From positions 271,892-335,891 of the forward strand of contig NZ_BMMS01000001.1 of NCBI RefSeq assembly GCF_014646055.1: 64,000 bases of DNA, written 5' to 3'. The position numbers and the translations under genes were made by a program. Below are positions 1-64,000 of this stretch, in pieces. The stretch comes from Wenjunlia tyrosinilytica. GTDB lineage: Bacteria; Actinomycetota; Actinomycetes; Streptomycetales; Streptomycetaceae. The notes beneath the pieces are model-generated. The model was not told the origin of the DNA. It ran no database searches and saw nothing but the letters and a program-made list of their open reading frames with translations. Every line of letters begins with the position of its first letter. Positions within the stretch are counted from its first letter, which is position 1.

Positions 1-306
1 ACGCTGAACATGGTCCTCGGCATCCTGTTCATCGTCAGCGGCTTCGTGAACCTGGCGCTGCTGGACACCGGGAACAACTTCCTGGCCTTCCACATGTCCA
101 ATGTGATCTTCAGCTTCCTGGTGGGGCTGATGCTCATGGTCTTCGGCATGTACGGACGGGTCAGTACGACGCTGCCGCACAACAATCCCTACTGGCGCCA
201 GCGCCACCCGGAGCAGGCCGCGCGCGAGGCCGAGGCGGCGCGGGCGATCGCCGCCGGGAGGCAGCGGCACCCGCTCCCCCGGCGCGGGGTCCCCGGAACC
301 GGCTGA
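1..306 (+). CDS. DUF4383 family membrane protein, C-terminal part (5' end outside window)
   Basis: The frame is open from the first base, so the true start lies upstream; the first internal ATG is at base 10. The visible part has two hydrophobic segments (roughly residues 1-18 and 28-48 after that ATG) separated by a short loop with aspartate and asparagine, then a hydrophilic, arginine- and alanine-rich tail. This matches the end of actinobacterial DUF4383 proteins, four-helix membrane proteins of unknown function. The assignment rests on the loop and second helix only, so the family is likely but not certain. Confidence 0.6.
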   Translation, partial: TLNMVLGILFIVSGFVNLALLDTGNNFLAFHMSNVIFSFLVGLMLMVFGMYGRVSTTLPHNNPYWRQRHPEQAAREAEAARAIAAGRQRHPLPRRGVPGTG

Positions 307-454
307 GAACCCCGCTGAGAACGCCGCTGAGAGACCGGTTGAGCCACCGGCCGGCGGACGGCGCGCCCGGTCGGGCGACCGGGACTGAGCCGGGGACGAC
401 CACGGGTAGGACTTACCGGGTGACCACGGGCACGGCGGCGGAGGGGGCGCTTGT

Positions 455-1495
455 ATGACGGACCCGGTCCTGTCCGTGGAGGACGTCGCCTGGTACAGCG
501 ACGACGGCCCGGGGATGCCCGCGGCCGTGCGGGAGACCGCGGTGCGCCTGGCCGGCGGCTGCGGGTTCGCCGCCGAGCGCGTCGCCGACATCGCCATCGC
601 CGCCACCGAGGTCGCCGAGCATGTGCGCCTGCACGCCGACGAGGGCCGGGTGCTGCTGAGAACGGTGCTGCGCGGCGGCATGGCCGGGCTGGAACTCGTG
701 ACGGTCGACCAGGGCCCCGGCATGCGCGACGTCTCCGCTCCCCGTCGCCGCAAGGACATGCTCGGGCTGGCGGCGGTCGAGGCGGTCGGCACGCTGGGGA
801 TAGGGCTGGGGGCGGTGGAACGGCTGGCGGACGCGTTCGATGTCCACTCCGTGCCCGGGCGCGGCACGGTCCTCACGGTCCACTTCTGGGCCTCGGGTCC
901 CCCGTCCGACCGCCTGTGGTGCGTCGGCGGCATCACCCGCCCCATGCACGGCGAGACGGTGTGCGGTGACCGCTGGGCGGCGAGGGAGAGCGGCGGGTAC
1001 CTGATGGTGATGCTCTGCGACGGCCAGGGCCATGGGGCGGCCGCCGCGGCCGCGTCCCGTGCGGCCGTGGCGGCGTTCAACGACGAGTGCGACACCGAGC
1101 CCGACGCGGTGATGGCCCGCCTGGACGCCGCTCTGCGCGACACCCGGGGAGGCGCCGTCTGCGTGGTGCGGATCGACTCGATCGAGGGCCGGGCGATGGT
1201 CTGCGGGGTCGGCGACATCGCCGGCGCCCTCGTCTCGGAGACCTCGCGGATCGGCCTGGCCGGGTCTCCGGGCGTCGTCGGCCGCCGGATCGGGGAGCCG
1301 CGCACCTACCAGTACCCGCTGCGCCGCTTCCGGGCGCTGGTGCTGCACACCAACGGCGTCACCAACCGCTGGCGCGTCGACGCGATGCCCGGCCTGCTCT
1401 CGCGCACCCCGCTGGTGATCGCGGGGCAGTTGCTGCGCGAGGCGGGTGTGCAGCGCGCCGACGCGGCCGTCGTGGTGGTCTCACAGGCCTGGTGA
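455..1495 (+). CDS. Fused HATPase (RsbT/RsbW-like) and SpoIIE-type PP2C phosphatase regulator
   Basis: 346 aa with two halves. Residues about 1-145 form a GHKL ATPase fold: DQGPGM near residue 85 is the ATP-binding G1 box and LGIGLGAVERLAD is the G2 region. Residues about 150-346 form a SpoIIE/RsbX-type PP2C phosphatase with GDRWA near 170, DGQGHG near 189 and a final ADAAVVVV strand. Such proteins set the phosphorylation of STAS anti-anti-sigma factors in partner-switching stress modules. The N-box reads E52-V-A-E-H56, so the usual Mg-binding Asn is His; kinase activity may be reduced or lost. It converges with, and overlaps by 15 bp, the methyltransferase gene. No partner STAS gene is visible. 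Confidence 0.85.
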   Translation: MTDPVLSVEDVAWYSDDGPGMPAAVRETAVRLAGGCGFAAERVADIAIAATEVAEHVRLHADEGRVLLRTVLRGGMAGLELVTVDQGPGMRDVSAPRRRKDMLGLAAVEAVGTLGIGLGAVERLADAFDVHSVPGRGTVLTVHFWASGPPSDRLWCVGGITRPMHGETVCGDRWAARESGGYLMVMLCDGQGHGAAAAAASRAAVAAFNDECDTEPDAVMARLDAALRDTRGGAVCVVRIDSIEGRAMVCGVGDIAGALVSETSRIGLAGSPGVVGRRIGEPRTYQYPLRRFRALVLHTNGVTNRWRVDAMPGLLSRTPLVIAGQLLREAGVQRADAAVVVVSQAW

Positions 1496-2158
1496 GACGG
1501 TCTCCGCTTCGTCCCGGCGCCGGGCGATGGTGACCCCGTCGGCGATGGGCAGGAGGATCGAGTCCATCCGGGGGTCGGCCTTCACATGATCGTTGAACGC
1601 CCGGATGGCCTGGGCGTTCTCGTATATGCCGGAGTCGGCCACGTCCCCGTGGTACAGCACATTGTCCGCGACGATCAGCCCGCCGGGCCGGACCCTGGGC
1701 ACGAGCTCCTCCCAGTACGTGATGTAGCCGGGCTTGTCCGCGTCCACGAACGCCAGGTCGATCCAGGGCTCGGCAGGGAGTCGGCGCAACGTTTCCGCGG
1801 CCGGGCCGATCCGCAGCTCCACGCGGTCCGCGACCCCCGCCCGCTCCCACGCCTCGCGGGCGATCGACGTCCACTCCTGCGAGACGTCCAGCGCCAGCAG
1901 GCGCCCGTCCTTGGGCAGGGCCTTCGCCATCGACAGCGAGGAGAACCCGGTGAAGGTCCCGATCTCCACGACCTGCCTGGCGCCCACAAGCCGCACCAGG
2001 AAGGCCAGCAACGGGGCCTGCTCGGGGGCGATCTGCATCATCGCGATGCCGCCGAGGCTGTGGGTGCGTTCGATCAGGCCGGTCTGCACCTCGTCCAGCG
2101 GAGGGTTGTGGTCGAGCACGTACCGGTACAGCTCGGGGGTCATCACCAGGTGTTTCAT
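1481..2158 (-). CDS. SAM-dependent O-methyltransferase (caffeoyl-CoA OMT-like)
   Basis: 225 aa from the ATG at 2158, which has a GAGGAG box about 10 nt upstream. The frame stays open further upstream, but that part overlaps the divergent kinase gene. The SAM-binding motif VEIGTFTGFSS lies near residue 70, followed by FVDADKPGY near 140, where the aspartates bind the divalent metal in family 3 (cation-dependent) O-methyltransferases. The later DNVLYHG segment also fits this family. Typical substrates are catechol-type small molecules, but nothing here identifies the substrate. It is divergent from the P-loop kinase, 49 bp away. Confidence 0.88.
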   Translation of the reverse strand: MKHLVMTPELYRYVLDHNPPLDEVQTGLIERTHSLGGIAMMQIAPEQAPLLAFLVRLVGARQVVEIGTFTGFSSLSMAKALPKDGRLLALDVSQEWTSIAREAWERAGVADRVELRIGPAAETLRRLPAEPWIDLAFVDADKPGYITYWEELVPRVRPGGLIVADNVLYHGDVADSGIYENAQAIRAFNDHVKADPRMDSILLPIADGVTIARRRDEAETVSPGL

Positions 2159-2207
2159 CACTGCCCACGGCTCCTCTCGAAGGGCGCCCCACCGTAGGGT
2201 GGCCTTC

Positions 2208-2834
2208 ATGTCCGACGCGCTGATCGACGATGCCGTGACCCTCGCGGACTCCGGGGACGCGCGCAAGCTGCTCGGCCTGGCGGGTGCCCCGGCGGCGGGG
2301 AAGTCCACCCTGGCGAGGCGGCTCGTCGACGGCGTCAATCGTCGGCTCGGCCCCTATACCGCCGCCTATGTGCCGCTGGACGGGTTCCATCTGTCCAACG
2401 CCCGGTTGGAGCGGCTGGGACTGCGCCATCGTAAGGGCGCACCCGAGACGTTCGACGTGTTCGGCTATCTCTCTCTTCTGCGTCGTCTGCTGTCCGAGAC
2501 CGAGTACCCCGTCCACGCCCCGGATTTCGACCGAATCGTCGACGAACCGGTGGCGGCCTCGCTCGTGGTCCCGCCGCGGACCCGGCTCGTGGTCACGGAG
2601 GGCAACTACCTCGCCGACGACGCCCCGGGATGGCGCGAGGTGGGGGAACTGCTGGACGAGCTGTGGTTCGTCGAGGCGGCCGATTCCGTCCGCGAGGAAC
2701 GGCTCCGGGAGCGCCACACCACCGGCGGTATGACCGAGGAGTCGGCGCTCGCGTTCATCGAGGCCAGCGAGCGGCCGAACGCGGAACGGGTGAAGCGGCA
2801 GCGCGCCCGCTGCACTCGGGTCGTCAGGGTCTGA
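2208..2834 (+). CDS. P-loop nucleoside/nucleotide kinase family protein
   Basis: 208 aa from the ATG at 2208. A Walker A motif GAPAAGKST is at residues about 24-32. The VPLDGFHL segment near residue 55 is typical of uridine kinase/pantothenate kinase-like phosphotransferases, where the Asp is the likely base. A later TEGNYL segment, an ERxxxRH region and a C-terminal NAERV segment resemble the YggC/fructose-related kinase branch of the CoaA/Udk family. The substrate cannot be told from sequence. It starts divergently from the methyltransferase and ends about 100 bp before the convergent HAD gene. Confidence 0.82.
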   Translation: MSDALIDDAVTLADSGDARKLLGLAGAPAAGKSTLARRLVDGVNRRLGPYTAAYVPLDGFHLSNARLERLGLRHRKGAPETFDVFGYLSLLRRLLSETEYPVHAPDFDRIVDEPVAASLVVPPRTRLVVTEGNYLADDAPGWREVGELLDELWFVEAADSVREERLRERHTTGGMTEESALAFIEASERPNAERVKRQRARCTRVVRV

Positions 2835-2938
2835 CGGCGTCCGGCTCCCGCCGCGGCGGCGCTGCCCGCTTCACAGCCGGTCGGCCGGCCGTGCGGGCGT
2901 GGGCGGAGTCGGACGGCATGTCGGACGGCCGAGGCAGC

Positions 2939-3832
2939 TCACCCCGTCACCGCCGCCAGCATGCGGCGCACGATCTCCTCGCCCGCCGCCGCCCCGACGG
3001 TCTCCAGCGCGATGACTCCCTCCGACGACCAGCCCGTCTCGGCGAGTTCGCCGTGGCCGGGGCGCCAGGCGAGGTCGGCGGCCCGCAGCAGGTCCCCGTC
3101 GAGGAAGGAATCGCCCGCGGACAGGATCCGGGTGGTGCCGGTGCGGCGCACGACCTCCTCCAAGGCGGCGCTCTTGGTCAGCGGCTTGGGCACCACGTAG
3201 ACCTTGCGGCCCTGCAACGAGACCGTCCACCCGCGGTCGTCCGCCCAGGCGGTCAGCCCGGCGAGCCACGCGTCGGGCATCAGACGGCGCTCGACGACCA
3301 GATAGGCGAACAGGTCCTCCGCCACCCGGTCCTTCAGCAGCCAGGCCGGGTCCGCCTCGGCAGCGAGGTGGGCGCGGATCTCGGCGAGCGGGGCGCAGTC
3401 GTCGGCGAGGCGCTGCTGGACCAGGGCGCGCCAGTCGTGGTCGGTCTTGCCGTCGACGAGGATGTGGCCGCCGTTGGCGCAGATCGCGTACGGCGGGACC
3501 GGGCCGGGCAGATGGATGCGCCGGTACTGCTCTCGGGTGCGGGTGGTGGCGGGGACGAAGACGGCCGCCTCGGCGAGCTCACGGAGCATCTCGGCCGCGC
3601 GCTCGGTCATGAACGACAACGGCCTGTGCTCGTACACCTCCACGCACAGCAGGCGCGGGGCCTGCTCGTCCGGCACCTCGAGGGCGAGGGCGGCGCTGGA
3701 GTAGATGAGCGTGCGGTCCAGATCGCTGGCGACGAGGGTGCCGGTCGCTGCCGCCTCCTGCCCGGTCAACAGCGGGCCGGTCGTCGCCGACCCGGTCGTC
3801 ACTGCGCCGGTCGGCTCTGGGCTGGTCGTCAC
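2939..3832 (-). CDS. HAD-superfamily phosphatase of the Ter-linked module
   Basis: 297 aa from a GTG at 3832 that overlaps the stop codon of the upstream gene in a 4-base GTGA, so the two are translationally coupled. HAD motif I is SDLDRTLIYS near residue 37; the C-terminal AGDSFLDGDLL supplies the motif IV acidic residues. A threonine- and glycine-rich N-terminal stretch of about 30 residues has no counterpart in HAD folds and may be a tail or a sign that translation starts later. HAD phosphatases recur beside TerD genes in predicted Ter-associated metabolite pathways; the substrate is unknown. Confidence 0.85.
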   Translation of the reverse strand: MTTSPEPTGAVTTGSATTGPLLTGQEAAATGTLVASDLDRTLIYSSAALALEVPDEQAPRLLCVEVYEHRPLSFMTERAAEMLRELAEAAVFVPATTRTREQYRRIHLPGPVPPYAICANGGHILVDGKTDHDWRALVQQRLADDCAPLAEIRAHLAAEADPAWLLKDRVAEDLFAYLVVERRLMPDAWLAGLTAWADDRGWTVSLQGRKVYVVPKPLTKSAALEEVVRRTGTTRILSAGDSFLDGDLLRAADLAWRPGHGELAETGWSSEGVIALETVGAAAGEEIVRRMLAAVTG

Positions 3833-6246
3833 TGGGCGCTGCCTCCGGCGGCCGTGCCCGAGGCACCCACGGCGCCTCGGGTGTACTTGGGGTGGATCAG
3901 GCCGACGCAGGAGTAGGGAAGGCCGTCGACCTCCTCGACGGGGACCGAGCGCTGCCGGGCGAGGAGCCTGACGTGGTCGAGGTCGGCTCCCGCGCCGCGC
4001 TTGGCCAGGATCCTCCAGGGGACCCGGCGCAGCAGGACGCGGGTGGTCTCGCCGACGCCGGGCTTGACGAGGTTGACGTCCCCGATGCCGTACTCCTCGC
4101 TGATGCGCTCGACGGCGGCCCAGCCCTCCCAGGTGGGGGCGCGGTCGTGGCCGGCGAGGGCCTCGACGTCCTCGGCGACGGCTTCGCGGACGGCGCCGAA
4201 CCGCTCGGTGACGGTGTCGACGAAGAGGCCGGAGGCATCGGCGTCGGCGAGTTCACGGTAGAACTTCGCCCCGTGGAAGTCGTTCGGCCCCACGAGGTCG
4301 GCACGCAGCACCGTTCGCGAGACCAGGCCGGAGACGGTGGAGTTCAGGCACGCGGACGGGATCAGGAAGTCGTCCCGTGTGCCATAGGTGCGTACACAGC
4401 CGCCGGGGTCGGCGAGCACGGCGATCTCGGGGACGAAGCCCTCGAAGCCCGACAGGGCCTCGGCGAGCTCGCGGGTGATGGCGCCCTTGCCGGTCCAGCC
4501 GTCCACGAAGACCACGTCGGCGGGGTTGTGGCGGGCGGCGAGGTAGCGCATCGCGACCGTGTCGATGCCGCGGCCGCGCACGATGGAGACCGCGTAGTGC
4601 GGCAGGTCGATGCCGTGGACCTGCCGGGCCCAGCGGCGCATGAGCACCCCGACGGGCGTTCCGGCGCGGGCGAGCGAGGCCAGGACGGCGCCGCGGCCGC
4701 GTTCGGCCAGGACCGTGTCGGTCACCACTCCGACGGCGCGCGCGATCCGCTCGGCCGAGGACTCCAGCGCCGCCCTGAACAGCGCCTGGTACTCATCGCT
4801 GGGCTGGTATTCCACGGGCAGCGACTCGGCGTAGTGCGCGCCACCGCTCTGGATCGCCTCCTCGCGCTCCTCGGTGGGCGCTTCGAGGGCGACGTCGGAG
4901 AGGTCCTGCAGGAGCCAGGACACCTCGTCGTGCGCGTAGGAGCCGAACCCCGGACCGTGCAACGGGCTCGGCAGGGCGCGGGCGGGGAGGTAGGAGGGGA
5001 CGACGGCCAGCACCACCCGGTCGGTGGTCCCGCGCAGCTTGTCGACGAGCCCGCCGGGCGTGTGCAGCGCCGGGGTGTCGGCGGCGGAGTCGACCACGAG
5101 GACGACCGCGTCGAAGCGGCGGCCGGGATCGTTCCCCGCGGCCACGTTGTAGGCGTAGCGGGGGCCCGGTCCGTCCACCGGGTCGTCGTGGGCTGGGAAC
5201 GAGATCCGGGTCCTGATGGCGTATCCGGGCTCGTCCACGGCCAGGACCGGGGAGCGGGTGGTCGTGGAGAACAGCACCTCGCGGTCCTCGCCGAGGGCCT
5301 GCTCGAGCGCCAGGGCCAGCCGCAGCGGTGCGTACATCAGCTCCTCGAAGCCGAGGACGAGGATCCTGCGGGCTCCGTCGACGGACTCGGCGAGCTGCTT
5401 GGCCATGCCGGGCAGGGCGTCGTCGAGCGCCGCCCGGTGCTCGGGGGTGAAGCCGTGGCGGCCTCCGTCGGGCACCCCGGCCGGCCAGTCGAGGTCGATC
5501 TTCGCCGACGAGCCGCGGCCGCTGGGCGGGGTGTCGCCGCCGTCGTGCTCCGCGACGAGCGCCTGGCCGCGTTCGAGGATGCCCTCGGGGAGTTGAACGG
5601 TCCCGGTCACGGCCGCCACCACGTGCACCCGCACGCCCAGCCGTGCCGCGAACGCCTGGAGGTGCGCCCGGTGCTCCTCGGAGCGCATGTCGGCCAGCGC
5701 CACGATGACGTAGGTCCGACGCGGGGCACGGGCGTGCAGCGCCTCGATGGTGTTGAGGACGGTCCGGCCGGTGGAGAACTCGTCGTCCACCAGCACCAGC
5801 GGCCCGTCGCCCGCGAGCAGGAGCGGGTCCTCGGGCAGGAGCAGGTGCGAGGTGGCGTGCGAGTGCTCCTCCTCGAAGCCGCCCACCAGGTCGATGCCGG
5901 GAACGGGGCGACGGGTCGAGTGCAGGCAGGTGACGCCGCCGATGCCGTCGGCGACGCTGTGGCCGAGGCCGGTCGCGGTCTCGGCGTAGCCCAGGACGAC
6001 GGCGCGGTCCGCCTGCTCGTCTCCGAGGAGTTCGCGGACCCGCTCGCCGAGCCGTGTCCCCGCGCCCAGCACGACCGAGGGGCGCTGGGGGACATGCTTG
6101 CCCAGGACCTGGGAGACGAGCAGATGCGCGCGCTTGGGGTTGCGGCGCAGGGCGAGGCCGAGGAGCGCGGGCACGCCCTCGCCGTGCAGGGCGAGGCCGA
6201 GACGCTGCGCGACCCACTGTCCTGACCAGGCGTTCTTGTCGGGCAT
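3829..6246 (-). CDS. Fused phosphoribosyltransferase-TRSP / StiP-PELOTA protein of the Ter module
   Basis: 805 aa from the ATG at 6246 (start MPDKNAWSG); the longer open frame is arginine/proline-rich shadow sequence. Order of parts: an N-terminal phosphoribosyltransferase with a PRPP-loop motif LVLVDDEFSTGRT; a TRSP-type domain (TRSPVLAVDEPGY near the middle); a StiP-type second phosphoribosyltransferase-like domain starting at VSWLLQDLSD with its HYAE...LPVEY signature; and a C-terminal PELOTA-like RNA-binding segment (VNLVKPGVGETTR to ILAKRGAGADLDHV). In many bacteria the two halves are separate neighbouring genes. The family was predicted to make a nucleoside-like product or act on RNA in tellurite/stress systems; no reaction is established. 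It lies between the CitE-like lyase (85 bp upstream) and the HAD phosphatase. Confidence 0.85.
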   Translation of the reverse strand: MPDKNAWSGQWVAQRLGLALHGEGVPALLGLALRRNPKRAHLLVSQVLGKHVPQRPSVVLGAGTRLGERVRELLGDEQADRAVVLGYAETATGLGHSVADGIGGVTCLHSTRRPVPGIDLVGGFEEEHSHATSHLLLPEDPLLLAGDGPLVLVDDEFSTGRTVLNTIEALHARAPRRTYVIVALADMRSEEHRAHLQAFAARLGVRVHVVAAVTGTVQLPEGILERGQALVAEHDGGDTPPSGRGSSAKIDLDWPAGVPDGGRHGFTPEHRAALDDALPGMAKQLAESVDGARRILVLGFEELMYAPLRLALALEQALGEDREVLFSTTTRSPVLAVDEPGYAIRTRISFPAHDDPVDGPGPRYAYNVAAGNDPGRRFDAVVLVVDSAADTPALHTPGGLVDKLRGTTDRVVLAVVPSYLPARALPSPLHGPGFGSYAHDEVSWLLQDLSDVALEAPTEEREEAIQSGGAHYAESLPVEYQPSDEYQALFRAALESSAERIARAVGVVTDTVLAERGRGAVLASLARAGTPVGVLMRRWARQVHGIDLPHYAVSIVRGRGIDTVAMRYLAARHNPADVVFVDGWTGKGAITRELAEALSGFEGFVPEIAVLADPGGCVRTYGTRDDFLIPSACLNSTVSGLVSRTVLRADLVGPNDFHGAKFYRELADADASGLFVDTVTERFGAVREAVAEDVEALAGHDRAPTWEGWAAVERISEEYGIGDVNLVKPGVGETTRVLLRRVPWRILAKRGAGADLDHVRLLARQRSVPVEEVDGLPYSCVGLIHPKYTRGAVGASGTAAGGSAQ

Positions 6247-6331
6247 GCGGTTCCTTCTGCTGGGGCTGCTGCGGTGCGGGCGGGGGGATGTCTGCGGGGC
6301 GCCTCGACGCGATGGGCGCGGGCGCCGGGGA

Positions 6332-7510
6332 TCAGGACGGCAGGGAGGCGGTGAGCAGTTCCACGAAGGAGATGTCCTCGCGGGCCACGCCGAAGACCTC
6401 GGCCCGGCGCAGGGTCCGTTCGGCCCAGGCACGGTGGGGCTTGGCCTCGTTCATCTTGTTCGTATACGCCGAGCGCAGCACACCGCCGCCCGCCCTGTCG
6501 ACCTGGAGGATGTCGAGGGCGTCCGTGTACTCCTCGTGCGTGACGACGGACAGCGCGTGCACGGGGGCCACGTGGGTGGGGTGGATGCAGGTCTTGCCGA
6601 GCAGTCCATTGGCCCGGTCGAGTTCGATCTCGCGCAGGAGGCCGTCCATGTCGTGCTCGATGAGCTGGGTGCGCAGCTTCTCCGCCCTGGGCGCGACCTG
6701 CAAGAACGGGGAGCGGCGCAGCTGTGGTTTGAACATCCGCTCGCCCGCCTTGAAGTACTCCCACACCGGTCCGGTGACGACGTAGCCGGTGCCGTCGGCG
6801 CGGCCGAGGACATTGACGACGTCGGCGATGGCGCAGGCCACGACGTGGACGTCGTACGCGGTCAGGTCCGGCGGGCGGCGCAGTCCGTAGGCGGAGCAGA
6901 AGTCGGTGACGCCGAGCCGCAGGACGAGGACCCGGTCGCGGTACTTGTCGACGACGCGGGAGATGCCCAGCAGGGTCTCGTGCCTGGTCTCGAGGTGGAG
7001 CAGCTGCGGGGACTCGAGGACCGGCATGGCGAAGAGGCGGTGGCCGCTGTCGGACTCGGCGGCGGTGAGCGCTTCGAGGAAGGGGCCGCCCGACTCCTCT
7101 GTGAACTTCGGAAGTACGAATCCGGACAAGAGGCGGACGGTGCCGCCGAGCCGGCGAACGAGGTCGGTGATCTGCTCGGGGGTGCGCACCCTGACGAAGA
7201 TCAGCGGGAGGTCGGCACCGCGTTCGGCGAGGTCGGCGAGAAGGGCGAACTGGCGGACGAGGTTCTCCTCGGCCGCGGGCACTTCGCCGTCGGCTATGGA
7301 GTCCTCGAGGCACAGGACCATCGAGATGACCCCGCGGCCCGCGAGCTTCACGACGTCGTCCGCGAGCGCGGGGCGCGTCGCCGGGCTGTAGAGGGTCGCG
7401 CCCAGCGCGTAGGAGAGGGTCTCCGCGGACGCGTCCGCGTCGAAGCGCCGGGGCTGCTCGTGGAACAGCCCTGCGCGTACACCCTCCTCCAGGTGCCCGA
7501 AATGGCGCAT
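6332..7510 (-). CDS. HpcH/HpaI aldolase / citrate lyase (CitE)-like protein of the Ter module
   Basis: 392 aa from the ATG at 7510, preceded by GGGAG 5 nt upstream. It belongs to the HpcH/HpaI aldolase-citrate lyase superfamily (TIM barrel, Mg-dependent C-C lyase). VLCLEDSIADGE carries the acidic metal-binding region, FVLPKF and MPVLESP follow, and KTCIHP near the end is the CitE-like IHPxH motif. It is first in a minus-strand operon with the PRTase/StiP protein and HAD phosphatase, divergent from terD across 182 bp. In Ter-linked clusters this lyase is a constant member, suggesting a dedicated small-molecule pathway. The substrate is not known. Confidence 0.87.
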   Translation of the reverse strand: MRHFGHLEEGVRAGLFHEQPRRFDADASAETLSYALGATLYSPATRPALADDVVKLAGRGVISMVLCLEDSIADGEVPAAEENLVRQFALLADLAERGADLPLIFVRVRTPEQITDLVRRLGGTVRLLSGFVLPKFTEESGGPFLEALTAAESDSGHRLFAMPVLESPQLLHLETRHETLLGISRVVDKYRDRVLVLRLGVTDFCSAYGLRRPPDLTAYDVHVVACAIADVVNVLGRADGTGYVVTGPVWEYFKAGERMFKPQLRRSPFLQVAPRAEKLRTQLIEHDMDGLLREIELDRANGLLGKTCIHPTHVAPVHALSVVTHEEYTDALDILQVDRAGGGVLRSAYTNKMNEAKPHRAWAERTLRRAEVFGVAREDISFVELLTASLPS

Positions 7511-7692
7511 ATATCTCCCGCTCTTGAAGGGACCTTTACTGTCTACGTGGCCGATTATCGTACGTGCGCGGTCAGGCGTGGAGTTCCCAACTACGTGAAG
7601 ACCACGAAACAACCACGTTTCCGCAAAGCAACCCGCTCTGCCACCGGCAGCCGCGTTGTCCCTCCCACCCCCGGGAGGGCAGGATTACAGCC

Positions 7693-8865
7693 ATGACGCA
7701 CGCGATGGTGAAGGGGTCGAACATCCCGCTCGAGGCATCCGCCGTGCGCGCGGTGCTGCGCTGGAGCGCGAGTGCGGGGGTGCCGGATCTCGATGCCTCG
7801 GCCCTCTTGCTCGGCCCCGACGGGCGCGTGCGTTCCGACCAGGACTTCGTGTTCTACAACCAGCCACGCCACCCCTCCGGGCTGGTGCGCCACCGGCCGA
7901 AGAAGCGTGTGCAGGGCGACATCACCGACACCGTCGAGGTCGACCTCGGCTCGTTGGACCAATCGGTGGACCGCGTGGTGATCGCCGCCTCCGTCGACGG
8001 AGGGGCGTTCTCCGCGGTCGGCGACCTGCGGGTGCTCATCTACGACATCGCGGAGGGGCCGGACGCCCAGGCGGTGGCCGAGTACATGGTCAACCCCGAG
8101 ACGGGCGAAGAGTCCGCCATGAACTGCGGCGAGCTGTACCGGCGCCGCGACCAGTGGAAGTTCAGGGCAGTGGGGCAGGGCTACACCTCCGGGCTGATCG
8201 GCCTCGCCACCGACTTCGGGATCGCCGTGGACGACGGCGAGGGCGACGAGAACGGGGCACTCGCGGACGGCGGCCCTCCCGTGCCCTCGACGCAGCGGCA
8301 GAGCGCTCCGTCCACGCAGTCCCCGTCCCAGTCCCCGGCGCAGCCGGCGCCTTCGCAGCCGTCCCGGGCGCCTTCCCAGCCGTCCCCGTCACACTCGTCC
8401 CCGCCGCAACGGCGGCCCCAGGCGGCCCCGGAGCCCGCGCCCGCCCCGCCCACGGCCTCCCCCTCGGCCGCGCCCGCGGCGACCAGCGCGCCGCCGACTC
8501 CGCCCCCGCCGACGCTCCCGGCACCGGCCACCGCTCCCCTGGCTCCGGCGGCCACCGCCGAGCCGTCCACGCCTCCGCCTCCGGCCGCGCCCCCGCACCA
8601 GGGCTCCTACGGCTACCCGCAGCCGCAGCCCCCGGGCCGGCCCCCCGGCTCCTACGGCTACCCGCCCCAGCAGGGCTCCTACGGGTATCCGAACCAGCGC
8701 CCCCAGCAGCCGCACCAGGGCTATGGCTACCCCCAGCCGCAGCCCCAGGCGGGCTATCCCCCGCCGCGGCCCCAGCCGCACGGAGCGGCCCAGCCGCCCA
8801 ACGGCGAGTTCAAGCTGCCCCCGCAGGGCCCGCAGTTCCAGCCGGACCGGTCGCACAGGCGCTGA
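7693..8865 (+). CDS. TerD-family protein with long Pro/Gln/Tyr-rich C-terminal tail
   Basis: 390 aa from the ATG at 7693, with GGGAGG upstream. Residues about 1-180 are a TerD domain: [13 protein letters not shown], the calcium-binding-type [17 protein letters not shown], and the closing [24 protein letters not shown]. The [10 protein letters not shown] segment of canonical TerD is replaced by [10 protein letters not shown], so this is a divergent paralogue of the two terD genes near 16-17 kb. From residue about 200 the protein is low-complexity: P/S/A-rich, then repeats of SYGYP and GYGYPQPQ. Such tails suggest membrane or protein contacts. It is divergent from the CitE-PRTase-HAD operon. 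Confidence 0.88.
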
Positions 8866-8884
8866 GCCCGTCGAGCGGCCCCGG

Positions 8885-9232
8885 TCAGCGAGGCGCCGGG
8901 CCGAGCAGCACCGCGCCCAGCGCGAGCAGGCCAGGAACGACAGCCAGCAGCCCCATCAGGCGCATCAGTGGGGGGTCGGTGATGGGGCGGCCCTCGCTGA
9001 GCGAGCGGTAGACACGGCGGTACCGGTGCGCCCCGCACAGATGGAACGCGAGCGCGCACATCAGCACGACCAGCCCCGGCAGAGCGCCGGACGCCCCATG
9101 TCCCGCGAAGCCGCCCGCGTGGAGCAGGAGCAAGCCGTTGACCGCCACGGCGAAGGCGGTGCGCGACCAGGCCAGCCGGGTGCGCTCGGCCTGAAGTCCG
9201 CTGTCGGCGACGGTCGTGTGCGGCTCGGGCAT
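8885..9232 (-). CDS. DUF202 family membrane protein (downstream copy)
   Basis: 115 aa. The ATG at 9232 shares one base with the stop codon of the upstream gene (TGATG), so the pair is coupled. The segment LQAERTRLAWSRTAFAVAVNGLLLL is the DUF202 signature (E-R-T-x-L-A-W-x-R-T) leading into the first of three membrane helices; the other two are near residues 45-65 and 92-112. DUF202/YidH proteins are small inner-membrane proteins of unknown function and often come in tandem pairs in actinobacteria. It ends 19 bp from the convergent TerD gene. Confidence 0.85.
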   Translation of the reverse strand: MPEPHTTVADSGLQAERTRLAWSRTAFAVAVNGLLLLHAGGFAGHGASGALPGLVVLMCALAFHLCGAHRYRRVYRSLSEGRPITDPPLMRLMGLLAVVPGLLALGAVLLGPAPR

Positions 9233-9615
9233 CACGTCACCCGGTCGAGCAGGACCACGAGGACCAGGGCCCCCACCGCGACGGCGGTGATGCCGTAGGC
9301 CAGCAGGGGGATCTGGGGGGTGCGCGGCAGCGTCCGCTTCATCCGCATGGCCCGCTCGTTGCGGCGCCATCTGCGGTGGCTCATCGCGGCGAGGGCCGTG
9401 CCCAGGAGGATGAGCACGACGGCGGGCACCAGCCGTTCATGGCGGGAGCCGACGTTCGGGGCGAACTGCATGAGCGCGATACCGCCCGCCAGCAGGGCCA
9501 GGGCGGTCCTTATCCAGGCCAGGAAGGTGCGCTCGTTCGCCAGGGAGAAGCGGTAGTCCGGGTCCTCGCCCTCGTCCTCGAACTGGGTGCGGGACGGGTC
9601 GAGCGGCCTTCTCAT
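9232..9615 (-). CDS. DUF202/YidH family membrane protein (upstream copy)
   Basis: 127 aa starting at the ATG at 9615. It has the DUF202 signature NERTFLAWIRTALALLAGG near residue 28, then hydrophobic segments near 62-80 and 105-125, giving three predicted membrane helices. The N-terminal 25 residues are acidic and cytoplasmic. It is paired with a second DUF202 gene by a one-base overlap; heteromer formation is an inference from that pairing. Its function is unknown. Confidence 0.85.
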   Translation of the reverse strand: MRRPLDPSRTQFEDEGEDPDYRFSLANERTFLAWIRTALALLAGGIALMQFAPNVGSRHERLVPAVVLILLGTALAAMSHRRWRRNERAMRMKRTLPRTPQIPLLAYGITAVAVGALVLVVLLDRVT

Positions 9616-9633
9616 GCCTTCATCGTAGGCGGG

Positions 9634-10128
9634 TCAGCCGCACAGCTCGAACCAGACCGCCTTGCCGCCCGGCTCGGGCTCGACGCCCCAGCGGTCGGCC
9701 AGCCCGTCCACGAGGGCGATGCCGCGGCCGCCCTCGTCGTCGATGTCCGCGCGCACCAGCCGGGGCGGCCGGGGGTTCTCGTCGGCGACCATGGCCCGCA
9801 GCCCGCCGGGCAGCCGCTCGAGGGTGAGCGTGAGCGGGCCGTCGGTGTGCCGCAGCGCGTTGGAGACGAGTTCGCTGACGAGAAGCTCCGCTGTCGGCAC
9901 CAGGTGCTCCAGCCCCCAGGCGGTGAGGGTCTCGCGAAGCTCCTTGCGGGCCTTGCGGCATGAGCCGAGGGTGCGGGGGAGGGTCCAGGGGCCGGCGGTG
10001 CGGACGGCGCGGACCGGGGAGGGCGCACGGGCACCGGCGGGCGCCTGCCGCCGACTGGGCAGGGGCAATCGGGCAGGCGCGTCGGAGGCCCCCTCCTCGG
10101 AGGACCGCGCTGCAGGCGGGTGGTGCAT
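9634..10128 (-). CDS. Anti-sigma-type ATP-binding protein (RsbW-like HATPase)
   Basis: 164 aa. After a disordered Pro/Ala/Arg-rich N-terminus (about 45 residues), a single HATPase_c domain follows. The N-box SELVSNALRHT keeps the Mg-binding Asn, ADENPRPP is the G1 box, and GGRGIALVD is the G2 box. These one-domain kinases are very numerous in Streptomyces and act as serine kinases or binders of STAS-domain antagonists, controlling sigma factors. The target is not encoded nearby. An unusual AT-rich promoter with a palindrome lies upstream. Confidence 0.88.
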   Translation of the reverse strand: MHHPPAARSSEEGASDAPARLPLPSRRQAPAGARAPSPVRAVRTAGPWTLPRTLGSCRKARKELRETLTAWGLEHLVPTAELLVSELVSNALRHTDGPLTLTLERLPGGLRAMVADENPRPPRLVRADIDDEGGRGIALVDGLADRWGVEPEPGGKAVWFELCG

Positions 10129-10443
10129 GGACTCTCCACTACGGCCCGGCAGCCCACACCTGGGAAGGGAGGCTGCGAGTGGCGTCGGGCGGCGGGCACC
10201 TCGACGCTGAGCACCCGGGCCTGGCTGCCGACCGCCGCATCGCGCTCCCCCCTCTGGAGCATGATCGCAGTCGGGTTTACCGACGCGTTAGACCATAATT
10301 CGGCTTTACATGTAAGTAAAGAAGACTCCATGGACCGGAATCCTGACCGAAATGGGCGGCCACCCGCGCGGTCGCCCCGCTCATCGCCCCGGCCGCCCGG
10401 CTGATCGCCTCGGGGTCCCGCCGCACTCGCTCTGGAGCAGGGC
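10129..10443. other. Intergenic region with AT-rich promoter island
   Basis: These 315 bp separate the anti-sigma-type gene from the kbl stop codon. No convincing gene is present. The notable part is an AT-rich patch at about 10275-10330 holding a promoter-like sequence and a palindrome (listed separately); the rest is ordinary GC-rich spacer. Confidence 0.6.
10292..10321 (-). promoter_or_regulatory. Promoter with nested palindrome upstream of the HATPase gene
   Basis: On the minus strand TTTACT (10320-10315) and TATGGT (10297-10292) are separated by 17 bp, a good housekeeping-type promoter. The -35 box and spacer overlap the perfect palindrome TTACATGTAA (10306-10315), itself nested in a CTTTAC...GTAAAG inverted repeat (10304-10321). 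In this GC-rich genome the patch stands out, and its position suits a repressor operator. The regulator is unknown. Confidence 0.45.
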
Positions 10444-11631
<1,188 letters not shown>

Positions 11632-11695
11632 GGGTCTGCCTCTCGTTTCTGGCTGCGTCGTCGGCGTGTGCGGGTCTCGGGCGAGGGCGATGGGC

Positions 11696-12784
11696 TCAGA
11701 CGGCCGTCGGCGCGGCAGTCGGCACGGCTTCGGCGGCCGGCACAGCTTCGGCAGTCGGCCGGGTCCAGTCGATGACGACCTTTCCGCACCGGCCGGAGCG
11801 GGCGGCGGCGAATGCCTCGGTGTGCTGCTCGTAGCCGAACCTGTGAGTGATCACCGGGCCGATGTCCAGTCCTGCCCGCAGGAGGACCGACATCGCGTAC
11901 CACGTCTCGTACATCTCACGGCCGTAGATCCCACGCAGGGTGAGCATGCGGGTGACGACCGTGGCCATGTCGAGCGGCACATCGCCCGTCGGCAGGCCGA
12001 GGACCGCGATGCGGCCGCCCGGGCGCATGGTGGCGACCATCTCCTGGAGGGCGTCGGCCCGGCCGGACATCTCCATGCCGACGTCGAAGCCCTCGCTCAT
12101 GCCGAGTTCGGGCATGACATCGGCGATGGGCTCCTTGCTCACGTCGAGGGCGACGGTGGCGCCGACCTTGCGGGCGAGCTCCAGCCGGTACTCGCTGACG
12201 TCGGTGATCACGACGCTGCGGGCGCCCGCGTGGCGGGCGATGGCCGCGGCCATGATGCCGATGGGCCCCGCGCCGGTGATCAGCACATCCTCGTTGAGCA
12301 CGGGGAAGGCCAGGGCGGTGTGCACGGCGTTGCCGAACGGGTCGAAGATCGCCGCGACGTCCAGGTCGATCTCGTGCCGGTGGACCCACACATTGGACTC
12401 GGGCAGCACCACGTACTCGGCGAAGGCGCCGTCGGTGTGCACGCCGAGGCCGATCGTGCGGATGCACAGGTGGCGGCGGCCGGCCATGCAGTTGCGGCAG
12501 GTGCCGCAGACGAGGTGGCCCTCACCGCTGACGGTGTCGCCGGGGCGCACGTCCTTCACACCCGGCCCGGTCCCGACGACCTCGCCGACGAACTCGTGGC
12601 CGAGCACCAGGGGTGCGCGGACGACCCGGGAAGCCCAGTCGTCCCAGCTGTCGATGTGCAGGTCGGTGCCGCAGATCCCGGTGCGCAGCACCTTGATCAG
12701 CACCTGCCCGGCGCCCGCCTTCGGGGTCGGCACGTCGGTCAGTTCCAGACCCGGTCCCGCGGTGGTCTTCACCAAAGCCCTCAT
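11696..12784 (-). CDS. tdh: L-threonine 3-dehydrogenase
   Basis: Zinc-dependent medium-chain dehydrogenase, about 362 aa from the ATG at 12784 ([10 protein letters not shown]). A GTG three codons earlier (12793) is better spaced from a GGGAG and is an alternative start. [15 protein letters not shown] carries the catalytic zinc Cys and the threonine-dehydrogenase-type segment, GHEFVGEVV follows, then the structural-zinc cysteines in [15 protein letters not shown], and a Rossmann fold at [14 protein letters not shown]. It oxidises threonine to 2-amino-3-ketobutyrate for Kbl downstream. The last 20 residues are an alternating Ala/Val/Pro/Thr tail not seen in the core family. Confidence 0.93.
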
Positions 12785-12841
12785 GGCGAACACTGTGGTG
12801 GGCCACTCCCTGTGAAGTCCATCGCCATTTTTCCAGGGGGC

Positions 12842-12862
12842 CTGTGAAGCTGAGCTTCACAG
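12842..12862. promoter_or_regulatory. Perfect palindrome between tdh and the LysR gene (probable operator)
   Basis: CTGTGAAGCT and AGCTTCACAG form a perfect 10-bp inverted repeat around a single G. A further CTGTGAAG half-site lies at 12810-12817, about three helical turns away. LysR-type regulators commonly bind such dyads between their own gene and a divergent target. The palindrome ends 20 bp before the regulator's GTG and 58 bp upstream of the tdh start. Confidence 0.6.
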
Positions 12863-12881
12863 AGCGTGCGAGACTGCCCCC

Positions 12882-13796
12882 GTGATCGATCCTCGAAGGC
12901 TCCGGGTGCTGCGGGCGCTGGCCGACCACGGCACCGTGACGGCCGCGGCGCAGTCCCTCTACCTGTCCCCGTCGGCCGCCTCCCAGCAACTGGCCGCGCT
13001 GGAGACGGAGGTGGGGCAGGCGCTGCTGGAGCGGCGCGGGCGGGCCGTGCGGCTGACCGCGGCCGGGACGGTGCTCGCCGAGCACGCCAGGGCCATCGCC
13101 GTCCAGCTCGAGCGGGCCCAGGCCGATGTCGCCGCCTGCGCCGCGGGATCCACCGGTGACGTGGCGATCGCCGCGTTCGCCACCGCGATCACCGAGGTGG
13201 TGGCGCCCAGCGTGGCGCGGTTGCGCGAGCGGGCGCCCGGCGTGAGGGTGCGCGTGAAGGACGCCGAGGGGCACACCAGCCGGCGGCTCCTCATCGACGG
13301 CGAGGTCGATGTGGCGGTGGCCGTCGAGCACCGGGACACCATCGGGGGCAGGGATGACGAGCGGGTGCTGCGCGAGCCCCTGTACGCCGAGCCGTTCGAT
13401 GTCGTGCTGCCGCCCGGTCACCGCCTCGAGCACACCGCCGAGGTGCCGCTGTCGCAGTTGCGCACGGACCCGTGGATCACCCCGTGGCCCGGCAACCCCA
13501 TCCATGACGTCGTCCTGCTCGCGTGCGAGCAGGCCCGCTTCCAGCCCCGCGTGGACAGCCTCTCGGACGACTTCCGGGCCGTCTGCGCCCTGGTGGCGGT
13601 GGGAGCCGGGGTGGCGTTGGTGCCCCGGTCGGCGCTGCGCGGCATCGACCTGGCGGGCGCCGGGGTGCGGCCGGTCAGCGGCCCCCGGCCCACCCGGAGG
13701 GTCTTCGCGGCCGTGCGGCGCGGCAGCGAGCGCCACCCGCTGCTGGAGCTGACGCTGGGGGCGCTGCGCGATCAGGCCGAAGGGCTCAGCGCCTGA
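12882..13796 (+). CDS. LysR-family transcriptional regulator, likely of tdh-kbl
   Basis: 304 aa from the GTG at 12882. The N-terminal winged HTH is clear (DPRRLRVLRALADHGTVTAAAQSLYLSPSAASQQLAALE). A substrate-binding domain follows, about residues 90-300, with the effector pocket spanning the EVDVAVAVEH and GAGVALVPRS strands. It is divergent from tdh with a palindrome between them, so control of threonine catabolism is the natural inference. The ligand is unknown; threonine, aminoketobutyrate or glycine are candidates. Confidence 0.9.
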   Translation: MIDPRRLRVLRALADHGTVTAAAQSLYLSPSAASQQLAALETEVGQALLERRGRAVRLTAAGTVLAEHARAIAVQLERAQADVAACAAGSTGDVAIAAFATAITEVVAPSVARLRERAPGVRVRVKDAEGHTSRRLLIDGEVDVAVAVEHRDTIGGRDDERVLREPLYAEPFDVVLPPGHRLEHTAEVPLSQLRTDPWITPWPGNPIHDVVLLACEQARFQPRVDSLSDDFRAVCALVAVGAGVALVPRSALRGIDLAGAGVRPVSGPRPTRRVFAAVRRGSERHPLLELTLGALRDQAEGLSA

Positions 13797-13906
13797 ACCC
13801 CGCGCCCCGGCTCAGCGGCGGCACGGAGCCCCGGCGGTACGGCCCCGGCAGCGCGGCCCCAGCGGTACGGACTCGGCGGTACGGGCTCGGCAGTACTACG
13901 GCCTCG

Positions 13907-14629
13907 TCACGTCTTGCTCTTGTAGCCGCGTGCCCATTGCAGCCCCCAGCCGTAGAGGCGGTCGAGCTCGGCCTGGAAGCCGTAGACGTACTTCACCTCG
14001 CGGCGCACCATCAGATTGCCCTTGCGGTTCTCTATCAGCAGGACCGCGCAGGAACGGGCCTGCGGCGCCCGTTCGTCCAGCTCGATCTCGATGCGCGGCC
14101 CGGTGTTGGGGAAGAGCGTGACCACGGCGTGCGTGCGGTCGAACGCCGGTGTGCCGTCGTAGATGTAGACGAAGATCAGCAGGCGCTTGATCTCGTCCTT
14201 CTTGTCGAGGTTGACGTAGATCGTCTCACCGGAGGGGCTGCCGAACCGGTCGTCGCCGCTGGTCTCGACGTACGGCGGCTTGTGCAGGTCGCCGAAGAAG
14301 TTGCCGAGCGGCTGCACCACGCCCTTGGTGCCGTCCGCGAGCTCGTACATGCACGCGAGGTCGAGGTCGACATTGACCATGGCCGGCCCCTGCGCCTGCA
14401 CCACCTGCGGTTTGAGGACGCTCAGCGGGTTGCGCAGCAGGCTGCCGGCGCTGCGGCCCGGGGTGAAGTCGGCGGCCCGCATGGACCAGGCGAGGTTGAC
14501 GCGCAGGTTGCCCGTGGCCGCCCCCTGCTCGGTGAGGGAGATCAGCGGTGTCCGCTTGGTCAGCGTGACCTTGTAGGGGCTGCCGCTGTCGACACTGGCC
14601 ATCCTGCCCGGCCGCAAGAAGTCCCACAT
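13907..14629 (-). CDS. TerA-like tellurium resistance/stress protein
   Basis: 240 aa from the ATG at 14629 (MWDFLRPGRM). It carries a TerD-superfamily fold in the TerA variety: VTLTKRTPLISLTEQG at the N-terminus, LRVNLAWSM, a central VNVDLDLACMYELADG that replaces the TerD DLDAS motif, ETIYVNLDKKDEIKRLLIFVYIYDG, and a C-terminal strand region with VRREVKYVYGFQAELDRLYGWGLQW. It is transcribed after DUF475 (115 bp apart) and belongs to the terD-terD-DUF475-terA group. The biochemical role is unknown; the family links to tellurite, oxidative and phage stress. Confidence 0.82.
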   Translation of the reverse strand: MWDFLRPGRMASVDSGSPYKVTLTKRTPLISLTEQGAATGNLRVNLAWSMRAADFTPGRSAGSLLRNPLSVLKPQVVQAQGPAMVNVDLDLACMYELADGTKGVVQPLGNFFGDLHKPPYVETSGDDRFGSPSGETIYVNLDKKDEIKRLLIFVYIYDGTPAFDRTHAVVTLFPNTGPRIEIELDERAPQARSCAVLLIENRKGNLMVRREVKYVYGFQAELDRLYGWGLQWARGYKSKT

Positions 14630-14743
14630 GACGTTCCTGTCCCCCTCCATGCCCATGGACCTGCTGCGACACCGCCGCGGGGCGGCCCCGGGGCTGTCCC
14701 CGGTGACCGCCCCGCAAGGAAGCGTTCCGCAATCGCGGTCGCG

Positions 14744-15862
14744 TCACACCGAGATTTCGGTCTTCTCGTCCGAACCCGAGCCGCCTTCGTCCTCGGCCTC
14801 CTCGCGGCGGTTGCGCACCACCGAGGACCAGAAGGACGCGGCGATCAGGAAGACACCGACCAGGCCGGTGACGACCTCGTTGATCTCGTACTTGATGGTC
14901 ACGAGCAGGATGACGGCCAGAGCGCCGATCGCGTAGTGCGCGCCGTGCTCGAGGTAGACGTAGTCGTCCAGGGTGCCCTTGCGGACCAGGTAGACGGTGA
15001 GCGACCGCACGTACATCGCGCCGATGCCCAGGCCGAGCGCCATCCAGAAGATGTCGTTGGTGATCGCGAAGGCACCGATGACGCCGTCGAAGGAGAACGA
15101 GGCGTCCAGGACCTCCAGGTACAGGAAGAGGAAGAACGCCGCCTTGCCCGCGAGGCCGACGGCCGACGGCCGGCCGGCCTTCTCGGCCTCCGCCTCGGCT
15201 TCCTCCTCCTCTTCGAGCTTGTTCTCGAAGTGCCCGGACAGACCGCCGACGATCAAGTAGGTGACCAGACCGGCGATACCGGAGAGCAGGACGGTGGAGG
15301 CCTTGTCACCGCCGTCGTGGGCGACGTCCGTGGCGAAGGTGGTCGCGGTGATGATCAGGGCGATCAGCGCGATGGTGACCGAGAGCATGTCCAGCTTGCC
15401 GAGCTTGGCCAGCGGGCGCTCCAGCCAGGCCAGCCACGCGTGCTCGCGCTCCTCGAAGATGAAGTCGAGGAAGATCATCAGCAGGAACATACCGCCGAAG
15501 GCCGCGATGGCCGGGTGCGCGGCGGTCACCAGCTCCTGGTAGTGGTCCTTGTTGTTGATCGCCAGGTCGACCGCCTCGATCGGACCGAGCTTGGCGGTGA
15601 TCGCGACGATGACGACCGGGAAGACGAGCCGCATGCCGAAGACCGCGATGAGCACGCCGACGGTGAGGAAGATCTTCTGCCAGAAGGCGTTCATCTTCTT
15701 CAGGATGCTGGCGTTGACGACCGCGTTGTCGAACGACAAGGAGATCTCGAGGACGGACAGGATCGCCACCACGGCGAAGCCTTCCCACCCCCACACCCAG
15801 GCGGCGAAGGCCAGTCCCACGGCAGTGATGCCGAGGGACCAGCCGAAGGTTCGGAGGAGCAC
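14744..15862 (-). CDS. DUF475 family integral membrane protein (TerC superfamily)
   Basis: 372 aa from the GTG at 15862. About eight to nine hydrophobic helices. Two segments, LEISLSFDNAVVNASIL near residue 40 and LDASFSFDGVIGAFAITND near residue 250, are the repeated acidic FDN/FDG motifs of TerC-like transporters, where acidic residues inside the membrane may bind a metal ion. A cytoplasmic run of glutamates (EEEEEAEAEAE) sits in the central loop and the C-terminus is acidic. The TerC superfamily is tied to manganese export and tellurite resistance; the ion moved here is not known. Confidence 0.85.
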   Translation of the reverse strand: MLLRTFGWSLGITAVGLAFAAWVWGWEGFAVVAILSVLEISLSFDNAVVNASILKKMNAFWQKIFLTVGVLIAVFGMRLVFPVVIVAITAKLGPIEAVDLAINNKDHYQELVTAAHPAIAAFGGMFLLMIFLDFIFEEREHAWLAWLERPLAKLGKLDMLSVTIALIALIITATTFATDVAHDGGDKASTVLLSGIAGLVTYLIVGGLSGHFENKLEEEEEAEAEAEKAGRPSAVGLAGKAAFFLFLYLEVLDASFSFDGVIGAFAITNDIFWMALGLGIGAMYVRSLTVYLVRKGTLDDYVYLEHGAHYAIGALAVILLVTIKYEINEVVTGLVGVFLIAASFWSSVVRNRREEAEDEGGSGSDEKTEISV

Positions 15863-15973
15863 TGGTTGTCCTAACTCAAGAATCGGTTGCAGGTCGATGG
15901 GGTCCGCGCCAGGAGGGGACGTCGGATGAGACGGCCTGAAACACGATGATCCCCCGGGCTGTCCGCAGCAGTT

Positions 15974-16549
15974 TTACGAGACGTTGACCCCGAAGTCTAG
16001 AGCGATGCCCCGCAACCCGGATGCGTACCCCTGTCCAACGGCCCGGAACTTCCACTCGCCGCCGTACCTGTAGAGCTCGCCGAAGATCATCGCTGTCTCG
16101 TTGGAGGCGTCCTCGGTGAGGTCGTAGCGCGCCAGCTCCGCCCCGTCGACCTGGTTGATGACGCGGATGTAGGCGTCCCTGACCTGACCGAAGCTCTGTC
16201 CGCGGTTCTCGGCGTCATAGATGGAGACCGGGAAGACGATCTTGTCGACGGACTGCGGGACCTGGAGCAGGTTCACCAGGATCGTCTCGTCGTCGCCACC
16301 GGTACCGCCGACGAGCTCGTCACCGGTGTGCTCGACGGAGCCGTCGGGACTCTTGAGGTTGTTGTAGAAGACGAAGTACTCGTCCCCGAGGACCCGTCCG
16401 CCGCCGCACAGCAGTGCGCTGGCGTCGAGGTCGAAGGGGGCGCCGGTGGTGGACCGGGCCTCCCAGCCGAGGCCGACGGCAACCTGCGTCAGGTTCGGAG
16501 CGGCCTTGGTGAGGGAGACATTTCCCCCCTTGGCGAGCGTTACGCCCAT
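15974..16549 (-). CDS. terD: TerD-family stress protein
   Basis: 191 aa from the ATG at 16549, with AGGAAAGGA upstream. The start [20 protein letters not shown], then [29 protein letters not shown] and the closing [24 protein letters not shown] are canonical TerD features; the acidic loops bind calcium in studied members. It follows the second terD, separated by a strong hairpin, so each probably has its own transcript. Linked to tellurite and general stress tolerance; the molecular action is unresolved. Confidence 0.93.
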   Translation of the reverse strand: MGVTLAKGGNVSLTKAAPNLTQVAVGLGWEARSTTGAPFDLDASALLCGGGRVLGDEYFVFYNNLKSPDGSVEHTGDELVGGTGGDDETILVNLLQVPQSVDKIVFPVSIYDAENRGQSFGQVRDAYIRVINQVDGAELARYDLTEDASNETAMIFGELYRYGGEWKFRAVGQGYASGLRGIALDFGVNVS

Positions 16550-16596
16550 GTTGTCCTTTCCTCCCGGTCGATCCAACGAAAGTCGTGCCCGATCGC

Positions 16597-16634
16597 ACGC
16601 GGCGCCGCACACCCGAGGGCGTGCGGCGCCGCGT
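16597..16634 (-). terminator. Hairpin between the two terD genes
   Basis: A perfect 14-bp GC-rich stem (16597-16610 with 16621-16634) and a 10-nt loop lie between the stop of the upstream terD and the start of the downstream one. There is no T-run, as is common for Streptomyces terminators. It would limit read-through between paralogues. Confidence 0.6.
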
Positions 16635-16667
16635 CGATACCGTTGTCCCGCTCGTTCGCGCCGGGCC

Positions 16668-17243
16668 TCAGACGTTGACGCCGAAGTCCTGGGCGATGCC
16701 GCGCAGGCCGGAGGCATACCCCTGGCCGATGGCGCGGAACTTCCACTCCGCCCCGTTCCGGTACAGCTCGCCGAAGACCATGGCGGTCTCCGTCGAGGCG
16801 TCCTCGGTGAGGTCGTAGCGGGCCAGCTCCTGGTTGTCGGCCTGGTTCACGACGCGGATGTACGCGTTGCGAACCTGTCCGAAACTCTGCTGGCGCGTCT
16901 CGGCCTCGTAGATCGAGACCGGGAAGACGACCTTGGCGACATCGGCCGGAACGGCGGCCAGGTTGACCTTGATCGCCTCGTCGTCGCCCTCGCCCTCACC
17001 GGTGAGGTTGTCACCGGTGTGCTCGACGGAGCCGTCGGGGCTCTTGAGGTTGTTGAAGAACACGAAGTGGCTGTCGGAGATGACCTTGCCGTCCGCGTTC
17101 GTCAGCAGGGCGCTGGCGTCGAGGTCGAAGTCCGAGCCGGTGGTGGTGCGCGCGTCCCAGCCGAGTCCGACGAGAACCGCCGTCAGGTTCGGCGCGGCCT
17201 TGGTCAGCGAGACGTTGCCGCCCTTGCTGAGGCTGACTCCCAC
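16668..17243 (-). CDS. terD: TerD-family stress protein (second copy)
   Basis: 191 aa, chosen from the GTG at 17243. An ATG four codons earlier (17255) overlaps the GGGAGGA ribosome binding site, which is ideally spaced for the GTG and gives the family-typical start [49 protein letters not shown], the acidic [14 protein letters not shown] and the [24 protein letters not shown] end are all conserved. Probably duplicated from its downstream neighbour. A local AT-rich patch upstream (about 17305-17320) may hold the promoter. Confidence 0.93.
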
Positions 17244-17361
17244 GAGTCCTCCCATTGGTCGAGGAGCACACTCCCGTGCCCCCGTAGTGCGGATGCCATC
17301 GGATCAACAGTTTTGATCCTAGTAGTCGGGTCGCCCGGGTGGGGACCCGTTACGCAGGCCC

Positions 17362-17835
17362 TTACAGGGCGTTGAGGGCCTTGAGGTACTCCTTCAGGTC
17401 ACGGGCGTCGGAGATCGCGTTGACGACCGTCCAGCGCACGATGCCCTCCTTGTCGATGACGAACGTGCCGCGCATGGCGCAGCCCTTCCCCTCGTCGAAG
17501 ACGCCGTAGGCCCGGGAAACGTCACCGTGCGGCCAGAAGTCGGACAGGAGCGGGTAGTCCAGGCCCTCCTTCTCGCTGAAGACGCGGAGGGTGAACGGGG
17601 AGTCGTTGGAGACCGCGAGGATCTGCACGTCGTCGTTGACGAACCGCGGGAGTTCGTCGCGGACCGCGCACAGCTCACCGGTGCACACACCCGTGAACGC
17701 GAACGGGTAGAACAGCAGGACCACGTTCTTGCCCGGGGCGGTCTCGCTGCCGCGGAAGTCGGACAGGCGAACCAGCTCGCCGTGCTGGTTCTTGAGCTCG
17801 AAGTCCGGTGCTACAACGCCGGCCTCGATCGCCAT
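17362..17835 (-). CDS. Peroxiredoxin, AhpE-like
   Basis: 157 aa from the ATG at 17835. It has the thioredoxin-like peroxiredoxin fold with PFAFTGVCTGELCAVRDELPRF near residue 40: the first Cys is the peroxidatic one and the second, five residues on, could act in resolution. PLLSDFWPHGDVSRAYGVFDE and RGTFVIDKEGIVRW match the AhpE branch known from mycobacteria. It reduces peroxides and peroxynitrite in the cytoplasm. It sits between terD and a terminator shared with DUF3052. Confidence 0.92.
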   Translation of the reverse strand: MAIEAGVVAPDFELKNQHGELVRLSDFRGSETAPGKNVVLLFYPFAFTGVCTGELCAVRDELPRFVNDDVQILAVSNDSPFTLRVFSEKEGLDYPLLSDFWPHGDVSRAYGVFDEGKGCAMRGTFVIDKEGIVRWTVVNAISDARDLKEYLKALNAL

Positions 17836-18064
17836 GAGCGCACATCCCTTCGTGGAATCCACCCCGTCCGGCATCGGTGCCGGACGTCGGGAACAGTCTG
17901 GCACCAGGAGCCCGGGCGGTGATCGCCCGGCCCCATCCCGGCGCCCCGGCGCCCCGGCGGCCACGGCCCGGTCCCGAGAGACCCGGCGCCCGGACGGAAC
18001 GGCGGCCCCGCCGGCCCCGAGAACCCGGTGGCCGGCGGGGCGGCCGCGGGCCGGGGCGCGGAGC

Positions 18065-18139
18065 GCGGACATGCGGAACGCGGACATGCGGCGTGCGGGC
18101 ATGCGCACTGCGGGCATGCGCACTGCGGGCATGAAGAAG
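18065..18139. repeat. Five tandem 15-bp repeats next to a terminator
   Basis: Units of GCGGACATGCGGAAC / GCGGGCATGCGCACT type run head to tail (start points 18065, 18080, 18095, 18110, 18125). Units three and four are identical and the fifth degenerates into the following hairpin. Each contains CATGC. The tract lies in the space upstream of the peroxiredoxin gene and downstream of DUF3052, with no plausible protein. Confidence 0.75.
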
Positions 18140-18162
18140 CCCCGCCGTTGGTACGGCGGGGC
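18139..18162. terminator. Stem-loop terminator downstream of DUF3052
   Basis: A perfect 10-bp stem GCCCCGCCGT/ACGGCGGGGC with a TGGT loop follows the DUF3052 stop by 28 bp. It is GC-rich with no U-tract, of the type usual in streptomycetes. Confidence 0.75.
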
Positions 18163-18190
18163 CTCCAGTGCGGTACGGGTCCGGTGTGGC

Positions 18191-18625
18191 TCAGCGCTTT
18201 CCGGAGCGCGCGGCCTTCGGTGTCACCAGGCGGCTGCCCGACCAGTCCTTGCTGGCGTTGAAGCTGCTGGTCTGGGCCAGGCCGGCGGTCGCGGCGGCCT
18301 CGCCGATGTCGCTCGGCTCCACGTATCCCGGACGGCCGGTCTTCGGCGTCAGCAGCAGGATCGGGGCGCCGTCGTCAACGGCGGAAGTGGCATCCACCAG
18401 GGCGTCGGTCAGGTCGCCGTCGTCCTCGCGGAACCACAGCACCACGGCGTCGGGGACGTCGTCGTAGTCCTCGTCGGCGAGCTCCGTGCCCGTGAGCTCC
18501 TCAATACTCTCCCGGAGCTCCTGGTCGGAGTCCTCGTCCCAACCAAGCTCCTGGACCACCTGTCCGGGCTGGAATCCCAACCGGCTTGCCGGGTTGGACT
18601 CCGCGTGGCCCGCGGTCGCGCTCAC
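18191..18625 (-). CDS. DUF3052 family protein
   Basis: 144 aa from the GTG at 18625, chosen because AGGAGG precedes it by 6 nt; the open frame extends further upstream without a binding site. The sequence (RLGFQPGQVVQELGWDEDSDQELRE, then DVVPDAVVLWFREDDGDL-like segment, TPKTGRPGYVEPSDIGEAA) matches the actinobacterial DUF3052 family, small acidic soluble proteins of unknown function. It is divergent from aceE across 483 bp, a conserved pairing in Streptomyces as far as I recall. Confidence 0.88.
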   Translation of the reverse strand: MSATAGHAESNPASRLGFQPGQVVQELGWDEDSDQELRESIEELTGTELADEDYDDVPDAVVLWFREDDGDLTDALVDATSAVDDGAPILLLTPKTGRPGYVEPSDIGEAAATAGLAQTSSFNASKDWSGSRLVTPKAARSGKR

Positions 18626-19108
18626 GGATTGCCTCCTGTCTTCGGTATGTTCTTCGCCCCCGACCTCCGTCCGGGGCTGTGGCCGTAGTCCACACGGGCC
18701 GGGCGGATCGCGCAAGTACCCGGCGGGCGATCCCGCCCAAACGTTGACGTGTCGCCCTATCCCGCACGGAAGCCAGTGATACAGGCCACTGGCGTTTGCG
18801 GTGCTTCTTCCTGGATTCTGCCCGCTTTCCCGACAATGGCTGACTTATGTCGCCCAGATATGCCACACCGCCGAACGGCCGTACGTGAACCCGGCTCCGC
18901 GCGTCGCTCCACCAGCCGTGGTCCGGGCATCGACCCCGCGGGCGTAGAGTGACGATTTGGCCCCCGCCTGGCCGCGGAGACACCCCTTTCCGCGGCCGCG
19001 TCTCACGGAGTGGCAGTTACCGCCCAGTAGAGATGACGTATCCGCGAGCGCGGTACACGATGGAGGCGGCGCGACACACCAGAGTTAGACCGACAGTGAA
19101 GGAACAGC
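18626..19108. other. Intergenic region between DUF3052 and aceE
   Basis: 483 bp between divergent genes. No gene is supported. It should carry the promoters of both genes, but I could not pick a convincing -35/-10 pair. The aceE ribosome binding site (AAGGA, 19099-19103) is at the right-hand end. Confidence 0.5.
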
Positions 19109-21856
19109 GTGGCTTCCGGATCCGATCGCAACCCGATCATTATCGGCGGCATGCCCAGCCAGGTCCCGGACATCGACCCGGAAGAGACCGGCGAGTGGAT
19201 TGAGTCGCTCGACGCCGTCGCGGACGAACGCGGCCGCGAGCGCGCCCGCTACCTCATGCTGCGTCTCCTTGAGCGTGCCCGCGAGAAGCAGATCGGCGGC
19301 CTCGGCCTGCGCGGCACCGATTACATCAACACCATCCCCACCGAGAGCGAGCCGTTCTTCCCCGGCAACGAGGAGATCGAGCGCAAGGTCCTCGCGGCCA
19401 CCCGGTGGAACGCTGCGGTGATGGTCTCCCGCGCGCAGCGGCCCGGCATCGGCGTGGGCGGTCACATCGCCACCTTCGCCTCCTCCGCCTCCCTGTACGA
19501 CGTGGGCTTCAACCACTTCTTCCGCGGCAAGGACAGGGGTGACGGCGGGGACCAGATCTTCTTCCAGGGCCATGCCTCCCCCGGTATCTACGCCCGCGCC
19601 TTCCTGCTGGACCGGCTCAGCGAGAACCAGCTCGACGCCTTCCGGCAGGAGAAGTCCAAGGCCCCCCACGGTCTGTCCAGCTACCCGCACCCGCGGCTGA
19701 TGCCGGACTTCTGGGAGTTTCCGACCGTGTCCATGGGCCTCGGCCCGCTGGGCGCGATCTACCAGGCCCGGATGAACCGGTACATGGAGGCCCGCGGCAT
19801 CGCGGACACCGCGAACTCCCACGTGTGGGCATTCCTCGGTGACGGCGAGATGGACGAGCCGGAGTCGCTCGGGCAGCTCAGCCTGGCCGCGCGCGAGGGC
19901 CTGGACAACCTCACCTTCGTCGTCAACTGCAACCTGCAGCGCCTCGACGGCCCGGTCCGCGGCAATGGCAAGATCATCCAGGAGCTGGAGGCCTACTTCC
20001 GCGGCGCCGGATGGAATGTGATCAAGCTCGTATGGGACCGCTCCTGGGACCCGCTGCTGGCGCAGGACGTCGACGCCGTCCTGGTCAACAAGCTGAACAA
20101 CACCCCGGACGGGCAGTTCCAGACGTACGCCACCGAGACCGGCGCGTACATCCGCGAGCACTTCTTCGGTGACGACCACCGCCTGCGCAAGATGGTCGAG
20201 AACCTCAGCGACGACCAGATCCTGCACCTCGGCCGCGGCGGGCACGACCACCGCAAGATCTACGCGGCGTTCAAGGCGGCCAAGGAGCACAAGGGCCAGC
20301 CGACCGTCGTCCTCGCGCAGACGGTCAAGGGCTGGACGCTGGGCCCGAACTTCGAGGGCCGCAACGCCACGCACCAGATGAAGAAGCTGACGGTCGAGGA
20401 CCTCAAGCGCTTCCGCGACCGGCTGCACATCCCGATCACGGACCAGCAGCTCGAGTCCGGCGCGCCGCCGTACTACCACCCCGGCCGGAACTCCGAGGAG
20501 ATCCAGTACATGCACGACCGCCGCAGCTCGCTGGGCGGCTACGTGCCGACCCGCGTCGTGCGGTCGAAGCCGCTGAACCTCCCGGACGACAAGGCCTACG
20601 CCGCCCTGAAGAAGGGCTCCGGCAACCAGCAGATCGCCACCACCATGGCGTTCGTCCGGCTGCTGAAGGACCTCATGCGGGACAAGGAGATCGGCAAGCG
20701 CTTCGTGCCGATCGCCCCGGACGAGTACCGCACCTTCGGTATGGACTCGCTCTTCCCCTCGGCGAAGATCTACTCGCCCATGGGCCAGACCTACGAGTCC
20801 GTGGACCGCGAGCTCCTGCTGGCGTACAAGGAGTCCGCGAGCGGGCAGATGCTGCACGACGGCATCTCCGAGGCGGGCTGTTCGGCATCGCTGATCGCGG
20901 CAGGCTCCGCCTACGCCACGCACGGCGAGCCGCTGATCCCGGTCTACGTCTTCTACTCGATGTTCGGCTTCCAGCGCACCGGTGACCAGTTCTGGCAGAT
21001 GGCCGACCAGCTCGCGCGCGGCTTCGTCCTCGGCGCCACCGCCGGCCGGACCACCCTGACCGGTGAGGGCCTGCAGCACGCCGACGGCCACTCGCAGCTG
21101 CTCGCCTCGACCAACCCGGCCGCCGTCGCGTACGACCCGGCGTTCGGCTTCGAGATCGCGCACATCGTCAAGAGCGGCCTCGAGCGGATGTACGGCTCCA
21201 CGCCGGAGCACCCGCACGGTGAGGACGTCTTCTTCTACCTCACCGTGTACAACGAGCCCATGGTGATGCCCGCCGAGCCCGAGGGCGTCGACGCGGAGGG
21301 CGTCGTCAAGGGCCTGTACCGGTACAAGGCCGGTGAGTCGGGCGGGATCCCGGCGCAGATCCTCGCCTCCGGCGTGGCCGTTCCTTGGGCCCTGGAGGCC
21401 CAGCGGATCCTCGCCGAGGAGTGGAACGTCAAGGCGGATGTCTGGTCGGCGACCTCCTGGAACGAACTGCGCCGCGACGCGGTGGCCGTGGAGGAGCACA
21501 ACCTCCTCCACCCGGAGGAGGAGCAGCGTGTCCCGTACGTGACGCGCAAGCTCCAGGGCTCCGAGGGCCCGTTCGTGGCGGTGTCGGACTGGATGCGGGC
21601 GGTGCCGGACCAGATCTCGCGCTGGGTGCCGGGCACCTGGCAGTCGCTGGGCGCCGACGGCTTCGGCTTCGCGGACACCCGTGGCGCTGCCCGGCGGTTC
21701 TTCCACATCGACGCCCAGTCGGTGGTCCTGGCCGTGCTCACCGAGCTCGCCAAGGAGGGGAAGATCGACCGCTCCGCGCTGAAGTCGGCGATCGACCGCT
21801 ACCAGCTGCTCGATGTGGCCGCTGCCGACCCGGGCGCCGCCGGCGGCGACGCCTGA
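19109..21856 (+). CDS. aceE: Pyruvate dehydrogenase E1 component, homodimeric type
   Basis: 915 aa from the GTG at 19109 with AAGGA 6 nt upstream. It is the single-chain E1 of the pyruvate dehydrogenase complex, which decarboxylates pyruvate and acetylates the E2 lipoyl group with thiamine diphosphate. The TPP motif runs from [11 protein letters not shown] near residue 247 to VVNCN about 28 residues later. [15 protein letters not shown] and the C-terminal transketolase-like [13 protein letters not shown] region also fit E. coli AceE (887 aa). E2 and E3 are not in the window. It is followed by a GC-rich hairpin. Confidence 0.96.
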
Positions 21857-21980
21857 CGGTGGCGGCACCTGGCACCGGAGCGCCTCACAGCGAGGCGCGC
21901 TGAGCGCCGGGTACCAACCCCGACAGGGGTACCACGCCTGCGACAGGGGCGGTGGTGCGCCGGACTCTCCGTCCGGCCGC

Positions 21981-22008
21981 CCCCGCCCCCGCTGCGTGAG
22001 GGGCGGGG
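21981..22008 (+). terminator. GC-rich hairpin downstream of aceE
   Basis: CCCCGCCCC (21981-21989) pairs with GGGGCGGGG (22000-22008) across a 10-nt loop, about 125 bp after the aceE stop. The GTGAGGGGCGGGGCT element then recurs twice up to about 22060, so several alternative hairpins are possible. Confidence 0.5.
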
Positions 22009-22082
22009 CTGCGTGGGGGATTGGCCGCGTGAGGGGCGGGGCTGTGTGAGGGGCCGGGCTGCGTGCGGGCTGGGCGGCCGCG

Positions 22083-22358
22083 TCAGAAGAGCATTCCGGT
22101 GGTCGCCGCGGTGCTGAGCCATATCACCGCCAGGACGGTGTCGATCCAGCCGAGCACGAACGCCGCCGTCGCCATGCCGGGCCTTCCGCCACTCCACCTG
22201 CGGCCCATGGCCAGCCAGCCGAAGACGATCGCCAGCGGCCCGAGCACGATGCTCAGGACGAAGAGTCCGACGATTCCGCAGACCAGTCCCGCTACGGCCA
22301 TGCCGCTCGCGTCCGAGCGAGCCGCACCTGTCCGCCTGCTGTGCCCGAAGCTCGACAT
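22083..22358 (-). CDS. DUF4190 domain membrane protein
   Basis: 91 aa. The second of two adjacent ATGs (22358) is chosen because it lies 5 nt from AAGGAG; the first is only 2 nt away. The segment MAVAGLVCGIVGLFVLSIVLGPLAIVFGWLAMGR is the DUF4190 hairpin of two short membrane helices, followed by a glycine-rich loop and a third helix (GMATAAFVLGWIDTVLAVIWL). Small inner-membrane proteins of unknown function, common in actinobacteria. Confidence 0.8.
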   Translation of the reverse strand: MSSFGHSRRTGAARSDASGMAVAGLVCGIVGLFVLSIVLGPLAIVFGWLAMGRRWSGGRPGMATAAFVLGWIDTVLAVIWLSTAATTGMLF

Positions 22359-22474
22359 CATGTCTCCTTGGGTGTGGGGTTGGGTGTGGGGCTGCTGTCT
22401 CCTCTCCGTCGGCTTCCCCCGGACCTCCGGCCCATGCCCCCGTCGGTTCTCCCTCGGTTCTCCCCGATGTCCGG

Positions 22475-22954
22475 TCAGTTCTCCCAGACCTGGAACGCCC
22501 GTACGACATAGGGCGCTTCGGGGACCCAAGTGCCGTCGCCCGGATAGGTGTCGAACTCGCCCTCCGTGCCGCACTCACGGTCCTGGTAGGTGGTGACCGG
22601 CCGCCCGATGCGGTTGGCGAACGACCGCGCGCTCACCCCTTGCGGTAACGGCACACAGCTCTCGATGCCGGCTGTGGACAGGTCCCAGGTGTACCGCTGC
22701 CCGCCATGGTTCAGACCGGTCCAGGCGCAGAACTCCCCTCGATCGCACGTGGCGCCCGCGGCGGCCCCCGCCCGGCGGCCGTGGGCGGTGCCCGCAACGC
22801 CGCCGCCCTTTGCTGCGGCAGCCTGCGTGCCGCCCGGGGCGCCGCTCCTCGCGGCCCGCGCGGCGGCGCTCGTCACTGGCGCGGTCATGGCCGTAGTCGT
22901 CGTAGCGGCCAGGGCCGCCGTGGTGATCAGAACGGCGATGATGGCACGTCGCAT
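22475..22954 (-). CDS. Secreted peptidase-inhibitor family I36-like protein
   Basis: 159 aa from the ATG at 22954, with GGGGGAG about 10 nt upstream. A signal peptide is clear (MRRAIIAVLITTAALAATTT then an Ala-rich cleavage region). After a Gly/Ala-rich linker, the mature domain from CDRGEFCAWTGLNHGGQRYTWDLS to the C-terminus has four cysteines and a beta/gamma-crystallin-like pattern seen in Streptomyces metalloprotease inhibitors of family I36. It probably acts outside the cell. Inhibitory activity is inferred from family resemblance only. Confidence 0.75.
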   Translation of the reverse strand: MRRAIIAVLITTAALAATTTTAMTAPVTSAAARAARSGAPGGTQAAAAKGGGVAGTAHGRRAGAAAGATCDRGEFCAWTGLNHGGQRYTWDLSTAGIESCVPLPQGVSARSFANRIGRPVTTYQDRECGTEGEFDTYPGDGTWVPEAPYVVRAFQVWEN

Positions 22955-23532
22955 ATGGATCAGCTCCCCCGGAGAACTCGAGTGGAAGGACGCCGTCCGC
23001 CCGGCGTCCCCGAATGCCCCAAGCCTTCCTCCGCCCCGTCCCCGCTGCCAAGATCTCGCGGCTCCGACCACCCGGACGAGCGGCCGACCAGGTGCCGAAA
23101 TCGCGGGGGCCGACACCCGATCAGGTGAGGGGCCCGCCCGGGTAGACCCAGAAGCCGCCCGAGAAGCCGCCGCAGAAGCCGCCCGAGAAGCCCGCCCCGG
23201 AAGTCGGCCCAGGAACCGCCGGGCGGCCGAGCCCGGGCCACCCGTCGGCTGCCCGACTGCTCGATCGGTCAACCGTTCGGTCCGTTCGAGCGGCCCCGCC
23301 GATCGGGCGAGCCCACCCGACAGTTGCGCGAGTCACACATCCCCCGGAATCACTATCCGGTCATACATGATGAAATCGGACCTATGTGACAACAGACGGC
23401 CCGTCATGTTCGCCTACGCGAGTGGCCTGGTCACCCGAAGTGAACGCGACCGAGTGAGTTTGCGTAAATCTGTACGTGACCTGACTCACCGAACGTGCGC
23501 AGGCGCCTTTCACTCTCCTAGGGTGGGCCGCG
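22955..23532. other. Divergent intergenic region
   Basis: 578 bp between the secreted inhibitor gene and the membrane hydrolase. Around 23140-23200 there is a short degenerate direct repeat of a GAAGCCGCC-type unit. From about 23345 to 23500 the base composition falls well below the surroundings, a likely promoter zone for the plus-strand hydrolase. No gene is supported. Confidence 0.5.
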
Positions 23533-24825
23533 GTGAATGTTCTCAACTCCCTCGACGAGCAGCTGAGCGGCTCCTCGTCGCAAACGGATTCCCCAGGCAC
23601 GGTCTCGCCCCGCTCGGTCGGGTGGGCCTGGCTGCGCGCTGTGGCCCAGGATGTGACGTCTCCGGGCCGGGCGCTGCTGGCGCTCGCCGTCGTGTTCCTT
23701 CTCCTGGCCACGAGTGGCTGGACCGCCCAGCGCCACCTGGGCCAGGCCAAGGACCCCAGAGCCCTGGCGCTGTCCGCGTGGCTGCACGGCTCGGTCAACG
23801 CGCACCGGCTGCCCCGCCCCGACGCACCGCCGCAGACCATCGCGCACTTCTTCGCGACGCTCACAGCCCATCAGCGGGCCCGGCTGGCGCATCGGTACCC
23901 CCTCGTGGTGGGGAACCTCAACGGCGCTCCGGCGACGCTGCGCTACCGCGCCAACCGCATCTCCATCCACCGCGCGCTCAAGGCGGAGCGGCGCCGCCAG
24001 CACACCGCCCTGCTGAACGACGCGGGCCGCTGGGAGTCCCGGCGGCGGGTCCACCGGTACCTCTCGCTCCTCCATGCCGGCCGGCAGATCTTCTCCTTCG
24101 ACCCGTCGGGGCGCGGCAAGGCGGCCGAGGTCTTCGGCAACCTGAACACCGCCGACCGCGTGTCGGTCCTCGTGCCCGGTGTGGATGTCGACCTGCTGTC
24201 GTTCGAGCGGACCGACAAGCCGCGGACGGCGCCGGTCGGCATGGCGCGCTCGCTCTACAACTCGGCGCGCCGTACCGATCCCAAGGCGCGTATCGCGATG
24301 ATCGCCTGGGCCGACTACCGAACTCCGGTGGGGATAGGGGTGGACGCGGCCACCGGCACCCTCGCCTCGCAGGGCGCCGACCGGCTCGAGCAACTGGTGG
24401 CCGCGCTGCCGCGGAAGGTCTCGACCTCGCTGTTCTGCCACAGCTACGGCTCCGTCGTGTGCGGCATGGCGGCGGCGGGGCTGCCCAAGCACAAGGTCTC
24501 CGACATCGCCGTCTTCGGCAGCCCCGGTATGCGCGTGGACCGGGCTTCCGACCTGCACACGGACGCCCGTGTGTGGGCCGCCAGGGATCCGAGCGACTGG
24601 ATCGAGGACGTGCCCCATCTGGAGTTCGCGGGGCTCGGGCACGGCGCGGACCCGGTCTCCCCCGGCTTCGGCGCACGGGTGGTCGACGCGGACAACGCCC
24701 ACGGCCACGCCGGATACCTCGAACCCGGCACGGCGAGCCTGCGCAACTTCGCCCGCCTCGCCGTCGGCAAGTACTGGTCCGTCTCATGCGCCACGGGTAA
24801 CACCTGCACCACGGGCATCGTTTGA
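23533..24825 (+). CDS. Membrane-anchored alpha/beta hydrolase (DUF1023-like)
   Basis: 430 aa from the GTG at 23533. One membrane helix near residues 45-62 (ALLALAVVFLLLATSGW) with a short cytoplasmic N-terminus puts the rest outside. The C-terminal half is an alpha/beta hydrolase: VSVLVPGVDVDL as an early strand, the nucleophile elbow SLFCHSYGSVVCG near residue 300, and a DSDWIED-like acid region with a final HAHGHAGYL histidine. DUF1023 proteins are actinobacterial hydrolases of unknown substrate. The C-terminus has a Cys pair (SCATGNTC). Confidence 0.82.
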   Translation: MNVLNSLDEQLSGSSSQTDSPGTVSPRSVGWAWLRAVAQDVTSPGRALLALAVVFLLLATSGWTAQRHLGQAKDPRALALSAWLHGSVNAHRLPRPDAPPQTIAHFFATLTAHQRARLAHRYPLVVGNLNGAPATLRYRANRISIHRALKAERRRQHTALLNDAGRWESRRRVHRYLSLLHAGRQIFSFDPSGRGKAAEVFGNLNTADRVSVLVPGVDVDLLSFERTDKPRTAPVGMARSLYNSARRTDPKARIAMIAWADYRTPVGIGVDAATGTLASQGADRLEQLVAALPRKVSTSLFCHSYGSVVCGMAAAGLPKHKVSDIAVFGSPGMRVDRASDLHTDARVWAARDPSDWIEDVPHLEFAGLGHGADPVSPGFGARVVDADNAHGHAGYLEPGTASLRNFARLAVGKYWSVSCATGNTCTTGIV

Positions 24826-24923
24826 AACATGCGTTGCGCGAGCAGCGTTGAGGGAGGCGGATTTCGACGCGCGTAGCGTCCGAGCCCAGGACGGCTCCCC
24901 GCCCCGCGCCTACGATGGCCTGC

Positions 24924-25781
24924 ATGGGTGACGTGCTCGCCGGCAGCAACGCCGCATGGGAGTTCGGCGCGGATTCGGTACTGATCCGCTACGACCGGGG
25001 GATCCGCACGCCGAAGCTTCTCCAGGTGCTGGCGGAGCGCCGGATCCCCTACGAGGCCCTGGCCGGGGTCTCGCTCGCCCCGGGCAGACGCGGCACGGTC
25101 GTGCTGCGCGCCCGGCCCCGCCCGGGAGCCGATCCGCTGATCGACGCGGCCGCGGACCAGCTCAAGGAGGTCAGCGACCCCTACCGCCTGGTGCTCCCGG
25201 GCGAACGGGCGCTCCTCGCCGAGTCCTGCGCCGACCGCCTGCGTTCGGCGATCGACGGTTCGGGGCCGCCGCCCCAGCGCTACCTGGTGACCGCTCCCCC
25301 GCCCCCCTTGCAGTTCAAGGGCATCGACGCCAAGGCCACGTTCGACGGCCGCGCGGTGACCTTCCGCCTGTTCTGGAGCGGTGCCTCCTCCACCAAGTGG
25401 AAGGCCGGTGACCAGACGTTCGAGGTGTCGGAGCTGGCCGGGGTCGAATGGCACTCCCCCGACGTGCTCAGCGGCCATCTGCGGCTGCTGGTACGGGGCG
25501 AGGACCAGCCCGCCGACGCCTCGCACGACCCCGCGGCCGTCACCTTCGGGATCGGCTACGGGCTGGTGCACGAGTCGCTGCCGTTCGCGGCGAGCGTGCT
25601 CGAGGCCATCGGCTCCGCGCCCATGGCCACCTCCGCCGTCCCACCGCTCGACCCCCTGGAGCGCCCCGCGCCGAGCGAGGTCGCCGCCCGTATCCGGGAG
25701 CTCGGCGAACTGCACAGCGCGGGGTTCGTGACGGACGAGGAGTTCACCGCGAAGAAGGCCGACCTCCTCGCCGAGCTGTGA
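24924..25781 (+). CDS. DUF4429 domain protein with C-terminal SHOCT motif
   Basis: 285 aa from the ATG at 24924. It has two DUF4429-type beta domains (about residues 5-95 and 125-235), both with W/F-rich strands such as WEFGADSVLIRYDRG and VTFRLFWSGASSTKW. The final 40 residues (VAARIRELGELHSAGFVTDEEFTAKKADLLAEL) are a SHOCT motif, a short helical oligomerisation or binding element. The function is unknown. It lies 10 bp upstream of the ion channel gene and is probably cotranscribed with it. Confidence 0.85.
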   Translation: MGDVLAGSNAAWEFGADSVLIRYDRGIRTPKLLQVLAERRIPYEALAGVSLAPGRRGTVVLRARPRPGADPLIDAAADQLKEVSDPYRLVLPGERALLAESCADRLRSAIDGSGPPPQRYLVTAPPPPLQFKGIDAKATFDGRAVTFRLFWSGASSTKWKAGDQTFEVSELAGVEWHSPDVLSGHLRLLVRGEDQPADASHDPAAVTFGIGYGLVHESLPFAASVLEAIGSAPMATSAVPPLDPLERPAPSEVAARIRELGELHSAGFVTDEEFTAKKADLLAEL

Positions 25782-25791
25782 GTACGGCCAG

Positions 25792-26781
25792 GTGAACGGC
25801 GCCGACGCGGTGGACGCGGCCGAGGCGAACGCGCATGACGCGAACACGGCCCACGCGCGTGACGCGAACGCATCCGCCGTGAAAGCGTCCGACGCAAACG
25901 CGTCCGCTGTGCAAGCGGCGGAGCCGAAAGGGCGGTCGGGGGTGGCGGGGATCGACATCGTGGGCATCGACACCGAGCGCCTCGAGGAGGCCGGAGAGAT
26001 CCGTCTGGCGCGCTGGGAACGGCACACTCAGGGGCCGCTGCTCGCGCTCGCCGTGCTGTTCACCGCCGCCTACGCCGTCTCGATCCTCATGCCCGGCCAC
26101 CACCGGGTGCACCATGTGGCGACCTGGGTGGAGTGGGTGGTCTGGGCGGCGTTCGGCGCCGACTACGTGGGGCGGCTGTCCCTCGCCGAGCACCGCTGGC
26201 GGTTCGTGCGCGGCAACCCGCTGGCACTGATCACCGTCCTGCTGCCGATCATGCAGCCGCTGCGCCTGCTCCGGGTCGTCTCCGCGGTCCTTCTGGTGGG
26301 GCAGCGGGTGCGCCTGGCCGATCAGGTGCGCCTGACCACCTATGTGGTGGGCTCGGTCTTCACCCTGCTCGTCTTCGGCGCCCTGGGTGTGCTCGAGGCC
26401 GAACGAGGCTCCCCCAACGGCAATATCCGCACCCTCGACGATGCCATGTGGTGGGCCTTCACCACCATGACGACCGTCGGCTACGGCGACCACGCCCCGA
26501 CCACCGGCCGGGGGCGGCTGATCGCCGTCGGGCTGATGCTCTCGGGCATCGCCCTGCTCGGTGTGGTGACCGCCAATATCGCGGCCTGGTTCATCGCCCG
26601 GTTCCAGGAGGAGGAGGCGGAGGGCAGGCGCGGCCAACAGGTCCTGGAGGAACTGGTGACCGAGGTGCGGGCGCTGCGCGGGGAGGTCGCCGCCCTGAAG
26701 GCGGCGCAGGCACCCGCGCCTGCGGCCGCACGTCACGGGGGCGGGAACGTCACCACCGACGTCCCCGCCCCCGAGGTGTGA
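25792..26781 (+). CDS. Potassium channel-family protein
   Basis: 329 aa from the GTG at 25792. The selectivity filter TTVGYGD (in WWAFTTMTTVGYGDHAP) lies near residue 228 between the pore helix and the last transmembrane helix. Earlier hydrophobic segments make about six membrane passes, as in voltage-gated-like channels, but the S4-like helix (LRLLRVVSAVLLVGQRVR) has only a few arginines. The N-terminal 45 residues are a degenerate Asp/Ala/Asn/Ser-rich repeat, and the C-terminus has a probable coiled coil (QQVLEELVTEVRALRGEVAAL). Confidence 0.9.
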   Translation: MNGADAVDAAEANAHDANTAHARDANASAVKASDANASAVQAAEPKGRSGVAGIDIVGIDTERLEEAGEIRLARWERHTQGPLLALAVLFTAAYAVSILMPGHHRVHHVATWVEWVVWAAFGADYVGRLSLAEHRWRFVRGNPLALITVLLPIMQPLRLLRVVSAVLLVGQRVRLADQVRLTTYVVGSVFTLLVFGALGVLEAERGSPNGNIRTLDDAMWWAFTTMTTVGYGDHAPTTGRGRLIAVGLMLSGIALLGVVTANIAAWFIARFQEEEAEGRRGQQVLEELVTEVRALRGEVAALKAAQAPAPAAARHGGGNVTTDVPAPEV

Positions 26782-26869
26782 GCCCACGCGGACCCGGCCC
26801 GTGCCCCCGCTCCGCCCGGGTCGGGCCGACCGGTCCCGATCGGAGAGGGCCGACTCCGCCCGGACGCAA

Positions 26870-27922
<1,053 letters not shown>

Positions 27923-27929
27923 CGTGAGA

Positions 27930-28400
27930 TCAAACCCTCTCCTGCGCCCTGGTGGCGCCCGCATATGTACCGATCTTGTGGTCCAGCACCGTGAGGGAGT
28001 CCTGGAGCTCGGCGATCCGGTTGTGCACGACCTCGCGATGGGCCTCCAGCAGCTCCCGCCGCTCGACGAATGTGTGCTCGCCCTCGCGCACCAGTTCGGC
28101 GTAGCGGACCATGTCCGCCACCGGCATCCCGGTCAGCCGCAGCTTGCCGACGAAGTCGAGCCACCCCAGGTCCTTGTTGGCGAAGCGGCGCTGCCCGGTG
28201 TGCGAGCGGTCGACGTGGGGCATCAGCCCGATCCGCTCGTACCAGCGCAGGGTGTGCGGGCTCAGGCCCGTGTACTCGGCCACCTCACTGATCAGGTAGC
28301 GGTCCTCGCCGTCGGGACGGGGGAAGCGGATGGGCTCCGCGCAACCGGCGGTGGCCGGGTTCTCGGTCTCCTGTGCCTCGAGCGTCTCCAGCAACGACAC
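27930..28400 (-). CDS. MerR-family transcriptional regulator
   Basis: 156 aa from the GTG at 28400. The winged helix-turn-helix is YLISEVAEYTGLSPHTLRWYERIGLM (residues about 35-60), then RRFANKDLGWLDFVGKLRLTGMPVADMVRY and a long dimerisation coiled coil. No cysteines lie at the usual metal-sensing positions, so it more likely senses an organic compound or electrophile. It is first in an operon with the aldo/keto reductase and sits just downstream of a promoter with the long spacer typical of MerR control. Confidence 0.92.
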   Translation of the reverse strand: MSLLETLEAQETENPATAGCAEPIRFPRPDGEDRYLISEVAEYTGLSPHTLRWYERIGLMPHVDRSHTGQRRFANKDLGWLDFVGKLRLTGMPVADMVRYAELVREGEHTFVERRELLEAHREVVHNRIAELQDSLTVLDHKIGTYAGATRAQERV

Positions 28401-28457
28401 GGCTACCCCATCCCGGTTCGACTCGACTGCCTGCCTGCCGCCCTCGCGGTGCCCTCA

Positions 28458-28488
28458 AAGCTACTTACTTGGAGTGCACTCCAAGCAA
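28458..28488 (-). promoter_or_regulatory. MerR-type promoter and operator for the merR-AKR operon
   Basis: On the minus strand TTGCTT (28488-28483) and TAGCTT (28463-28458) are separated by 19 bp, the over-long spacer that MerR proteins correct by twisting DNA. Overlapping it is the perfect 18-bp palindrome CTTGGAGTGCACTCCAAG (28468-28485), extendable with one mismatch pair to 28464-28489. The -10 lies about 60 bp upstream of the regulator's start codon. Confidence 0.7.
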
Positions 28489-28530
28489 GCGGATTCGGAG
28501 GTGGTTTTCCGTCCGGTTAGAGTCACCGTC

Positions 28531-29349
28531 ATGGAGAGTCTGCGGGCGATGGACAGCTGGCCGGTCGAGAACGCCACCGCGGTGGTGGTGGGTCGGGACG
28601 GAACGGTGCTGGGCGCGCACGGCCCCACCGACCGCCCGTACCGCCTGGCGTCCGTCACCAAGCTGCTGACCTCCTACGCGTCGCTCATCGCCGTCGAGGA
28701 GGGCGCGCTCGCGCTGGACGACCCGGCCGGTCCCGAGGGGGCCACGGTGCGGCATCTGCTCGCGCACACCTCCGGTCTGGCCTTCGACGAGCACCGGGTG
28801 GTGGCCCCTCCCGGTGAGCGCCGCCTGTATTCGAACGCGGGCATGGAGGTGCTGGCGGACACCGTCGCCAAGGCCGCCGAGATACCGTTCGAGGAGTATC
28901 TGCGCCAGGCGGTCCTGGTGCCGCTGGGCATGGCCTCGACGACGCTGAACGGCTCTCCCGCGTGGGGCGCGTACTCCAGCGCGGACGACCTGGCCCGGTT
29001 CGCCGCCGAGCTTCAGAGCCCGCGCCTGCTCGACCCCTCGACCATGGCCGAGGCCACGCGAGTCGCCTTCCCCGGCCTCAAGGGGGTGCTGCCGGGCTAC
29101 GGGCACCAAAGGCCCAACGACTGGGGCCTCGGCTTCGAGATCCGCGACCACAAGAGCCCGCACTGGACCGGCTCCGCCTCCTCCCCGGCCACCTTCGGGC
29201 ACTTCGGGCAGTCCGGAACGTTCCTGTGGGTGGATCCTTCGGCGGACGCGGCCTGCGTCTGCCTGACCGACCGCGACTTCGGCCCCTGGGCGGTCCCTCT
29301 GTGGCCCGCGTTCACGGACGCGGTCCTGGCCGGACTGCCCCGGCCGTAG
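28531..29349 (+). CDS. Serine hydrolase of the beta-lactamase / class C family
   Basis: 272 aa from the ATG at 28531. The catalytic SxxK motif is SVTK near residue 48, followed by the YSN motif (RRLYSNAGMEVLAD) near 107 that holds the catalytic tyrosine. HLLAHTSGL between them is the family hallmark, and HFGQSGTFLWVDP replaces the KTG box. There is no signal peptide, so it is probably cytoplasmic and an esterase or peptidase-like enzyme rather than a true antibiotic resistance enzyme. Confidence 0.88.
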   Translation: MESLRAMDSWPVENATAVVVGRDGTVLGAHGPTDRPYRLASVTKLLTSYASLIAVEEGALALDDPAGPEGATVRHLLAHTSGLAFDEHRVVAPPGERRLYSNAGMEVLADTVAKAAEIPFEEYLRQAVLVPLGMASTTLNGSPAWGAYSSADDLARFAAELQSPRLLDPSTMAEATRVAFPGLKGVLPGYGHQRPNDWGLGFEIRDHKSPHWTGSASSPATFGHFGQSGTFLWVDPSADAACVCLTDRDFGPWAVPLWPAFTDAVLAGLPRP

Positions 29350-29361
29350 CCAGGACAACGG

Positions 29362-30036
29362 CTATCCGAAGCTCAGATCCTTGCGCATCTCCCACACCAG
29401 GAACTCGGCCCCCTCGGGCACGAACACCCGCTCACCCGCCGCGTCCGTGATGCGGGCCGAGTCCCCCGGACCCAGTTCGTGCCCGTCCAGCCGCAGGGAC
29501 CCGCGCACCACATGCAGGTAGACGAACGGCGCCGACGGCAGCTCCACCTCCTCTCCACCGCGCGGACGGGCCGCGCGCAAGGTGGCGTGCGGCAGCCGCA
29601 GCACGGTCACCAGCCCGCCCCGGCCGAGATCCACCACGCGCTGCTCGTACCGGGGATCACCGCCGAAGGCGTCCGGCTGCACCCACATCTGCACGAAACG
29701 CACGGGTGAGGCGCCCACGTTCCGCTCGGTGTGCGTCACGCCTCCGCCCGCGCTCATCCGCTGCACCATGCCCGGCCGCACCACGCCCCCGCGCCCGGCC
29801 GAGTCCCGGTGCTCCAGTTCGCCCTCGACGACCCAGGTGACGATCTCGGTGTCCCGGTGCCGGTGCTCGCCGAAGCCCGCGCCCGGCTCCAGGCACTCCT
29901 CGTTGACCGCGATCAGCGGCCCGAAGTGAATGTTCCGCGGGTCGTAGTGGTCGCCGAACGAGAAGGCGTACCGGGACACGATGCCCTCGGAGCCCCCCGT
30001 CAGCCGCTCGCTGCCCCGCCTCACGTCGACCGCCAT
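29362..30036 (-). CDS. Pirin family protein
   Basis: 224 aa from the ATG at 30036; a GTG one codon earlier (30039) is also possible, both served by GGAGG. A bicupin fold is indicated by HFGPLIAVNEECLEPGAGFGEHRHRDTEIVTWVVEGELEHRDS and the later GGGVTHTERN, which together supply the His/His/His/Glu metal site. Related YhhW-type pirins act as quercetin dioxygenases or metal-dependent regulators; which applies here is unknown. It converges with the serine hydrolase and is divergent from fasR. Confidence 0.88.
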   Translation of the reverse strand: MAVDVRRGSERLTGGSEGIVSRYAFSFGDHYDPRNIHFGPLIAVNEECLEPGAGFGEHRHRDTEIVTWVVEGELEHRDSAGRGGVVRPGMVQRMSAGGGVTHTERNVGASPVRFVQMWVQPDAFGGDPRYEQRVVDLGRGGLVTVLRLPHATLRAARPRGGEEVELPSAPFVYLHVVRGSLRLDGHELGPGDSARITDAAGERVFVPEGAEFLVWEMRKDLSFG

Positions 30037-30115
30037 CACGTGCCACCTCCGACGTCATCCTCCCGTATTCCGTGAGCACCCCGTACCTGAGCACTGCCTG
30101 CGGTAAGGCAGGCTT

Positions 30116-31330
30116 GTGTCTGTGCCTGAAGCCTCCCCCTCCGCCCCGAATGACCGCGACGACGACAGCCGCGTCGGTCACGCGGCCACCCTGCGCCGTC
30201 TGGAGAAGTCCGCGGGATCGCTCGCCGCGGCCGCCATCGCCCGCATGGATGAATCCCTTCCGTGGTACCGGGCGATGCCCCCGGAGAACCGCTCGTGGAT
30301 CGGCCTGGTCGCCCAGGCGGGCATCGCGGCGTTCACCGAGTGGTTCCGCCACCCCGAGACCAAGCAGGCGATCAGCACCGACGTCTTCGGCACCGCGCCG
30401 CGTGAGCTGACCAGGGCGATCACGCTGCGCCAGACGGTGGAGATGGTGCGCACGACCATCGAGGTCATGGAGGAGGCCATCGAGGAGGTCGCGGCGCCCG
30501 GGGACGAGGCGCTGCTGCGGGAGGCGCTGCTGGTGTACGCGCGGGAGATCGCCTTCGCCACCGCGCAGGTGTACGCCCAGGCGGCGGAGGCGCGGGGCGC
30601 CTGGGACGCCCGCCTGGAGTCGCTCGTGGTCAACGCGGTGCTGTCGGGCGAGGCCGACGAGGGTGTGCTCTCCCGGGCCGCCGCGCTCGGCTGGAACGCG
30701 CCCGAACAGGTCCTCGTGGTGCTGGGGACCGCGCCCGACGGGGACAGCGAGCTCACCGTGGACGCGATCCGGCGGGCGGCCCGGCACGCCAGGCTCCAGG
30801 TGCTCACCGGGGTGCTCGGCGACCGCTTGGTGGTGATCGCCGGGGGGAGCACCGACCCTCTGCACACCGCGCGCGCGCTGATCGGTCCGTTCGCCCCGGG
30901 GCCGGTCGTGGTGGGCCCCGTGGTGCCCGATCTGCTGTCGGCGACACGCTCCGCACAGTCGGCGGCGGCGGGCCTGAAGGCTTGCGCCGCCTGGCCCGAC
31001 GCCCCCCGTCCCGTTCTCGCGGACGATCTTCTGCCGGAGCGGGCGATGGCCGGAGACACAACGGCCCGCGACCAGCTGGTGGAGGAGATCTACAGACCAT
31101 TGGAGGAAGCGGGCTCCGCCCTGCTGGAAACACTGTCCGTGTACCTCGAACAGGCCTCCTCCCTGGAGGGTGCGGCACGGATGTTGTTCGTTCACCCCAA
31201 CACCGTCCGCTACCGGCTGCGACGTGTGACTGACGTCACCGGCTGGTCGCCTTCCGATGTACGTTCGGCATTCACTCTGCGTACGGCCCTTATCCTCGGA
31301 CGACTGTCGGACGCCGAGCAGCCGCTCTAG
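30116..31330 (+). CDS. fasR: PucR-family regulator of fatty acid synthesis (FasR)
   Basis: 404 aa from the GTG at 30116. The C-terminal HTH of the PucR/CdaR type is clear (EGAARMLFVHPNTVRYRLRRVTDVTGW). An N-terminal helical region (residues about 60-170) and a central GGDEF-like degenerate domain fill the rest. In S. coelicolor the protein encoded immediately upstream of fabD activates the fabD-fabH-acpP-fabF operon; here it occupies the same place, 83 bp before fabD on the same strand. The identification rests on family plus that position. Confidence 0.9.
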   Translation: MSVPEASPSAPNDRDDDSRVGHAATLRRLEKSAGSLAAAAIARMDESLPWYRAMPPENRSWIGLVAQAGIAAFTEWFRHPETKQAISTDVFGTAPRELTRAITLRQTVEMVRTTIEVMEEAIEEVAAPGDEALLREALLVYAREIAFATAQVYAQAAEARGAWDARLESLVVNAVLSGEADEGVLSRAAALGWNAPEQVLVVLGTAPDGDSELTVDAIRRAARHARLQVLTGVLGDRLVVIAGGSTDPLHTARALIGPFAPGPVVVGPVVPDLLSATRSAQSAAAGLKACAAWPDAPRPVLADDLLPERAMAGDTTARDQLVEEIYRPLEEAGSALLETLSVYLEQASSLEGAARMLFVHPNTVRYRLRRVTDVTGWSPSDVRSAFTLRTALILGRLSDAEQPL

Positions 31331-31413
31331 GTAGTTGTTGGGTGCCTACAAATCGCCTGTGAGTTCTTCGTCCGCGTCCCCACGCGCACCGGACCCCCTC
31401 GGCGAGAGAGAGT

Positions 31414-32610
31414 GTGAAGGTGCTCGTACTCGTCGCTCCCGGCCAGGGCGCTCAGACGCCCGGCTTCCTCAGTCCCTGGCTCGAACTTCCCGGTGTCGCC
31501 GACCGCTTGAACTGGTGGTCGGCCGTCGCGGGCCTGGACCTCGTCCACTACGGCACCAAGGCCGACGCGGAGGAGATCCGTGACACCGCCGTGGCCCAGC
31601 CCCTGCTGGTCGCCGCCGGTCTCGTCTCCGCCCTGTCGATATTCCCCCACCCCTCCGACGGCCAGCGCCTCGTCGGCGCCGCCGCCGGACACAGCGTCGG
31701 TGAGATCACCGCCGCCGCGGGCACCGGCGTCATCACGGCAGAGTCCGCGATGGCCCTGGTCCGCAGGCGCGGCCTGGCGATGGCCGAGGCCGCCGCGGTC
31801 ACCGAGACCGGGATGTGCGCCGTCCTCGGCGGCGACCCGGAAACCGTGCTCGCCAAGATCGAGGAGCACGGCCTCACCCCCGCCAACAGCAACGGCGGCG
31901 GCCAGATCGTGGCCGCCGGCACCATGGAACAGCTCGCCGCGCTCAAGGACGACAAGCCCGAGGGCGCGCGGGTCCTGCCGCTGAAGGTCGCGGGCGCGTT
32001 CCACACGCACCACATGGCGCCCGCCGTCTCCACCCTGGAAGCGCTCGTTCCCGGCGTGACCGTGCGCGACCCGCGCACCCGCTACGTCTCGAACGCCGAC
32101 GGCCAGGTCGTGCACAGCGGCACGGACGTCATCAAGCGGATCGTCTCCCAGGTCTCCAACCCGGTCCGCTGGGACCTGTGCATGGAGACCTTCAAGGAGC
32201 TCGGCGCCACGGCGATCATCGAGGTCGCCCCCGCCGGAACCCTGGTCGGCCTGGCCAAGCGCGCCCTGCCGGGTGTGCAGACCCTCGCCCTGAAGACCCC
32301 GGACGACATCGACGCCGCCCGCAAGATGATCGCCGAACACGGCGAGGCGGCGGGCAACCCGCTGGAGCACTCCCCGACGTGGCGGCTCGCCGTGGCCCCG
32401 TTCAAGGGGATCGTGCGGGTCAGCGACATAAGGCCCGGCCATGTCCTGGCCCCGGGCACCGAGGTGGCCGTGGTCGCCAACAACCGCGAACAGCAGGCCG
32501 TGGCCGCGCAGCACGGCGGTACGGTCGTCGAATGGCTGGTGGAGGACGGCGACCCAGTCTCCCCGGGACAGCCCCTGCTCCGCCTCCACCCCGAGGCGTC
32601 CCCGGAGTAA
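31414..32610 (+). CDS. fabD: Malonyl CoA-ACP transacylase with C-terminal lysine-less biotinyl-like domain
   Basis: 398 aa from the GTG at 31414, about 80 residues longer than ordinary FabD. Residues 1-310 are a complete transacylase: APGQGAQTPG oxyanion loop, nucleophile AAGHSVGEI near residue 91, and GAFHTHHM with the catalytic His. It transfers malonyl from CoA to AcpP. Residues about 332-395 (IVRVSDIRPGHVLAPGTEV to GDPVSPGQPLLRLHP) have the strand pattern and closing GxxVxxGQPL of a biotinyl/lipoyl domain. The usual MKM lysine position reads NNREQQ, so it cannot be biotinylated there. Possibly a docking or structural domain. Confidence 0.93.
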   Translation: MKVLVLVAPGQGAQTPGFLSPWLELPGVADRLNWWSAVAGLDLVHYGTKADAEEIRDTAVAQPLLVAAGLVSALSIFPHPSDGQRLVGAAAGHSVGEITAAAGTGVITAESAMALVRRRGLAMAEAAAVTETGMCAVLGGDPETVLAKIEEHGLTPANSNGGGQIVAAGTMEQLAALKDDKPEGARVLPLKVAGAFHTHHMAPAVSTLEALVPGVTVRDPRTRYVSNADGQVVHSGTDVIKRIVSQVSNPVRWDLCMETFKELGATAIIEVAPAGTLVGLAKRALPGVQTLALKTPDDIDAARKMIAEHGEAAGNPLEHSPTWRLAVAPFKGIVRVSDIRPGHVLAPGTEVAVVANNREQQAVAAQHGGTVVEWLVEDGDPVSPGQPLLRLHPEASPE

Positions 32611-32676
32611 GGCGCCGCACCGACGGCCCCCAGCCCCCCGCCCACGCAGCCGTTCCAGGAAGGGACGCCCCCTGCT

Positions 32677-33681
32677 ATGACCGCCAAGATCACATCGCCT
32701 CGAGGTGCCGCGTTCGCGCGGATCCTCGGCGTCGGCGGATACCGCCCGTCGCGTGTCGTGCCCAACGAGGAGATCCTCAAGCACATCGACTCCAGCGACG
32801 AGTGGATCCGCTCCCGTTCCGGCATCGCCACCCGGCACTGGGCCGGTCCCGACGAGACCGTCGCCGAGATGTCGCTCATCGCCGCGGGCAAGGCCATCGC
32901 CGACGCGGGTATCGACGCCGAGGACATCGAGGCGGTCGTGGTCGCCACGGTCTCGCACTTCAAGCAGACCCCGGCCATCGCCACCGAGATCGCGCACCGG
33001 GTCGGGGCCGGCAAGCCGGCGGCGTTCGACATCTCGGCGGGCTGCGCGGGCTTCACCTACGCCCTGAACCTCGCCAAGGACATGGTCACCGGCGGCAGCG
33101 CCGGACACGTCCTGGTGATCGGTGTGGAGCGCCTGTCCGACCTGACGGACCTGACCGACCGCGCCACGGCGTTCCTCTTCGGCGACGGCGCCGGTGCCGT
33201 CGTCGTCGGCCCCTCGGAGGAGCCGGCCATCGGCCAGGTCGTCTGGGGCTCCGAGGGCGACAAGTCCGAGACGATCTCGCAGACGGCCTCCTGGGAGGAG
33301 TACCGCGAGGGAAGCCCGGACAGGTTCCCGGCGATCCGTCAGGAAGGCCAGACGGTCTTCCGCTGGGCGGTCTACGAGATGGCCAAGGTGGCCCAGCAGG
33401 CGCTCGACGCGGCCGGGATCACCGCGGACGACCTGGATGTGTTCATCCCGCACCAGGCGAACATGCGCATCATCGACTCGATGATCAAGGCACTGAAGCT
33501 GCCGCCGCACGTGGCGGTGGCGCGTGACGTCGAGACCACCGGCAACACCTCCGCCGCCTCCATTCCGCTGGCGATGGAGCGGCTGCTCGCGGCCGGCGAG
33601 GCCAGGAGCGGTGACACGGCACTCGTCATCGGCTTCGGGGCGGGTCTCGTGTACGCAGCCACTGTCGTTACCCTCCCGTAG
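32677..33681 (+). CDS. fabH: 3-oxoacyl-ACP synthase III (KAS III)
   Basis: 334 aa from the ATG at 32677. Catalytic residues are all visible: Cys in SAGCAGFTYAL near residue 122, His in FIPHQANMRI near 260, and Asn in TTGNTSAASIPLAMER near 290. It condenses acyl-CoA starters with malonyl-ACP to begin fatty acid chains; in streptomycetes it favours branched starters. It follows fabD by 66 bp and precedes acpP by 63 bp, in the conserved operon. Confidence 0.96.
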   Translation: MTAKITSPRGAAFARILGVGGYRPSRVVPNEEILKHIDSSDEWIRSRSGIATRHWAGPDETVAEMSLIAAGKAIADAGIDAEDIEAVVVATVSHFKQTPAIATEIAHRVGAGKPAAFDISAGCAGFTYALNLAKDMVTGGSAGHVLVIGVERLSDLTDLTDRATAFLFGDGAGAVVVGPSEEPAIGQVVWGSEGDKSETISQTASWEEYREGSPDRFPAIRQEGQTVFRWAVYEMAKVAQQALDAAGITADDLDVFIPHQANMRIIDSMIKALKLPPHVAVARDVETTGNTSAASIPLAMERLLAAGEARSGDTALVIGFGAGLVYAATVVTLP

Positions 33682-33744
33682 CGGACCGCATCCGCGATCC
33701 GTTCACACCACCCCCGCAGAAGCAACACAACGAAGGAGCGCCTG

Positions 33745-33993
33745 ATGGCCGCCACGAAGGACGAGATCGTCGAGGGTCTCGCGGAGATCGTCAACGAGAT
33801 CGCCGGTATCCCCACCGAGGACGTTGAGCTGGACAAGTCCTTCACCGACGACCTGGACGTCGACTCGCTGTCCATGGTCGAGGTCGTTGTCGCCGCGGAG
33901 GAGCGCTTCGAGGTCAAGATCCCGGACGACGACGTGAAGAACCTCAAGACCGTCGGCGACGCCGTGGACTACATCCTCAAGGCCCAGGGCTGA
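33745..33993 (+). CDS. acpP: Acyl carrier protein of fatty acid synthesis
   Basis: 82 aa, acidic. The phosphopantetheine serine is in DDLDVDSLSMVEVVVAAEE near residue 41. It carries the growing acyl chain between FabD, FabH and FabF. The start at 33745 has GAAGGAGCG upstream. A hairpin lies 8 bp after the stop codon, before fabF, and may tune the higher expression that acpP needs. Confidence 0.97.
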   Translation: MAATKDEIVEGLAEIVNEIAGIPTEDVELDKSFTDDLDVDSLSMVEVVVAAEERFEVKIPDDDVKNLKTVGDAVDYILKAQG

Positions 33994-34000
33994 CAGCCCG

Positions 34001-34021
34001 GCCCGTCACACCCTGACGGGC
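34001..34021 (+). terminator. Hairpin between acpP and fabF (attenuator-like)
   Basis: GCCCGTCA (34001-34008) pairs with TGACGGGC (34014-34021) around a 5-nt loop, just after the acpP stop. It is short and has no T-run, so it more likely stabilises the acpP transcript end or reduces read-through than ends the operon. Confidence 0.5.
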
Positions 34022-34098
34022 ACCCGCCAGGACGACGCGCCTGTCGCCACCTCGCGTGGCGCCGCACATCCTCACACCGACACGTGGAGACAATTCCT

Positions 34099-35364
34099 GT
34101 GAACGCGACCAACCGCACCGTGGTCGTCACCGGTATCGGCGCGACCACCCCGCTGGGTGGCGACAGCGCATCGACCTGGGATGGCCTGATCGCCGGAAAG
34201 TCCGGAGTCAAGGCTCTGGAGCAGGAGTGGGCCGCGGAACTGCCGGTGCGCATCGCCGCACCGGTGGCCGTGGACCCCTCCGAGGTCCTGCCCCGGCCGC
34301 TGGCCCGAAAGCTCGACCGTTCGGCGCAGTTCGCACTGATCGCCGCCCGCGAGGCATGGGCCGACGCCGGTTTCACCGCCCCCGCGGACGGCAGCCAGGT
34401 CGCCCCCGAGCGGCTCGGCGCGGTCATCGCGTCGGGCATCGGTGGGGTGACCACCCTGCTCGACCAGTACGACGTGCTCAAGGAGAAGGGCGTCCGCAAG
34501 GTCTCCCCGCACACCGTGCCGATGCTCATGCCGAACGGCCCGGCCGCCAACGTAGGACTGGAGATCGGCGCCCAGGCGGGCGTGCACACCCCGGTGAGCG
34601 CCTGCGCCTCCGGCGCCGAGGCCATCGGCTACGCGATCGAGATGATCCGCACCGGCCGCGCCGACGTCGTGGTTGCCGGAGGCACCGAGGCCGCGATCCA
34701 CCCGCTGCCGATCGCCGCCTTCGCCAACATGATGGCGATGTCCAAGAACAACGACGACCCGCAGCGCGCTTCGCGCCCCTACGACAAGGCCCGTGACGGC
34801 TTCGTGCTGGGCGAGGGCTCCGGCGTGGTCGTCCTGGAGTCGGCCGAGCACGCCGCCAAGCGCGGCGCCAGGGTCTACTGCGAGGCCGTCGGGCAGGGGC
34901 TGTCCGCGGACAGCCACCACATCGCCCAGCCCGAGCCCACCGGGCGCGGCGTCGCGGCCGCCCTCCAGAACCTCTTCGACACCGGCGACGTCAAGCCCGC
35001 CGAGGTCGTGCACATCAACGCCCACGCCACCTCGACCCCGCAGGGCGACACCGCCGAGATCAAGGCACTGCGCAAGGTGCTCGGCGACGACCTCGACCAC
35101 GTGGCCATCTCCGGCACCAAGTCGATGACGGGTCATCTGCTGGGCGGTGCGGGTGGTATCGAGACCGTCGCGACGGTTCTCGCGCTGCATCACCGCACGG
35201 CTCCCCCTACGATCAACGTTGACGACCTCGACGCCGAGATCGAGGCCGACGCCGACATCGTGCTCGGCGAGCCGAGGGCACTGCCCGAGGGCACCATCGT
35301 GGCCCTCAACAACTCGTTCGGCTTCGGCGGCCACAACGTCGTCCTGGCCTTCCGCCGGTCGTAA
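34099..35364 (+). CDS. fabF: 3-oxoacyl-ACP synthase II (KAS II)
   Basis: 421 aa from the GTG at 34099 (start MNATNRTVVVTG), chosen because GGAG lies 9 nt upstream; the GTG at 34084 has no binding site. The triad is Cys in SACASGAEAIGYA near residue 173, His in NAHATSTPQGDTAE near 312 and His in KSMTGHLLGGAGG near 348. GSGVVVLE and NNSFGFGGHNVVLAF are further family marks. It elongates acyl-ACP chains with malonyl-ACP. Confidence 0.96.
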   Translation: MNATNRTVVVTGIGATTPLGGDSASTWDGLIAGKSGVKALEQEWAAELPVRIAAPVAVDPSEVLPRPLARKLDRSAQFALIAAREAWADAGFTAPADGSQVAPERLGAVIASGIGGVTTLLDQYDVLKEKGVRKVSPHTVPMLMPNGPAANVGLEIGAQAGVHTPVSACASGAEAIGYAIEMIRTGRADVVVAGGTEAAIHPLPIAAFANMMAMSKNNDDPQRASRPYDKARDGFVLGEGSGVVVLESAEHAAKRGARVYCEAVGQGLSADSHHIAQPEPTGRGVAAALQNLFDTGDVKPAEVVHINAHATSTPQGDTAEIKALRKVLGDDLDHVAISGTKSMTGHLLGGAGGIETVATVLALHHRTAPPTINVDDLDAEIEADADIVLGEPRALPEGTIVALNNSFGFGGHNVVLAFRRS

Positions 35365-35379
35365 AGGGGCCAAACGGAC

Positions 35380-36816
35380 ATGACCATCACCAACGCGGCC
35401 CCGGTGGCCGCGCCCGCCAAGGGTGCCAAACCGGACCGCGACAGCGACCCGCGCAACCCGCGGATCCGCCTTCGTGCCCTGCTGGACGAGGGCAGTTACC
35501 AGGAGATCTCGGAGTACGACCGCTCGGGCATGCTCGCCGCGATCGGCACCGTGGGCGGCACCAAGGTCGTCGCGTTCGCGTCCGACCCGACCGTGCAGGG
35601 CGGCGCCATGGGCATGGACGGGTGCGACGTCGTCGTCCGCGCCTACGACCGCGCCGTCGCCGAGGGAGCGCCGATCATCGGCATCTACCACTCGGGTGGC
35701 GCAAGGCTGCAGGAGGGCGTCGGCTCGCTTCACGCGGTCGGCCGAATCTTCAACGCGATGATCCAGGCCTCCGGCCGGATCCCGCAGATCTCCGTGGTGC
35801 TCGGCGCCGCGGCCGGTGGCGCCGCGTACGGTCCCGCGCTCACCGACGTCGTCATCCTCGCCCCCGAGGGCCGGATCTTCGTCACCGGACCCGACGTGGT
35901 CCGCTCGGTGACCGGCGAGGACGTGGACATGGCGCGTCTCGGCGGCCCGGAGCCGCACGGCCGCCGCTCCGGTGTCGTGCACGTGCTCGCGCAGTCCGAG
36001 CGCGACGCCATCGACCAGGCCAGGCGCCTGGCCGACCTGCTCGGCAACCAGGGCGAGCTGGACGTGGACTCCGTCGAGGAGCGCGCGCTCGCCGACGTGC
36101 TGCCGGAGTCCCCCAAGCGCGCCTACGACGTGCACCCGCTGGTCGCCCGTGTCCTGGACGAGCCGGGGCTGGAGCTGCACGCGAAGTGGGCGCCGAACAT
36201 CACCACGACGCTCGGCCGCTTCGGCGGGCGCACGGTCGGTGTGGTCGCCAACAACCCGCTGCGCCTCGGCGGTTGCCTGGACTCCGCCTCGGCGGAGAAG
36301 GCGGCGCGGTTCGTGCGCATGTGCGACGCGTTCGGCGTTCCGCTGGTCGTGCTCGTGGACGTCCCCGGGTACCTGCCGGGTGTCGGCCAGGAGTGGGACG
36401 GTGTGGTGCGCCGCGGTGCCAAGCTCCTGCACGCGTTCGCCGAGTGCGTCGTCCCGCGGGTCACCCTGGTCACCCGTAAGTCGTACGGCGGCGCGTACAT
36501 CGCGATGAACGCGCGCTCGCTGGGCGCCACCAAGGTGTTCGCCTGGCCGACCGCGCAGGTCGCGGTGATGGGCGCGGTCGCGGCCGTGCGCATCCTGCAC
36601 CGCCGCAAGCTGGCCGAGGTGCCGGACGAGCTCAAGCCTCAGGTGGAGCTCGAACTCGCGGCCGAGCACGAGATCGTGGCCGGCGGTCTGAACAAGGCCA
36701 TGGAACTCGGCGTCGTGGACGAGGTCGTGGAGCCGGACGCCAGCCGCAAGGCCATCGCCCGCGCCATCGCCGAGGCCCCGGCGAGGCGTGGCCGGCACGG
36801 CAACATCCCGCTGTAG
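35380..36816 (+). CDS. Acyl-CoA carboxylase carboxyltransferase (beta) subunit
   Basis: 478 aa from the ATG at 35380, 15 bp after fabF, so cotranscribed. It has both halves of a carboxyltransferase: IIGIYHSGGARLQEGVGSLHAVGRIFNAMIQASGRIPQ with the first oxyanion hole, and LVDVPGYLPGVGQEWDGVVRRGAKLLHAFAE with RKSYGGAYIAMNARSLGA forming the second. The length is below the 520-530 aa of PccB/AccB-type subunits, with a shortened N-terminus. It should transfer carboxyl from biotin to acetyl- or propionyl-CoA. The fab operon context suggests malonyl-CoA supply. No biotin carboxylase is in the window. Confidence 0.9.
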   Translation: MTITNAAPVAAPAKGAKPDRDSDPRNPRIRLRALLDEGSYQEISEYDRSGMLAAIGTVGGTKVVAFASDPTVQGGAMGMDGCDVVVRAYDRAVAEGAPIIGIYHSGGARLQEGVGSLHAVGRIFNAMIQASGRIPQISVVLGAAAGGAAYGPALTDVVILAPEGRIFVTGPDVVRSVTGEDVDMARLGGPEPHGRRSGVVHVLAQSERDAIDQARRLADLLGNQGELDVDSVEERALADVLPESPKRAYDVHPLVARVLDEPGLELHAKWAPNITTTLGRFGGRTVGVVANNPLRLGGCLDSASAEKAARFVRMCDAFGVPLVVLVDVPGYLPGVGQEWDGVVRRGAKLLHAFAECVVPRVTLVTRKSYGGAYIAMNARSLGATKVFAWPTAQVAVMGAVAAVRILHRRKLAEVPDELKPQVELELAAEHEIVAGGLNKAMELGVVDEVVEPDASRKAIARAIAEAPARRGRHGNIPL

Positions 36817-36835
36817 CGGGTGGACGCTCGCACAC

Positions 36836-36876
36836 ATACGCGGGGGCCCGGCGGAATCCGCCGGGCCCCCGCGTAT
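36836..36876. terminator. Long perfect hairpin ending the fab operon
   Basis: A perfect 20-bp inverted repeat (36836-36855 and 36857-36876) around one base, very GC-rich, starts 19 bp after the carboxyltransferase stop and lies before the convergent DUF3145 gene. It would act as a bidirectional terminator. Confidence 0.85.
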
Positions 36877-36946
36877 CTGCGGTGCGCGGTGTGCGCGATG
36901 GGAACGGCGGGCCGCGACCGCTGCGCCGTGCCGTGGGTGCGGGGCG

Positions 36947-37441
36947 TCACACCACCTGGTGGAGCCAGCGGACCGGGGCGCCCTCCCCCGCGTACCGGAA
37001 GGGCTCCAACTCGTCGTCCCAGGGCTTCCCGAGGAGCTTGGCGATCTCGGCCTCGAGGTCCGCCTCCCCGTTGTGGGCACGCAACAGCGCGGCACGCAGC
37101 CGGTCCTCGGGGATGAGGATGTCGCCGTGCATGCCGGTCACCGCGTGGAAGATGCCGAGCTCCGGGGTGCTGCTGTAGCGCTCGCCCTCCGCGGTCGGGC
37201 ACGGCTCGGCGGTCACCTCGAAGCGGAGCAGGTGCCAGCCCCGCAGCGCGGACGCCAGTTTGGACGCCGTACCGGGCTCCCCCTGCCAGGAGAACTCGGC
37301 CCGCCAGGTGCCCGGCGAGGCCGGCTGGCGGATCCAGTCAAGGCTTACGCGCACGCCGAGCACGCCCGCGACGGCCCACTCGACGTGCGGGCACAGCGCG
37401 CGCGGCGCGGAGTGCACGTACAGAACTCCACGTGTCGTCAC
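36947..37441 (-). CDS. DUF3145 family protein
   Basis: 164 aa from the GTG at 37441. The sequence (MTTRGVLYVHSAPRALCPHVEWAVAGVLG, then TWRAEFSWQGEPGTASKLASALRGW, and a PWDDELEPFRYAGEGAPVRWLHQVV end) is typical of the actinobacterial DUF3145 family, soluble proteins of about 160-170 aa with unknown function. In this class of genomes the gene commonly stands beside fatty acid synthesis genes, as here. Confidence 0.9.
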   Translation of the reverse strand: MTTRGVLYVHSAPRALCPHVEWAVAGVLGVRVSLDWIRQPASPGTWRAEFSWQGEPGTASKLASALRGWHLLRFEVTAEPCPTAEGERYSSTPELGIFHAVTGMHGDILIPEDRLRAALLRAHNGEADLEAEIAKLLGKPWDDELEPFRYAGEGAPVRWLHQVV

Positions 37442-37787
37442 CGGGACCTCCAGACTGTGGACGAGGTTCGCCTTCCCCAGCGGCCTCGTGCCCGTTCGCC
37501 TGGCGGGCTCGATTCAGGACAGACATTGTGCCCCATTGGTCACTGTCATACCAGTTCCCGAAGTGACATTCGGTAAACGCTACCGACACCAAAGGCGCAC
37601 AAAGGGGACATGTAACGACAGGGCGTGACTCATTTCAAGCCAAAAGTACGCTCCGTGATCTTCTTCACGCCGCAGCGGGTTCGCATCCGTACGACACTCG
37701 GGGAAAACGCTACCGTGCAAGGACGCCTGAAGAGTGACGTACCGTCGGGCCCAACCGGATATCACCCGCTCGTCCGAGGGGAGTTCG
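37442..37787. other. Divergent intergenic region
   Basis: 346 bp between DUF3145 and the SGNH lipoprotein. The stretch 37530-37690 is noticeably AT-richer than its surroundings, probably the promoter zone for one or both genes. GAGGGGAG before the lipoprotein ATG is the ribosome binding site. No gene is supported. Confidence 0.5.
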
Positions 37788-38729
37788 ATGCGAGAGCAAG
37801 CCCCGCGCCGCCGGGGCGCCTGCGTGGCCGCTGCGGCGGTCGCCGCGCTGCTCGCCGGCTGTGGTTCGGCCGACCATCCCTCGACCCGCTCCGCCTCGGC
37901 CTCACCCGCTCGCACAGCGGCCTCGCACCACCCTCCGCCGGTGTGGAAGAAGATGCCCCGAACGGTGGCCGCGGTCGGTGACTCCATCACCCGTGGGTTC
38001 GACGCGTGTTCAGTGCTCGCCGACTGCCCCGAGGTCTCCTGGGTCACGGGCACGGACGACCGGGTCGGCAGCCTGGCGTCCCGGCTGCGGCCGAAGAGTT
38101 CACGCGGCGGCCACCGCGCCGGGTCCGGCAAGGAGGCGGGGCAGACCGTCAGGAACAGCTGGAACCTGGCCAGGAGCGGCGCCAGGATGTCCGACCTGCC
38201 CCGCCAGATCGACGAAGCGGTGGAGAAGCGGCCGGACATGGTGGCGGTCCTGATGGGCGCCAACGACGCCTGCCGCAGCAGCACCGGGGCCATGACGCCG
38301 ACCGCGGAGTTCCGCCAGGACTTCGAGGACTCGCTCTCCACGCTCCACAAGGAACTCCCCGACACCCGCGTCCTCGTGGCCAGTGTCCCCGATCTGGAGC
38401 ACCTGTGGCAGGTCGGACGGCAGAACCCCCTGGCCAAGCAGGTGTGGCGCCTCGGCATCTGCCCCTCGATGCTGAGCCGCCCCGACTCGACCGCGGTGAA
38501 CGACCAGGAGCGCCGGGCGTCGGTCGGCGAGCGTGTCGACGAGTACAACGAGGTGCTCAGGCGCTCCTGCGCCAAGTACCCGTCCTGCACCTTCGACGGC
38601 GGGGCGGTGCACGCGCTGCGGTTCTCGATCGGCGATCTGAGCCCGTGGGACTGGTTCCATCCGAGCGTGCGGGGACAGGCGACGCTGGCGCGTGTCCTGT
38701 ACGAGGTGGCGTTCAAGGAGCACGCGTAG
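37788..38729 (+). CDS. SGNH/GDSL-family lipoprotein hydrolase
   Basis: 313 aa from the ATG at 37788 with GAGGGGAG upstream. The N-terminus is a lipoprotein signal: RRRGAC, a hydrophobic AAAAVAALLAGC core ending in the lipobox LAGC, with lipidation expected at that Cys. The SGNH blocks are present: AAVGDSITRGFDA (block I serine), a central Gly/Asn block in LMGANDACR, and the DWFHPS block V with Asp and His. It is probably an extracellular membrane-attached esterase or lipase. The substrate is unknown. Confidence 0.9.
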   Translation: MREQAPRRRGACVAAAAVAALLAGCGSADHPSTRSASASPARTAASHHPPPVWKKMPRTVAAVGDSITRGFDACSVLADCPEVSWVTGTDDRVGSLASRLRPKSSRGGHRAGSGKEAGQTVRNSWNLARSGARMSDLPRQIDEAVEKRPDMVAVLMGANDACRSSTGAMTPTAEFRQDFEDSLSTLHKELPDTRVLVASVPDLEHLWQVGRQNPLAKQVWRLGICPSMLSRPDSTAVNDQERRASVGERVDEYNEVLRRSCAKYPSCTFDGGAVHALRFSIGDLSPWDWFHPSVRGQATLARVLYEVAFKEHA

Positions 38730-38755
38730 ACGCGGGGGCCGCGGTGAAACGCGGA

Positions 38756-38789
38756 GCGCCCCCGGCCCGCGTCCGCGGTCCGGGGGCGC
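38756..38789. terminator. Terminator between convergent genes
   Basis: GCGCCCCCGG (38756-38765) pairs with CCGGGGGCGC (38780-38789); the 14-nt loop itself contains a CCGC/GCGG mini-stem. It lies between the SGNH lipoprotein and the convergent oxidoreductase, so it can serve both. Confidence 0.75.
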
Positions 38790-38835
38790 CTGGCTGTGCG
38801 GCGTCGTGCGATGCCCCGATCAGGGGTCCGGACGC

Positions 38836-39855
38836 CTACTCGGGGATCTTGACGATCATCTTGCCGATGTTCTCGCCGCGCAGCATGCCGAGGAACGCGT
38901 CCACCGCGTTCTCGATGCCCTCGACGACCGTCTCGCGGTAGCGCAGCTTCCCCTCGCGGATCCAGCCGCCGACCTCTTCCACGAACTGGCCCTGCAGGTG
39001 GGCGTGGTCACGCACCAGCACGCCCTGCAGGCGCAGGCGCTTGCCGATCAGCTGCGTCAGATTGCGCGGGCCGGGCGGCGGCTCGGTCTCGTTGTACTGG
39101 GCGATGGCCCCGCACACCGCGGCGCGGCCGTGCACCCTGAACGCGTCGATGGCCGCCTCGAGATGGTCGCCGCCGACGTTGTCGAAGTAGACGTCGATGC
39201 CGTCGGGAGCCGCCTTCGCCAGTTGCTCGCCGACGGGGCCGTCCTTGTAGTTGAAGGCGGCGTCGAAGCCGTACTCCTCCTCGAGCACCCGCACCTTCTC
39301 GGCGGAGCCGGCGCTGCCGATGACGCGCGAGGCGCCCTTGAGCCTGGCGATCTGGCCGACCTGGCTGCCCACCGCGCCGGCGGCGCCGGAGACGAAGACG
39401 ATGTCGCCCTCCTTGAGCTGGGCAACCTCCAGCAGGCCCGCGTACGCCGTCAGGCCCGGCATGCCCAGGACGCCGAGGTAGGCGCTGAGCGGAGCCACGT
39501 CCGGGTCGACCTCGACCGCGTGCTTGGCCTCCACGAGGGCGTACTCGCGCCAGCCGAGGCCGTGCAGGACATGGTCACCGGGCTCGAATCCCTCGGCCTT
39601 GGAGGCGACGACGCGGCCGACCGCTCCGCCCTCCATGGGGGCGTCGAGCCGGTACGGCGGGACGTAGGACTTCACGTCGTTCATCCGGCCGCGCATATAG
39701 GGGTCGACCGACATGTAGAGGTTGCGCACCAGGATCTGCCCGGGCTCGGGTTCGGCGGTGGGAGCCTCCCGGACGGCGAAGTCCTCATGGGTGGGCCACC
39801 CGTGCGGGCGGGAGAGCAGATGGACTTCGCGGCCGGTGGTGGGCAGTTGGGACAT
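38836..39855 (-). CDS. NADP-dependent medium-chain oxidoreductase (curcumin/alkenal reductase type)
   Basis: 339 aa from the ATG at 39855 with GAGGAG upstream; upstream extension of the frame is shadow. It is zinc-independent MDR superfamily: NLYMSVDPYMRGRMND at the N-terminus, LGMPGLTAYAGLLEVAQLKEGD, and the nucleotide-binding VFVSGAAGAVGSQVGQIARLKGA near residue 150. DVYFDNVGGDHLEAA and NLTQLIGKRLRLQGVLVRD are marks of the YncB/CurA 2-alkenal reductase group. It probably reduces alpha,beta-unsaturated carbonyl compounds. Confidence 0.92.
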   Translation of the reverse strand: MSQLPTTGREVHLLSRPHGWPTHEDFAVREAPTAEPEPGQILVRNLYMSVDPYMRGRMNDVKSYVPPYRLDAPMEGGAVGRVVASKAEGFEPGDHVLHGLGWREYALVEAKHAVEVDPDVAPLSAYLGVLGMPGLTAYAGLLEVAQLKEGDIVFVSGAAGAVGSQVGQIARLKGASRVIGSAGSAEKVRVLEEEYGFDAAFNYKDGPVGEQLAKAAPDGIDVYFDNVGGDHLEAAIDAFRVHGRAAVCGAIAQYNETEPPPGPRNLTQLIGKRLRLQGVLVRDHAHLQGQFVEEVGGWIREGKLRYRETVVEGIENAVDAFLGMLRGENIGKMIVKIPE

Positions 39856-40053
39856 GGGGGTCGGTCTCTCCTCGGGGCGTGGGCGTGCGGGGGAAAGCTT
39901 CAATACCTCAACCAACGATGCACCTACATAATTGAGATTGTCAAGTAAACCTCCTCCGGCGCGCCGCCGGAGGGTCGTCACCACCCCCGCCCTCGGGCCG
40001 CCTCCACCGCCTTCCGGATGGACTCGCTCAGGGCCTGGGCCCATCGGCTGGAA

Positions 40054-40073
40054 TAGACGAGACGTTGCGTCTA
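40054..40073. promoter_or_regulatory. Possible TetR operator upstream of the MFS gene
   Basis: TAGACG (40054-40059) and CGTCTA (40068-40073) form an inverted repeat with 8 bp between, about 34 bp upstream of the MFS start codon. A TetR-family regulator is encoded as the second gene of the same operon, so autoregulation through this site is plausible. The arms are short. Confidence 0.4.
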
Positions 40074-40106
40074 GTATTTCTCGGGCAGCCGACCGAGGAG
40101 AGACCC

Positions 40107-41306
40107 GTGGACCACGCCCCATCCGATCCGCCGCCGCGCGGCACGAGGTCCGCCGCCGCGGCCGCCGCGTTCGCGCTGTGGTCGACCATGACGGGCACCA
40201 CCATCCCGACGCCGCTCTACCCGCTCTACGAGCGCGCGTTCGACTTCTCCTCCCTTACGGTCACCGTCGTCTTCGCCGTCTACGCCATCGGCGTGGTGGT
40301 CGGCCTGCTCGCCTTCGGCCGCCTGTCCGATCAGATCGGGCGGCGGCCGGTCATGGCCATCGCCGCCCTGCTGTCGGCCTTCGCTGCGGGTGTCTTCCTG
40401 GCCGCGCAGGATGTGACGGTGATGCTGGTCGGGCGGGTGTTCTCCGGCTTCGCCGCCGCCCTGATCACCGGCTCGGCCACGGCGGCGATCACCGAGCTGA
40501 TGCCCTCCGGCGGCCGGGTCGGGCCCGCCACCGTGGCGCTGTTCGCCAATATGGGCGGCCTCGCGTCCGGGACCCTGCTCGCCGGAATCCTGGCCGACGC
40601 CGCCCCCTGGCCGCTGCGCACACCGTGGGTGGTCAGCCTCGCCCTGTCCCTGATCGCGCTGGCCTGGGTGCTGGCCGGACGGGAGAGCGCCGAATTCCGG
40701 TCAGGATTCGAACTGAGGTGGCAGAGACTGAGGATTCCCCAGGAGATCCGAGGCGCCTTCCTGCGGTCCGCCATGGCCGCCGGAGCCGGCTTCGCCGTCC
40801 TCGGGGTGCTCACCTCCGTGACCGGGCTCTTCCTGGGCACCGTCCTGCACTCGACCAGTCACACCCTCACCGGCGCCGTCGTCTTCACCGCGTTCCTCTG
40901 CACGGCTCTGGGCCAGTTGCTGGTGCGGCTTTTCAGACCCTCCACGGCACTGACCGTCGCCTGCGCCGGGCTGATCGCCGCGGCGGCTCTCATCGCCACC
41001 GCCATGGCCGTCGAATCACTGGCACCGCTGTTCGCGGGCGCCGCCGTCGTCGGTCTGGCCACCGGTATGGCGGTCGGCCACGGCGTCAGCACCATCGCCA
41101 CCCGGGTCGCCGCCGAGCGGCGCGGGGAGGCCTTCTCGACGTTCTTCGCGATCCTCTACACGATGCTGGCGCTGCCGGCCGTCGGAGTCGGCGTGCTCAT
41201 CGAGCTGACCAGTCTGCGCCCGGCGGGCGGGATCTTCAGCGGGCTGGTGGCGCTGCTCGCCCTCGCGGTGCTGGTCAGCCTCGGCCGACGGAAGAGGGCG
41301 CGGTGA
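40107..41306 (+). CDS. MFS transporter
   Basis: 399 aa from the GTG at 40107, with GAGGAG 7 nt upstream. About twelve hydrophobic helices. The loop between helices 2 and 3 carries the MFS motif GRLSDQIGRRPV. The N-terminal helix (SAAAAAAFALWSTMTGTTIPTPLYPLYE) resembles drug-efflux members. It is cotranscribed with the TetR regulator (45 bp) and DUF2797, and probably exports a compound that the regulator senses. Confidence 0.9.
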   Translation: MDHAPSDPPPRGTRSAAAAAAFALWSTMTGTTIPTPLYPLYERAFDFSSLTVTVVFAVYAIGVVVGLLAFGRLSDQIGRRPVMAIAALLSAFAAGVFLAAQDVTVMLVGRVFSGFAAALITGSATAAITELMPSGGRVGPATVALFANMGGLASGTLLAGILADAAPWPLRTPWVVSLALSLIALAWVLAGRESAEFRSGFELRWQRLRIPQEIRGAFLRSAMAAGAGFAVLGVLTSVTGLFLGTVLHSTSHTLTGAVVFTAFLCTALGQLLVRLFRPSTALTVACAGLIAAAALIATAMAVESLAPLFAGAAVVGLATGMAVGHGVSTIATRVAAERRGEAFSTFFAILYTMLALPAVGVGVLIELTSLRPAGGIFSGLVALLALAVLVSLGRRKRAR

Positions 41307-41351
41307 TCCGGTATGCCAAAATCGGCTCCGTCCCCGACCCCCGAAAGGCGA

Positions 41352-42023
41352 ATGGCCATCAGCGCAGCACGCAACGGTGAAGGCGAACGCGACGCCCCCC
41401 GCACGCCCCCGCCGGTGGTGAGCCGGACCGGTCCTCGGCGCAGTGAGAGCGCCCGCCTCGCGGTGCTCCGCGCGGCGGACGATCTGCTGGTGGAGCGGGG
41501 ATTCGACGGTGTGACCGTCGAGGGGATCGCGGCCCGCGCCGGGGTGTCCAAGCAGACGATCTACCGCTGGTGGAAGTCCAAGGTCGACATCCTCCTGGAC
41601 ACCATCGCGGACGACGCTCCCGAGGCCCTGGCATGGGAAGGGGGCCGCGGCACCCCGGAGGAGGAGCTGAAGGCCCAACTGCGCCGCGTCGCCGACTTCC
41701 TGGCGAGTCCCCCGGGGCAGGTGCTCCAGGCGCTGCTCGGCCATGCCCAGCTCGACGAACGGACGGCGCGGAGGCTGCGCGAGGGGTTTGTGCGCGAGCA
41801 GAGGGAGCGGGATCTTGCGGGGCTGCGGGCGGTGCTGGCCCGGCACGCAGGCGCGGAGCTGGACAGGGAGACGGGCAGCGAGGTGGAAGCGGCCACGGCG
41901 GAACGGCTCCTCGATGCGCTCCTCGGCCCGCTCTACCACCAGGTGCTCGTCCAGGGGCAGGTCCCGGGGCCGGAGTTCACGGACGCCGTCGCCGAATGGG
42001 TTCTGGAGCTCGCGAGCCGATGA
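41352..42023 (+). CDS. TetR/AcrR-family transcriptional regulator
   Basis: 223 aa from the ATG at 41352, with AAAGG just upstream; the frame runs in from an earlier ATG at 41313 that has no binding site. The HTH is GFDGVTVEGIAARAGVSKQTIYRWWKSK near residues 55-85; the C-terminal helical domain is of the TetR_C type. Second gene of the MFS operon; it most likely represses the transporter until ligand binds. Its stop overlaps the DUF2797 start as ATGA. Confidence 0.92.
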   Translation: MAISAARNGEGERDAPRTPPPVVSRTGPRRSESARLAVLRAADDLLVERGFDGVTVEGIAARAGVSKQTIYRWWKSKVDILLDTIADDAPEALAWEGGRGTPEEELKAQLRRVADFLASPPGQVLQALLGHAQLDERTARRLREGFVREQRERDLAGLRAVLARHAGAELDRETGSEVEAATAERLLDALLGPLYHQVLVQGQVPGPEFTDAVAEWVLELASR

Positions 42024-42916
42024 GCGACTGGCGGTGCACCGGACTGGGCTGGAACGAGGACGAGGCGGCCCTGACGTGGCACTCCCCTCGTCATGGCGAC
42101 CGCCACAGCCCCCTGTCCCGGGGCAGGCGTCTGGCGTTCGCCGCCATCGGGGAGAGGACCTGTGTGGGGGTGTGGCGGGCGGGCCGCCACACGGCCTGCC
42201 CCACGGGAGCGGCGATCACCCCGTCCACGATGAGCGACCAGTGCGCCGACTGCGCCCGCCTGGACCGTTCGTTCTCCATCGCCGCGGACACACACGCCGA
42301 TGACCCTCGGACCTTCGTGGTCTATCTCGCCTACTTCGGCCCCGAGTTGCTGAAAGTGGGGATCACCGCGGAGCAGCGCGGACGGGCCAGGCTGCTGGAG
42401 CAGGGCGCGATCACGTTCACCCGGCTCGGCAGGGGCCCGCTGATGGCCGCTCGCCGGACCGAGGCCGTGCTCGGTTCGGTGCTCGGCGTCAAGGACCGTA
42501 TCCCCTCGGCGGACAAGCGCGTCGCGCTCGCGTCCCTTCCCTCGCCCGAGGAACGGGCGGACAGGCTCGCCGGTCTGCACCGGCGGGCGGTGGAACTGCC
42601 CGACTGGCCCGAGGCCGTTGAGCCCTCGCCCTTCCAACCGGTCGACCATGCGGCGGACTTCGGAGTCGAGACCTTCCGCCCCGCCGAGTCGGTCGTCACG
42701 GCGCTGGCGCCCGAGGCCGTCGTCAGGGGCGAGGTGGCGGCCGTGGTGGGGCACGACCTCTACCTCGCCTCGCCGGGCGGGAGGACGCTTCTCGACGCCA
42801 GGCTGCTGTCGGGGTGGAGCCTCACGGTGGTCCCCGGGCAGCCGGAGACCACGGCCCCCTCGAAACCGTTCGCCCCTCCCGGGCAGGGGCCGCAGACGCA
42901 GACGGGGCTGTTCTGA
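42020..42916 (+). CDS. DUF2797 family protein
   Basis: 298 aa, coupled to tetR by an ATGA overlap. The cysteine/histidine set TCVGVWRAGRHTACP and CADCARLDR (residues about 42-80) suggests a zinc site. The GIY-YIG-like segment YLAYFGPELLKVGITAEQRGRARLLEQGA follows, and DUF2797 proteins are linked to the GIY-YIG nuclease fold by that region. The C-terminus is proline- and glutamine-rich. Function is unknown; the tie to an exporter operon may be incidental. Confidence 0.85.
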   Translation: MSDWRCTGLGWNEDEAALTWHSPRHGDRHSPLSRGRRLAFAAIGERTCVGVWRAGRHTACPTGAAITPSTMSDQCADCARLDRSFSIAADTHADDPRTFVVYLAYFGPELLKVGITAEQRGRARLLEQGAITFTRLGRGPLMAARRTEAVLGSVLGVKDRIPSADKRVALASLPSPEERADRLAGLHRRAVELPDWPEAVEPSPFQPVDHAADFGVETFRPAESVVTALAPEAVVRGEVAAVVGHDLYLASPGGRTLLDARLLSGWSLTVVPGQPETTAPSKPFAPPGQGPQTQTGLF

Positions 42917-42943
42917 CGACGCTCCGACCAGGACTCTCGGCCT

Positions 42944-44794
42944 CTACGGCTTCGCGGCGGCGGCCTCCGTCACGGACAGGGCGGCGGCCATGACGGTGAG
43001 CTGGGGGTTCACCTCGGGGCAGCTGGGCAGCAGCGATCCGTCGGCGACCAGCACCCCCCGAACGCCACGCAGCCATCCCTCCTCGTCGGCGGGGGCGGTC
43101 CGCGGGTCGGCGCCCATGGCGACGGTGCCGGTGGGGTGGAACGCCGACAGATGGAGTTGACGAGCCGTCACACCGACCAGTGCCGCGTCCAGTTCGGCGG
43201 TGGAACGGATCCGGGGTGTGGCCGGCAGCCCGGTCAGGACCTCCTGCGCCCCCGCGGCGAGGAGCAGTTCGCCCATCGCACGGATCGACCGGAGGAGCCG
43301 TCCGGCGTCACGGGGGTCGAGGTCGTATCGCAGCAGAGTGCGTGTGCTGCCCAGCACACGGCCGCCGGGCCGGTCGGCGATCATCGCGCCGAGGGTGGCC
43401 AGACGCGCGGAGTCGTCGAGCTCGTCCCGCAGTTCGCGGCCCGCTCCGGGCAGGACGAACGAGCCCATGCCGGGCGGTGGCGCGGTCGCCTCGATCAGGA
43501 TGCCGTCGTGGTGGAGCTCCTCGACGCCGACGCTCTGGAGCACGCCCCGCCAAGGAGTGATCGGATCGGGGAAGCGCCCGGCGACGCTGATGGCGGGGTG
43601 GATGGCGAGGTTGCGGCCGAGCCGGGGATGGCGTCCGAGCCCGGAACGCCGCAGGAGGGGCGGGGACTCCAGCGCTCCCGCCGCCACGACGACGAGCGGG
43701 CCGAGGATCTCGAAGGAGGTGCCGTCGGGGCGCACCGCGGCCACACCCGAGGCACACGGGCCGCCCGGCCGGTCGGGATCGACGAGGACACGCCGCACCC
43801 GGGCGCTGGTGACGATCCTGGCGCCCGCCGCGCAGGCGTCGGGCAGCACCGACAGCTGCACGCTCTGCTTGGCGCCGGTCGGACATCCGGCGACGCACTG
43901 GCAGGAGCCCTTGCAGCCGGGGGCGTTGCGGCGCAGCGGTCCTGCCCGCCAGCCGAGCCGGTCCGCGCCCCGCAGGGCGAGCAGGCCATTGGAGCCGAGG
44001 ACGTCGAGGGGCTGGGTGGCGACCCGCAGGGCCCGTTCGACCTCGTCCAGCCGGGCACCGAAGCCGGCCGCGTCGGCCAGGGCGAGGCCGAACTCCTCGC
44101 GCCAGCGCGTCAGGACATGTTCCGGAGTGCGGTAGCACGTACCGGAGTTGACCAGGGTGGTGCCCCCGACGGCTCGGCCGGTGGGGATGACGACGGGCGG
44201 ATCGCCGAGCGCGACGGCCGCTCCTCCGTCGCGGTACAGCTCGGTGAAACGGTCGAGCGGCGCCTTGCGGCCGAACTCGGCCGTGGTGTGCCTGCGTCCC
44301 TCTTCCAGGACGACGACGCGCAGGCCTGCCCGGGCGAGGGTGCGGGCCGCGATGGCGCCGCCCGCGCCCGAGCCGATCACGACGGCGTCCGCCGTCGAGC
44401 GGTCCGGCCAGTGCGCGGAGGGCACGCAGTCGAGTTCGGGGTCGTCCGCGGGGGTGATCGCGGGCGGCCGGGCCTCGTTCAGCATCCTTTCCGTGCCCGC
44501 CGCCAGCAGCACCGGCACCTTCACGGTGTCGAGCAGTCGGCTCAGCGCCGGCCGGGCACGCACGCTCGCGAGGACGTCCTCACGTTCCGCGGGGGTGAGG
44601 GCGTGCAGGCGGCGGCCGGTGCGTGCCGCGGCGTAGGCGTCGGCGGTGGCCGCGGCTCCCCGGACCGCGGCGCGGGCCGCCGGGGGCATGGCCGCGAGCA
44701 CGGAATCGAGGCGCCGTGGAACGGCAGCCGGCCAGACGGCGCTGCCGTCGTTGGCGAGAAGGGCGGCAACGAGGCCGTCGAGGGCGCGGCTCAT
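42944..44794 (-). CDS. GMC-family FAD oxidoreductase
   Basis: 616 aa from the ATG at 44794, which overlaps the stop codon of the upstream gene as ATGA. The dinucleotide fold VIGSGAGGAIAARTLARAG lies near residue 140. A Cys-rich segment CKGSCQCVAGCPTGAKQS near 320 is shared by alcohol/steroid oxidases of this branch. HPTGTVAMG and VNPQLTVMA hold the active-site His and closing FAD contacts. A helical N-terminal domain of about 120 residues is extra. It oxidises an alcohol or sterol; the FadR-type regulator in the operon suggests long-chain or lipid substrates. Confidence 0.9.
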   Translation of the reverse strand: MSRALDGLVAALLANDGSAVWPAAVPRRLDSVLAAMPPAARAAVRGAAATADAYAAARTGRRLHALTPAEREDVLASVRARPALSRLLDTVKVPVLLAAGTERMLNEARPPAITPADDPELDCVPSAHWPDRSTADAVVIGSGAGGAIAARTLARAGLRVVVLEEGRRHTTAEFGRKAPLDRFTELYRDGGAAVALGDPPVVIPTGRAVGGTTLVNSGTCYRTPEHVLTRWREEFGLALADAAGFGARLDEVERALRVATQPLDVLGSNGLLALRGADRLGWRAGPLRRNAPGCKGSCQCVAGCPTGAKQSVQLSVLPDACAAGARIVTSARVRRVLVDPDRPGGPCASGVAAVRPDGTSFEILGPLVVVAAGALESPPLLRRSGLGRHPRLGRNLAIHPAISVAGRFPDPITPWRGVLQSVGVEELHHDGILIEATAPPPGMGSFVLPGAGRELRDELDDSARLATLGAMIADRPGGRVLGSTRTLLRYDLDPRDAGRLLRSIRAMGELLLAAGAQEVLTGLPATPRIRSTAELDAALVGVTARQLHLSAFHPTGTVAMGADPRTAPADEEGWLRGVRGVLVADGSLLPSCPEVNPQLTVMAAALSVTEAAAAKP

Positions 44795-46332
44795 CGCTCC
44801 CCCACCTCCGCGTGCGCGGTGCCGTCCAGCGCCCACTGGGCCTCGGAGCGCCAGTGCCCCCACCAGCGCTCCAGAACGATCCGGGCATCGGCGGTCTCGC
44901 TGTTGCGGCACACCGCGGGGCTGCCGTCGGGGTCGGCGTAGTCCAGGGCGAGGGTGCGCTCGGGGGGCTGGGTGACCTCGATCCGGATACGGCGCAGACC
45001 GGCTCGGCCGGTGACGGTCCAGGAGGGCAGCCCGAGTCGGGCCCGGAACCGGCCGAGCCCCGCCCGGCCGACGGCGCTGCGCAGGGCTCCTCGCGGCCAG
45101 GTGCGGCCGTCCTTGCGCAGCCGCAGGAAGACCAGGGGTGGAAGGCCGCGCAGCCCGGGGCGCGTGGAGACGGCGGCCACGACCTCCAGCACGTCTCCGC
45201 CTCCGAGGTCGGCGTGGAGCCAGCCCCAGCGGCGGGCGTTGCCATGGCCGTAGACGCGGGCGGTGGCTCCGACGGCCCCGTCCAGGCGCAGCTCCCCACC
45301 GCTGTGGACGACCGTTCCGGTGAAGGCGGAGCGCGGTGACGGGACGATCTGCGCGGCGGGCAGTACGGGCCGCCGCCAGGACCAGCGGGGGAAGGTGAAC
45401 AGCGGCTCCGAGCAGGGCTGTTCGGCGAGGTCCCAGCGGAACGGTCCCGCGCTTCCGCGCAGCCGCCCCGGTCCGGCCTCCACCTCGCAGGCGGCGAACC
45501 CGGTCCCGTTCGGCCTCCAGGGCTCGGGCCCGAACCGGGCGTGTTCGACGGGGCCTTCGGCAGGGAAGAGGGCGACCCAGCCGTGGGCGAAGGCGGGTTG
45601 GCCGTCGGTGGGCGCGGTGAGTTCATGGTGCAGCCAGAGGCCGGTGCCGGTGACCGGGTCGGTCGCCGTGGTGTACCAGACCTCGGTGCGGCCGGGAGTG
45701 CCGTCCCAGCGGGGCGCCAGGTGCTCATCGGCGTCGTCGCGGCGGGGGAAGCGGAAGCCGGTGAGGAAGGGGACGAGACCGGTCGCGAGCGGGAAGCGCA
45801 GGATGCCTTCACCGGCGTTCCGGCCGTCATCCGCGCCGGAGGGGGTCTGCGCGGGCTCGCCGGACTCGTGCACCTCCTTCATCTCGTTCGCCTCGTTCAC
45901 CTCGCCCAGCTCCTTCGCCTCCTTCACCTCGTTCGCCTCCTTGGCCTCCTTCACCTCTTTCACCTCGTTCACCTCCTTCACCTCGTTGAGCGAGAACGGC
46001 AGTACGGTCATGGACTTCAGCGGCCTGCGCGGTGAGACGGACTTCCAGCCGTCGAGGCGGTAGCGCCGACCGTCCGCCGTGAAGTCCAGCCGGTATCGGA
46101 TCCGCCGCCGGGCCATCGGGGAGATCTCCAACTCCCCCTCGGCATCCGCGTCGTCGGCCCATCCGGTGACCCGCACCCGGCCGGTGAGCCTCGCCTGAGT
46201 CGTGCGGTGCGGCAGGAGCACCGCGTCGGCGCGGGCCGTGAGGTCCAGCCGCATCCGCCGGGGTTCGGCCTCCCCGGCCAGGCATACGGTGCCCAGCATG
46301 GTCTCGCTGAAGTCCGTTCCCCGGGCGCTCAC
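44791..46332 (-). CDS. Unrecognised GMC-oxidoreductase-associated protein with (K/N)E(V/A) repeats
   Basis: 513 aa, second gene of a GntR-this-GMC operon with ATGA overlaps at both ends. Residues 1-115 (LGTVCLAGEAEPRRMRLDLTARADAVLL through RYRLDFTADGRRYRLDGWKSVSPRR) resemble a beta-domain that is fused to cholesterol-oxidase-like GMC enzymes elsewhere. Residues 116-157 are 14 tandem tripeptides of the (K/N)-E-(V/A) type, a charged helical linker from a 9-bp DNA repeat. Residues 170-513 (FPRRDDADEHLAPRWDGTPG, FRWDLAEQP, HGNARRWGWLHADLGG) look like a lipocalin-like or carotenoid-hydratase-type beta barrel. I do not recognise a function; handling of lipophilic substrate is an inference from neighbours. 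Confidence 0.75.
   Translation of the reverse strand: MSARGTDFSETMLGTVCLAGEAEPRRMRLDLTARADAVLLPHRTTQARLTGRVRVTGWADDADAEGELEISPMARRRIRYRLDFTADGRRYRLDGWKSVSPRRPLKSMTVLPFSLNEVKEVNEVKEVKEAKEANEVKEAKELGEVNEANEMKEVHESGEPAQTPSGADDGRNAGEGILRFPLATGLVPFLTGFRFPRRDDADEHLAPRWDGTPGRTEVWYTTATDPVTGTGLWLHHELTAPTDGQPAFAHGWVALFPAEGPVEHARFGPEPWRPNGTGFAACEVEAGPGRLRGSAGPFRWDLAEQPCSEPLFTFPRWSWRRPVLPAAQIVPSPRSAFTGTVVHSGGELRLDGAVGATARVYGHGNARRWGWLHADLGGGDVLEVVAAVSTRPGLRGLPPLVFLRLRKDGRTWPRGALRSAVGRAGLGRFRARLGLPSWTVTGRAGLRRIRIEVTQPPERTLALDYADPDGSPAVCRNSETADARIVLERWWGHWRSEAQWALDGTAHAEVGER
45862..45987 (-). repeat. 14-copy in-frame 9-bp repeat in the GMC-associated gene
   Basis: 126 bp of degenerate AACGAGGTG / AAGGAGGCG-type nonamers encode 14 consecutive (K/N)E(V/A) triplets. 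As the unit is a multiple of three, copy number can change without breaking the frame, giving a linker of variable length. Confidence 0.85.
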
Positions 46333-47033
46333 TTGGCGTCCCCAGCGGTACGCAGCCCATCGAGCATGATCTCTTCCGTGGCGGACAGGTAGGCGTCCGC
46401 GGCGGACCGGGCAGCGGGAGCGTCGCCGACCTCCACGGCGTCGACCACCGGTTCCAACCGGGCGTGCGCGGCCTCAGCGTCCTGGAACGGCCCGGCAAGC
46501 TGCTTGCGAACGGGCAGGTAGGCGTTGAAGAGGGTGTTGGTCAGCAGGGCGTAGACCCGGTTGCCGGTGGCGCGGGCGAGCGCCCGGTGCACCTCGACGT
46601 CGGCGAGTTGGACCGCGTCGGCGCTGTCGGCCTCGCGTACGGCGTCCAACAGGGTGCGCAACTCGGCCCGTTGCCCGGCGGTGGCCCGCATTGCCGCCCG
46701 TTCGGCGATCAGCGCCCCGACGCTGCGCCTGACCTCGAAGATCTCCCCCAGCCAGTCGGGGCTGTGCCGCACCAGCATCGGCAGCAGATCGGCGCCCCCG
46801 AGCCGGGCGAAGTCCCTGACCCGGGTGCCCACGCCGTGCCGTGTCTCCAGCAGACCTGCCTGGACCAGACGCCCGAAGGCGTGCTTGAGCGTGGTCCGGG
46901 TGACGCCGTAGCCGTCGGCCAGCTCCCGCTCCGGTGGGAGGTAGCTGCCGGCGGCGTGCCGCCCGGCCAGGATCTCCTCACGCAGACGGCCCTCGAGCAC
47001 GTCGACGATCGTTTCCCTGGGCAGCGTCTCCAT
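46329..47033 (-). CDS. GntR-family regulator of the FadR (FCD) subgroup
   Basis: 234 aa from the ATG at 47033, with AAGGAG upstream. The winged HTH is YLPPERELADGYGVTRTTLKHAFGRLVQAGLLETRHGVGTRV. The helical FCD domain (residues about 90-225) has VEVHRALARATGNRV and NAYLPVRK with the usual Asp/His metal or ligand residues. It heads the operon with the unknown protein and GMC oxidoreductase (ATGA overlap), so it probably regulates them in response to a small acid or acyl compound. Confidence 0.9.
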   Translation of the reverse strand: METLPRETIVDVLEGRLREEILAGRHAAGSYLPPERELADGYGVTRTTLKHAFGRLVQAGLLETRHGVGTRVRDFARLGGADLLPMLVRHSPDWLGEIFEVRRSVGALIAERAAMRATAGQRAELRTLLDAVREADSADAVQLADVEVHRALARATGNRVYALLTNTLFNAYLPVRKQLAGPFQDAEAAHARLEPVVDAVEVGDAPAARSAADAYLSATEEIMLDGLRTAGDAK

Positions 47034-47054
47034 CGGAACTCCTTGACGAGTGGA

Positions 47055-47073
47055 TCAGTGGATGAGCCACTCA
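47055..47073. promoter_or_regulatory. Probable operator upstream of the FadR-type gene
   Basis: TCAGTGG (47055-47061) and CCACTCA (47067-47073) form an inverted repeat with a 5-bp spacer and one mismatch, 22 bp upstream of the start codon. A further GAGTGG half-site precedes it at 47049-47054. Position and size suit autoregulation. Confidence 0.45.
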
Positions 47074-47190
47074 ACCAGGAGTCGGGAGGGAGGGTCAACA
47101 CCACGGGGGACCTTCGCCGCGGTCGCCGTGATCATCGGCGTCGTGGTCCCCCTCACCGGGTCCGCCCTCACCGGGTCCGCCCTGATCGCG

Positions 47191-48885
47191 TCACCGTGAA
47201 CGTGGGCGAGTCCGCTTTCCGCTGTCCTCGGCGGCGTACCCCGCCAGGAGTTCCTTCTCCCGGTCCCGGCCCGGGAAGAGGAAGAACACCAGCGAGGCGC
47301 CGAGAAGGATGGAGAGGATGCCCGCCGCGTACGCCCAGTCGGAGCCCGACAGGAACGACCCCCTGGCCGCGTGGGTGATCTCCTCCGCGTAGCGCGGATA
47401 TCGCTCGGCCACCTGGGACGCACCGGAGAACGACTTCTCCAACTGGTTCCGCACACCGTCGGAGATCCGCTGCTGATCCGGCGCACCGCCGATCGCCTTC
47501 GCGAACTGCCTGGAGTACCCGGCCGCGAGCAGGGCGCCCAGGATCGACTGCATGACCGCCCCGCCGAGGTCTCGTTGGAGGTCCGCGGTCCCCGAGGCCA
47601 TACCGGCCCTGCGCACCGGCACGGAGCCCGTCAGCGAGTGGGACGCCGGTGTGCCGGCCAGGCCGACCCCCGCGCCGACCAGGGCATAGCCCAGCGCCAC
47701 CCTCCAGTAGTGGGCGCCCTCCTTCCACAGCACCAGCATGGTGACGAAGCCCAGCAGGCAGAAGCCGTAGCCCGCGAGGAGCGCGAATCTTGACCCGTGG
47801 ACATTGACGGCCCTGGCCGACAGCGGCGCCGCCAGCACCATGAGGACGGCGGCGGGCAGGATGGCGGCCCCCGCCTCGAGGGTGGAGTAGCCGAGCACGT
47901 TCTGCAGGAACTGCTGGCCCACGAAGAGCGAGCCCATCAGCGTTCCGAACACGATCATTCCCGCGCACGCCGCCACCCAGAAGACGCGCCGCCCGGCCAC
48001 ATGGAGGTCGTAGAGCGGGGCCGACGCCTTGCGCTGGCGGACGAAGAACGCGGCTCCGGTCAGTACGGCGGCCACCGCGAGCGCCAGCGTCTCATCGGTC
48101 CGGCCCGGGGCGGGGGCGAAGCTGATGGCCAGGACGAGCGAGGCCACGAAGGCGATGGACAGCACTCCACCGAGGTTGTCGACGGGGCCCTCGGCCTCGT
48201 TGGCATGGCTCGGCACGAAGAACCACGCCATCGCCAGTGCCACGGCGGCCAGCGGCAGGGTGATCAGGAACACCGAGCCCCACCACCAGTGCTGGAGCAC
48301 CGCGCCGGCGGCGAGCGGGCCGACCGCGGAGATCCCGCCGCCCACGCCCGACCACAGCGCGATGCACCGGGTGCGGGGCGACCCCGACCACAATGCCGTG
48401 ATCAGCGCCAGCGTCGTCGGGAAGGCCATGCCCGCCGAGACACCGCCCAGGACGCGGGCGAGCACGAGCACACCGACACTCGGCGCGAACGCGGCCAGCA
48501 GGCAGGCCGGGACCGAGAGCGCCATCCCCAGCACGAGCATCATCTTGCGCCCATGGCGGTCGCCGATCGCCCCGAGGTAGATCACCGAGGCGGCCAGGCC
48601 CAGCGAGTAGCCGATGGCGACGAGATCGAGCCCGGCCTGCGAGGCGTCGAAGGCCCTGCCGATGTCGGGCAGCGCCACATTGGCCACGGACAGATTCAGA
48701 TTGGCGACCGCCGAGACCAGGATGAGCGAGAGGAGAACCAGCCGGGCCCGGTCCGGGGCGGCGAAGCCCTCCGGGGCGCGGCCCGCCGCCGTCACCCGTT
48801 CCTCGACCCTGGGACCGAGGCCGCCGGGAACCCCGCCGGCCCTGCCACGGGTGGGCAGGGGCTCCGGGCCCTCGTTGACGGGCAT
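47191..48885 (-). CDS. DHA2-type MFS multidrug exporter
   Basis: 564 aa from the ATG at 48885 (MPVNEGPEPLP) with GGAAGGA upstream. Fourteen hydrophobic helices indicate the DHA2 (14-TMS) group. NLSVANVALPDIGRAFDAS in helix 1, GAIGDRHGRKMMLVLGM (motif A) and GGVSAGMAFPTTLALI fit this. A large extracytoplasmic loop holds QRISDGVRNQLEKSFSGASQVAERYP before the last helix. It is probably proton-driven drug export. No cognate regulator is adjacent; the upstream 323 bp are non-coding up to the tRNA-derived repeat. Confidence 0.92.
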   Translation of the reverse strand: MPVNEGPEPLPTRGRAGGVPGGLGPRVEERVTAAGRAPEGFAAPDRARLVLLSLILVSAVANLNLSVANVALPDIGRAFDASQAGLDLVAIGYSLGLAASVIYLGAIGDRHGRKMMLVLGMALSVPACLLAAFAPSVGVLVLARVLGGVSAGMAFPTTLALITALWSGSPRTRCIALWSGVGGGISAVGPLAAGAVLQHWWWGSVFLITLPLAAVALAMAWFFVPSHANEAEGPVDNLGGVLSIAFVASLVLAISFAPAPGRTDETLALAVAAVLTGAAFFVRQRKASAPLYDLHVAGRRVFWVAACAGMIVFGTLMGSLFVGQQFLQNVLGYSTLEAGAAILPAAVLMVLAAPLSARAVNVHGSRFALLAGYGFCLLGFVTMLVLWKEGAHYWRVALGYALVGAGVGLAGTPASHSLTGSVPVRRAGMASGTADLQRDLGGAVMQSILGALLAAGYSRQFAKAIGGAPDQQRISDGVRNQLEKSFSGASQVAERYPRYAEEITHAARGSFLSGSDWAYAAGILSILLGASLVFFLFPGRDREKELLAGYAAEDSGKRTRPRSR

Positions 48886-49208
48886 ACGCCGTCCATCCTT
48901 CCGGTCCCTGCCCCGATCGGCTCCCCCGGCGGAGGGGGACGAGCGACAACGTAGGGGGCGGCCTCGCCGGAATCGAGCACACGAGGGTCCTTCGGATCGG
49001 TGATCACCCGATCGGATGCGACGACGACAGAAGTAGGCAGACCGCGCCATGACGCTCGGTCACACGGGGAGGAGAAGGAGCCGAGGGTGACTTCCCGCGG
49101 CGACGGTCGTTGTTCCTCGAAACGCTCCTCTCGCCCGTGGGACCGGGCCCGGCAGTCGGGCCGCCGGGCGGGGGGAGAGAGCGTGGAAGGCCGTGCGGGA
49201 CGCTCAGG
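48886..49208. other. Promoter region of the exporter, left flank of the integrated element
   Basis: 323 bp of probable original chromosome between the exporter start and the left 45-bp repeat. No gene is supported. It would have been the sequence just 3' of the target tRNA before integration. Confidence 0.5.
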
Positions 49209-49253
49209 GTGGGGCGGGTGGGACTCGAACCCACGACCCACGGATTATGAGTC
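49209..49253 (-). repeat. Left attachment site: partial tRNA copy (45-bp direct repeat)
   Basis: This copies the 3' part of the tRNA at 55888-55961, from the anticodon loop through the T arm to the acceptor end. It matches 55887-55931 at 43 of 45 positions (differences at 49236 and 49239). The anticodon stem cannot close with the sequence on its other side, so it is a remnant, not a working tRNA. A tyrosine integrase would recombine such a pair. Confidence 0.85.
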
Positions 49254-49867
49254 GCCAGGATTCCCTGCCGGACGATGACGGGTGATGCCACCCCGTCCCG
49301 TACATGGAGGTCTGAGGCGGTGGACTGTCCGCCTCAGACTCTGCGGTGATACGGCGTCCAACGGCGTCCGGGCTCACCGCGGGCTCACGCGGGGCGCCCT
49401 GTGCGGGCTGTCCCCCATGTGGCCTACAGCGGGCGGCGAGACCCGGGCGACGTGATCGCGGTATGCCCTACGCGTGGGCCGGACAGAGGCAGGCCCGGCC
49501 TCTACGGCCGACCGGGGCAATCCCCGACTCGGACGGTGCGGCCCCTCACTGCCGGCGGTGGCGTGGGGGCCGTCTGTCGATGAAGGGGCCGCCGCGTAGC
49601 GCCGGCCGGCTCGGCTTCGGACCAGTGCTGTGGGGTAGTGGGCTGGAGGCCAGCCCTACGTCTGAGGTTCCTCCCATGGGGACGATGACGGGTTCACCGG
49701 CACGGATCGAAGCACCCGCGCGGTTGTAGATCGGCGCTCAGCAGGGTCCACCTGCTCGATCAGTACGGCAACTTCGGTGGCTGAGGATTGGCCGGTTGGC
49801 GTTCGGTGGACCGGCGTACCTCGGCGTCCGTGGCCTGCCCGCTTCAGTGTCGTGCCTCTGGTGACCG
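49254..49867. other. Non-coding left end of the element
   Basis: 614 bp between the left repeat and the methyltransferase stop. Apart from an 11-bp-stem hairpin (49310-49339), I see nothing clear. On the minus strand a stretch from about 49856 to 49657 (containing TEVAVLIEQVDPAERRS) is open, but it has no start codon and runs on from the methyltransferase stop area, so it is either a decayed fragment or chance. Confidence 0.5.
49310..49339. terminator. Hairpin near the left attachment site
   Basis: GTCTGAGGCGG (49310-49320) pairs perfectly with CCGCCTCAGAC (49329-49339) around an 8-nt loop, 57 bp inside the left repeat. It could be a terminator or a recombinase accessory site; nothing here decides between them. 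Confidence 0.4.
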
Positions 49868-50611
49868 CTATTTCTCCGGTCCGGCGAGAGTGAAGTCGTC
49901 CTGGGTCAGCTCGCCTCGCAGCCTGCGTTCGGCGATTCCAACGTAGTGGGCGGAGAGTTCGACGCCGAGGAAGTGCCGGCCTTCGCGCACGGCGGCGACC
50001 CCGGTGGAGCCGCTGCCGGTGAACGGGTCGAGGACGGTGCCGCCGTCTGGGCAGATACGGACGAGTTGCCGCATGACCTCGATGGGTTTCTGGGTGATGT
50101 GGACGCGGTCCTTGCGCGGCTGGGAGGCGATGAAGTGGCCGGGCAGATACAGCTTCCGGCTGTTGTCGAGGCTGCCCTTGACGCCCCAGGCGATGAACTC
50201 CGCGGACTGCTTGAAGCCGCCCTTGCGGGGGCGGGAGGCGGGCTTCCAGGGGATGGTGCCGGACCAGGTCCAGCCGGCCATCTGCAGGGCGTCGGAGGTC
50301 GTGGGAGCCTGGCGCCAGTCGGAGAAGACCATGCACACCGCGTGATTGACCGCCGCTCGATAGGACTCGGTGAGCAGTTCGGTCAACCAGGACCGGTAGG
50401 AGCGCTGGTCACGGTTCTCACCGGGGAAGTCCGCCAGGTCGTGCGCGGATCCGGCGGTGACGTACTTGGCGCGGGCGGAGCGGCTCGTGCGCTCCGAACT
50501 GGTGCGTCCACCACTGTTGTAGGGCGGGTCTGTGATGACCGCGTCGATACTCTCGTCGGGCAGGGTCTTGAGCACGGTGAGGGCATCCCCTCGGTGCAGC
50601 GTGTAGCTCAT
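49868..50611 (-). CDS. Site-specific DNA methyltransferase, beta class (N4/N6)
   Basis: 247 aa from the ATG at 50611 (MSYTLHRGDALTVLK). The catalytic motif DPPYNSGG near residue 36 comes before the SAM-binding motif FTGSGSTGVAAVREGRHFLGVEL near 205, the order of beta-class enzymes; the target-recognition part lies between. KPIEVMRQLVRICPDGGTVLDPF is also typical. It methylates adenine-N6 or cytosine-N4 in DNA. No restriction enzyme is beside it, so it is probably an orphan methylase, perhaps protecting the element. Confidence 0.9.
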   Translation of the reverse strand: MSYTLHRGDALTVLKTLPDESIDAVITDPPYNSGGRTSSERTSRSARAKYVTAGSAHDLADFPGENRDQRSYRSWLTELLTESYRAAVNHAVCMVFSDWRQAPTTSDALQMAGWTWSGTIPWKPASRPRKGGFKQSAEFIAWGVKGSLDNSRKLYLPGHFIASQPRKDRVHITQKPIEVMRQLVRICPDGGTVLDPFTGSGSTGVAAVREGRHFLGVELSAHYVGIAERRLRGELTQDDFTLAGPEK

Positions 50612-50904
50612 GCGGACCGCGGACCTCTCTCGGGGTGCGACGGATCGGGACATGCTGCGGGCGGCGCCCGGCAGCGGCCCACTCGGGGCATGTGGCCGGC
50701 ACAGTAGCGGGGTTTTCCGGCCGCGCCCTGAGCCGTCTCGCTGGTTGCGTCGGCTGGGTGAGGGGTCGTTTGGGGGGATCGCCGAGGTGAGCCCAAAAGG
50801 GGTCATGGGATGATCTTGAACCGCTGAGAGGCCCGGCCCGTCACCCGTTCGGCTCAGTGTCGTTGGTGGTGATGTTGACCATCGTCTGGGGCCTGGAGTG
50901 GGTT

Positions 50905-51552
50905 GTGACCTCGATCGAGCGGACCCCGTATCCGCGGTTCAAGCTACGTGATCGACTGGGACCTGATCGAATCGCAGTTCCGGCCCCCGATGCGGGTGGC
51001 CGTCTCGGTGCGCGAGGGGGCGATCTCCCCTCCACGCTGCTGAAGCGGCTGCGGTCGGGCTCCAAGAAGAACGCCACCTACGCCGCGTTCCGCGAGGTCG
51101 GCCGTGTGATCCGCACCGTGCAACTGCTGCGCTACCCCTCCGACGCGCCGCTGCGCAGGCGGGTTACCGCGGCGACGAACAAAGTCGAGTCGTTCAACCG
51201 GTTCTCCCAATGGGTCGGCTTCGGCAACCGCGGCGTCATCGCCGACAACGACCCGGTCGAGCAGGAGAAGGCGATGAAATTCAACGCTCTGCTCACGAAC
51301 GCGGTCATTTTTCACAATGCCCTGGACATCGCCGAGATCGTCCGCCACCTGCTGGAGGAGGGCTGGACGATCGAGCCGGAGGACCTGGCGCACATCTCGC
51401 CGTACCTGACCGAGCACATCAACCGGTTCGGCGAGTACAGCACGCACGAGCTCGGCATCCAGCCCGAGGCGTACGACCCGAAGCTGGACGTGGACTTCAC
51501 CCCGCTGCGCGAGGCAGACCCGGCCGCGGCCGGCTTCGGTCAGGCCGCCTGA
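50905..51552 (+). pseudogene. Tn3-family transposase, internally deleted
   Basis: The frame starts with VTSIERTPYPRFK, the beginning of Tn3-type TnpA proteins, then jumps to the C-terminal part. From 50946 to about 51030 the genuine TnpA frame is a different one (YVIDWDLIESQF...VSVREGAIS), and one lost base or two extra bases near 51030 bring STLLKRLRSGSKKNATYAAFREVGRVIRTVQLLRYPSDAPLRRRVTAATNKVE back into the starting frame. The remaining 170 residues (WVGFGNRGVIADNDPVEQEKAMKFNALL to the end) are conserved. Most of the roughly 1000-residue protein, including much of the DDE core, is missing. Confidence 0.85.
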
Positions 51553-51676
51553 AAGGCCGCGGCCGGGGCGGCATCATGAAGTCCATGGACGATTGATCGA
51601 GGGTGCTTACGGCGGCGCGGCCGGTGACGGCAGCATCGTCCGCTGGCCGGTGTTGCCCCAGGATCGGCGTGCTGAT

Positions 51677-52021
51677 TCAGGCTGAGTTCTTCGACTGCGA
51701 CTCGCGGCCTTGTGTGCGCAGGTGCTCGTTGATGCGCCGGGCTTCTTCGAGCTGGTCTTCGAGGATGACGATGCGGCAGGCGGCTTCGATGGGGGTGCCC
51801 TCGTCGACGAGTTCGCGGGCGCGGGCGGCGATGCGCAGCTGGTAGCGGGAGTAGCGGCGGTGGCCGCCTTCGGAGCGCAGCGGGGTGATCAGGAGGTGTT
51901 CGCCGAGGGCGCGGAGGAAGGCGGGGGTGGTGCCGAGCATCTCGGCGGCCCGGCCCATGGTGTAGGCGGGGTAGTCGTCATCGTCGAGACTGTCGACGGG
52001 ACGGGAACTGGCAGGGGGCAT
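51677..52021 (-). CDS. MerR-like helix-turn-helix regulator
   Basis: 114 aa from the ATG at 52021, with GAAGAGG upstream. The HTH is [56 protein letters not shown], the pattern of HspR/MerR-like DNA-binding domains, followed by a short helix ([18 protein letters not shown]) that could dimerise. There is no effector domain. It travels with hsp18 and DUF2267 on this element, so a role in heat-shock control is plausible but unproven. A 32-bp perfect palindrome lies 28 bp upstream. Confidence 0.8.
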
Positions 52022-52048
52022 AGACCTCTTCTTTCAGGGGACACGTCG

Positions 52049-52080
52049 GGGGCCCGGGTGCCGTACGGCACCCGGGCCCC
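52049..52080. promoter_or_regulatory. 32-bp perfect palindrome upstream of the MerR-like gene
   Basis: Two 16-bp arms (52049-52064 and 52065-52080) are exact reverse complements with no loop base, centred on GTAC. It is 28 bp upstream of the MerR-like start codon. It could be an operator for that regulator or a terminator of the neighbouring transcript. Confidence 0.55.
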
Positions 52081-52118
52081 GAGCTTTCAACACCATCTAC
52101 CGGCGAACTGCGCCGGCC

Positions 52119-52370
52119 TTATTTGTCCGCAGGATCCGCCTGGGAGGGCGGGGCTGCGGGGATCGCGGATGCGTGACCGGGGACCACCTTCCAATCCGGG
52201 GCCTGCGGTACCCGGGCGGACTGCTTCCTCGCCCGGGCGATCCTGATGGCGTCTGCTCCTTTACTTCGGCTACACGGTCGTACTGCTGGATAACGCGGGT
52301 ACTGCTCGCAGCACCCGTGGGGTGTCCTGCTTGACCTGCATGCGCGGCAGTTCATCTCTGCCGTGCCCAT
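52119..52370 (-). CDS. Doubtful small ORF, unknown
   Basis: 83 aa from the ATG at 52370, which has AGGAAG 5 nt upstream. The N-terminus has [14 protein letters not shown] with four Cys in 13 residues; the rest is basic and Ala/Pro-rich. I recognise no family. The codon bias is weaker than in neighbours, so it may be foreign, degenerate or not a gene. It sits in 464 bp otherwise free of genes. Confidence 0.25.
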
Positions 52371-52485
52371 CTCGACTTCCTGGGTACACGGAAAAGAATA
52401 ACCCTGCGACGAGCCAATGTCTACTGTGACCGCGACAGATTTTCTCCAGGTTCGATGGAGGTAGTTCTGCCGCAAACACACCTGC

Positions 52486-52693
52486 ATGAGTGATGCCCCG
52501 GCGCGAGCCCACGAGGCGCGGACGAGGAAGCTGGCCATCCTCTACGAGCTGTGTGTGCTGGTCAGCCGGCGGGATGCGCTGCGTCGGCGGGAGATCTGGG
52601 CGCCGGGGGCGAACCGGTGGCGTAACCCGGAGGACGATCTGCCGCCGGACTTCGAGGGCAATCGGGTGTTCGCCCGGGGGCGGAGGCTGACTG
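52486..52693 (+). pseudogene. Tn3-family transposase, middle fragment
   Basis: About 65 residues (EARTRKLAILYELCVLVSRRDALRRREIWAPGANRWRNPEDDLPPDFEGNR) match the central part of Tn3-type transposases, where a YE-CVL-LR-RLR-KEIWV-GA-RYR-P-EDLP-DFE pattern is usual. There is no start or continuation. It is on the same strand as the other fragment at 50905-51552 but about 1 kb downstream of it, whereas in an intact gene this part would precede that one's C-terminus, so the locus is rearranged. Confidence 0.75.
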
Positions 52694-52718
52694 GGCTGTT
52701 GCGGGGCACCGGGCGGGG

Positions 52719-53348
52719 TCAGGGGGGAGTGAGGGTGTCGAGCCGGGCGGCGAGGTCGGGGTGGGCGGCGGCCAGGTGGGGGCGGGTGGCGGTCAGGGGG
52801 GCGATGAGGTCGGCGGGGTCGTTGTGGGCGAGGGCCGCGTGGAGCTCATCGAGCGGGCGGCGGGCGGCGGGGGGAAGGTCGGTGAGGGCGGTGATCTGGC
52901 CGGCGAGGCGGCGCAGGTCGGCCGCATTGCGGTGGGCCCAGGTGGCGGTGTTGCGGTCGGCGGCCCGGGCCTGACGGGTGGCCGTCACGCGCTGTTCTCC
53001 GGTGGTCCCGGCCGGGCCGGGGCGGCCGCGCAGGTAGCGGCGCTCGGCGGCCTGGCGGCTGGCGACACCCAGGGGAGAGGCGAGGTCGGCCCAGCTGGCG
53101 CCCGCGTCCCGGGCCGTTTCGATCAGGCCGGTCTCCCATCCGGCGAGCCGCTCACGTACCTGCCGCAGCAGCATCAGCGAGGCGAGGGCCTGCTCCGGGG
53201 CCGGCCCGGCGCCGAGGGTGTCGGGGGTCTCGTGCTGGGCGTCGCGCAGGGCGTCGTCTATGGCTTTCAGGGCCGCCGCCGCGGCGAGGAACGACGCCGG
53301 GCTGTGGGCGTCGGCGTCGGTGGAGACCGGCTGGTCGGGTGCGGGCAC
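52719..53348 (-). CDS. rheA: RheA-like heat-shock repressor of hsp18
   Basis: 209 aa from the GTG at 53348, preferred over the GTG at 53354 because the GGGAGG box is then properly spaced. The protein is helical and Ala/Arg-rich with no classical HTH signature except the region [23 protein letters not shown] near residue 95. It has the position and divergent layout of RheA, the thermosensing repressor of hsp18 in Streptomyces albus, and the spacer carries two copies of the RheA operator type. The protein match is from memory of the family; the operator match is the stronger evidence. Confidence 0.8.
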
Positions 53349-53365
53349 GGGCACCTCCCTCGGGT

Positions 53366-53384
53366 TGTCATCAAGTAGACGACA
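53366..53384. promoter_or_regulatory. RheA-type operator 1 (one mismatch)
   Basis: TGTCATC, five bases, then GACGACA, one base off the perfect half. It lies 18 bp upstream of the rheA start and would allow autoregulation. Its centre is 26 bp from that of operator 2. Confidence 0.7.
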
Positions 53385-53390
53385 TCGTGT

Positions 53391-53419
53391 TTGTCATCCA
53401 TTGGATGACATGTTACAAC
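53391..53419 (+). promoter_or_regulatory. hsp18 promoter overlapping operator 2
   Basis: TTGTCA (53391-53396) and TACAAC (53414-53419) with a 17-bp spacer form a housekeeping-type promoter. The operator covers the -35 and most of the spacer, so bound repressor would block polymerase. The start codon is about 58 bp downstream of the -10. Confidence 0.55.
53392..53410. promoter_or_regulatory. RheA-type operator 2 (perfect)
   Basis: TGTCATC, five bases (CATTG), then GATGACA: an exact match to the inverted repeat known as the RheA target upstream of hsp18 in S. albus. Confidence 0.85.
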
Positions 53420-53476
53420 GGTGTCAGTGAGGCGCATTGGCAGTCACTGCCTGAACCTGCTGGAGGTGTTTTCACG

Positions 53477-53908
53477 ATGTTGATGCGCACTGACCCCTTC
53501 CGTGAGCTGGACCGGCTGGCGCAGCAGCTGATGGGCCCGGGCACCTGGTCGAAGCCGTCGGCGATGCCGATGGACGCCTACCGCGAGGGTGACGAGTACG
53601 TGGTGGCCTTCGACCTTCCCGGCGTCAGCGCGGACGCGATCGACATCGACGTCGAGCGGAACATGCTGACGGTCAAGGCGGAGCGCCGGCCGGTGGCGAA
53701 GGCCGACGACGTGCAGATGGAGCTGTCCGAGCGGCCGCTGGGCGTCTTCTCCCGCCAGATCGTGCTCGCCGACACCCTCGACACCGAGCACATCAAGGCC
53801 GACTACGACGCGGGCGTGCTGACCCTGCGCATCCCGATCGCCGAGCGTGCCAAGCCCCGCAAGATCTCCATCGGCGTCGGGACCGGCCACAAGGAGATCT
53901 CCGGCTGA
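53477..53908 (+). CDS. hsp18: Small heat-shock protein HSP18 (alpha-crystallin family)
   Basis: 143 aa from the ATG at 53477 with GGAGG upstream. The start [20 protein letters not shown] leads into an alpha-crystallin domain (residues about 35-130) with [31 protein letters not shown] and [34 protein letters not shown], the last with the GVLTLxIP signature and a C-terminal IxI-type motif. It is an ATP-independent chaperone that holds unfolding proteins in large oligomers. It is controlled by divergent rheA, and the two DUF2267 genes follow. Confidence 0.95.
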
Positions 53909-54010
53909 CACCGGCCGGACAGGTGCGGAGGACGGGCACCTGATCTCCCCCTCACCCCGTCCTCCGCACCCCGTGGGGCAGGCCGAAGAACAAGAAGGGG
54001 TGGCGGCGAG

Positions 54011-54406
54011 ATGACTCTGCGACGCGAAGCGTTCCTCGACCGCGTGAAGGAGCGCGGCGAGTACGGCACTGTGGAGGAAGCCGAGCGCGCGGCCCGTGTG
54101 GTGCTCGCCCTGCTGGGCGCGCATCTGGTCGGCGAGGTTCGCGCCCAGCTCGCGGCACGTCTCCCGGAGGAATTCGCCCTGATCCTGCTCAACCCGCTGC
54201 AGAGCGCCGAACCGCTGCCCCCGGAGCGGTTCGTCCGGGCGACCGCGGCCTGGATCGAGGGCGCCACCGAGCAGACCGCGACCTGGGACGTCAGCGCCGT
54301 GCTGTCCACGGTCGCCGACACGGCCGGCGAGGACCTGCTGGGGCAGATCCTGCTCCAGCTCCCCGCCGGCTACGACCTCCTCTTCGGCCGCCCCCAGCCC
54401 ACCTGA
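54011..54406 (+). CDS. DUF2267 family protein (copy 1)
   Basis: 131 aa from the ATG at 54011, about 100 bp after hsp18. The sequence REAFLDRVKERGEYGTVEEAERAARVVLALLGAHLVGEVRAQLAARLP is the DUF2267 pattern: a helical domain in which E-A-x-R-A-x-x-V-LxxLGxxLxGEVRxxLAAxLP recurs. It ends with AGEDLLGQILLQLPAGYDLLFG. Small soluble helical proteins of unknown function, often linked to stress genes. Probably in one operon with hsp18 and copy 2. Confidence 0.85.
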   Translation: MTLRREAFLDRVKERGEYGTVEEAERAARVVLALLGAHLVGEVRAQLAARLPEEFALILLNPLQSAEPLPPERFVRATAAWIEGATEQTATWDVSAVLSTVADTAGEDLLGQILLQLPAGYDLLFGRPQPT

Positions 54407-54459
54407 CCCCTACCTCGGTGCCACACACCCGCACCGCTCTACGAAAGGCATGCACTGCA

Positions 54460-54903
54460 GTGATCACCGACGTGCGCGTACCGGCTGAGGACCAGCAGCC
54501 GTACTCGACGGCGTATGAGCAGATGCTGGAGAAGGTCCTCTACGAGGGCGCCTACCCCACCCGCGAGAGAGCCGAGGAAGCCGTCCGCCTTGTTCTCGCG
54601 GGGCTGGGACGCCAGCTGACCGGCGACGAACGCGTCGACCTTGCCGCCTGCCTGCCCCTGGAAGCCGCACGTGTCCTCACCGCACAGATCCCCGACACCC
54701 AGCCGCTGACCGGCTGGGCCTTCGTCAAGTACCTCGCCGCCCGCTCCGGTGCCTCCCTGGCCACCACCCGCTGGGACACCGGCTCCGTCTTCGCGGCCGT
54801 CGCCGCCCACGCCGACCCTGACCTCATCACCCGCATCCTCCACCAGCTCCCCACCGGCCACGCGCTGTTGTTCGGCCGCGCCGAACTCACCTCCGCCGCG
54901 TAA
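54460..54903 (+). CDS. DUF2267 family protein (copy 2)
   Basis: 147 aa from the GTG at 54460 (GAAAGG 11 nt upstream); the frame opens 42 nt earlier at another GTG with no site. YEQMLEKVLYEGAYPTRERAEEAVRLVLAGLGRQLTGDERVDLAACLP and the closing DLITRILHQLPTGHALLFG parallel copy 1, so the two are ancient tandem duplicates, now well diverged. The stop is followed within about 10 bp by the truncated integrase, so the junction of cargo and element lies here. Confidence 0.85.
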   Translation: MITDVRVPAEDQQPYSTAYEQMLEKVLYEGAYPTRERAEEAVRLVLAGLGRQLTGDERVDLAACLPLEAARVLTAQIPDTQPLTGWAFVKYLAARSGASLATTRWDTGSVFAAVAAHADPDLITRILHQLPTGHALLFGRAELTSAA

Positions 54904-54904
54904 A

Positions 54905-55942
54905 CGGCACCGGCACCCCGGGAAGCCGTTCCGGAGGATCACCGGGGCTGCCACGCGGCAGCGCATCCGCTCCACGTTGCGGGCGGCGCTGAACGCGGCG
55001 ATCGCCCGGCAGCTCATCACCTTCAACGCGGCAGAGCACGTGGAGCTGGCGTCCGGCAAGCGACCCAAGGGCCTGCTCTGGACGGAGGAACGGGTCCGCC
55101 ATTGGGAAAGGACCGGTGCGAAGCCCTCCCCGGTCATGGTGTGGACGCCGGAGCAGCTCGGCCGCTTCCTGGACGCAGCCGAGGGCGACCGGCTGTACCC
55201 CATGTTCCATCTCATCGCCTTCCGCGGTCTGCGGCGCGGTGAGGCGGTGGGCCAGAACTGGATGGACATCAATCTGGACCGTGCCGAACTGACCGTCGCC
55301 AAAGAGATCGTCCAGGACGGCGGGACGACGTACGAGTCGGAGCCGAAAACGGACGGCAGCGCCGCCACCATCCACCTCGACAGCCGCACGGTGACAGTAC
55401 TGAGGGCACACCGCGCCCGCCAGAACCGCGAGCGCCTGAAGTGGGGTGAGGCATGGCAGGACACGGGCAAGGCGTTCACCCGGGAAGACGGCAGCTGGCT
55501 GCACCCGGAGGCGGTGTCCGACGCCTTCCGCCGCATCGTCAAAGCAGCCGGCCTACCGCCGATCAACCTCCGGGATCTCCGCCACGGCGCGGCCACCCTG
55601 ACGCACGCGGGTGGTGGTGATCTTCACACGATCAAGGAGACCTTGCGGCACTCGACCATCACCCTCACGTCCGACACGTACAGCAACCTCCTGCCGGACA
55701 TCGACCGGGAGGTCTCGGAGAAGGCCGCGCGGCTCGTGCCGCGATCCCGCCCGAAGGCGGCGGGAGGCACGTCCGGGCTCACTTCGGGCTCACCTGCCAC
55801 CGCCCAGGGAAGCGTCTTCCCCCTCGCAAAGATCGACCTCAAGCCCTTCAGCGAGGTCAACAGGGGGATGCCGGTCGATCCGCTCGGTGGGGCGGGTGGG
55901 ACTCGAACCCACGGCCGACGGATTATGAGTCCGCTGCTCTAA
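54905..55942 (+). pseudogene. Tyrosine integrase, 5'-truncated
   Basis: About 340 residues remain, from ATRQRIRSTLRAALNAAIARQLITFNAAEHVEL (end of the core-binding domain) to the tRNA. The N-terminal arm-binding part, roughly 100 residues, is gone and no start codon is apparent. The catalytic domain has the first Arg (IAFRGLRRGEAVG), the late HST...LTSDTYSNLLPD with the nucleophilic Tyr, and LRDLRHGAATL where the usual His of the HxxR motif is Arg. The last 18 codons run into the attachment site. It is related to integrases of actinomycete integrative plasmids that use tRNA genes. Confidence 0.85.
55887..55931 (-). repeat. Right attachment site within the intact tRNA
   Basis: This is the other copy of the 45-bp repeat, covering the 3' half of the complete tRNA at 55888-55961. 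Since this copy is complete, the element restored the tRNA 3' end upon integration, as is usual for tRNA-targeting integrases. Confidence 0.85.
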
Positions 55943-55961
55943 CCGGCTGAGCTACCGCCCC
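55888..55961 (-). tRNA. tRNA with CAT anticodon (Met or lysidine-type Ile)
   Basis: 74 nt on the minus strand, from GGGGCGG to CCCGCCCCA. The acceptor, D (GCTC...GAGC), anticodon (CGGACTCATAATCCG) and T (GTGGGTTCGAGTCCCAC) stems all close. The anticodon is CAT. It could be elongator Met or Ile-CAU; sequence alone does not settle this. CCA is not encoded in full. Confidence 0.9.
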
Positions 55962-56152
55962 GTAACGGCACGTCGCGACATGTCGTTCGCACCGTCTGCC
56001 GCAGCATAGCCGTTCATAGGATCTGTCGCCCTCGGGGGGCCGGAATGATCCTTCTTCAGCCATGCCCGGCTCCGGACGCGGGCCCCTGCGGCATGCGCGC
56101 CACACAGAGAACGGTCCCCGCGGCGGATGCCAGGGGGACCGTGTCTGTTGCG

Positions 56153-56225
56153 CTCCCCCGACTGGACTCGAACCAGTAACCTGCCGGTTAACAGCCGGCT
56201 GCTCTGCCAATTGAGCTACAGGGGA
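56153..56225 (-). tRNA. tRNA-Asn (GTT)
   Basis: 73 nt on the minus strand, starting TCCCCTG and ending CGGGGGAG. D stem GCTC/GAGC, anticodon stem GCCGG with CTGTTAA loop (anticodon GTT), and T stem ACTGG/CCAGT with TTCGAGT loop all form. It lies 191 bp downstream in chromosomal order of the CAT tRNA. Confidence 0.93.
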
Positions 56226-56399
56226 TTGCTCCGATTGCCCTCCCACCGGTCTCCCGGGCGGCGGGCGCTCGCTGCGAGACATACATTAGCGCAACGAGGG
56301 GGGTGCTCCGCCAATCGGATTCGCCGCCCCGTTCTCCGGGTAGGCGCGAGGCGGCAGCAGACGCCTGGAACGCCGAACTCGGGACGAAAGGGTGGAGCC

Positions 56400-56693
56400 A
56401 TGCGCTACCGGCTGACATTCATGAGTGGGGTCGCCGTCGGCTACGTGCTCGGAGCCAGAGCCGGCCGCGAGCGGTACGAACAGCTGCGCAAGGCGGCCCG
56501 CCAGTTCGCCCAGAACCCCGCCGTGCAGGACGCGGCGAAGAACGCCAAGGACACCGGGCGCACCGTGGCCTCGAAGGCCGCGGGCACCGTGGCGGGCAAG
56601 GTCGGCGACAAGCTCCCCGACAGCGTGACCGACCGCGTGCGCTACCTGCGCGAGCGCGGTTCCGAGGACGACTGGGGCACCAGTAACACCTGA
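56400..56693 (+). CDS. Small YtxH-like membrane-associated protein
   Basis: 97 aa from the ATG at 56400 with GGAG upstream. The N-terminal hydrophobic segment RLTFMSGVAVGYVLGARAGRERYEQLR is the YtxH-type glycine-rich single helix followed by a charged stretch. The rest is an amphipathic Ala/Lys-rich helix (ARQFAQNPAVQDAAKNAKDTGRTVASKAAG). Proteins of this kind are common near tRNA genes and membrane stress genes, with no known function. Confidence 0.8.
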   Translation: MRYRLTFMSGVAVGYVLGARAGRERYEQLRKAARQFAQNPAVQDAAKNAKDTGRTVASKAAGTVAGKVGDKLPDSVTDRVRYLRERGSEDDWGTSNT

Positions 56694-56731
56694 TCGTCTC
56701 CCCCGTGCCGCGGATCCATATGATCTGCGGC

Positions 56732-58183
56732 ATGGGGATTGTCGCCGGGATCGAATGCTCGTCCCAGTTCACGAAGATTGTCGTCTGCGACTCGGACACC
56801 GGATCCGTGCTGAGGCAGGGGCATGCCGCGCACCCCGAGCTGCCACCGAACCGGCAGGAGAAGACGGAGATCGACCCGCAGGCCTGGCTGATCTCCCTGG
56901 GGGAGGCGGCCGGCGGCGGGGTGCTGGAAGGCGTCCAGGCCATCGGCATCGCCGGCCAGCAGCACGGGATGATCGCGCTCGACGTCGGCGGGGTGGCGGT
57001 GCGCCCCGCGCTGCTGTGGAACGACAAGCGGGCCACCGGTGCGGCGGCCGACCTCGTCGAGGCGCTCGGCGGCCCGGAGGCGTGGGCGCAGGCCGTCGGT
57101 TCCATTCCCCGGGCCTCGCACACCGTGGCCAAGCTGCGGTGGCTCGCGCAGGCGGAACCGCAGAACGCTCGGCGCACCGCCGAAGTGCTCCTCCCCCACG
57201 ACTGGCTCACCTGGCAGCTCCTGGGCGGCCAGGCCCCCCGCAGCACGGACCGCGGCGATGTCTCGGGGACCGGCTACTGGTCGGCGGCGACCGGTGAGTA
57301 CCGGCCCGACCTGGTGGAGCTGGCCCTCGGCCACCAGGTGGCCCTGCCCCGGGTGCTGGGCCCCGCCGAGCCCGCCGGGCACACTCCGGAGGGACTGCTG
57401 ATCTCGGCGGGCACCGGTGACAACATGGCGGCGGCGCTCGGCCTCGGGGTCGGCCCCGGCGACGCCGTGGTCTCGCTCGGGGCCTCGTCCACGATCTTCG
57501 CCATCCACCACGAGGCGCTGCACGACCCGACGGGGACCATCACCTCGTTCGCCGACGCGACCGGGAACCATATGCCGGTCGTCCACACCCTCAATGCCTC
57601 GCGGGTGCTGAGAGGCGCGGCCGAGCTGCTGGGCACCGAGCTCGACGGGCTCTCCGAGCTGGCGCTGCGCTCCACTCCGGGCGCCTACGGCCTGGTGCTC
57701 CTGCCGTATCTGGAGGGCGAGCGCACCCCGAGCCTGCCGCACACGGCGGGCACGCTGTCGGGGCTGCGCCGCGAGAGCATGAAGCCGGAACACCTGGCGC
57801 GGGCGGCGGTCGAAGGGATGCTGTGCGGGCTGGCGGACGCGCTGGACGTACTGCGGCGGCGCGGGGTCCAGGTACGGCGGGTCTTCCTCCTGGGCGCCGC
57901 CGCCAATCTGCCCGCCGTGCGCACGGTGGCCCCGCTGATCTTCGGCACCAACGTCGTCGTTCCGCAGCCGGCCGAGTACGCGGCTCTGGGCGCGGCCAGG
58001 CAGGCGGCCTGGGCGATGCACGGGCAGCACGCGAGCCGGCCCCTGCCGGAGCCTCCGCGCTGGCGGGCCGTGGCGGCGGAGCCTTCGGCGGAGCTGACCG
58101 AGGAGGACATCGCGATCGGGCAGGCGGTGCGGCAGCAGTTCACGGCGGTGCGCGAGCAGACCCACCCGGGGGCGTTCGGCTGA
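56732..58183 (+). CDS. FGGY-family carbohydrate kinase (xylulokinase-like)
   Basis: 483 aa from the ATG at 56732 (MGIVAGIECSSQFTKIVV). A GTG at 56705 would add nine residues; neither has a clear binding site. FGGY features include GIAGQQHGMIALD near residue 80, WNDKRATGAAADLVEAL, the HDWLTWQLLG segment and the ATPase GDAVVSLGASSTIF near 250, with a final VFLLGAAANLPAVRTVAPLIF. It should phosphorylate a sugar such as xylulose. The gene stands alone, with no pentose uptake genes nearby. Confidence 0.88.
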   Translation: MGIVAGIECSSQFTKIVVCDSDTGSVLRQGHAAHPELPPNRQEKTEIDPQAWLISLGEAAGGGVLEGVQAIGIAGQQHGMIALDVGGVAVRPALLWNDKRATGAAADLVEALGGPEAWAQAVGSIPRASHTVAKLRWLAQAEPQNARRTAEVLLPHDWLTWQLLGGQAPRSTDRGDVSGTGYWSAATGEYRPDLVELALGHQVALPRVLGPAEPAGHTPEGLLISAGTGDNMAAALGLGVGPGDAVVSLGASSTIFAIHHEALHDPTGTITSFADATGNHMPVVHTLNASRVLRGAAELLGTELDGLSELALRSTPGAYGLVLLPYLEGERTPSLPHTAGTLSGLRRESMKPEHLARAAVEGMLCGLADALDVLRRRGVQVRRVFLLGAAANLPAVRTVAPLIFGTNVVVPQPAEYAALGAARQAAWAMHGQHASRPLPEPPRWRAVAAEPSAELTEEDIAIGQAVRQQFTAVREQTHPGAFG

Positions 58184-58330
58184 GCCGGACACGGCGAGGA
58201 CTGCCACCACGGAATCTGCCACCGCCGAGCAGGAAGATGCGGAAACTGCCACCGCGGAGCCGGAAGCTGCGGAACTGCCACCGCGGAAGCTCCCCCGCCG
58301 AGACCGGCGACGCCGACCGGCGAGGCAGGC

Positions 58331-58470
58331 CGGGTACGGCCGGGTACGGCCGGGTACGGCCGGGTACGGCCGGGTACGGCCGGGTACGGCCGGGTACGGC
58401 CGGGTACGGCCGGGTACGGCCGGGTACGGCCGGGTACGGCCGGGTACGGCCGGGTACGGCCGGGTACGGC
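58331..58470. repeat. 14 perfect copies of a 10-bp tandem repeat
   Basis: CGGGTACGGC is repeated 14 times without variation between the convergent FGGY kinase and hrdA genes. Just upstream (58204-58300) is a looser set of CTGCCACCGCGGA-type repeats. The unit is not a multiple of three, so no protein can be encoded consistently. Identical copies suggest recent expansion by slippage. Confidence 0.95.
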
Positions 58471-58478
58471 CAGTACCG

Positions 58479-59699
<1,221 letters not shown>

Positions 59700-59961
59700 G
59701 GAAACGGCCTCCACGGTGAGCGCGGGCAGGGCTTGCGCGTGCAGCGTCGCGGCGGCTTGCTGGGAGCGGGCACGCGAGACCGGAACGGTCACGGCCGAGC
59801 CGTTGTCCGTCTGGTACCGCGTGTGCGGGACTCCCGTGGAGTCGGGGGCTCCGCGCTCCGATGATTGGTGCACCGGGACCCAGTGTGGCGTACGGCACAC
59901 GGTGCCACGAGGGGTGTGCGGGCACTTTTTGCCGCATCCCTCGCTGTGCGCGGTCGGCCGG

Positions 59962-61890
59962 TTACAGCGCGGTGGCGCCCTTCTCGCGAAGGCTCTGGCC
60001 GTACTGCTGGAGCGCCCACAGCTCGGCTGCGACGGCGTTCGCCTGCTCGGCGTCGGCACGCGGTCCGAGCCGTTGCAGCTGGGCGCGGACCTCGGCGACA
60101 CGGCGGTCAACGGCGTGCAGGCGTACGGCGACCAGTTGCTCGCCCGCGTAGATGGCGTCGGCCTGGCGTCGGGTGCGCGGCGGTTCCACGGCCAGCTCGG
60201 TGATCAGGGAGCGCAGGACGTCGTCGGGGGCGGCTTCGCGTACGCGCGTCAGCCAGCCGTCGTCGGCGCCCGCCGCTCCCCCGGCCTCGGCGAGGGCGCG
60301 CCGCACGGCAGCGTAGGGCGCCGCGGTGAACTCGTCCTCGCCGTAGGCGTCGAACGCCGGTGAGACCAGCTCGGGGAACTGCAGCGCGAGCTTGAGCAGT
60401 TCACGCTCGACCATCTGGACCGGGTTGCGCAGGTCCAGCCGGATCGCGCCGCGCCCGCGCTCGGGCGACGGTGCCTGTTGCCGCTGATGCTGCTGAACCG
60501 CCCCGCGGCCGCCGTCGCCGCGCCGCTGGTCGCCTCCGTGCCTGCTGCGCCGCTCGCGTTCCCAGCGGGCGAGCTGCGCGATCCGGCCGACGACGAACCG
60601 CTCGTCGAGGTAGCCGAGCATCGAGCCGAGCCGGACCGCGTAGGAGTGGCGCAGCGCGGTGTCCTTGATCTTCGCGACGATGGGCGCGGCCGAGTCGAGG
60701 GCGGCGACCCGCCCCTCCTCGGTCTCGAGGTCGTAGCGGTCCACGGCGCTGCGGATGGCGAACTCGAAGAGCGGGACGCGGGTGTCCACGAGGTTGCGCA
60801 CGGCGGTGTCGCCCTCGCTGACGCGCAGCTCGCAGGGGTCCATCCCGTTCGGCCCCACGGCGATGAAGGTGCGGGCGACGAACTTCTGGTCGTCCTCGAA
60901 CGCCTTGAGGGCAGCCTTCTGCCCGGCCGCGTCGCCGTCGAAGGTGAAGACGACCTCGCCGCGGAACTCCCCCGTGTCCATCAGCATCCGCCGCAGGATC
61001 TTGATGTGGTCCTCGCCGAAGGCCGTGCCGCAGGTGGCGATGGCGGTGGTGACACCGGCGAGGTGGCAGGCCATGACGTCGGTGTAGCCCTCGACGACCA
61101 CGGCCCGGCCGGACTTGGCGATGTCCTTCTTGGCCAGGTCGATGCCGTACAGGACATGGGACTTCTTGTAGATGGGTGTCTCGGGGGTGTTGAGGTACTT
61201 CGGGCCGTTGTCGTCCTCGCGCAGCCGCCGCGCGCCGAAGCCGATGACCTCACCGGTGATGTCGCGGATCGGCCAGATAAGCCGTCCGCGGAAGCGGTCC
61301 ATGGGGCCCCGGCGGCCCTCGCTCGCCAGACCGGAGGTGAGCAGTTCCTTGTCGCTGAAGCCGCGCCCGCGCAGGAACCGGACGAGGTTCTCCCATCCGG
61401 CGGGGGCGTAGCCGACGCCGAAGTGCTTGGCGGCGGCCTCGTCGAAGCCGCGCTCGGCGAGGAAGACCCGGCCGATCTCGGCCTCGGGGCTGCTGAGCTG
61501 TTCGGCGAACCAGGCGGCGGCGGCCTTGTGCGCCTCGACCAGCCGGGTGCGCTCGCCCTGCTGGCGTCCGGGGGTGTACCCGCCCTCCTCGTACCGCAGG
61601 GCGATCCCGGCCTGCCCGGCGAGCCGCTCGACCGCCTCGGCGAAGGTGATGTGCTCGAGCTTCATCACGAAGTCGAGGGTGTCGCCGCCCTCCTGGCAGC
61701 CGAAGCAGTAGTACAGCCCCTTGGCCGGGCTGACCTGGAAGGACGGGCTCTTCTCGTCGTGGAAGGGGCACAGGCCCTTCAGATTCCCCCCGCCCGCGTT
61801 GCGCAGCTGGAGGTACTCGGAGACGACGACGTCGATGGGGACCGCGTCCCGTACCGCCTTGACGTCCTCGTCCCTGATCCGACCTGCCAC
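59962..61890 (-). CDS. dnaG: DNA primase
   Basis: 642 aa from the GTG at 61890. The N-terminal zinc ribbon is [31 protein letters not shown] (residues about 40-70). The TOPRIM core has [16 protein letters not shown] near 272 and [13 protein letters not shown] near 320. The helical C-terminal part ([24 protein letters not shown]) binds helicase. A Gln/Arg/Gly-rich linker (about residues 455-490) precedes it. It synthesises RNA primers for chromosome replication. It is followed by hrdA on the same strand. Confidence 0.97.
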
Positions 61891-62015
61891 GCTCGAAGTC
61901 TACGGCCGGGCGGGGACACTCTCGGCCGGACGGTGCCCGCTGTGCGGCCGTCACCGTAGTGGCGGCTCGGCCGGGCGGGGCCGACGGCGGGGCGGGGCGG
62001 GGCCGGAAGGGCCGG

Positions 62016-62453
62016 TCAGGCCTTGTGGACGAAGATGTAGTGCGGGCCGCTGGGCGCCAGCTCGAACTCCTCGCCGACCGCCGTGAAGCCGGCCCGCTCG
62101 TAGAAGCCCCGGGCGCTGGTGCGGCCGTTGCACCACACCACCTCGGCGCCGCGTTCGGCGGCGGCCCCGATGCCCGCCGCGATCAGCGCGGCCCCGTACC
62201 CCTGGCCGCGCACCTCGGGCGCGGTGCCCATGCCGCGGAAGCGGTAGGCGGTGGCGCCCGGGGCACCGTCCCAGGGGTCGGGGAAGAAGGTGACGCAGCC
62301 GACGACACGCCCTTGCTCGTCCCAGGCGGCGAGGTGGAACGTGTCCGGGCGCGCGTCCTCCGGGTAATGGGCCGCCTCAGCGGGCATTCCGGTACGGAGC
62401 ACCTGGTGCCGCAGGTCGAAGATGTCGGCGAGCGAGGTGACGGCTGTGCGCAT
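62016..62453 (-). CDS. GNAT-family N-acetyltransferase
   Basis: 145 aa from the ATG at 62453 ([17 protein letters not shown]). The acetyl-CoA-binding motif is [33 protein letters not shown] near residue 80 (R/Q-x-x-G-x-G/A pattern RGQGYG). The strand [30 protein letters not shown] follows as the usual beta-bulge region. The substrate is unknown. It ends 125 bp downstream of the dnaG start region and starts 11 bp after the flavoprotein stop, so it may be cotranscribed with that gene. Confidence 0.88.
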
Positions 62454-62463
62454 GCCGTGGACG

Positions 62464-63735
62464 CTACAGGTGCCCCTCCACCAGGGATTCGAGGGGGGTG
62501 TCGGGGTCGGACAGCCGCTCGGGGTCGACCTGGACCCGGCTGCGGATGAGGCGCTGGACCGGGTCGGTGACATCCCAGACATTGACGTTCATACCGGCCA
62601 GCACACGTCCTTCGCGCAGCCAGAACGCGATGAACTCGCGCTTGCCGACGTCGCCGCGGCACACCACCTGGTCGTACTGGCCGGGCGCGGCATGGCCCGA
62701 GTACTCCAGGCCGAGGTCGTACTGGTCGCTGAAGAAGTAGGGGACGCGGTCGTGGGCGGCGTCCTGGCCGAGCATCGAACGGGCCGCGCAGGGGCCGCCG
62801 TTGAGGGCGTTGGCCCAGTGCTCGACACGGACCCGGTGGCCGAGGTGGGGGGTCTCGGCGTTGGCGACGTCCCCGGCGGCGTAGATGTCGGGATCGGAGG
62901 TCCGCAGCGAGGCGTCGACCGCGATGCCGCCGCCCTCCTCACGGGGGGCGAGCGCCAGTCCGGCGTTCTCGGCCAGGGCGGTGCGGGGTGCGGCGCCGAT
63001 GGCGGCGAGTACCGCGTGGGCGGGGTGCTCGTCGCCGTCGTCGGTGGTGGCGGCGAAGACCATGCCGTCCTGGCCGGTGATGGCGGTCAGGCGGGCGCCG
63101 AAGTGGAAGGTGACGCCGTGCTGCCGGTGCAGGTCGGTGAAGAGGGAGCCGAGCTGGGGGCCCAGCACGGAGTGCAGCGGGGTCGGCTCGGGTTCGACGA
63201 TGGTCACCTCGACGCCGTAGCCGCGGGCGGCCGCGGCCACCTCGAGGCCGATCCAGCCGGCGCCCGCGATCAGCAGGCGGCCGTTCTCCCGGCCGAGGCT
63301 GGCCAGGGTGCCGCGCAGAAGCTCCGCGTGGGCGATCCGGCGCAGGTGGTGGACGCCGGCGAGGTCGGTGCCGGGGATGTCGAGGCGGCGGGGTTCGGCG
63401 CCGGTGGCGAGGAGCAGTTTGTCGTACCGGATGACGCTGCCGTCGCCGAGCCGGACGGTTTTGGCGGCCCGGTCGAGGTGGGTGACGGTCTGCCCGAGGT
63501 GCAGTTCGACGTCGTGGTTGGCGTACCAGCCGGGTTCGTGGACGAAGACGGAGGCCCGGTCCTTCTCCCCGGTGAGGAATCCCTTGGACAGGGGAGGCCG
63601 CTCGTACGGGGGGTCGAGCTCGTCGCCGATCAGGATGACCCTGCCGGAGAAATTCTCCGACCGGAGGGTCTGGGCCGCCTTGGCCCCGGCCAGGCCTCCT
63701 CCGACGATCACAAACGTCTGGTCTGCGTCCACCAC
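62464..63735 (-). CDS. FAD-dependent NAD(P)H oxidoreductase (ferredoxin reductase type)
   Basis: 423 aa from the GTG at 63735, with GGAG 6 nt upstream; a second GTG at 63732 is equally possible. Two dinucleotide folds are visible: FVIVGGGLAGAKAAQTLRS (FAD) at the N-terminus and LLIAGAGWIGLEVAAAARGYG (NAD(P)H) near residue 150. IYAAGDVANAETPHLGHRVRVEHWANAL is the closing FAD motif, and a C-terminal reductase domain follows. It feeds electrons to a ferredoxin or rubredoxin for an oxygenase or P450. No such partner is seen in the window. Confidence 0.9.
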   Translation of the reverse strand: MVDADQTFVIVGGGLAGAKAAQTLRSENFSGRVILIGDELDPPYERPPLSKGFLTGEKDRASVFVHEPGWYANHDVELHLGQTVTHLDRAAKTVRLGDGSVIRYDKLLLATGAEPRRLDIPGTDLAGVHHLRRIAHAELLRGTLASLGRENGRLLIAGAGWIGLEVAAAARGYGVEVTIVEPEPTPLHSVLGPQLGSLFTDLHRQHGVTFHFGARLTAITGQDGMVFAATTDDGDEHPAHAVLAAIGAAPRTALAENAGLALAPREEGGGIAVDASLRTSDPDIYAAGDVANAETPHLGHRVRVEHWANALNGGPCAARSMLGQDAAHDRVPYFFSDQYDLGLEYSGHAAPGQYDQVVCRGDVGKREFIAFWLREGRVLAGMNVNVWDVTDPVQRLIRSRVQVDPERLSDPDTPLESLVEGHL

Positions 63736-64000
63736 CGTGCACTCCGATCTCGCGTCGTCCCCGTCGTCCCCCGTGTACGTACCGTGCCTCCCCGGCGGCC
63801 CGTGTCCTTGGTTGGAGCGTGCCGCACCGGGCCGCTCCCGTGAAGAGCACGGGAATGAGACACCATTGTCACTCTCAAGATCGGCCCGGCACAAAAGCCC
63901 GCGCACCACTGGGCGCGCCCGCGCGACCGGCTCTTCGCGCGCCGACCGTGCGGCCGCGCGCGCTCCTTCGGGGAGCGCATGCCTCTCGCGCACACCGACT

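Follow-up and report, generated by a model that had tools for sequence, protein, structure and literature searches.

Paired RheA-type operators between rheA and hsp18 of Wenjunlia tyrosinilytica and its relatives, and the mobile DNA around them

Genes and palindromes of the locus

In the window (the whole stretch of 64,000 nucleotides of Wenjunlia tyrosinilytica DNA that was analysed) a gene for a RheA-like repressor of 211 aa (52719-53354, minus strand) lies divergent from hsp18 (53477-53908, plus strand), which encodes a small heat-shock protein of 143 aa (PF00011 HSP20, E 2.8e-21). Over 197 aa the repressor shares 64% identity with a protein encoded on a plasmid and named HSP18 transcriptional regulator in RefSeq, and the hsp18 product is 84% identical to the Hsp20 encoded beside that regulator on NZ_CP108443. 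No Pfam or NCBIfam family was assigned to the 211-aa protein. Its predicted structure (AlphaFold, mean pLDDT 76.6) is helical, with a helix-turn-helix-like stretch at about residues 88-110; a PDB fold search with this model gave no reliable match and searching solved structures by sequence gave none, results that are uninformative on the novelty of the fold. It is the only rheA-like gene of the genome. Judged by homology and gene arrangement, the repressor and the divergent hsp18 qualify as a RheA/HSP18 system; the regulator is already known, and the locus adds a member to these systems.

Two palindromes of 19 bp, to which no strand is assigned, occupy the intergenic region. Operator A, on the rheA side (53366-53384), reads TGTCATC-AAGTA-GACGACA and departs from a perfect palindrome at one position, whereas both arms of operator B, on the hsp18 side (53392-53410), are perfect (TGTCATC-CATTG-GATGACA). 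The region thus contains TGTCATC-N5-GATGACA, which we take to be the RheA operator consensus. A preliminary description of this DNA had proposed paired RheA operators serving both genes, and on direct reading of the sequence this holds: the coordinates are exact, the centres (53375 and 53401) are 26 bp apart, and the position between the divergent genes would allow control of both. When the whole 8.49-Mb genome was searched for exact matches to TGTCATCN5GAYGACA, A and B were the sole hits. An operator-like site with one mismatch on contig 89 probably arose by chance; no repressor or heat-shock gene is evident as its partner.

Downstream of hsp18 lie two DUF2267 genes that belong to the conserved gene set, at 54011-54406 (PF10025, E 1.2e-22) and 54418-54903 (PF10025, E 1e-23; the true start may be further in), both on the plus strand. 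They follow hsp18 in most relatives as well, a steady association. Near the switch there is also a gene for an HspR-like MerR protein of 114 aa (51677-52021) that scores under the curated cut-off; such a gene is present in several relatives, e.g. at loci L001 and L083.

The operator pair and putative promoters across relatives

The same intergenic region was collected from 80 loci of named genomes, 49 loci of a scan across the family (273 of 395 genomes gave a match, in some cases a weak one) and three plasmid loci, and the sites of every locus were read. After removal of duplicates, the alignment on the hsp18-side site comprised 117 distinct regions; the arms of this site are perfect in 110 of them, and a partner site was sought at offsets from 19 to 100. 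The best partner was found at 26 bp in 105 regions and at 27 bp in 11, with zero to four mismatches, nearly always three or fewer; in the one remaining region, L115, there was only a partner with four mismatches, at 27 bp. In shuffled upstream DNA a partner with at most three mismatches turns up in about 0.1% of cases, compared with 116 of the 117 real regions, although these regions are related to one another and the counts are therefore not counts of independent events. The twin sites are real and well above chance. Both sites are also present at more distant loci (about 62-70% identity), among them those whose protein is named HSP18 transcriptional regulator.

The sites also co-occur with rheA. 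No site with three or fewer mismatches was found at the nearest small-heat-shock genes of rheA-less genomes (nine loci, 60-66% identity, which may belong to another Hsp20 subfamily), while the same search at close small-heat-shock loci of rheA-bearing genomes found sites in six of six. The double operator is accordingly the normal state of a known heat-shock switch and the family norm, rather than a peculiarity of the W. tyrosinilytica element. Within the limited coverage of a keyword search of the literature, we found no description of paired RheA operators or of carriage of the switch by Tn3-family elements.

In the 105 regions whose sites are 26 bp apart, conservation extends beyond the palindromes. 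All of them have the hexamer TTGTCA starting one base ahead of site B (in the window at 53391-53396, plus strand, overlapping the operator), and all have, 17 bp further, TACAAC preceded by an equally invariant TG (TGt-TACAAC, 53411-53419, plus strand). TTGTCA-N17-TACAAC looks like an hsp18 promoter with a putative -35 and a putative extended -10 element, in which case the spacer between the hexamers would be filled by B. A consensus promoter scan of the region lists neither this promoter nor the one on the rheA side, so that the case for the hexamers is their conservation. The 7-bp spacer separating A and B is conserved as well, and on the minus strand it offers CANGAT in these 105 regions (CACGAT at 53384-53389 in the window), which we tentatively regard as a weak candidate for the -10 box of rheA. 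With this -10 box the start of rheA would fall inside A, in agreement with the published coverage of the rheA -10 box and start by RheA in a Streptomyces relative (PMC11754652). Site A itself has conserved arms, a mostly free centre and, in 82 of the 105 regions, the same departure, GAcGACA.

Proposed regulation and its alternatives

In Streptomyces relatives RheA is a repressor that also regulates its own gene, and on heating its DNA binding and repression are reversibly lost, according to PMC11754652, which cites Servant et al. 2000. As described there, the RheA-HSP18 system of S. albus G and S. albidoflavus J1074 resembles the present one in its divergent rheA and hsp18, its intergenic operator and its autoregulation, and the coverage of the rheA -10 box and start by RheA is a placement that we infer for W. 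tyrosinilytica also. The difference is in the number of sites: for S. albus G and J1074 the same source describes one natural operator (rheO) and a second, engineered one (TRS02), whereas W. tyrosinilytica and its relatives have two natural sites. TRS02 was placed after the hsp18 start, unlike the natural pair, which lies upstream.

By analogy with these systems, RheA probably binds at the W. tyrosinilytica locus, controls its own synthesis and senses temperature reversibly. We consider it quite likely that this is a standard rheA-hsp18 switch with a double operator, in which RheA represses both hsp18 and itself from a strong site B and a weak site A. At normal temperature RheA bound to the near-invariant B would obstruct the hsp18 promoter between its two hexamers as well as the upstream part of the rheA promoter, and RheA on the weaker A would block the start region of rheA. 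Heat would inactivate RheA reversibly, upon which both genes would be expressed, and because of the weaker A, rheA would be made again and shut off at a repressor level different from that of hsp18. Such unequal thresholds, and a division of labour between A and B, are the most conjectural part of this picture; what the sequences show directly is the sites, their conserved spacing, their association with rheA and the conserved promoter-like hexamers.

One may also suppose that the operator of hsp18 is B only, and that A serves solely in the autoregulation of rheA with no effect on hsp18. The position of A at the putative rheA start, upstream of the likely hsp18 promoter, agrees with this, as does the fact that A is the more degenerate of the two sites; the fixed spacing of 26-27 bp, on the other hand, suggests some coupling between A and B, even if the rheA promoter lying between them could fix the spacing just as well. 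We give this reading somewhat less than an even chance. The published binding data raise a more radical doubt, since RheA shifted a native J1074 promoter probe to a single band, with a second band appearing only once an operator had been added (PMC11754652), which is not what two independent natural sites would predict. Cooperative filling of the two sites, or a weak A, would explain the single band, yet the band could also mean that RheA does not recognise A, that the conservation of A comes from the rheA promoter and leader, and that RheA binds B only. In A the palindromic arms are conserved and the 5 bp at the centre vary freely, a pattern typical of dimer sites and not of promoters, which makes this explanation improbable.

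That the palindromes serve a regulator other than RheA, for instance the HspR-like MerR protein (gene at 51677-52021), hardly seems credible. The gene is close by, and is found in some relatives as well, but the palindromes accompany the divergent rheA-hsp18 pair at nearly every locus, are missing from the rheA-less genomes, and match what is taken to be the RheA operator consensus. The double RheA operator is the preferred reading. Its spacing of 26 bp corresponds to about 2.5 helical turns, so that two bound dimers would sit on opposite faces of the DNA. Repressors that bind as double dimers are known from DtxR/IdeR, where the dimers share overlapping sites. The likeness, which is one of analogy only, is that short palindromic DNA could accommodate two dimers on opposite faces; DtxR/IdeR differ from RheA in belonging to another family and in the overlap of their sites.

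RheA is a protein thermosensor already in use as a genetic switch in Streptomyces, and a conserved natural second operator would bear on the leakiness, the induction temperature and the autoregulation of this switch, both for understanding it and for engineering with it.

The tRNA-Met island and Tn3-family transposons

The switch cassette is located within a segment of 6.7 kb bounded by a 46-bp direct repeat of the 3' end of a tRNA-Met gene. The right att-like copy (55886-55931) is the 3' end of the tRNA-Met (CAT) gene itself, found by ARAGORN at 55886-55961 on the minus strand, and the left copy (49208-49253, plus strand) is 96% identical to it; the repeats thus flank the segment at a tRNA gene, as expected of a tRNA-integrating element. 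Roughly 90-110 bp inside the att copies there are 24-bp repeats (49365-49388 and 55770-55793, with GGGCTCAC twice in each), which could possibly be integrase arm sites. The island also contains a DNA methyltransferase gene (PF01555, 49868-50806). A tyrosine integrase gene (PF00589; 54905-55942, plus strand) runs as an open frame into the tRNA-Met gene, and is a fragment: its alignment with a homologue of 520 aa begins at residue 230 of the latter, so that about 225 N-terminal residues are missing, and the part encoding them is absent from the 64,000-nt window. The full-length integrase of a self-mobile element is thus not there. In comparisons with other genomes, the similarity of the cassette often ends at about 54922, beside this fragment, and synteny with a same-genus genome begins at the tRNA-Met gene. 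Across the 200 genomes searched, the tRNA-Met side was matched and the far flank was found in W. tyrosinilytica only.

The other recombinase of the island is a remnant as well. It is the C-terminal part of a Tn3-family transposase (50857-51552, plus strand) that covers only residues 253-389 of the 389 in PF01526 and 815-952 of the 954 in NF033527, with an internal deletion near 50945; similarity to loci L021 and L149 breaks at 50944/50946. Beside it is a lone terminal repeat of Tn3 type (50773-50820, plus strand), which matches both ends of the elements at loci L001 and L003, so the window holds neither two inverted ends nor a full transposase. A second, identical Tn3 end exists at L149 (G000 contig 86, 2578-2616), together with further sequence resembling the L001 transposon, more of it than the window copy has; transposase might be supplied in trans from there.

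With a truncated integrase and only a transposase remnant, the island as it stands should not be self-mobile; it is a degraded remnant whose own recombinases should be unable to move it. The preliminary description had placed the switch on an integrative element, and the att-like repeats and the presence of an integrase bear this out, whereas the truncation of that integrase and the state of the neighbouring Tn3 transposase do not. That the island is nevertheless an intact self-mobile integrative element, as the 46-bp repeats at tRNA-Met and the arm-site-like 24-bp repeats near both of them might suggest, is very improbable: besides the shortened integrase and the single Tn3 end, an empty tRNA-Met site was sought among the 200 genomes and not found, and the far flank has no match elsewhere that would define one.

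Comparison with relatives points to a different vehicle. In S. endocoffeicus (L003) inverted Tn3-type ends (L003:1015 and 4721) enclose rheA, hsp18, a pair of DUF2267 genes and a resolvase gene (PF00239), and TGGTT stands on both sides as a perfect 5-bp target duplication. The inverted repeats, the resolvase and the duplication are shared with Tn3-family transposons, and from them it follows that the switch probably moved as transposon cargo. This element differs from Tn3-family transposons in that its cargo is a heat-shock switch and in that no transposase is encoded between its ends, so that one would be needed in trans. In S. griseocarneus (L001) two Tn3 ends, 6.9 kb apart and flanked by ATGTA and ATGTC, surround the same genes and sequence shared with the window; L004, L014 and L021 have one Tn3 end each, and at the remaining loci none was found within the flank examined. 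On these sequence comparisons, transposon carriage is well supported for S. endocoffeicus, likely for S. griseocarneus and suggested for the window by the leftover end, and the portable unit appears better identified as Tn3-family cargo than as the tRNA-Met element.

Transposon carriage, if true, would help to account for the scattered occurrence of the switch in related strains. It would also give the actinomycetes an example of mobile heat-shock genes, next to the proteobacterial stress-tolerance locus, in which small heat-shock genes have likewise spread by horizontal transfer. Judging from published accounts, that locus differs in its bacteria and gene content, is a larger genomic island, and confers resistance to heat and chlorine. 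A still more elaborate possibility is that the switch is a two-operator, two-threshold device, with two RheA dimers offset by about half a helical turn and a selected weaker A at the rheA start, that has spread among actinomycetes as Tn3-family cargo, making temperature sensing a transposable trait; taken as a whole, we find this rather unlikely.

The idea of a self-contained portable heat sensor therefore survives in part. The island does not appear to be mobile by itself, but the switch is found in a Tn3-family transposon in relatives, and relatives of RheA occur in 44 plasmid records (none was found in phage records). Many close relatives of RheA in plasmid records (about 76-85% identical, e.g. 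L084:3890-4522) carry the RefSeq label 'type III effector protein'; since their genes adjoin hsp18 and have paired operators, this name looks like an error.
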